DNA of 25,522 bases from positions 1 through 25,522 of IMG/VR virus record IMGVR_UViG_3300035698_007940. The stretch is one strand, 5' to 3'. Below, piece by piece: positions 1 to 25,522 of the stretch; within the stretch, counting starts at the first letter, position 1, and the number at the start of each line of letters is the position of its first letter. The position numbers were made by a program, and so were the translations under genes. The notes under the pieces were generated by a model. It was not told the origin of the DNA. It did no database searches and saw nothing but the letters and a program-made list of their open reading frames with translations. The stretch is from a virus.

Positions 1-250
1 CTTTCGGTGCCTTTGGTGCCTTCGGTTCGACGCCAGCTTCACTAGCTTCGGACTTGACGGTTTCATCAAATTTGGTCAGCGCTTTCCAGGTCTGAGTGAC
101 AGCACTATCGTGATCCTTAAACGCTTTGATAGTCGCGACGCCGAGGTTGGTCGCAACGAGATTGCGAAGGACCAGAAGGTTTTCGATGCTTTCAGACTCG
201 AGCGACTCTTGAGTGTACTCTTTGTCAGTGAAGGTTACTTTATCGTTCAT
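1..250 (-). CDS. Phage protein of unknown function, 3' end outside window
   Basis: The first 83 residues are present and the frame stays open to base 1, so the C-terminus is missing. The ATG at 250-248 has a GGAG six bases upstream. The N-terminal part is acidic and probably helical (TQESLESESIENLLVLRNL), followed by a basic-aromatic stretch (ATIKAFKDHDSAVTQTWKAL). The last visible residues are a lysine-alanine-proline repeat (KAPKAPK) that looks like a flexible linker to a further domain. It is the last gene of the replication cluster here, 111 bases after the ribonucleotide reductase and beyond a large stem-loop. I do not recognise a function; a small DNA-associated protein is possible but only a guess. 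Confidence 0.75.
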   Translation of the reverse strand, partial: MNDKVTFTDKEYTQESLESESIENLLVLRNLVATNLGVATIKAFKDHDSAVTQTWKALTKFDETVKSEASEAGVEPKAPKAPK

Positions 251-284
251 AATAGACTCCATTTCTACGTTATGTTTCTTTGGC

Positions 285-339
285 AATGCTTGCCACCACA
301 CTCGAACATTAACCCGTCGATGTGTTGATGGCAAGCATT
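285..339 (-). other. Large stem-loop between reductase gene and next gene
   Basis: Perfect 11-bp inverted repeat (AATGCTTGCCA at 285-295, its complement at 329-339). The 33-base loop can pair further: CACA and TCGA at 297-304 pair with TCGA and TGTG at 317-324, around one unpaired base. No U-run follows on either strand, so it is not a classical intrinsic terminator. It may protect the 3' end of the upstream mRNA or be a protein site. A weak promoter-like pair, TTGCCA then TAATGT at 17 bases, overlaps it on the minus strand. Confidence 0.6.
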
Positions 340-361
340 ATTTGTCCATAACCAGACTTAT

Positions 362-2212
362 TTAATCTGAACAGGCACCAGTCTTGCGACCATGCTCGTC
401 GAGAGAACAAGAACCACCTTCAAGTTGAAGCTCAACAATTTTTGCAATCTCTTCGTCAACATCGGCCGATTTGATAGGCTCGTCATAATTTCCTGCTGGA
501 CGATATGTCGTGATACCTTTGGCACCGTTTTCCCAAGCCATTATGTAGATGTCTTTGAACTCGGTGTAGGGCATGTCCTCACGGACGTTGCAGGTTTTGC
601 TGACAGCACTGTCGCTCCACCTTTGAGCAGTACACAAGACGGCCACATGCTCTTCAGCTGTGATCTTACCATTGGTGACTGTCCGGCCTTTGACACCCAA
701 ATAAGCGACACCATAATCAGGAATGAGAACAGTCTTCATACCATCTTTCATGATCACATTACGCTTTTGCTCATAGGCGATCACTGGCTCAATACCTGAC
801 GATATATTGTCAGCGTAAAGCGAAATCGTACCAGTCGGTGCCACGCTTGTCAAGTGAGAGTTGCGGATACCATGCTTCTTGATCAGAGTTAGAGTGTCCT
901 CGTCCAGACCCTGAATGAACTTCCCCTTGAGATAGAGTTCAGAGTCGTAGAGTGGGAACGAACCTTTCTCAGCGGACAGTAATGCAGAGGCCTGATAACA
1001 CCTGTTCGTCAGGAACCCCATGATCTGATCTTGAACTTCAATGAACTCTGGAGTTCCATAGGGATGACCCATCGCTTCAAGAGCATTCGCCAAACCCGTG
1101 ACGCCGAGGCCCATGCGTCTTTTCCTTTGGGCTTCCAGCTTTTGTTGAGGCAGAGGGTAGCGACTACGATCTATGACATTGTCCATCGCACGAACGATGT
1201 GAGGAATGTCTTGGGCGAGTTGATCGAAGTCGAAAGAGTAGTAACCTATTTTGTCAAGACGCATAGTAAGATATTTCACGAGGTTCACACTGCCCAAGAG
1301 ACAAGCGCCATACGGAGGCAACGGCTGTTCACCACATGGATTGGTCGCAGCGATTGTTTCGCAGTACCAGAGATTATTCATGACGTTGATGCGGTCGATG
1401 AAGATCACTCCTGGTTCTGCCCAGTCGAAAGTTCCGCGCATGATCATGTCCCACAAAGCACGGGCGTTGACCTCACGATAGTTCCGGCCGCCGAATCTCA
1501 ACATGAACATTTTGTCAGCCTTGACAGCTTCCATCAGCTCATCTGTAACAGCGATAGACATATTGAAACCACGAAGCGGTCGCATATCCCAAGGGATATT
1601 CTGATCTGTAACTTGCTTCGCACGAATGAATTGCTCTATGTCAGGGTGGTCACAACGCAAGACCATCATCTGTGCGCCCCTACGGTTTCCCGCGCTGGCA
1701 GTAGCACGACAGACCATATCCAAGATGCCTGCAAAGGCAAGGGGACCGTCTGTCGCACTGTCTACACCCTTGATAATATCACCAGATGGGCGCATCGTGG
1801 AGAAATCATAACCGACACCACCGCCTTGACGCATTGTAGTCGCGGACAGTTTGGCGATGTCCATGATACTTTCGGAGTGGAAATAACCGTTGCCTCGTTC
1901 AACGATTTTCTCGGCCTCTGTTGGTCCATCAACAAAACTATCGTGAATGGTCGGCATGACGAAACAGTTGTAGAGCGTCACGTTCTTGAGTGACCCTGCT
2001 CCAGCTTGAACACGACCCGGAGGCAGAAAACGCTGTTCCATAAGGATAGAGCGAAAGGCCATGTAGTGATCATGATTGTCTTGAAGAAAGCTGGCGACGC
2101 GATTTGTGGCTTCACGAAAGTTCTCGTTTTGACCGCGATACTTCTCCGCTCCGATAGCATCACAGTGAGGATTCTGTGGTCCAGACATACGTTTTTTCTC
2201 CTGATTGTACAT
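362..2212 (-). CDS. nrdJ: Class II (adenosylcobalamin-dependent) ribonucleoside reductase, NrdJ-like
   Basis: Reduces ribonucleotides to deoxyribonucleotides to supply dNTPs for phage replication. The 616-residue protein has the reductase core: C83 in NCFVM and C304 in GACLLGSVNL form the expected reducing pair. NPCGE at 291-295 gives the radical cysteine C293 with N291 and E295. The phosphate loop is APTGT at 457-461, followed by SGIEP. GACLLGSVNL and GAKGITTYRP are typical of class II enzymes, and the class I tyrosine pair is not seen. A C-terminal pair, C602 and C614, probably re-reduces the active site. No ATP-cone is visible before the core, and the protein is shorter than many bacterial NrdJ proteins. 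The start at 2212 has AGGA upstream; a second ATG at 2188 has a good CAGGAG and could be the true start. It follows the helicase gene by 14 bases. Confidence 0.93.
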   Translation of the reverse strand: MYNQEKKRMSGPQNPHCDAIGAEKYRGQNENFREATNRVASFLQDNHDHYMAFRSILMEQRFLPPGRVQAGAGSLKNVTLYNCFVMPTIHDSFVDGPTEAEKIVERGNGYFHSESIMDIAKLSATTMRQGGGVGYDFSTMRPSGDIIKGVDSATDGPLAFAGILDMVCRATASAGNRRGAQMMVLRCDHPDIEQFIRAKQVTDQNIPWDMRPLRGFNMSIAVTDELMEAVKADKMFMLRFGGRNYREVNARALWDMIMRGTFDWAEPGVIFIDRINVMNNLWYCETIAATNPCGEQPLPPYGACLLGSVNLVKYLTMRLDKIGYYSFDFDQLAQDIPHIVRAMDNVIDRSRYPLPQQKLEAQRKRRMGLGVTGLANALEAMGHPYGTPEFIEVQDQIMGFLTNRCYQASALLSAEKGSFPLYDSELYLKGKFIQGLDEDTLTLIKKHGIRNSHLTSVAPTGTISLYADNISSGIEPVIAYEQKRNVIMKDGMKTVLIPDYGVAYLGVKGRTVTNGKITAEEHVAVLCTAQRWSDSAVSKTCNVREDMPYTEFKDIYIMAWENGAKGITTYRPAGNYDEPIKSADVDEEIAKIVELQLEGGSCSLDEHGRKTGACSD

Positions 2213-2226
2213 TGTTGATTTCCTAT

Positions 2227-3465
2227 CTACATTCTTACAATGGTCAGGTTTTCTGACGCACGAGTGATAGCAGTATAAAGCCAGCGGTCTCGCTGGTTTT
2301 TGAAACAGAAAGACTCATCAAAAACGCAAATACTTTCCCATTGAGAACCCTGTGATTTATGACAGGTGAGAGCATATCCATAATCGAACTCGTCGGCGTC
2401 AGAGCGAAGCCAGTATTGTTTCTTGAGCTCTTCACCACGTCCCAGGAAATAGTGTTCCAAAGCAGCGACGCTGACACTCATCGGGCTTCCTTCAGGATTG
2501 ACTGACATATGGACTTTTCCATCCATCACACCCTCGACATCCGTTACGTTGAAAATTGCCCCGTTTAATAAGCCTAGCTCATTGTTATTTCGGAGACAAA
2601 CTAAACGGTCCCCGAGTACAGGGTAAGGATCGTGGATGTCATGCAGCTTTCTAAGTTTCATGTTGCTGGCATGGCGGGTGATGTTTTTCCCAACGATAAC
2701 CTGATCAAAGCTGAGCATAAGTTCTGGATCAAGCTTCGTTCCTTTGGGATGAACGTGGCAATTTTGTCCCCAGTCACCAAGTTCTAAGCGCTCACCGTTG
2801 CGAACTTTTGTAGCCATCCTGAGAATAGGAGACTCGGCCGCTTGGCGATGAATTTCGTCCAACATAATATCAGGATTAATTCCCTCTGTGAAGTAACCAG
2901 CTCCACCCACTGGAGGAAGCTGCGCCGGATCACCCAAAACAAGAACAGGAGTACCGAACGATAAAAGATCAGCTCCCATTCTAGCATCAACCATTGAGCA
3001 TTCATCGATAACTATGAGCGGAGCATCTTTGACGATACTCTCTTTGTTCAGTGTGAACTGAGGCTGTGATGAGTTCACGATTTCTTCATCAATAGCTCTT
3101 TGCAAGGCTTTCACTTTGGGATGACTGTTGATGAATTCCTCTCCCATGTCTTTCATGTCAGTCAACAACATGACAAGACTTTCTTCAAGCTCTCTTAGAT
3201 GAGCCTTGCTTTTATCGCGACTACGATAAATCAGAGAGTGTATCGTAGCTGCATTTTCACAGCCTTTAGTTCGTAAAACGTGAGCGGCTTTGCCCGTATA
3301 AGCAGCGAACAGAACACCATCACTGATAGTTTCAGCGAGGTACTTTGCGAGCGTTGTTTTCCCAGTGCCAGCATACCCAAAGAGATGGAACACTTGCTTC
3401 TCACTGTTATGATACCAACGATTCACTGCCACAAGGGCCGCGTCTTGTTGCGGCGCAAATATCAT
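2227..3465 (-). CDS. RecD/Dda-type SF1 DNA helicase
   Basis: An ATP-driven DNA helicase, probably acting at the phage replication fork or in recombination. The 412 residues carry the superfamily 1B motifs in order: Walker A GYAGTGKTT (30-38), Walker B DECSMVD (154-160), motif III GDPAQLPPV (from 178), HKSQGSQW (369-376) and YTAITRA (397-403). The length is close to that of T4 Dda and much shorter than RecD, so a stand-alone helicase is likelier than a RecBCD subunit. The ATG at 3465 has AGGAG seven bases upstream. It lies downstream of an apparent intrinsic terminator and immediately upstream of the reductase. Confidence 0.93.
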   Translation of the reverse strand: MIFAPQQDAALVAVNRWYHNSEKQVFHLFGYAGTGKTTLAKYLAETISDGVLFAAYTGKAAHVLRTKGCENAATIHSLIYRSRDKSKAHLRELEESLVMLLTDMKDMGEEFINSHPKVKALQRAIDEEIVNSSQPQFTLNKESIVKDAPLIVIDECSMVDARMGADLLSFGTPVLVLGDPAQLPPVGGAGYFTEGINPDIMLDEIHRQAAESPILRMATKVRNGERLELGDWGQNCHVHPKGTKLDPELMLSFDQVIVGKNITRHASNMKLRKLHDIHDPYPVLGDRLVCLRNNNELGLLNGAIFNVTDVEGVMDGKVHMSVNPEGSPMSVSVAALEHYFLGRGEELKKQYWLRSDADEFDYGYALTCHKSQGSQWESICVFDESFCFKNQRDRWLYTAITRASENLTIVRM

Positions 3466-3481
3466 GTAGCTTCTCCTGACT

Positions 3482-3510
3482 AAAACGGACGAGGAGTTAC
3501 CCTCGTCCGT
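3482..3510 (-). terminator. Intrinsic terminator on the minus strand
   Basis: A perfect 10-bp GC-rich stem (ACGGACGAGG, loop of 6, then its complement) at 3485-3510. On the minus strand it is followed at once by four Us (3485-3482). It sits between the stop of the SSB-like gene and the Shine-Dalgarno of the helicase gene. There is no room for a new promoter, so downstream genes would rely on read-through: it may be an attenuator that lowers helicase and reductase expression relative to the SSB-like protein. Confidence 0.75.
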
Positions 3511-3530
3511 ATGTGATAAACTGTTCTGTC

Positions 3531-4391
3531 TTAGAACGGAATTTCATCAGTGTCAGAAGGAAGCGGCTTGGATTCACCACCACCCTTGCCGCCGTCTTCA
3601 CCACCTTGGCTGTCAAAGTCTGCTCGAGCCAAACCGTTCTCGATCATTGTGCCAAATTCCTTGGCTTCCTTGAGCAGATCCATGCTGTCGCCGGGATTGA
3701 TCAGCGACTCACGCCAAGTTTCAGCCATCGGGCCGATCTTGTAGTTGTAATAAGTGCCGCTTTCGTTTTTCTGCTTGGTGGTCGAAATCCAGCAGCGGTT
3801 CGCAAAGATTGGTGGACGACCTTTCTGCGTATACATCGCGGTCATCCAGTCCTTGTGGACCTTGATCTTGGTCGACGAGAAGCTGAGAACACAGTAGCCT
3901 TCGGTTTCTTTACCTTCAGCATCCATGATCAGACAATAGACGTAGTACGTCTCGACCAGATCATTGCCCGTAGGCGATTTGAACTGGATGCGTTTTCCGT
4001 CTGCGTCTTTGGGTGGAATACGCGAGCCGCCGTTCTTGGTGATAGCGTCTTTGTAAATCTGCGAGTCAAGCTCGTGACGATCAGCAAGACCACCGCCTTT
4101 GTTCCGAGGAACCCATTCGACAACAGCGGCTTCTTTGTAAACCGGGATGATGCAAACAGGTTGCTTCAAGATTTCCTTGGTCACGGAGTTGACTAAATCT
4201 CCAGCCTTGCAGCCTTCAATCGTTTGGTCCTCGACTTCCGGCGAGTTTGATTGTAGCACGTTGATGAACGGAATGGAAAGATCGTTGATCGTCGTGCCTT
4301 CAAAACCAGAGTGAGAATACTCACCATAGTCATATCCACCCGCGTTTGCGACGTTTGTGTTTTTCGTTTCAGCTACTTCTTTGCCAGCCAT
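3531..4391 (-). CDS. Putative single-stranded-DNA-binding protein with SSB-type C-terminal tip
   Basis: A 286-residue acidic protein. The body is rich in beta-strand-like segments with many aromatic residues (VEWVPR, ETYYVYCLIM, GYCVLSFSSTKIKVHKDW). It is followed by a Gly/Asp/Glu/Lys-rich linker (SQGGEDGGKGGGESKP) and ends in DTDEIPF. That ending closely matches the DDDIPF tip with which bacterial SSB recruits partner proteins; acidic tails ending in Phe are also found on phage SSBs such as T7 gp2.5. Neighbours are two helicases and a reductase, which fits a role at the fork. I do not see a textbook OB-fold signature, so the SSB assignment rests on tail and context. The chosen ATG (4391) has AAGGAG six bases upstream; the GTG further upstream at 4442 has no such site. 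Confidence 0.7.
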   Translation of the reverse strand: MAGKEVAETKNTNVANAGGYDYGEYSHSGFEGTTINDLSIPFINVLQSNSPEVEDQTIEGCKAGDLVNSVTKEILKQPVCIIPVYKEAAVVEWVPRNKGGGLADRHELDSQIYKDAITKNGGSRIPPKDADGKRIQFKSPTGNDLVETYYVYCLIMDAEGKETEGYCVLSFSSTKIKVHKDWMTAMYTQKGRPPIFANRCWISTTKQKNESGTYYNYKIGPMAETWRESLINPGDSMDLLKEAKEFGTMIENGLARADFDSQGGEDGGKGGGESKPLPSDTDEIPF

Positions 4392-4460
4392 GACAGGCTC
4401 CTTTCGGCTATAGTTATTGGGGATGCACCCCACACTCACCACTATCCTAGGTGACAGGAT

Positions 4461-4571
4461 TCACTTGTGTACGTTCATTGACAAAAGCAAAGCTTCTTGT
4501 TTTGTGAAGCCTTGACGAATTGATGCTTCGTAATGAATCTTTCTAATCTTTGAAAGCAGCTCTGCCCACAT
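4461..4571 (-). CDS. Small phage ORF, possibly the 3' part of a frame-disrupted gene
   Basis: An open frame from the ATG at 4571 gives 36 residues (MWAELLSKIRKIHYEASIRQ then GFTKQEALLLSMNVHK), helical and ending in a GFTKQEALLL segment of a kind common in small phage proteins. The same frame stays open without a start codon back to 4667 and still reads like protein there (QQSQSQNYENASHEAAIKEA). The preceding gene ends in ATGA, the overlap style used throughout this cluster, but that ATG opens another frame and stops after 18 codons. Either a short internal start is used or one base has been gained or lost. A weak GGA precedes the internal ATG. Function unknown. Confidence 0.4.
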   Translation of the reverse strand: MWAELLSKIRKIHYEASIRQGFTKQEALLLSMNVHK

Positions 4572-4656
4572 GGCTTCGTTTTCCAACGAATTTTCAGCTT
4601 CTTTTATAGCAGCCTCGTGACTAGCATTTTCATAATTTTGTGACTGTGACTGTTGG

Positions 4657-5205
4657 TCATAGGTCTTTCACTTTCGCTGTGCGTTGACGGAAAATACCAA
4701 ACGTGTCTTTGGGTAACTCGACTCCATCACCGAGGCGTTCCTTGACCCAAGAGTTGAGCGTTGCATGATGAACTGAATAATTGCTCTTCATAACAAGCTT
4801 CATTTCAAGTTTTCCCACAGCTTCAATGAACGCCTTGGTGCGAGCTTCGTCTCCTTTGGGAAACTCGAACACTAATTCGCGCTTGACGATATGACCGTAG
4901 TTGTTGTCGTCTAACCACTTTATAGCAGGCTCGCGCTTCTCACCAGCAATGCTCGAACGGATCTCTTCCTTAACAATCATTTCGCGACCATCACCAAGAT
5001 TGAATTTCCCCTCCATACCATCGGTCGCTTGTGGGATGCGCGTTTCTGCGATGTCCTTGAGCTCTGCATTGGCAAGCTCGAGTTCAACAACGATGAGAGC
5101 AACCTTTGCCTCAGCAGCGAGATATTCATCTGCTAGTGAACGCAACACAGCATTCAAATTGTCAGATGGTCTGTCATCACGAAACGCTGCATAGTCATCT
5201 TGCAT
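4657..5205 (-). CDS. Conserved phage protein of unknown function (replication cluster)
   Basis: A 182-residue charged protein. Residues about 15-60 are strongly helical and could form a coiled coil (YLAAEAKVALIVVELELANA). The middle is an alpha/beta-like region (LGDGREMIVKEEIRSSIAGE). The C-terminal part carries a YSVHHATLNSWVKERL motif followed by ELPKDTFGIFRQRTAKV. The layout (helical hairpin, charged core, helix, hydrophobic end) resembles a hypothetical protein that recurs in early regions of phages, but no catalytic motif is visible and I assign no function. The ATG at 5205 has GAGG eight bases upstream, and a sigma70-like promoter lies just before it. Its stop overlaps an ATG (ATGA) that starts only an 18-codon frame. 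Confidence 0.85.
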   Translation of the reverse strand: MQDDYAAFRDDRPSDNLNAVLRSLADEYLAAEAKVALIVVELELANAELKDIAETRIPQATDGMEGKFNLGDGREMIVKEEIRSSIAGEKREPAIKWLDDNNYGHIVKRELVFEFPKGDEARTKAFIEAVGKLEMKLVMKSNYSVHHATLNSWVKERLGDGVELPKDTFGIFRQRTAKVKDL

Positions 5206-5234
5206 TAGATTATCCTCTTGTTATCTACCTTTAC

Positions 5235-5263
5235 ATTATGCCCCATTAGCCCACAAAAGACAA
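5235..5263 (-). promoter_or_regulatory. Sigma70-like promoter
   Basis: Reading the minus strand, TTGTCT (5263-5258) is followed after exactly 17 bases by CATAAT (5240-5235), matching the sigma70 consensus at 4/6 and 5/6. It fills the gap between the stop at 5266 and the Shine-Dalgarno of the gene starting at 5205, and resembles the promoter at 7098-7126 (both have a TTGTC -35). Prediction from sequence only. Confidence 0.6.
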
Positions 5264-5265
5264 CC

Positions 5266-5604
5266 TTAATATATCTTCGCGACAATCTCCGTGTACTCAT
5301 TATGTCGTCCACTCCATTGGAGAAGCTTGACTGAGCCATCATTGTAACGAGCAGCAATCGTTGTCGCCATTCCGATAAGACCTGGATTACCTATAAGAAG
5401 AAGATGATCATCGTTACAGAAATCTGATAGTCTCTCGTGCATATCACCCAAGACAAGTCCGGGGTTGAATGGGTGCGCCGAGGGCGAGAGAAGATACTGG
5501 ATCTTCCCCCACCGCTCTGCCTTGTTGATTGATGTGAATCGAGGAACCAGTTCTTTGCTGACCTGATCGAATCTCATCTGCTTTTGGACTGCGAAGACTG
5601 TCAT
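5266..5604 (-). CDS. Conserved phage protein of unknown function, coupled to SNF2 helicase
   Basis: A 112-residue protein starting MTVFAVQKQMRFD. It has a compact hydrophobic core with LLSPSAHPFNPG, LLLIGNPGLIGMATTIAARY and a C-terminal KLLQWSGRHNEYTEIVAKIY. The NPGLIGMATTIAARYNDG stretch is the most distinctive part and belongs to a small phage family without known function, as far as I recall. The ATG overlaps the helicase stop as TAATG at 5606-5602, with AAGGA upstream, so translation is probably coupled and a partnership with the helicase is plausible. A TTG nine bases upstream is an unlikely start. Confidence 0.82.
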   Translation of the reverse strand: MTVFAVQKQMRFDQVSKELVPRFTSINKAERWGKIQYLLSPSAHPFNPGLVLGDMHERLSDFCNDDHLLLIGNPGLIGMATTIAARYNDGSVKLLQWSGRHNEYTEIVAKIY

Positions 5605-7076
5605 TATATCCAATCCTTGAGAGCATCGCCAAGAATTTCCGCAGCAACATCTTTCTTGCTACGCAAATTTGTGACTATGTGTTCATCGATCTGAGAATCA
5701 CTCATAATGTCGATATAATTGACGGGATGATCGTCCATACCGCCGCGATGCGCACGATCTTCTGACTGGAGACGGTCCAACAAGCGGAACGAATTCGAAT
5801 AGTAGACCATTGTCTTGGCCTGAGTTAGCGTAAGGCCGGAGCCACCCTTTTGGGCATTGCCGACGAACCATTGAACATCGCCTCTTTGGAAAGCCAGCTT
5901 GTTTCTCTCGGACTGATCTTGATCAACCTTACCGTCATACCGAACAGCACTCTTGCCAAGCAGGTTCATGATTTGATCAATGTCGTGGGTGAAGCGAGCC
6001 CAAATGATTCCAGGATGATGAGTCTCGTCTCGGATTTGCTCCATTGCTCCGAGCCGAGGGTTTTTCTCGGAGAACATATGTACTGGCTCGTCATCGCCGA
6101 CTGGAACATAGTTACAAGAAATCTGTTGAAGACGAAGCTGCTTCACGATGGGAAGCTCTGCTGTAATCAGGTGATCTCCGATCTCAAGCATGAGCTCGTC
6201 TTCCAACTGAGAGTAAGCGGCTTTCATTTCACGCGACATTTCAAAGTAGCGTTTCGAGTACAGCTTGGGTGGGAGATCTAGAACATCGTCCTTGAGGACT
6301 CGGTCAGAAATCTCGCTTAACCACTCGGTCAATATGTCGAGGTTTTGATATTCAATCAGCTTGTCATAACCGGGATCGTAACCATGAAGTTTCTTACAAT
6401 CAGCCGCCGTGAACCATCGGCCAAAATAATTGCGAAACTCGACTGTTCCATGAATACCATGATTCTTCCAGAACCACTCATCCAAGAACCTGATTTGACT
6501 GTAGACGTCGAATGGCCCAATAGCAACAGGAGTTCCCGTGAGGATACGACGATACTTCGCATACTTACCAGACGCAATCACGCGCTTTGTTCTTTTGGCA
6601 TCTGGTGACTTGATGTTGTGGGCTTCGTCAAGAACTTGGAGGCATTTCCGTTCTTTGAGAAACTTCCAAACAAGATCATAGCCTTCTTTTGTCATGATCC
6701 CATTGTAGCTGATCAGTAGAACAGACAGACCATCATGAGTGAACAGAGAATTCATTGCTCGCTTGTGAGCCTGTGTTGCCTTGCGCGCGGTGCTGAACAC
6801 TTGAACGCGCACGTCGAGCGCGAGCTCGGGAGGCCAGTGCTTTGGGATTTCGTCAGTGTTCCAGTTGCGCTCTACTCCAGGAGGAGCGATAACTAGCAAA
6901 CCGTCAATCTCACCATTGTCATATAAGATTGCCGCCGTGTCGATGATTGGTTTCGTTTTCGCTGTGCCTTGTTCCCAGAACAAACCCCATGACTTCTCTT
7001 TCATGTGCTTCTTGAGATGTTCAAGCTGATGCTGAAACGGTTCGACTGAGTGCGGGTAATTTTCTATATCTAACAT
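5604..7076 (-). CDS. SNF2/DEAH-type superfamily 2 helicase or translocase
   Basis: A 490-residue ATPase of the SNF2-like superfamily 2 type, predicted to move along or remodel DNA during phage replication, recombination or repair. Motifs in order: Q-motif-like VEPFQHQLEHL (11-21); motif I WEQGTAKTK (34-42), in place of the more usual GxGKT/S; motif II DEAH (150-153); motif III LTGTP (179-183); motif V GGSGLTLTQA (from 411); and motif VI QSEDRAHRGG (437-446). GSGLxLxxA and QxxxRxHRxG are characteristic of SNF2 and RapA-like enzymes. No extra DNA-binding domain is visible. The ATG at 7076 has AAGGAG five bases upstream and a strong promoter lies just before. The TAATG at its end couples it to the small gene at 5266-5604. 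Confidence 0.92.
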   Translation of the reverse strand: MLDIENYPHSVEPFQHQLEHLKKHMKEKSWGLFWEQGTAKTKPIIDTAAILYDNGEIDGLLVIAPPGVERNWNTDEIPKHWPPELALDVRVQVFSTARKATQAHKRAMNSLFTHDGLSVLLISYNGIMTKEGYDLVWKFLKERKCLQVLDEAHNIKSPDAKRTKRVIASGKYAKYRRILTGTPVAIGPFDVYSQIRFLDEWFWKNHGIHGTVEFRNYFGRWFTAADCKKLHGYDPGYDKLIEYQNLDILTEWLSEISDRVLKDDVLDLPPKLYSKRYFEMSREMKAAYSQLEDELMLEIGDHLITAELPIVKQLRLQQISCNYVPVGDDEPVHMFSEKNPRLGAMEQIRDETHHPGIIWARFTHDIDQIMNLLGKSAVRYDGKVDQDQSERNKLAFQRGDVQWFVGNAQKGGSGLTLTQAKTMVYYSNSFRLLDRLQSEDRAHRGGMDDHPVNYIDIMSDSQIDEHIVTNLRSKKDVAAEILGDALKDWI

Positions 7077-7097
7077 ATGTACTCCTTTTCTACGACC

Positions 7098-7126
7098 AGT
7101 ATAACGGCATTTTATCTGCTTGACAA
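7098..7126 (-). promoter_or_regulatory. Strong sigma70-like promoter for the SNF2 helicase gene
   Basis: On the minus strand TTGTCA (7126-7121) and TATACT (7103-7098) are separated by 17 bases; each matches the sigma70 consensus at 5/6. The -35 box lies inside the last codons of the HNH gene. A start near 7091 would give a short leader before AAGGAG and the ATG at 7076. This is the best promoter I find in the window and probably starts the replication-module transcript. Confidence 0.75.
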
Positions 7127-7624
7127 CTGTGGCTGTCTATTGAAAATAGAAAACTCACCATGTAGAATTCTACTTGCTCCTTGATATGCCGCCGCTGCTT
7201 CTTTCTTTGTTTCGAACGTGCCAAGGTAGTAACGTTTTCCTTCAAACTGTATCATGGCTCTGATACTGCCATTAGAGTTGACACTCACACCTTTCGGATT
7301 TCTATATGCCCACTTGGGCGAACGATTAGAATTGTTTTGTGACGGTGTGGTGGAACGCAGATTTTCGATCGTATTGTTTAAGCAGTTGCCGTCTCTGTGA
7401 TCAATCCATTCATTACGATCGCTAGGCCAATACTCGTTATGTAGGAACCAGACTACGTGATGGATAAGAACTCTTTTACCTAGTATACGAACTGAACTTC
7501 TCGGTGTGTTGCCTCCGACGAGTTGCCCAACACGAGCAGAGGCTCCTCGATTAACTTTCCATACCAAACCTACATTCTCAACATATTGCATCACGTCCAG
7601 AGTTGTTTGTTTCTCGCTGACCAT
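7112..7624 (-). CDS. HNH endonuclease with C-terminal AP2 DNA-binding domain (free-standing homing type)
   Basis: A 170-residue protein. Residues about 55-95 form an HNH nuclease of the HNH_3 kind: HH at 55-56, IDHRDGN near 74-80 and NNTIENLR at 83-90. Residues about 112-150 match an AP2 domain (GVSVNSNGSIRAMIQFEGKR followed by YYLGTFETKKEAAAAY). This HNH plus AP2 arrangement is common in selfish phage homing endonucleases that cut specific DNA and spread by repair. The gene stands alone between the lysis and replication modules and interrupts nothing, so it is free-standing rather than intron- or intein-borne. The start was chosen at ATG 7624, with GAGG six bases upstream, over a TTG at 7657. 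Confidence 0.9.
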   Translation of the reverse strand: MVSEKQTTLDVMQYVENVGLVWKVNRGASARVGQLVGGNTPRSSVRILGKRVLIHHVVWFLHNEYWPSDRNEWIDHRDGNCLNNTIENLRSTTPSQNNSNRSPKWAYRNPKGVSVNSNGSIRAMIQFEGKRYYLGTFETKKEAAAAYQGASRILHGEFSIFNRQPQLSSR

Positions 7625-7888
7625 ACCTGACCTCACTTTATTTAGTAGTGTTGCCAATGTAATGTCACCCCTAAGCTATTGTAAAGTAATAACTATCTTC
7701 CTCTTTTATTTACTTACAATACAAACAATACTAAAAACAAGGTTACAACAAAACCGCCGGAAGCTGGTGCTTAAGTTTTAGGTGCTGTATGTACTGCAAG
7801 TAATGCCAAACCTTCTAAGCCTTTGTTTTTGCAGGGTGATTAGTGGCATCACTTTAGTCATTTATACTAACTAAAGTAATGCCAAACA
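7625..7888. other. Non-coding spacer between lysis and replication modules
   Basis: The longest gene-free stretch (264 bases), AT-rich apart from a CCGCCGG patch near 7756. It holds a 14-base direct repeat, a 15-bp inverted repeat and scattered ATTACTT-like words. I find no convincing sigma70 pair on the minus strand. The only ORF (7778-7861, 27 codons) lacks a ribosome binding site. It could be a regulatory region, an origin-proximal sequence or debris from HNH insertion. Confidence 0.6.
7798..7887. repeat. Direct repeat pair plus 15-bp inverted repeat
   Basis: AAGTAATGCCAAAC occurs at 7798-7811 and 7874-7887, start points 76 bases apart. The second copy is also one arm of an inverted repeat: TGGCATCACTTTAGT at 7844-7858 faces ACTAAAGTAATGCCA at 7870-7884 with an 11-base loop and a single mismatch. 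In minus-strand RNA that mismatch is a U-G wobble, so the hairpin would be continuous. It starts right after the endolysin stop. No U-run follows, so a protein-binding site or mRNA-stabilising hairpin fits better than an intrinsic terminator. Confidence 0.7.
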
Positions 7889-8713
7889 TCACTTAGCAAA
7901 CTTCTTGATAACAATCCATGCCACAACGACAGCGGCCAAGACAAGAATACCAGCGGCGGCATACTGAAACGGACCTTCGGGAAGCGCGGTCACGGTAGCC
8001 AAGGCTCCTGGGATAATACCAGCGCTGATCTTACCAAGACTGTCGAGGGTCAGCTCTTCTTTGACTTGCCCAAAGACAGCCATGTCCTCGTCCTCGGCTT
8101 TACCTGGAGCTTCCATGGTAGGAGCCTTCATCACACGATCACTGATATTCTGGCCGTTGAATAGGTAAACGGCTCGATCAATAACACCGTGATCTCTACC
8201 TGCCTGCACTCCCTCGATGATGTCGCCCATAACACGACGAGTCCAGCCTTTTCCGAACGTCGAAAACGTCTTGAGCCGTTTCATCCAATTCCAGCGTTTG
8301 AGACACAGCTCTTGGATGAGACCGTTTATGTCGTTGCGTTTGCGAACCGCGCCGAGCGTTGCATTACCCATCACGCCGTCGACTTTAACACCGAGGATTT
8401 CCTGCAGAAAACGAACAGCGCGAGAAGGACCAGAGTTGATCGAGAAATCGTAAACTGCATAGTCCAGACCAGCTGGAAGCAGATCACCTTGAACAAGATC
8501 CCAGTATTGAGACTTGTAGATCTCCATGACCTCGTCCATTGTGATGTGTCGTACGCTTTGACGAGCCAGCTTTTTGAGATCACGGAAGCCGTTGTAGGTC
8601 CGTTGAATAACGCCTTTATTCGTAGCACCTCCTGGATCTTTTGGGTGATTGACGTAGCCACCCTCGTGGATCAACGCCCACTCGGTACAGATATTGAAAT
8701 TACTTTTAGTCAT
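7889..8713 (-). CDS. Endolysin, GH108-type N-acetylmuramidase with C-terminal membrane segment
   Basis: Cleaves the peptidoglycan glycan chain at lysis. Of 274 residues, the first roughly 90 match the glycoside hydrolase 108 domain: the HEGGYVNHPKDPGGATNKG block places the expected catalytic glutamate at E17. A second region with DGVMGNATLGAVRK and WTRRV near residues 120-170 resembles the peptidoglycan-binding part that follows in this family. The end is unusual: after an acidic linker, residues about 252-269 (AAAGILVLAAVVVAWIVI) form a hydrophobic helix followed by KKFAK, suggesting membrane attachment. The start is ATG 8713, with GGAG six bases upstream; it overlaps the previous gene by 8 bases (ATGACTAA). 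Upstream in-frame ATGs exist at 8743 and 8725 but have poorer sites. Confidence 0.9.
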   Translation of the reverse strand: MTKSNFNICTEWALIHEGGYVNHPKDPGGATNKGVIQRTYNGFRDLKKLARQSVRHITMDEVMEIYKSQYWDLVQGDLLPAGLDYAVYDFSINSGPSRAVRFLQEILGVKVDGVMGNATLGAVRKRNDINGLIQELCLKRWNWMKRLKTFSTFGKGWTRRVMGDIIEGVQAGRDHGVIDRAVYLFNGQNISDRVMKAPTMEAPGKAEDEDMAVFGQVKEELTLDSLGKISAGIIPGALATVTALPEGPFQYAAAGILVLAAVVVAWIVIKKFAK

Positions 8714-9233
8714 TTGTTTCTCCATTTTTCCAAGGAGGCTCATCGCCTACTATTCTCTCTTCATTGAAAAAGTCTGACGTAAGTCCACGATATAGAACAG
8801 TTTCAGTCACCCAAAAGGGGTGACATTTGTGTCTAATTCTTATAACGATTGATGGTCCGAAGGGGCGATTTGGGGGAGTTAAAATCCAAGGACCGAAATA
8901 CTGAGATCCCGCTGGAAAAGATTTACCATTGGTAAGGACCTCGTTATTAACGCTGATTTCTTTCGCTGGTATATTATCGTCTGGGACAAATTGATCAGCG
9001 AACACTGTCAGTGAACCTCGGATTACCTCACAAGAGCCACGTTCCTTTGTAAAGATTCCAAATATCTCTGTTGATCCATCCTCCATGTTTTTGATAGCTT
9101 CTTCTGGAATTTCAAATCTGCTAATTACAGGCATTAATTTCTGCTCTATTACTGGACCAACTACGAAAAATGTAATTGTGATCATAACCAGCAAAGTGAT
9201 TTGAAATACTTTGAAAAGTTTCAACATCTTCAT
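8706..9233 (-). CDS. Membrane-anchored protein of unknown function in the lysis module
   Basis: A 175-residue protein. Residues about 9-27 form one transmembrane helix after a short lysine-rich N-terminus (MKMLKLFK), so the remaining 145 or so residues probably face the periplasm. That part has two cysteines (C68 and C137) that could form a disulfide, and a distinctive GPWILTPPNRPFGPSIVI then RIRHKCHPFWVTETVLYRG region. I do not recognise an enzymatic motif; similar proteins occur near phage lysis genes, to my recollection, without known role. The chosen ATG at 9233 overlaps the previous stop (ATGA) and has AGGGA just upstream. Regulation of lysis timing is a guess from position. Confidence 0.8.
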   Translation of the reverse strand: MKMLKLFKVFQITLLVMITITFFVVGPVIEQKLMPVISRFEIPEEAIKNMEDGSTEIFGIFTKERGSCEVIRGSLTVFADQFVPDDNIPAKEISVNNEVLTNGKSFPAGSQYFGPWILTPPNRPFGPSIVIRIRHKCHPFWVTETVLYRGLTSDFFNEERIVGDEPPWKNGETND

Positions 9234-9478
9234 ATTTTCCCTGCTCTGATTACAGGCCATATAACTTCGCTGAATATGAAACTACCCAAGGCAAGAATAA
9301 GACCACCTGACCATATGAGAGCGGTCCTCAATTTTTTTGCTTCCTGCTCTTTTTGATCATCAATGTATTTATCAAGACGATCTTCTAACTGCGATAGATG
9401 AATTTCCAATTTATTAGACGCTTTGCGTTCTACATCAAGCTCACGCTCAAGATCACGTATTCTCTGCTCATCAGTCAC
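9230..9478 (-). CDS. Small coiled-coil membrane protein, holin or XhlA-like candidate
   Basis: An 82-residue protein with a highly charged N-terminal half of heptad character (RIRDLERELDVERKASNKLE, then SQLEDRLDKYIDDQKEQE) and one transmembrane helix at about residues 53-73 (ALIWSGGLILALGSFIFSEV). This coiled-coil-then-membrane layout resembles XhlA-type holin-associated proteins and some small phage holins. It starts with GTG at 9478, overlapping the o-spanin stop by four bases (GTGA); a GGGA about nine bases upstream serves as the ribosome site. Among the lysis genes here it is the best holin candidate, but size and layout alone do not prove it. Confidence 0.78.
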   Translation of the reverse strand: MTDEQRIRDLERELDVERKASNKLEIHLSQLEDRLDKYIDDQKEQEAKKLRTALIWSGGLILALGSFIFSEVIWPVIRAGKI

Positions 9479-9786
9479 TTATTTGTTCCCATTATTTTGG
9501 AGTCTCGGGAGACATAGAACTCTGTTTGAGCCTGATGACGTTCTCCACAGGTTATAAGATTTGCCCTATCACGAATCCAATAAGATTCTGTGTCAGACTG
9601 CGAAAGCACACGATCAGGTAGACGAATAGGCCGAACACAAGGCTCGGTTAGAGAAACTGGTGGTGAGACCAGATTCGGTGGTTCAATGGATCCTATCGAT
9701 GCGCCGCACCCCATCAATAAAAATAGAGGGACGAGAGGCGAGAGGATCTGAAAGAGAGTCTTGTAAAAGTTGAGAAATTGTGGCAT
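9475..9786 (-). CDS. Rz1-like outer-membrane spanin lipoprotein (o-spanin)
   Basis: A 103-residue protein with a signal peptide and lipobox: hydrophobic SPLVPLFLLMGC with the lipidated cysteine at C27. The mature part is short (77 residues), begins with a proline-rich segment (SIEPPNLVSPPVS) and has two further cysteines, C50 and C80. This fits an Rz1-type o-spanin, which pairs with the i-spanin to fuse inner and outer membranes in the last step of lysis. Its first third is read out of frame within the end of the upstream i-spanin gene (104 shared bases), a classic spanin arrangement. The gene implies a Gram-negative host. Confidence 0.85.
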   Translation of the reverse strand: MPQFLNFYKTLFQILSPLVPLFLLMGCGASIGSIEPPNLVSPPVSLTEPCVRPIRLPDRVLSQSDTESYWIRDRANLITCGERHQAQTEFYVSRDSKIMGTNK

Positions 9787-10024
9787 TTCTTTCTCGCAGC
9801 AATATATTCAATTCGACTTCTTTTCTTCGAGCTTCTTGTGTTGCTGCCTCGTTCGCAACTTGAAGACGTTCACGCTCATTCTTGATTGCGTTTTCATACT
9901 TCAGTGTCGTATCTTCAACACCATTGTTGTAGGCTACAGAACTGACGTAGAAATACGCTCCCACGAGCGCAGCTATAAGGACAGCATAAGGTAAAAGACG
10001 CATGAGCACAACCCTAGAGAGCAT
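9683..10024 (-). CDS. Rz-like inner-membrane spanin (i-spanin)
   Basis: A 113-residue protein with a single N-terminal transmembrane anchor (LLPYAVLIAALVGAYFYVSS, about residues 10-29), then a long charged helical region typical of an Rz coiled coil (YENAIKNERERLQVANEAAT, then QEARRKEVELNILLRERNAT) facing the periplasm. It would bind the lipoprotein encoded by the overlapping gene and complete envelope disruption. The ATG at 10024 has AGAGG seven bases upstream; an alternative ATG at 10003 with AGGG is possible and would still keep the anchor. Confidence 0.85.
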   Translation of the reverse strand: MLSRVVLMRLLPYAVLIAALVGAYFYVSSVAYNNGVEDTTLKYENAIKNERERLQVANEAATQEARRKEVELNILLRERNATISQLLQDSLSDPLASRPSIFIDGVRRIDRIH

Positions 10025-10190
10025 GTGAGTACCTCTTTGAGAACTCTGTGGACGTGTTGGTGCTGCCCCGTTGGGTTATGGTGCCACCAGCGCCCCCATA
10101 ATGGCAGGGCAGGGCAGGGCAAACAGCCACGCCCGCTACCCTTGCTACACCCGCTACAAAACAACGCTCCTGGACGTCCCCGTGGGTCAT
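10014..10190 (-). CDS. Possible 58-residue ORF in a GC-rich repeat patch
   Basis: An ATG at 10190 overlaps the stop of the tail tip gene as ATGA, the coupling used by neighbouring genes, and opens a 58-codon frame that ends inside the i-spanin start. The product has a VAG VAR VAG VAV run encoded by 9-base repeats, then CPALPC. It matches no family I know, has no separate Shine-Dalgarno and lies in a patch richer in G+C than its surroundings. It may be a genuine coupled peptide or just spacer, and doubt is high. Confidence 0.25.
   Translation of the reverse strand: MTHGDVQERCFVAGVARVAGVAVCPALPCHYGGAGGTITQRGSTNTSTEFSKRYSHAL
10106..10157. repeat. Short tandem repeats in GC-rich spacer
   Basis: Three AGGGC pentamers run from 10106 to 10120, and three related 9-mers (GCCCGCTAC, CCTTGCTAC, ACCCGCTAC) from 10131 to 10157. 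They lie between the tail tip and i-spanin genes in a patch clearly richer in G+C than its surroundings. They look like slippage-generated simple repeats; no function is evident. Confidence 0.6.
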
Positions 10191-13123
10191 AGTATAAATC
10201 CAGTGAATGTGTCGAAGTAGGCATTGTTTACTGTTCCTGACGCACGAGTCGCTATCATTCTAACACGAACGAAACGAGTGAGAGCCGGAACAGAAACAAG
10301 TCCAGTTGTCCTTGGGTTCCAGTTAATCTCAGCGTAATTTCCAGGACCAGCATTCGTGCCCAAGGAAGACATAGCCGCATCAAAGAATTCAAGAGTGACG
10401 TTGCCGAAATCGTTTCCAGTTGCAAACGCATTCTGGAACCAGTTTACTTGAACAGAGCCTGTTCCTGCGTCAACTGAAGTATAGGCTCCCACAGGAACTG
10501 GAACATCTTGATAAGCATTACCAGAGGCTGTGATATCACCGGAGAAATAATGACTTCCAGTTTCAGGAGAAGGAGAAGCTGAACGAACGACCATGTTCGT
10601 ACTAACCCAACCTGTCATAGATCCAGAATCAGCTCCACCATTAGTGAAGACCAATGGATAGTTGGCTTGTTGCAGATTTATTGGATAAGATGAGAAACTT
10701 AATTCTTTAGTGTTTACTGTATCGACTGGAGTAACCCTGATCTCAACATCGCTGTTCGTAATCGCTGTTAGGTTGAATGGAATACTGTAAGTCGTAACTC
10801 CGATTCCCACAGTTCCGGAAAGAGTTGCGTTGCGAACGGCACTCACCATAACGTCAATCTTGTAGCTTTCAGAAAACGCAGGAGTTTGGGCAGCGCCATC
10901 TTCAAATACTACAGGCAGAACCCGATGATCTCTCGGAGCCCAAGTAAGAGAAACAGAAGCGACCGCCGTCACTGTTGGGTTGAACGTGCGATTTCCACCA
11001 AGTCTGATATTTCCTGGACGAAGTGGTTTATCATTGATGTTGAGAGCGGTAGTCACGCTGTATGTAGTTTCGACGATTCCTTCAGGACTTTGAGTAGAAC
11101 CACCAGCACTGTCCAGCAGACGAACGTTAAAGTTCCCCCCATCTGGAATAATAGGAATGAATCCATCGCCGAAAGCGTCTGCTGGAATAGAGTATACTCT
11201 CGCACCAATACTGTGGTCTTCAATACGACTACCAAACAAACCGCGATACACGTTACTGATGGTCCAATTACCAGTCCCATTATCTACGGCAGTTTCGTAG
11301 GCCATGAATTCATCATCAACCAACAAGATGTTGTCATAATCATTTACAATTTGAGAAGCAAAGACTGAAACGAAAGGACCGACCACTGAGTTCAAATCAA
11401 AACCCACTGAATCTCTACCAGTTGAGAAACCGGCACTTCTTTGATAAGCAGCAGTAAGCAGACCAGAACCAGCATAAATAACTCCGGACGGATCGCTAAA
11501 GGCTTCGTCAAGTGATTGTGCAGGTTCTTGAATATGAACATTGTAGTTTGTCGATGATGTTCCAGGTCTTGCAGCAACAGCCAAGAGTCCTGAAAGAGAA
11601 GCAGGTATTTCGTTTTCCAATTTGTTAGTAAAGAAACGCGGCATTTGGACAAGGCGTGAAACAGAGATGTTCGTTGGAGTGTAAACTACATTGACCCACG
11701 AGCTTGCCGCTGGAGCCGCGAACACAACGTCGCTTAGAGCAAAACGATCTTGTAACGCTTCTATCACGATCTTACCACTTGTGAGAGCACCAAGATCAAA
11801 ACGCTGAACACGCATGATCAAATCAACGATGCCGTAGTCAGGCCATGAGAAACGGAAAGGCTGTCCGGGGCGAAGCTGATTCGCGTTACGATTGACTTCT
11901 ATAGTTGCACGGAAAAGAGGAACTGACCGCTGTGCTCTTTCTCTTGAGGCTATGACGTTTGCAAGGTCTGGCTCATAGACAAACGGAAAGCTCAGAGTCG
12001 TGGTGCGAAGTCGGCCAATGGTCGCGACGACTGCCATATCCTGTGAGATTGCAACAGCTTCGCTTTCTTTTTCGCGTTGTGGGAAAGATACTTTCACTTG
12101 GGCTTGCACCTCATCCCAAGAGGTACGAGTGAAGTTTTTCACTTCGACGATGCTACTCTCGCCGAACATAGGCAAGTCAGCAATGACATAATCATCTCGG
12201 ATGAGCATGATTGTAACTTTACCGCTTTCTGGGTCTTGATACATAATGCCATCGATCTGACGAAGTAGCTCGGTGATTAGACGAGCACCGTCAGACTCGC
12301 TTGTCACAAGAACGGAGCAACCATTTTGTTCTGCATGTAGTGTCGCACCGACAGTCTGTAATGCAACGATGTCGATGTCGCTGACTGCAACTCCAAGACC
12401 GCGCCATTTGTCAGTCATGATTTGGAATATCGCTTCAGCGACATTCATATCTCTGCCACCGTTGCAAGTTCCATTGTCTGGTAGACCAAGACCATTGGTA
12501 TAGCTTTCAAGAACGAAAGCGATTTTTCGAAGCTGAGCGCTCTCTCCAATATAGGCTTTATTGAAAACGATGTGGCTCATTCCGTTATAGGCTGGGGAAT
12601 TTCCCGCTCCCACTTGTCCTTCTATGTAGGAGTCGACAGGTTGTGTAAACGCTCCACCATAGAAAGTGCCACTACTTACGAAACCACCGCCTTCTTTATT
12701 ACCACCGAACAAATCTGGTTTGTTGATTGAGATACTAACTTCATTCACCCCATTAGTGTCGCCGGACCAAACCGAGACATCATCAATATAGATTTCTCTC
12801 AGATCAACTCCAGGTCCAAGGCAAAGCCCCATGTGAAATCCAAGATAATATGTATGACCTACGATTATGGTCTTTTTCTTGAACAGACTGACTTTAACTC
12901 TTTGGGTTATTGGTCGTGACTCAAAATCACCATACCAGAGAGTGTTCGGTCCTTTCAGCCTAACTTGCCCAAGCACGAGAGGAATAGGAGCGTTTTCGGT
13001 AGCTCGTGGAAAACCTGCATCATCTAGCTGGTCAGCGCGAGCATTCTCAAATTCTGGCTTCGGAGCCAGCAACGCTGTGATGATAAATGATACAACGAAT
13101 AGTGCGAGTGTGAACCAGATCAT
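10187..13123 (-). CDS. Tail tip / host-specificity protein (J-like central fibre)
   Basis: A 978-residue virion protein expected at the end of the tail, completing the baseplate and contacting the host. It begins with a hydrophobic helix (MIWFTLALFVVSFIITALLA) and then an APIPLVLGQVRLKGPNTLWY region typical of phage tail-tip proteins. A large beta-rich core follows, with blocks such as DMNVAEAIFQIMTDKWRGLG and LRPGQPFRFSWPDYGIVDLI that recur in J-like and gene-transfer-agent tip proteins. The C-terminal quarter contains fibronectin-like beta segments and ends in a Gly/Thr/Ser-rich domain that may bind the receptor. The gene follows the hub gene with an ATGA overlap, as tip genes do in lambda-like and GTA-like tail clusters. 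Confidence 0.88.
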   Translation of the reverse strand: MIWFTLALFVVSFIITALLAPKPEFENARADQLDDAGFPRATENAPIPLVLGQVRLKGPNTLWYGDFESRPITQRVKVSLFKKKTIIVGHTYYLGFHMGLCLGPGVDLREIYIDDVSVWSGDTNGVNEVSISINKPDLFGGNKEGGGFVSSGTFYGGAFTQPVDSYIEGQVGAGNSPAYNGMSHIVFNKAYIGESAQLRKIAFVLESYTNGLGLPDNGTCNGGRDMNVAEAIFQIMTDKWRGLGVAVSDIDIVALQTVGATLHAEQNGCSVLVTSESDGARLITELLRQIDGIMYQDPESGKVTIMLIRDDYVIADLPMFGESSIVEVKNFTRTSWDEVQAQVKVSFPQREKESEAVAISQDMAVVATIGRLRTTTLSFPFVYEPDLANVIASRERAQRSVPLFRATIEVNRNANQLRPGQPFRFSWPDYGIVDLIMRVQRFDLGALTSGKIVIEALQDRFALSDVVFAAPAASSWVNVVYTPTNISVSRLVQMPRFFTNKLENEIPASLSGLLAVAARPGTSSTNYNVHIQEPAQSLDEAFSDPSGVIYAGSGLLTAAYQRSAGFSTGRDSVGFDLNSVVGPFVSVFASQIVNDYDNILLVDDEFMAYETAVDNGTGNWTISNVYRGLFGSRIEDHSIGARVYSIPADAFGDGFIPIIPDGGNFNVRLLDSAGGSTQSPEGIVETTYSVTTALNINDKPLRPGNIRLGGNRTFNPTVTAVASVSLTWAPRDHRVLPVVFEDGAAQTPAFSESYKIDVMVSAVRNATLSGTVGIGVTTYSIPFNLTAITNSDVEIRVTPVDTVNTKELSFSSYPINLQQANYPLVFTNGGADSGSMTGWVSTNMVVRSASPSPETGSHYFSGDITASGNAYQDVPVPVGAYTSVDAGTGSVQVNWFQNAFATGNDFGNVTLEFFDAAMSSLGTNAGPGNYAEINWNPRTTGLVSVPALTRFVRVRMIATRASGTVNNAYFDTFTGFIL

Positions 13124-13923
13124 AATTTGCTCGTGAATGGATTTCGTGACGGAACCAGCGGGGTTCCTCCGTATCTTGGGCCGTTGCTGAACTTTACTTT
13201 ACACGTCGCAAAGCTATGATCACAACCTCTAAGTATCTCAACAGCGTTACCTATAGAAAGCGTAGAAAACGGATAACTCACTGTTATGTCGTTTCCGGTA
13301 ACACCTGTAATCATTCTCGCTTCACCAGAGGAAACAAGCCTGACCATACCAGCCGCTAGATCACTGGTATTGTAAGGATTAGATCCTACTGTGACAATGT
13401 TATTCAAGAATCCTGAAATAGTCGATGAGTGCTTGTTTCCAACCTCACTGACACCACATCGAGCATCATACAGAATATGATTACAAGGCGCTTGATATCT
13501 GGGCGTCGGAGCAGAACCAGCCATGATGTACCCAAAGATAGCGGGGACACGGACTTTCGCAACTTTTCCTTCCACTGTGAAAGCAGTGACACGGCCTTTC
13601 CACAAAAGAACTGTGTCATTTAAATCAGTTTCATGCACACGAAGGATTTCACAGGTGAGTGCTGGCGGAGCTTGATCGTAAGCATATTCTCTGATCATAG
13701 CATGGGTGAACGGAAGCGTCACCTCGAGAGCAAGCTGGCTTTCTTCTTGAGTCCCCACCTTCAACACATTGCGATCAATGGTCAGAGCGGTATAGACCTG
13801 ACCAGAAACAATCAAGTTCTTATAGTAGCTAGTCAGAAAATAGTTGTTGTAAGTTCCAAGGAACCGATACACCTCACGAGGAGCACCACTTTGAATTCCA
13901 GTTTCGCTTGCTTGATATGTCAT
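13120..13923 (-). CDS. Tail hub protein, phage BR0599 / DUF2163 type
   Basis: A 267-residue tail protein. The C-terminal part is diagnostic: CNHILYDARC (C147, C156), GCDHSFATCKVKF (C234, C241) and NGPRYGGTPLVPSRNPF, matching the end of BR0599-like proteins. These sit beneath the tail tube and connect the distal tail protein to the tip. Two widely separated cysteine pairs are reminiscent of lambda gpL, whose C-terminal cysteines hold an iron-sulfur cluster, so a metal centre is plausible here. The start at 13923 overlaps the previous stop as TGATG. Position between the distal tail and J-like genes supports the assignment. Confidence 0.9.
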   Translation of the reverse strand: MTYQASETGIQSGAPREVYRFLGTYNNYFLTSYYKNLIVSGQVYTALTIDRNVLKVGTQEESQLALEVTLPFTHAMIREYAYDQAPPALTCEILRVHETDLNDTVLLWKGRVTAFTVEGKVAKVRVPAIFGYIMAGSAPTPRYQAPCNHILYDARCGVSEVGNKHSSTISGFLNNIVTVGSNPYNTSDLAAGMVRLVSSGEARMITGVTGNDITVSYPFSTLSIGNAVEILRGCDHSFATCKVKFSNGPRYGGTPLVPSRNPFTSKL

Positions 13924-15641
13924 CAGCTATGATCCGTTGATTGAATGCCCCAAGAGTATATCGTTTCACGATGTTCATGGCGACGAGAAATTCTGTCTGA
14001 TCCGCGAACCTTGATCATGAAGCTGATCATCTTGATGTTCGCCACTCCCAAGTCATCAATCAAGTTAGGAGTGAAACCAATATCAACCAGACCGTCCTCT
14101 CTCACAGAGGCGCTGGTCACCTTGTGATAGCTGTTAGCGATTTGATTATCTTCATACTGGATCATGATATATTGCCAAGTTGGATACGGAAAGAAAAGCG
14201 AAGAGTAGTTGGCTTCATTCACTACTATTGTTCCACTTAGAGGAGTGGGAACAACAATAGAATTCAACGTCAAGTCTGGCAACCATGTTGGCATAAGCCA
14301 AGCCTTTTGACCACCTCTCACTTGATCGATAAACTCTCTCATGTAATCTTCGTCTTCAGAGCGATCGTAACGCTTGATGATCCATTGACGAGTTCCACTT
14401 ATTGTTGGGTGAGGATCAGCTTTCCGGAGAATTGTTTTCAGACCGACATCAAAATCAAGAACCTCTGAACGAGTTGAAAACGCTTCGTCTGCACCCGCGA
14501 GAGGGCGAATACGCATGATATTCAAGCTGTCAACAACATCTATACTTACGGAAGCATCTGGACGCGGCAGCGCAGGCTGAGCGGAGCCTTCGGCTTTGAT
14601 GTCCAACTTACCAGTTATAGAAGCCATGACCAATCCAGAATTATTCTGGATAATCATGGAATGGCAAGGGTAGACATAATTACCGAGATCAATCTCTTCA
14701 CCAGCGGCGGAACCTATATCAACACCGTCAGAATAAATGGCAGTAACTTTCGCAACCGTTGCAGATTGTGTCTTGATATTGATGATGGCGATACTCTCAC
14801 CAATTCGCATCTGTGTCTTCGAAGAATCGAAGTACAAACGATTTCCACCGATCGGTGTTGTTTGGGTCAGTTTCGTTGCGTGTTGATAGGATGGAATAAT
14901 AGCTTGCAATCCCATATTCTTGAAAATCAATTCATACTGTTCTTGTCTTTGTTCAAGATCAATGATGTCTACGGTGAACTCCATGAAACGACGAGGATCG
15001 CGTCGCAGAGAAATACGTTGCTCCGAACCGTCATACGAAGTGATGACCTCGGTCAAGAATTCCCACGTCTCTTGAACAGGAACATCAGGAATAAGGTTGA
15101 AGGTTTCCGATACAGTCGCTATGACTATCAAGAACGCTCTTCCAAGAGGATAGTTGAGCTCAACTATCGCATCTACGTTTGGTTCTCCTGGGCCGATTTG
15201 CAGATTGATTGTCTGATATTCAGAATCTCGAATCGTACTCACACCGGCGATCTTGTCGAATGTAAGAACTTCTGATCCCTCAACGGCAATCGAAGTGAGA
15301 GTCTGTATCTGTGGAAAAGTCGACCACAAAACGAATGGGATATTTGTGTTGATTAGAGGATTTGCCAAACGAAGTTCTTTTGGTATTATCCAGAAACGGA
15401 AATGAAAATCGGTGTACTGTGTGGGTGTGACAACTCCACTTGAAGGAGGAGCCCAAGAGGTCTCATCAACAACTGACATGCTGTCCGATGTGAGAACTGG
15501 TGGAATATCAGCAAACGACTCTGAGAGATCAGCGTAGCTCCCACCCTGTCTTGGATAAACAGTTGTGCTAAAGACTGAACGAAAGCCACCTGTGTCCGCA
15601 GTCCAAGTTCCCGCAACCGCTCCATCTGCAATGAAAGCCAT
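13923..15641 (-). CDS. Tail structural protein, distal-tail-like
   Basis: A 572-residue beta-rich virion protein without signal peptide or membrane segment. Around residues 190-240 it has EVITSYDGSEQRISLRRDPR followed by RFMEFTVDI, a pattern (test for a sequence, an arginine-rich turn, then an FxxxF strand) seen in distal tail proteins and DUF2460-like tail components that line the tube end. The second half has alternating short strands and a RIRPLAGADEAFSTRSEVLD block. Gene order (host-facing proteins, this protein, hub, tip) fits a distal tail position. It overlaps both neighbours by one base (TAATG and TGATG). A strong AAGGTGG lies just upstream. Exact role is inferred. Confidence 0.8.
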   Translation of the reverse strand: MAFIADGAVAGTWTADTGGFRSVFSTTVYPRQGGSYADLSESFADIPPVLTSDSMSVVDETSWAPPSSGVVTPTQYTDFHFRFWIIPKELRLANPLINTNIPFVLWSTFPQIQTLTSIAVEGSEVLTFDKIAGVSTIRDSEYQTINLQIGPGEPNVDAIVELNYPLGRAFLIVIATVSETFNLIPDVPVQETWEFLTEVITSYDGSEQRISLRRDPRRFMEFTVDIIDLEQRQEQYELIFKNMGLQAIIPSYQHATKLTQTTPIGGNRLYFDSSKTQMRIGESIAIINIKTQSATVAKVTAIYSDGVDIGSAAGEEIDLGNYVYPCHSMIIQNNSGLVMASITGKLDIKAEGSAQPALPRPDASVSIDVVDSLNIMRIRPLAGADEAFSTRSEVLDFDVGLKTILRKADPHPTISGTRQWIIKRYDRSEDEDYMREFIDQVRGGQKAWLMPTWLPDLTLNSIVVPTPLSGTIVVNEANYSSLFFPYPTWQYIMIQYEDNQIANSYHKVTSASVREDGLVDIGFTPNLIDDLGVANIKMISFMIKVRGSDRISRRHEHRETIYSWGIQSTDHS

Positions 15642-16702
15642 TATACCACCTTTTTGAAAGCAAACCCCGAGCGACCAGAGGAGACAACATCAGCAAGTTG
15701 CATTTGAGACCAAGGAGTATCTCTCAACATTGGAAATATCATCCAATCTTCTGAAGCATAGGAGATTATGTTTCCTGGAATGTATCCTTCCATAGAACAA
15801 ATTCTAACATTTGGAAAACTTCCAAGATACATCATCTGAGCAGAAGTACTGATTGCCTGTAAGAGCCAGAATGCAAGAGGTCCCAAAGAGACAGCCCCAG
15901 AATACGGTTGAGGAATTGAGAATTGGCTCCAAGCAGCCCAGTTGAAGTCGTAAGACGATGATCTATTATTTGAGATAAGGTTAGCACCTGATCCAACTTG
16001 ATAGGAGTGTATAACATTGGATCCATTCTGCAAATCATTAGCAGCAGGCCAACCAGAAGCAGGCACCGGAGAAATCAAAGGATCTATGATATAGACGAGA
16101 TTATTAAGTCCATTGTATGATGTCGGAAAAGTGAATTGTGCTCGTCCTGTGTACGGACTTAAAGTTCTTCCGTACATTCCTGAATTCCAATCAGAGCTAT
16201 TGGTCCCAGAAAGCGTATCAATTGCCCATCCTCTCTTTGGGCTTGAAGAAGCGTAGATTATAGCCGTGTGTCCCATCCCGTGCTTATCAAGTTCCCCGAA
16301 AGAGAAATGGGTGTAACAGTCTCCATTAACTCCGTTAGAGAAATTAACAACAACATGAATGTAATTCGGCTTTCCAACACCAGAGTCTGAGAAGATATGC
16401 CACGAAGTGAATGTTTGGTGCATGTTCGCGACGGTTGCAGAGCTTGCAATTAAGGCAGCGTTAGTGGTAGAATTTGCCAAAGAATTACCAACAGAGATTC
16501 GCACATACCGAGTTGTACGACTTGCTCCTCCGAGAAATGTGCGATCTGGTTCTGTGACCGTGAATGTAGACCAGTCAACTCCTTTCACGTTACCCTTGCT
16601 GATAGGCCAAGTCCCGCCAGAAGTTGTCCATCCATCAGCAACAGCGTGAGCCAGAACCGCAGCCATCAAAGCGACGTAGTCACCAGAACCTGTTGAATAC
16701 AT
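15641..16702 (-). CDS. Virion-associated minor tail protein, host-facing candidate
   Basis: A 353-residue protein rich in Gly, Ser, Thr, Asn and aromatic residues. It starts with a short helix and an ADGWTTSGGTWP segment that resembles the TANGWTRLRGETD segment at the same position in the next gene upstream (16706-18196). It also has GKPNYIHVVVNFSNGV and CYTHFSFGELDKHGMG, a combination I know from virion proteins of proteobacterial phages. No enzyme motif is visible. The shared N-terminal layout suggests the two proteins attach to the same tail site. The ATG at 16702 has GGAGG eight bases upstream and lies three bases after the previous stop. Confidence 0.78.
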   Translation of the reverse strand: MYSTGSGDYVALMAAVLAHAVADGWTTSGGTWPISKGNVKGVDWSTFTVTEPDRTFLGGASRTTRYVRISVGNSLANSTTNAALIASSATVANMHQTFTSWHIFSDSGVGKPNYIHVVVNFSNGVNGDCYTHFSFGELDKHGMGHTAIIYASSSPKRGWAIDTLSGTNSSDWNSGMYGRTLSPYTGRAQFTFPTSYNGLNNLVYIIDPLISPVPASGWPAANDLQNGSNVIHSYQVGSGANLISNNRSSSYDFNWAAWSQFSIPQPYSGAVSLGPLAFWLLQAISTSAQMMYLGSFPNVRICSMEGYIPGNIISYASEDWMIFPMLRDTPWSQMQLADVVSSGRSGFAFKKVV

Positions 16703-16705
16703 TTA

Positions 16706-18196
16706 TCAATCCTCCCGAATGCAGAACCAAGCCACTGGCTCTCGCCGTGTTCGGTTTGGAAATACACGATAATTTTGCCCACCGACTACTATCACTTGAG
16801 TTGGTGTCAAGAGACTACCAGAAGGAATTGCAAACACTCCATCAAGAGCGCCGATATTTCCATATGGATCATTTTGAACAATACAGGGAACGAGAGGCAA
16901 CTCATCCTGCTCCGTTGCTCTAACATAATCAAAAGCATGAGCTGCAACATAATCTACATGATCAGACCCCATACCTTCTGGCCAACTAGGACGGAAGGTG
17001 CTTCCGAAATGGTAAGGCCAGATCCAAGAAGTACCCGGAGTTGGTAAATAAAGATTTGAAGTATTGCTATTTTGTCTGTTTCCGATAATTATAATATTTC
17101 CATCCCAAAGACGAGCAGAGGCGCAAAATGAACCGGGATCAGCACAACTTGAAAGTTTTGCATTTGCCTGACCGCTCGTAAATTCTGAATAGTTTGACAT
17201 AGTTGTAGAAATAATCAATGGGAAAGGATAATCATCTGGAGTTGCAAAGGCTGACATAAATCCAACGTAGGATGAAGTGTAGTCTTGAGCGCCAGATCGA
17301 GTTACCAAAACGAGACGTTTAGAATTTGAATAAATCCAATAGGTAACTGTATCAGAGTTCATCAAATGAGATTGTGTCATTACATTCGATCCGACGTTTT
17401 CATTCCACTGAGGAGTGAGAGCATTATTCTCTGTGGAAAAGTCCCACATTATCGTATGGGTAGAACCAGAAGGGAAGCAATTACTACGAGCATGAATATA
17501 TACTCTACGAGCAGCATCATATCCTGGACCCTGCCATGACCAAACATCTTCGGAGAAATCTCGTCTAGCACTAGTAGTCCAAGCGATGTTCTGCTGAAAG
17601 TCTTCTAGATTTCCAGAACGACGAGGAGCATCATCAGCAACGTGATTTGGATACAGATACCCATCGTCGATAGTGAATGTTTTGAATTCATTTGCTGTCC
17701 AGCTTATATCGTTGTATTCTCTCATAGTGGTCCATACGACACCATCGTTTGACCATTGGAAAGCAAAGTCTCTTGGGCAGTTACCAACTACACTGTCACC
17801 TCGAAGGTAAAACTCTCGAACAGTAACAGGAGAACCAAAGTCATAGGTTAGAGTCCAAGCTTGATCATCAATATCAGCAGAGCGAAGAATACCACCGGCT
17901 ACCATAAGAGAAGCTGTACCAGTTCCAACTGAGGAGGAAGAAAAATTCGCACCAACGGTTGATTGGTTTGCACCACCCGCCGTTGTTCTCAAGTTGAAAA
18001 GTTGAAGTCCACGAAAGTCAATGTTCGTAGTCTGGGTTTCCCAGACAATCATTCTCCAATATCGAGCCGCCTTAGGAGAAGCGCAAGCCATATCAGTTTC
18101 ACCACGAAGCCGTGTCCACCCATTAGCAGTCAAATGAGTGTTGATCGCGTTGAGAAGCTCTGACGGAGTTCTCGCTGTTCCAGTAGCGAAAGGCAT
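16706..18196 (-). CDS. Virion protein with discoidin (F5/8 type C)-like domain
   Basis: A 496-residue tail-associated protein. After an N-terminal helix and ANGWTRLRGETD, residues about 44-176 read like an F5/8 type C (discoidin) beta-sandwich: ARYWRMIVWETQ, WTLTYDFGSPVTVREFYLRG and FAFQWSNDGVVWTTMREY, ending EFKTFTI. Such domains bind sugars, so this protein probably touches host surface polysaccharide. The rest is beta-rich with TVTYWIYSNSKRLVLVTRSG and GFMSAFATPDDYPFPLI, a block common in phage structural proteins. The ATG at 18196 has AAGGA seven bases upstream. It directly follows the tape measure gene. Confidence 0.82.
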   Translation of the reverse strand: MPFATGTARTPSELLNAINTHLTANGWTRLRGETDMACASPKAARYWRMIVWETQTTNIDFRGLQLFNLRTTAGGANQSTVGANFSSSSVGTGTASLMVAGGILRSADIDDQAWTLTYDFGSPVTVREFYLRGDSVVGNCPRDFAFQWSNDGVVWTTMREYNDISWTANEFKTFTIDDGYLYPNHVADDAPRRSGNLEDFQQNIAWTTSARRDFSEDVWSWQGPGYDAARRVYIHARSNCFPSGSTHTIMWDFSTENNALTPQWNENVGSNVMTQSHLMNSDTVTYWIYSNSKRLVLVTRSGAQDYTSSYVGFMSAFATPDDYPFPLIISTTMSNYSEFTSGQANAKLSSCADPGSFCASARLWDGNIIIIGNRQNSNTSNLYLPTPGTSWIWPYHFGSTFRPSWPEGMGSDHVDYVAAHAFDYVRATEQDELPLVPCIVQNDPYGNIGALDGVFAIPSGSLLTPTQVIVVGGQNYRVFPNRTRREPVAWFCIRED

Positions 18197-18206
18197 ATTC
18201 TATTCC

Positions 18207-21200
18207 TTAGGACTGAGCGATCTGTTTCACAGTATTCGCGTTGCGTTGTAGAAGATTGATGATTTGAGTATCGCCACCAGAATCGAAAAGCCCAAAGAGA
18301 TCAGCAGGGTTTAGAACCGCTGCGATATTCACGGGAGGAGACTGAACGACTGTAGTGCCACCGCTTTCACCTTTCCCTTCTTTTTTGGCCTGTTGTTGTC
18401 CTGGTGTGAGTATGTCTACACGCTCATCAGGTCTCTTGGCAAACTGAACTATCTGCGAATCAGTTGATCCTGGCCCTGTAGGCAAGATAGAACCACCAGT
18501 CGCGAAGCCGAGACCACCTTTCCCACCGCCGAGACCACCTCCGGCAATACCTCCGAAACCACCGAGGAAAGACAACAGGAGACGTTGAGCGGCCAACTTG
18601 AGAAGCTGAGCGAACAAGTCTGCGAAGAACGCTTTGATATTCAATTTGCCTGTTTTGGCAAAATCTACGATTGCGTCAGCAGCCTTACCAGCAGCACCGA
18701 CAACGACCCCACCAAGAGCTTCACCAAATTCTCCTGCAGATTGAATGCTTCCTGCGATAGCTGCTCGGAAGCCGCCGCCGATAGTGTTGGTCGCTTTGTC
18801 AGAGTTGATTTGAAGTTCACGAAGTTTCTGGTTATAGTTTTCGAGATTGATAGCACCTTCTTGGAACAGCATATTGAGAGCTTGCTGACCGATCTGTAAT
18901 GCTTCCTGTGGTCCGCGAATTTCTTGAAGGATAGAGCCATAAGCCTTTGAAACTTCGAGAAGTTGAATAGCAGTAGCTACCTGATCTTTCTCTGTTGCTG
19001 AGAGTTCGCGTTTGATAGTTTTCTCAACTTGCAAAATCTGATTATTGATCTCTTTCTGCAAACCATATTGTTTCTCAAGCTCTATCATTTGCAGTATCTT
19101 AGCAAGCTCTTCAGCGAAAGTTTTTGTATCACTGCCCTTACCTTTTCCGCCTTGCGACGGAGGAACAACAGGAGCAGCAGGAGTGCCAGTTCTATCGATT
19201 TCACGTTGGTCATTCAAATCTTTAAGACGTTGATCAGCCCCTCTGGTTTGAGCATTGGCTACCGCACGTGTCAGGATAGCGTCATTAGCATCACCAAGGA
19301 TATTCTCAATCTTTCCGCCTTCAAAGGCACTGCTGAAGCCGTCCTGGAAAGCATCAGACGCGATCTGACCTGCTCCTTGAACAGAGGTTACGAAACGACC
19401 GAGATTAGCTGGTCTGATCTCTGGGATTTCTCCTGAGAAACCAAAGAATTCAGCGGCTTTCTGGCCGCCGACAAAGGAGACCAAGCTATTCAAAGCTGAG
19501 ATAACTTTGTTGATACCTATAATAGCGGCATTAACCCACGATTCGAATCCTTCTATCATAGCATTCGCAAGACCCATAGCCACATCACCAGCCGCTCCTG
19601 GAAGAGACTGCAAGGCCGCGATAATCCCAAACACAACGCCCACCACCACTCTTGGGAGAAAAGTGAAAGCGTTTATGATCGAGGTTGCTACATTCATGAA
19701 AACAGTTCCAATAAATCCAGCAAAAGAGGAAAGAGCTGATACAACTGAGTCAAGTCCAGATTTGAGAGTTTGCCAAACAGGACCAAGAAACGGTGCGATC
19801 GCTTTGTACATCAATTGCCAAGCAGCTATGAAATAGTCTTTGAGAGTAATCATTCCGTTTAGAGCGACACCAATTTTGTCTCCGAAGATAGCGACAGCGG
19901 ATACCAATAAGAAAACAGCACCAATAACAGCAGTGATTGGATTCGCAAGCAGAACAGCACCAAAGGAAGACATCGCAGCGGTAGCACCAAGAGTAACACC
20001 TGTAAGCAATGGGAAGACGGCTGTCAGACGCGTCAGGAAAGCTCCCTGCGTGGCTGTAGCTCCTGCTAGACGCGCTCGTGCCGCAGCTTGCGCAGTCTCA
20101 GTCGCTGTCGTCTGTGCTGACAAAGCGGCACTTCTACCAGTCGCGATATTGTTTGCATTTTCAGCTGCTGTGAGACGAATGGTGGCGGCAGTCAATCTAT
20201 CGCGAGCGAGTTGCATATTGATGAACTGACCAGTCGCCAGAGAGCGAGCACTACCACCTTGGAAGACCGCCGCCGCGTTAGCATATTCTGCTTGAGCATT
20301 ACGCAGAGTTGCTCCTACCTGAACAGAGCGAATTTGAATATTCTGCAGACGAGCGCGGTTATCGTTGAGAGTGGCAGTCGTAGAAGCAAGTTGTTTCCCA
20401 GCAGAGGCAACTTGAATCGCAGAGTATCTAGCTACCGCTGCTCCAGCACGAGTGTATCCGGCAGCGAGTAAACTCAAAGATTTGATGGCTGAGGCACCCA
20501 AGGAAAGAGCGAAGGCAACAGTCAGAGCAGCAAGAAGGCGAATCAAGACGTCTATATTCTCAGAGATTACAATAATCGCGGATGCGAGCTTGGCACTCGC
20601 TCCTGTCGCATCATCAAAGGCATCGATGAATGAAATAAGGTTGTTTTTCGCCACGATGAAAGATTGCTCAATAGTGGGAGCAGTTTGCGAAAACAGATTG
20701 TCAATACCACCCTTAGCTTGCTCGATAGCTCTGAAAACGATATCAGCTGTCAACTTGCCTTCTGTACCTAGCTTACGAAGTGAACCACGAGTAACATTCC
20801 CGAATTGCTGCGTCTTGTTGAGGTAGTCAACGATTAGATCGGCAACAAGCGGAAGCTGTTCAAGAACGGAACGAAGTTCGTCACCTCCCAATCGGTCGGA
20901 AGCGAGACCTTGTCCAAGCTGGACCAAGGCTGCGTTTGCTTCTTGGGCAGCAGCACCAGAAAGAATAGCAGCTTTTTGTAGAGTTTCAGTAACGTCGATA
21001 ACTTGTTGCTGACTGACGCCAAGACCACGAGTAGAAAGGGCGAGACGACTGTAGACACTGGCTGTTGCTTCTACAGCTGAACGAGAACGATTCGCCGATG
21101 CGAACAATCTGTCTTGCACAGCTTCTAGGTTTGAGGTACTCCTCGAGGTAAGTCGAAGCTTATTCTCCATGTTCGTAAGAGCATCGGTCATCTTTATGAT

Positions 21201-21362
21201 GCCATTGACAATTCCCGCTCCACCCAAAACGAAGATGGCGCGCTGCAACAGAAATATTCCACGAGTTGCTTTGTTCGCAGCTTGACCAATATCATCGATT
21301 TTGCGCTTGACGACTCTAGAGCCTCTTTCGACGAAGTTAATCGTGACGGTTTCGGTAACCAT
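18207..21362 (-). CDS. Tail tape measure protein
   Basis: The longest ORF (1051 residues), sitting after the assembly chaperones as expected. Residues about 70-235 match the conserved tape measure N-terminal domain (VEATASVYSRLALSTRGLGV, ALVQLGQGLASDRLGGDELR, SVLEQLPLVADLIVDYL). The middle holds several long hydrophobic helices (ALTVAFALSLGASAIKSL, LLANPITAVIGAVFLLVSAV, FLPRVVVGVVFGIIAALQSL) that may insert in the host membrane during DNA entry. The end has a glycine-rich stretch and the typical ATGGSI, DSQIVQFAKRPDERVDILTP tail. At roughly 0.15 nm per residue it would set a tail near 150-160 nm (inference). The ATG overlaps the previous stop (TAATG) with GGGGAG upstream. Confidence 0.95.
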   Translation of the reverse strand: MVTETVTINFVERGSRVVKRKIDDIGQAANKATRGIFLLQRAIFVLGGAGIVNGIIKMTDALTNMENKLRLTSRSTSNLEAVQDRLFASANRSRSAVEATASVYSRLALSTRGLGVSQQQVIDVTETLQKAAILSGAAAQEANAALVQLGQGLASDRLGGDELRSVLEQLPLVADLIVDYLNKTQQFGNVTRGSLRKLGTEGKLTADIVFRAIEQAKGGIDNLFSQTAPTIEQSFIVAKNNLISFIDAFDDATGASAKLASAIIVISENIDVLIRLLAALTVAFALSLGASAIKSLSLLAAGYTRAGAAVARYSAIQVASAGKQLASTTATLNDNRARLQNIQIRSVQVGATLRNAQAEYANAAAVFQGGSARSLATGQFINMQLARDRLTAATIRLTAAENANNIATGRSAALSAQTTATETAQAAARARLAGATATQGAFLTRLTAVFPLLTGVTLGATAAMSSFGAVLLANPITAVIGAVFLLVSAVAIFGDKIGVALNGMITLKDYFIAAWQLMYKAIAPFLGPVWQTLKSGLDSVVSALSSFAGFIGTVFMNVATSIINAFTFLPRVVVGVVFGIIAALQSLPGAAGDVAMGLANAMIEGFESWVNAAIIGINKVISALNSLVSFVGGQKAAEFFGFSGEIPEIRPANLGRFVTSVQGAGQIASDAFQDGFSSAFEGGKIENILGDANDAILTRAVANAQTRGADQRLKDLNDQREIDRTGTPAAPVVPPSQGGKGKGSDTKTFAEELAKILQMIELEKQYGLQKEINNQILQVEKTIKRELSATEKDQVATAIQLLEVSKAYGSILQEIRGPQEALQIGQQALNMLFQEGAINLENYNQKLRELQINSDKATNTIGGGFRAAIAGSIQSAGEFGEALGGVVVGAAGKAADAIVDFAKTGKLNIKAFFADLFAQLLKLAAQRLLLSFLGGFGGIAGGGLGGGKGGLGFATGGSILPTGPGSTDSQIVQFAKRPDERVDILTPGQQQAKKEGKGESGGTTVVQSPPVNIAAVLNPADLFGLFDSGGDTQIINLLQRNANTVKQIAQS

Positions 21363-21841
21363 TAAAAGTCTCCCCAGCTATCAGCACCAGAACGATCGAA
21401 TATCTTGAAACCACGGAGTACTATCTGAGCTTCTCTGATCGAGACTTCCACAGCACCAGGAAGAAGAGCCTTGTCCAAATAAGGAACATTATTCGTTATT
21501 GTGATTGCTGTCTTCAAACCAACACCAGCCACACCTCTGACGCTGTTAATGCGAGCACTACCAGCTGAGATAGCAGCAGAAGCGTTCGCAGTTTCTGATG
21601 CTCCAAGACCATTAGCTTTACTCCCCTTAGGATAGGGAGCATAAGCCTCAATGACAGCGGAGGGAGAACCACCAATACCGACACGCCAATTAGAGCGAGC
21701 TTTTCCGGTATCAGCTTTTGTGTTTTGAACAAGGGAACGAAGACTGCGTTTTGCCATGCTGCGAACAAGCTCTGAAGCCGAGTTCTCAACCTGACGTCCA
21801 CGACGTCTAATGTTTCTAGAGAACTGGATCAGGTCAGCCAT
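21362..21841 (-). CDS. Minor virion protein, HK97 gp10 / tail-completion-like
   Basis: A 159-residue basic protein. Residues about 1-60 are helical and arginine-rich, ending in KADTGKARSNWRVGIGG, a DTGxxRxxWR motif typical of HK97 gp10-like neck and tail-completion proteins. The C-terminal ITITNNVPYLDKALLPGA block is also found there. Oddly, it lies between the chaperones and the tape measure rather than upstream of the tail tube gene. It overlaps both neighbours by one base, so it is part of the tail operon. Confidence 0.72.
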   Translation of the reverse strand: MADLIQFSRNIRRRGRQVENSASELVRSMAKRSLRSLVQNTKADTGKARSNWRVGIGGSPSAVIEAYAPYPKGSKANGLGASETANASAAISAGSARINSVRGVAGVGLKTAITITNNVPYLDKALLPGAVEVSIREAQIVLRGFKIFDRSGADSWGDF

Positions 21842-22167
21842 TATTTTTGCTTCTTCGCTTGGTGCTTCATATAGACAGTGTCCATGGCGATTATGTGCAT
21901 GTGCATCATCTCTTGCTGTTCTTCATCAAGTCCCTTTGTAGTTCCGTATTGTTCAACCGCGAGCCATGGGATAGGTCCAATGCCGAAACCCATTTGCCGC
22001 GAAGAAGTTAACTCCAGAAACCCTATATAGTATAGCTCAAGCCCCGGAGCAATGCTAGGGGCATTTTCAATACGACTGGGTATTGGCAGGCCTGTTTTCA
22101 CGGCCTGCTCAATGATTTGCTGTTCTACCGCCCCGCTTTGGAGTTGATACTCCAGGACGGCTATTAG
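21841..22167 (-). CDS. Tail assembly chaperone, T part of a G-T frameshift fusion
   Basis: The frame from 22167 to 21841 (108 residues) continues the chaperone G frame after a -1 shift at A AAA AAC. It reads KLIAVLEYQLQSGAVEQQII then EQAVKTGLPIPSRIENAPSI, with no stop between the slip site and 21841. The G-T fusion would total 250 residues. In lambda-like phages this rare fusion binds tape measure protein and recruits tube subunits. The later GTG at 22101 used by simple ORF prediction lacks a good ribosome site, which supports frameshift expression. The segment MGFGIGPIPWLAVEQYGTTK is distinctive. Confidence 0.85.
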   Translation of the reverse strand, partial: LIAVLEYQLQSGAVEQQIIEQAVKTGLPIPSRIENAPSIAPGLELYYIGFLELTSSRQMGFGIGPIPWLAVEQYGTTKGLDEEQQEMMHMHIIAMDTVYMKHQAKKQK

Positions 22168-22173
22168 TTTTTT
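22139..22173 (-). promoter_or_regulatory. Programmed -1 ribosomal frameshift signal
   Basis: The minus strand has the slippery heptamer A AAA AAC (22173-22167) in register with the chaperone G frame (TCA AAA AAC TAA), directly before its stop at 22164-22166. After 12 bases comes a hairpin TGGAG, loop TATCAA, CTCCA (22154-22139) that could stimulate slippage. The -1 frame then runs into the downstream ORF. Confidence 0.85.
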
Positions 22174-22592
22174 GAATCTTCTTCAGCTTCCAACTTGCGA
22201 TAGTTAGAAATCGCATTGGCTTGCTCCTGAACGTCTATGAACAGGTTTGGCAAAGACTCGAAAGCCTTTTGAACTTCTTCTTTGTTGAAGGGAAGAATTT
22301 CACCGTTACGGCCTTCAATTCCAGGTTTCCAGCCATCGTCGCCTTTGACTTGCCAATCCAAAACGATTGTCTTAGCATAGATGTCAGACATGATCGACAT
22401 GGAGCGCTCGTTGGATATCGCTCCTGCTTGCATTGCGCGACGAATCGGCTTCAAAGCCTTTTCAGCATAGCGAACATATTTCTTGTTGCCTTGACCAGCG
22501 GAAGCGACCCTAATTCGAAAGTCGCCATAATCCAACCAGATACCAGCGTTTTCGAGATCCTCATCGGTCTCGAAAATATCGTACATACCCAT
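22164..22592 (-). CDS. Tail assembly chaperone G
   Basis: A 142-residue acidic-to-mixed protein (MGMYDIFETDEDLENAGIWL, later KYVRYAEKALKPIRRAMQ). Its location between the tail tube gene and the tape measure, and the slippery end, identify it as the G-type chaperone that coats the tape measure before tube assembly. The body is mostly helical with a conserved-looking WQVKGDDGWKPGIEG loop. The ATG at 22592 has TAGGAG seven bases upstream. Most ribosomes should stop at 22164; a minority shift -1 at the A AAA AAC site to make the longer G-T protein. Confidence 0.9.
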   Translation of the reverse strand: MGMYDIFETDEDLENAGIWLDYGDFRIRVASAGQGNKKYVRYAEKALKPIRRAMQAGAISNERSMSIMSDIYAKTIVLDWQVKGDDGWKPGIEGRNGEILPFNKEEVQKAFESLPNLFIDVQEQANAISNYRKLEAEEDSKN

Positions 22593-22618
22593 CTGTAATC
22601 TCCTATTCTAGGTAAGGT

Positions 22619-22642
22619 AGACGCCGCTCTTACGCGGCGTCT
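22619..22642 (-). other. Stem-loop overlapping the tail tube gene stop
   Basis: A perfect 9-bp stem (AGACGCCGC, loop of 6, complement) at 22619-22642 covers the last codons and the stop (22630-22632) of the major tail protein gene. No U-run follows on the minus strand, so it is not a full terminator. It may stabilise the abundant tail tube mRNA or partly shield the downstream chaperone genes from read-through. Confidence 0.6.
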
Positions 22643-24192
22643 GGAACGTAATGGAACAAAGTAATCAACAGAGTGTGATCGAGCTCTGAGCTGATGTCTT
22701 GACCGGAAGCTGCATCCGTGGTGAGTGGAAGAGTTACGGCTTGGTCGATTTCTATGCTGAGGCGTCCGTCGCCCAAGGAGATCAAGGGCAGGTCATAGAT
22801 CAGCGCCGTGTTGTCCTTGACGAAACTGACATCGAGTGTCACACTCACGTTGTTACGAACAGCCTGTGTCGCAACAACGCTTGAGAAATAAGCGGTAACC
22901 GAACCAGATACGTTGAACGTACCAGCAGTCACGTCGAAAGCACCCAGAACACCGACAGCCTTGTTGGGCGTGACGTTGTTGTTGATCGCGACGCTTGCTT
23001 CCGTAACGTATGCGAACAAAGCCGCGGAGGCTTCATCGACGTCCGATACGATACCCAAACGAATACGACCAACATCGCTGGAAGTATTGTATTCAGACGC
23101 GGTACGGAAGAGTTGAACGCTGGTTTGTTTCGGGCCGACGACACCAGTCCTCTGAACGTTGTCTGTTGCGATGAAACTAAAGTCAACATTCGCAAGCTCT
23201 GCTTGTGGAACATTGAGCGTAAATTCATTCGGCACAGAACCGATCAAAACTTCGGACTGAATTTGTGACGGGAAGGCATCGTCAGGAGCTCCGAGAGTTC
23301 GTTCGAGATTGTATGTCCGACGAACGATCAGAGCACCTGTTTCGTTACGAAGAACATCACCGAAGAACAACCTGATGGTCTTACCACTGGAAGCCGTTTC
23401 TGCGGTCATTGCGGCATCAGACTTGTCGAAAGTTATACCAGTGGTATCAATCGTACGAATACGCTTGAAGCCATTGTTCACTACCGCTGTGAACGTCTTG
23501 GCTGCTGTATCACCGCCGACATACACCCACTGACCGGGAACAAGATTCAACGTGGTGAAATCAGTGAGAGCGCCCGCTGATTCAAGACGTGGAAGATTGC
23601 CCGAGACGTTGATGATAGCATCGTTCGCTGCAAACTCGAAACCAACGACTTTGACGTCGGCTCCGGCGGGCGGCGAAGATTCCACTGCCAGAGTACCATC
23701 AGCAACTTCTACCGAGGTATCAGTGACAATGGCGGTGACGACGTTCGGGGAATTGTTCGCTTGATTTGCAAAACCACGACCGATGATCAAATTACCGACG
23801 ATGAAACCAGCAGTTGATGCGACCAGATACTCGTCAGGGTTGACGCCGTCAAGAGCGACTTCTGTCACAAGTTCTTCGCCCTGCGGACGAATGCTCGCGA
23901 ACATCACGCCCTGCATGAGATGAGCGAGATTCTCAAACGTGAGATTGTGGTTGAAGCCACCAGTCGCGTTGAGATCTGTCGTAACGCCTTTTCGGCGTTG
24001 ACGAGATGGGTTGATCGGATTTGGAGCAACCGTGACGATCTCGCCGCCGAAGTCGCTGTAACTATTCGGATTCAACCGATACCAAATCGGTGTTCCTGGA
24101 TTTCCGCCTTCACCGGGAAGTAGGCCGAGCTGAGCTTCTTCAGCATAGGCGAGACCGGTGATGTTGGAGTCGATCTTTGGGACCTGTGCCAT
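22630..24192 (-). CDS. Major tail tube protein
   Basis: The 520-residue protein is the likely building block of the tail tube. The N-terminal part has SRQRRKGVTTDLNATGGFNH and FENLAHLMQGVMFASIRP, a pattern typical of phage tube proteins, and the C-terminal third is beta-rich with FTLNVPQAELANVDFSFIAT, then RIRLGIVSDVDEASAALFAY and VTEASVAINNNVTPNKAVGV. It is longer than most tube proteins, so the middle (about residues 110-260) may be an added decoration domain. The ATG at 24192 has AAGGAGG, the strongest Shine-Dalgarno in the window, as expected for an abundant subunit. Its upstream neighbour is the tail terminator and the downstream ones are the chaperones. Confidence 0.9.
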   Translation of the reverse strand: MAQVPKIDSNITGLAYAEEAQLGLLPGEGGNPGTPIWYRLNPNSYSDFGGEIVTVAPNPINPSRQRRKGVTTDLNATGGFNHNLTFENLAHLMQGVMFASIRPQGEELVTEVALDGVNPDEYLVASTAGFIVGNLIIGRGFANQANNSPNVVTAIVTDTSVEVADGTLAVESSPPAGADVKVVGFEFAANDAIINVSGNLPRLESAGALTDFTTLNLVPGQWVYVGGDTAAKTFTAVVNNGFKRIRTIDTTGITFDKSDAAMTAETASSGKTIRLFFGDVLRNETGALIVRRTYNLERTLGAPDDAFPSQIQSEVLIGSVPNEFTLNVPQAELANVDFSFIATDNVQRTGVVGPKQTSVQLFRTASEYNTSSDVGRIRLGIVSDVDEASAALFAYVTEASVAINNNVTPNKAVGVLGAFDVTAGTFNVSGSVTAYFSSVVATQAVRNNVSVTLDVSFVKDNTALIYDLPLISLGDGRLSIEIDQAVTLPLTTDAASGQDISSELDHTLLITLFHYVPDAA

Positions 24193-24204
24193 ATGTGGCC
24201 TCCT

Positions 24205-24621
24205 TTACTTTGTTTCAGAATATTCAAAATCTACGAGCACGTTGGTCATGTAAAAAGTGCCATCACGACCGAGCTCATTGATACGAACGTTACGGAACCA
24301 AACTCCATTGGGTGAAGACGCGCCTTCATATGCGTCAGCCACCACCTTAGCCAAGGCATAGGCATCTGACAAGCCAGAACCTGATGGAGTATGGATAGTG
24401 ACAATCAAAACACCGAATCTTAAAAAGCTTCTATGTCCGCGACCGCCTAAGCTATCTTGCTGTCCCGCCGCATGACGAACAGCGACCTTCGCCCACGGCG
24501 ATTGATCCGTTTCTTTTTGATCTCTAACATCTTCATAAAACAGCTTGTGACCAGTTGGGTCCCATATCGTTTTCAGCTGAGTGAGAACTTCATCGTTCGC
24601 TTGAGCATAAGTCAAACTCAC
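24205..24621 (-). CDS. Tail terminator-like protein
   Basis: A 138-residue protein resembling DUF4128/lambda gpU-type terminators, which cap the tail tube. Evidence is the position immediately before the tube gene, the size, and the layout: an N-terminal helix, SPWAKVAVRHAAGQQDSLGG, an FGVLIVTIHTPSGSGLSDAY strand-turn-helix and a final YMTNVLVDFEYSE strand. It starts with GTG at 24621, overlapping the previous stop by four bases (GTGA), and has GGAG seven bases upstream. Confidence 0.8.
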   Translation of the reverse strand: MSLTYAQANDEVLTQLKTIWDPTGHKLFYEDVRDQKETDQSPWAKVAVRHAAGQQDSLGGRGHRSFLRFGVLIVTIHTPSGSGLSDAYALAKVVADAYEGASSPNGVWFRNVRINELGRDGTFYMTNVLVDFEYSETK

Positions 24622-25016
24622 CTTCTTACTCCAATATAACCGACAAGAGTGGTAGTTGCTGGACGCAAGGACTGAGTGGCTTGAATGCTGTAGTAAACTC
24701 CTTCATCGAGAACTCGCGAGTACTGATGAAGATCATTCTCACCTGCAAACACCACATAGACATATTCTGATAAAGAAATCAATCCATCCAGTATGCTTGC
24801 ATCGCCCAAGGCAGAAAGCCCAAAGACGCGAACAGCGTTCGGCATAAGCTGAACCGCCGGAACAATAAGCTCTGTGTCTGGAGTTGGTTCAGAACCATTC
24901 CAAGGTCTCGCAGGATCGATCGGCGTCTCATTATTGCGAATGAGAGTTATTGACCTACCATTTTGAATGACAAGTTTCTGGGCAGTTGCAGCGAGTTTTA
25001 TATAGTTGATAGACAT
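24618..25016 (-). CDS. Neck / head-closure-like protein
   Basis: A 132-residue beta-rich protein (ITLIRNNETPIDPARPWNGS, TELIVPAVQLMPNAVRVF, YVYVVFAGENDLHQYSRVLD). Size, fold character and the place between a connector and a tail terminator fit a head-closure or stopper protein that seals the head after packaging. No specific motif proves it. The ATG at 25016 overlaps the previous stop (TAATG), and a GGAG lies about ten bases upstream, so coupling probably matters. Confidence 0.7.
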   Translation of the reverse strand: MSINYIKLAATAQKLVIQNGRSITLIRNNETPIDPARPWNGSEPTPDTELIVPAVQLMPNAVRVFGLSALGDASILDGLISLSEYVYVVFAGENDLHQYSRVLDEGVYYSIQATQSLRPATTTLVGYIGVRR

Positions 25017-25522
25017 TACCGAATGACTCCACCACCGGAAGAGATCAAGGAATGAAGCAAGCGATCTGCCGAAGGATATTTCCGGAAAATCTGCATAGCT
25101 GATCCGCCGACATATTCACGCTCAGTTTCAATTGGTCCTACTTTATCGAGGGTGCGAACTATCTGACCACCGGTCGCCTCAACTTCAGGATCAGGCATGA
25201 GAGCTTCGGTCAAAGCTCTCTCAGCATACTCTGCGACAGCTTGCTTGAGAAGCTTTGGAATACCAGTCAGCAGATTTCCCATGCTGGTATAGAGATGGTC
25301 CCTTGGGAATTCCAAGATTTGTTCCGCATCATCACTACCACCTGTCAGAGTAGTATGCTCCCAAATGAGTTGTGGATTGCTCGCGGACGTAGTGATAGGC
25401 GCTGGTAAAACACCCGCAAGCAAAGCCCGCACAATGATGTCTCCAACCCCTGTCAGAGCAGCCCCTGAGACGTCAGGATGCACTATGGTGCCATTGCCCC
25501 CACCCGTACCAGCAATAGCGCC
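25016..25522 (-). CDS. Head-tail connector protein (DnaT-like family), 5' end outside window
   Basis: The last 168 residues are present. The frame is open to base 25522 (upstream it reads GAIAGTGGGNGTIVHPDV), so the start is missing; the GTG at 25483 is an internal codon rather than the start. It contains a C-terminal block typical of phage head-tail adaptors annotated as DnaT-like: VAEYAERALTEALMPDPE, then GGQIVRTLDKVGPIETEREY, ending with YPSADRLLHSLIS. Such proteins join the portal to the neck. Downstream order (closure, terminator, tube) supports this. Confidence 0.8.
   Translation of the reverse strand, partial: GAIAGTGGGNGTIVHPDVSGAALTGVGDIIVRALLAGVLPAPITTSASNPQLIWEHTTLTGGSDDAEQILEFPRDHLYTSMGNLLTGIPKLLKQAVAEYAERALTEALMPDPEVEATGGQIVRTLDKVGPIETEREYVGGSAMQIFRKYPSADRLLHSLISSGGGVIR

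Follow-up and report, generated by a model that had tools for sequence, protein, structure and literature searches.

A conserved A AAA AAC signal predicted to direct a −1 frameshift between the tail chaperone frames G and T of an IMG/VR virus

Tail chaperones made by frameshifting are widespread among long-tailed phages. In phage lambda, where the slippery heptamer is GGGAAAG, G and T lie between the tail tube and tape measure genes and a −1 frameshift near the end of G gives two products. The heptamers GGGAAAC, AAAAAAC and GGGAAAG have been reported in three haloarchaeal viruses (PMC5009743), and the Caulobacter phiCbK-like phages and Colossus use a −1 frameshift at AAAAAAC or GGGAAAC (PMC3556154). 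For the tail chaperones gp12/gp13 of Acinetobacter phage vB_AbaS_Loki, AAAAAAC is reported immediately adjacent to the G stop codon (PMC5313236). Chaperones are absent from the main text of the paper on Mesyanzhinovviridae (Lydia; PMC11946847).

We analyzed a window of 25,522 nucleotides (the whole stretch of DNA presented here, positions 1 to 25,522 of IMG/VR record IMGVR_UViG_3300035698_007940), for which a first-pass annotation had proposed that an A AAA AAC heptamer joins two tail chaperone frames. The genes and sites concerned are as follows.

22633-24192, minus strand: tail tube protein, 520 aa (PF18906 Phage_tube_2, E = 2e-27)
22167-22592, minus strand: G frame, putative tail assembly chaperone, 142 aa (phrog_313, phrog_8233 N-terminal half; homologues in 210 phage records)
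22173-22167, minus strand: slippery heptamer A AAA AAC, in X XXY YYZ register with G and abutting the G stop
22166-22164, minus strand: G stop codon TAA, as read in the sequence
21844-22167, minus strand: T frame (−1), 108 codons (PF23812, phrog_3817, phrog_8233 C-terminal half), without a start of its own before residue 23
21365-21841, minus strand: tail completion or Neck1 protein, HK97-gp10-like, between T and the tape measure gene (phrog_169, E = 1e-13; PF04883 below cut-off)
18210-21362, minus strand: tape measure protein, 1051 aa (PF20155 TMP_3, E = 4e-52; PF09718)

The tail module is encoded on the minus strand in the order head-tail adaptor, head closure, tail terminator, tail tube, G, T, neck-type, tape measure and further tail genes, and the G/T pair is located, as in lambda, between the tail tube and tape measure genes with one neck-type gene between T and the latter. 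G matched phrog_313 (E = 5e-24) and the N-terminal half of phrog_8233 (E = 1.8e-10). T matched phrog_3817 (E = 7e-31), the C-terminal half of phrog_8233 (E = 4e-20) and, above the cut-off, the Pfam family PF23812 Phage_TAC_18 (E = 7e-19). The fact that phrog_8233 covers the G and T halves as a single family suggests that the frames of some other phages have been treated as one protein. A search of the solved-structure set found no convincing sequence relatives for G or T; from family names and synteny we infer that both probably function as chaperones. The 520-aa tail tube protein spans about 327 PHROG-profile positions and 263 Pfam-profile positions, so it seems to have an insertion or an additional domain. 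Further downstream, after the tail and endolysin genes, positions 362-7076 (minus strand) encode the large subunit of ribonucleotide reductase and two helicases, one of them Dda-like, as assigned by PHROGs, and two proteins of the unknown-function families phrog_2402 and phrog_2378.

The window differs from lambda in having one extra gene between T and the tape measure gene. Loki shares with it both a tail chaperone pair and an HK97-gp10-like gene that separates T from the tape measure gene, but no hairpin is described for Loki in the available part of the report (PMC5313236). In Ab_SZ3, a homologue examined for the comparison with Loki, G is only about 25% identical to that of the window. The phiCbK-like phages and Colossus also have the chaperone before the tape measure, but their genomes are much larger; in CcrPW, examined for this comparison, no hairpin signal follows the heptamer and T is not separated from the tape measure gene by a neck-type gene. 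YuA and other Mesyanzhinovviridae (three records) have homologous G (37% identity) and T (49% identity) in the same −1 arrangement, with the heptamer GGGAAAC; however, in these phages the heptamer ends 39 nt before the stop, which results in a longer G. The YuA record has an annotated strong −24/−12 promoter in the T frame (1303-1463), 186 nt past the heptamer.

Reading of the junction located the G frame at 22592-22167 (142 codons), ending in GAT TCA AAA AAC TAA, so that the heptamer lies in the G register directly before the stop, as the first-pass annotation had stated. A one-base backward slip would continue as CTA ATA GCC GTC CTG in the −1 frame. This frame is open, again as proposed, down to 21841: 108 codons run from 22167 to the TAA at 21843-21841, and 142 + 108 codons give the 250 residues expected of a fusion. 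On sequence evidence, this arrangement is best explained by programmed −1 frameshifting of ribosomes, as in lambda G/GT, which would yield a 250-aa G-T tail chaperone fusion (probability about 0.96). In the established model, tandem slippage takes place after AAC has been decoded, and under this model the predicted junction is D-S-K-N-L-I-A-V. The K-K-L-I-A junction suggested earlier should therefore be replaced by S-K-N-L-I-A, since K-K-L-I-A would arise only if the shift preceded AAC decoding. The 7-mer AAAAAAC is not itself rare (two copies in the window against six expected), and chance is excluded by conservation instead; the second copy, at 2197-2191, is outside the X XXY YYZ register. 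Upstream of the heptamer, comparison with synonymous shuffles showed no clear enrichment of a dnaX-type SD-like element (mean z −0.21, s.e. 0.13), and that of the window is weak (−3.3 kcal/mol).

G and T each served as query in IMG/VR; together with annotated phages, this gave 98 distinct homologous junctions, the window included. A canonical slippery heptamer was present at every one of them: GGGAAAC at 57 (a count that takes in Roseobacter phage RDJL3, in which the T anchor is off by one codon), AAAAAAC at 40, including the window, and GGGAAAG at one. It was likewise found in 45 out of 45 clusters below 70% identity. Other in-register copies of GGGAAAC or AAAAAAC occurred at three of 13,315 G-frame positions (last 420 nt of the G frames). 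The closest relatives, with G 90% identical, have TCG GGA AAC at the position of TCA AAA AAC in the window: the Gly to Lys change at the slip codon is accompanied by a matching change in the wobble base just before it, which preserves the run of three. Such matching was observed in every one of the 12 codon combinations present, and AAT was never used for Asn. Selection for slippage would be the natural cause of both the conserved heptamer and the coupled wobble changes. Conservation in related phages had been proposed as a check, and the case named as contrary to the frameshift, relatives lacking the heptamer and starting T from its own ATG, was looked for and is absent among the 98 junctions. 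The near-universal rule of two heptamers in this G/T family may be a modest new point. One homologue (L147, 1483-1489) carries the lambda-type GGGAAAG and not XXXAAAC.

The same junctions bear on whether a single G-T gene was split by a sequencing error or a single-base frameshift mutation. One base change would indeed join the frames, and phrog_8233 covers both; however, the identical −1 arrangement is found at the same point in all 98 distinct junctions, which come from independent contigs and isolated phages, and no relative has the two in a single reading frame. A split gene is thus refuted by the relatives, and we give it practically no weight.

A second alternative concerns the start of T. 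The T frame is closed by a stop five codons upstream of the G stop, and the first ATG, GTG or TTG within it is GTG 22101, at T residue 23. If T were a separate gene, translationally coupled to G and started internally, for example at this in-frame GTG, the heptamer would be incidental; many records do give T as a CDS of its own that begins internally, among them AN14, FP1 and Knedl. Against this, the T alignment of relatives is conserved from residue 1, and a start at GTG 22101 would lose 22 residues including the conserved L1, V4, L5, Y7, G12 and E15. In addition, the ribosome-binding site at this codon is weak (−1.9 kcal/mol), the codon sits in the loop of hairpin 2 (described below), and the canonical heptamer at 98 of 98 junctions would be left unexplained. 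An internal start is rejected on the basis of the relatives and we regard it as very improbable; the earlier view that T is without a usable start stands.

The downstream structure had been described as a small hairpin 12 bases after the heptamer. A hairpin is present, but that description took in only its inner part.

22127-22161, minus strand: putative stimulatory hairpin 1, 13-bp stem with a 5-nt bulge and a 4-nt loop, starting 5 nt after the heptamer

In this structure 22161-22149 pair with 22144-22140 and 22134-22127; its fold in the window has an energy of −18.5 kcal/mol (z −4.2), and none of 200 shuffles was equally stable. For the relatives, structure was assessed against synonymous shuffles in which both the protein and the codons of T were retained. 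The 48 nt immediately past the heptamer gave a mean z of −2.17 over the 98 junctions, 82% of which were below −1, and a scan along G and T confined the structure signal to this spot and one other. Stems of at least 7 bp start mostly at nucleotides 6-10 past the heptamer, which is the usual distance of frameshift stimulators. In a register-matched group of 26 sequences, more distant from the window, 94.6% of cells pair, no shuffle out of 500 reached the covariation score, and pairing dropped to 37-51% when the partner was slid by one to three columns; seven of 12 pairs changed on both sides, a count inflated by the picking of this group by stem register. Among 70 representatives chosen irrespective of register, this register alone still stood out (z 5.5), all others being within about 2.3 of zero. 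The window's clade uses a different stem register, and within it the covariation of the register-41 hairpin was not above shuffles (nine distinct rows; the outer pairing shifts register). No Rfam family matched in the window. Overall, the data demonstrate that hairpin 1 is under selection in the relatives.

These results also weigh on transcriptional slippage, in which the fusion would be made by a polymerase slipping on the run of A residues. The window does have six consecutive A, but more than half of the homologues carry GGGAAAC, with no homopolymer over three, and the downstream hairpin is conserved at a spacing typical of ribosomal frameshifting. We consider slippage of this type just as improbable as an internal start of T.

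Comparative support for the ribosomal frameshift is firm, and the signal is real, was correctly interpreted in the first-pass annotation and is ordinary in kind. Most ribosomes would read G to the TAA abutting the heptamer and release the 142-aa chaperone. A few would pause at A AAA AAC, held by the hairpin 5 nt downstream, slip back one base and translate 108 more codons, giving the 250-aa G-T fusion. If the proteins act as their lambda counterparts do, G, free or as part of GT, would bind the tape measure protein, and the T portion of GT would bring in tail tube subunits. E. coli ribosomes slip far less readily on A AAA AAC than on A AAA AAG (PMC5009743). Such weak slipperiness fits a low-level fusion product, and in combination with the abutting stop it suggests that the frequency of fusion could be low.

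The occurrence of A AAA AAC next to the stop had been singled out as worth recording. It does lie there, but the claim to note is weaker than was thought: Loki has already been published with this arrangement (PMC5313236), and AAAAAAC or GGGAAAC are in use in the phiCbK-like phages and Colossus (PMC3556154). After correction for RDJL3, the 0-frame stop lies 0 nt from the heptamer at 61 of the 98 junctions, 3 nt at 20, 12 nt at five, 39 nt at 11 and 51 nt at one, and it abuts the heptamer in 39 of the 45 sequence clusters. The first T residue is Leu at all junctions but one. Its codon is CTA, which places TAA or TAG in the G frame, in 29 cases, compared with about 9.6 predicted from codon usage (P = 3e-9 over all junctions, not all of which are independent); CTA was found in 14 of the 45 clusters. 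This over-use of a rare Leu codon at the start of T indicates that stop placement appears to be selected, and selection on stop position at the heptamer is apparently unreported so far. In bacteria, frameshifting at the HIV slippery site fell when a stop immediately followed the site, and it became sensitive to the release factor that reads this stop (Horsfield 1995, as described in PMC4373837). Based on this effect, the abutting stop could tune the G:GT ratio; simple selection for a short G would also account for it. The question raised is why the stop abuts the slip site in so many clusters despite the expected competition with slippage.

The other spot in the synonymous-site scan spans roughly +49 to +94 (mean z −1.3; −4.6 in the window) and corresponds to a second hairpin.

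22086-22108, minus strand: hairpin 2, within T, GCAGGCC / GGCCTGC with a 9-nt loop, 58 nt after the heptamer

Its sequence in the window is GCAGGCC-GTGAAAACA-GGCCTGC (22108-22086). Most of the window's clade has a 7-12 bp stem in this register, another group of relatives has 7-17 bp stems centered 9 nt further on, and many relatives are without hairpin 2. It is too distant downstream to act as a simple road-block of a ribosome at the heptamer. A conserved hairpin 2 in the window's clade is apparently unreported so far. A more elaborate scheme, which we put forward tentatively and think rather unlikely, is a compound signal: X XXA AAC abutting a selected stop, with hairpin 1 at 5-8 nt and hairpin 2 about 58 nt on, in which a release factor would perhaps compete with slippage to set the G:GT ratio and hairpin 2 would modulate it.

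The comparison confirms an expression signal that is overlooked by standard annotation. Searching for GGGAAAC or AAAAAAC near the G stop with a hairpin after it offers a clear way to locate the second product of the tail chaperone genes, both in YuA-like phages and in many that are unclassified. The prediction that simple gene calling would miss the fusion was well founded, as the frames are joined in only two out of 19 annotated phage records examined, both of Rhodobacter phages; in the remaining records T is called from an internal start or omitted. For example, T is unannotated in the YuA record and is a separate CDS in AN14 and FP1.
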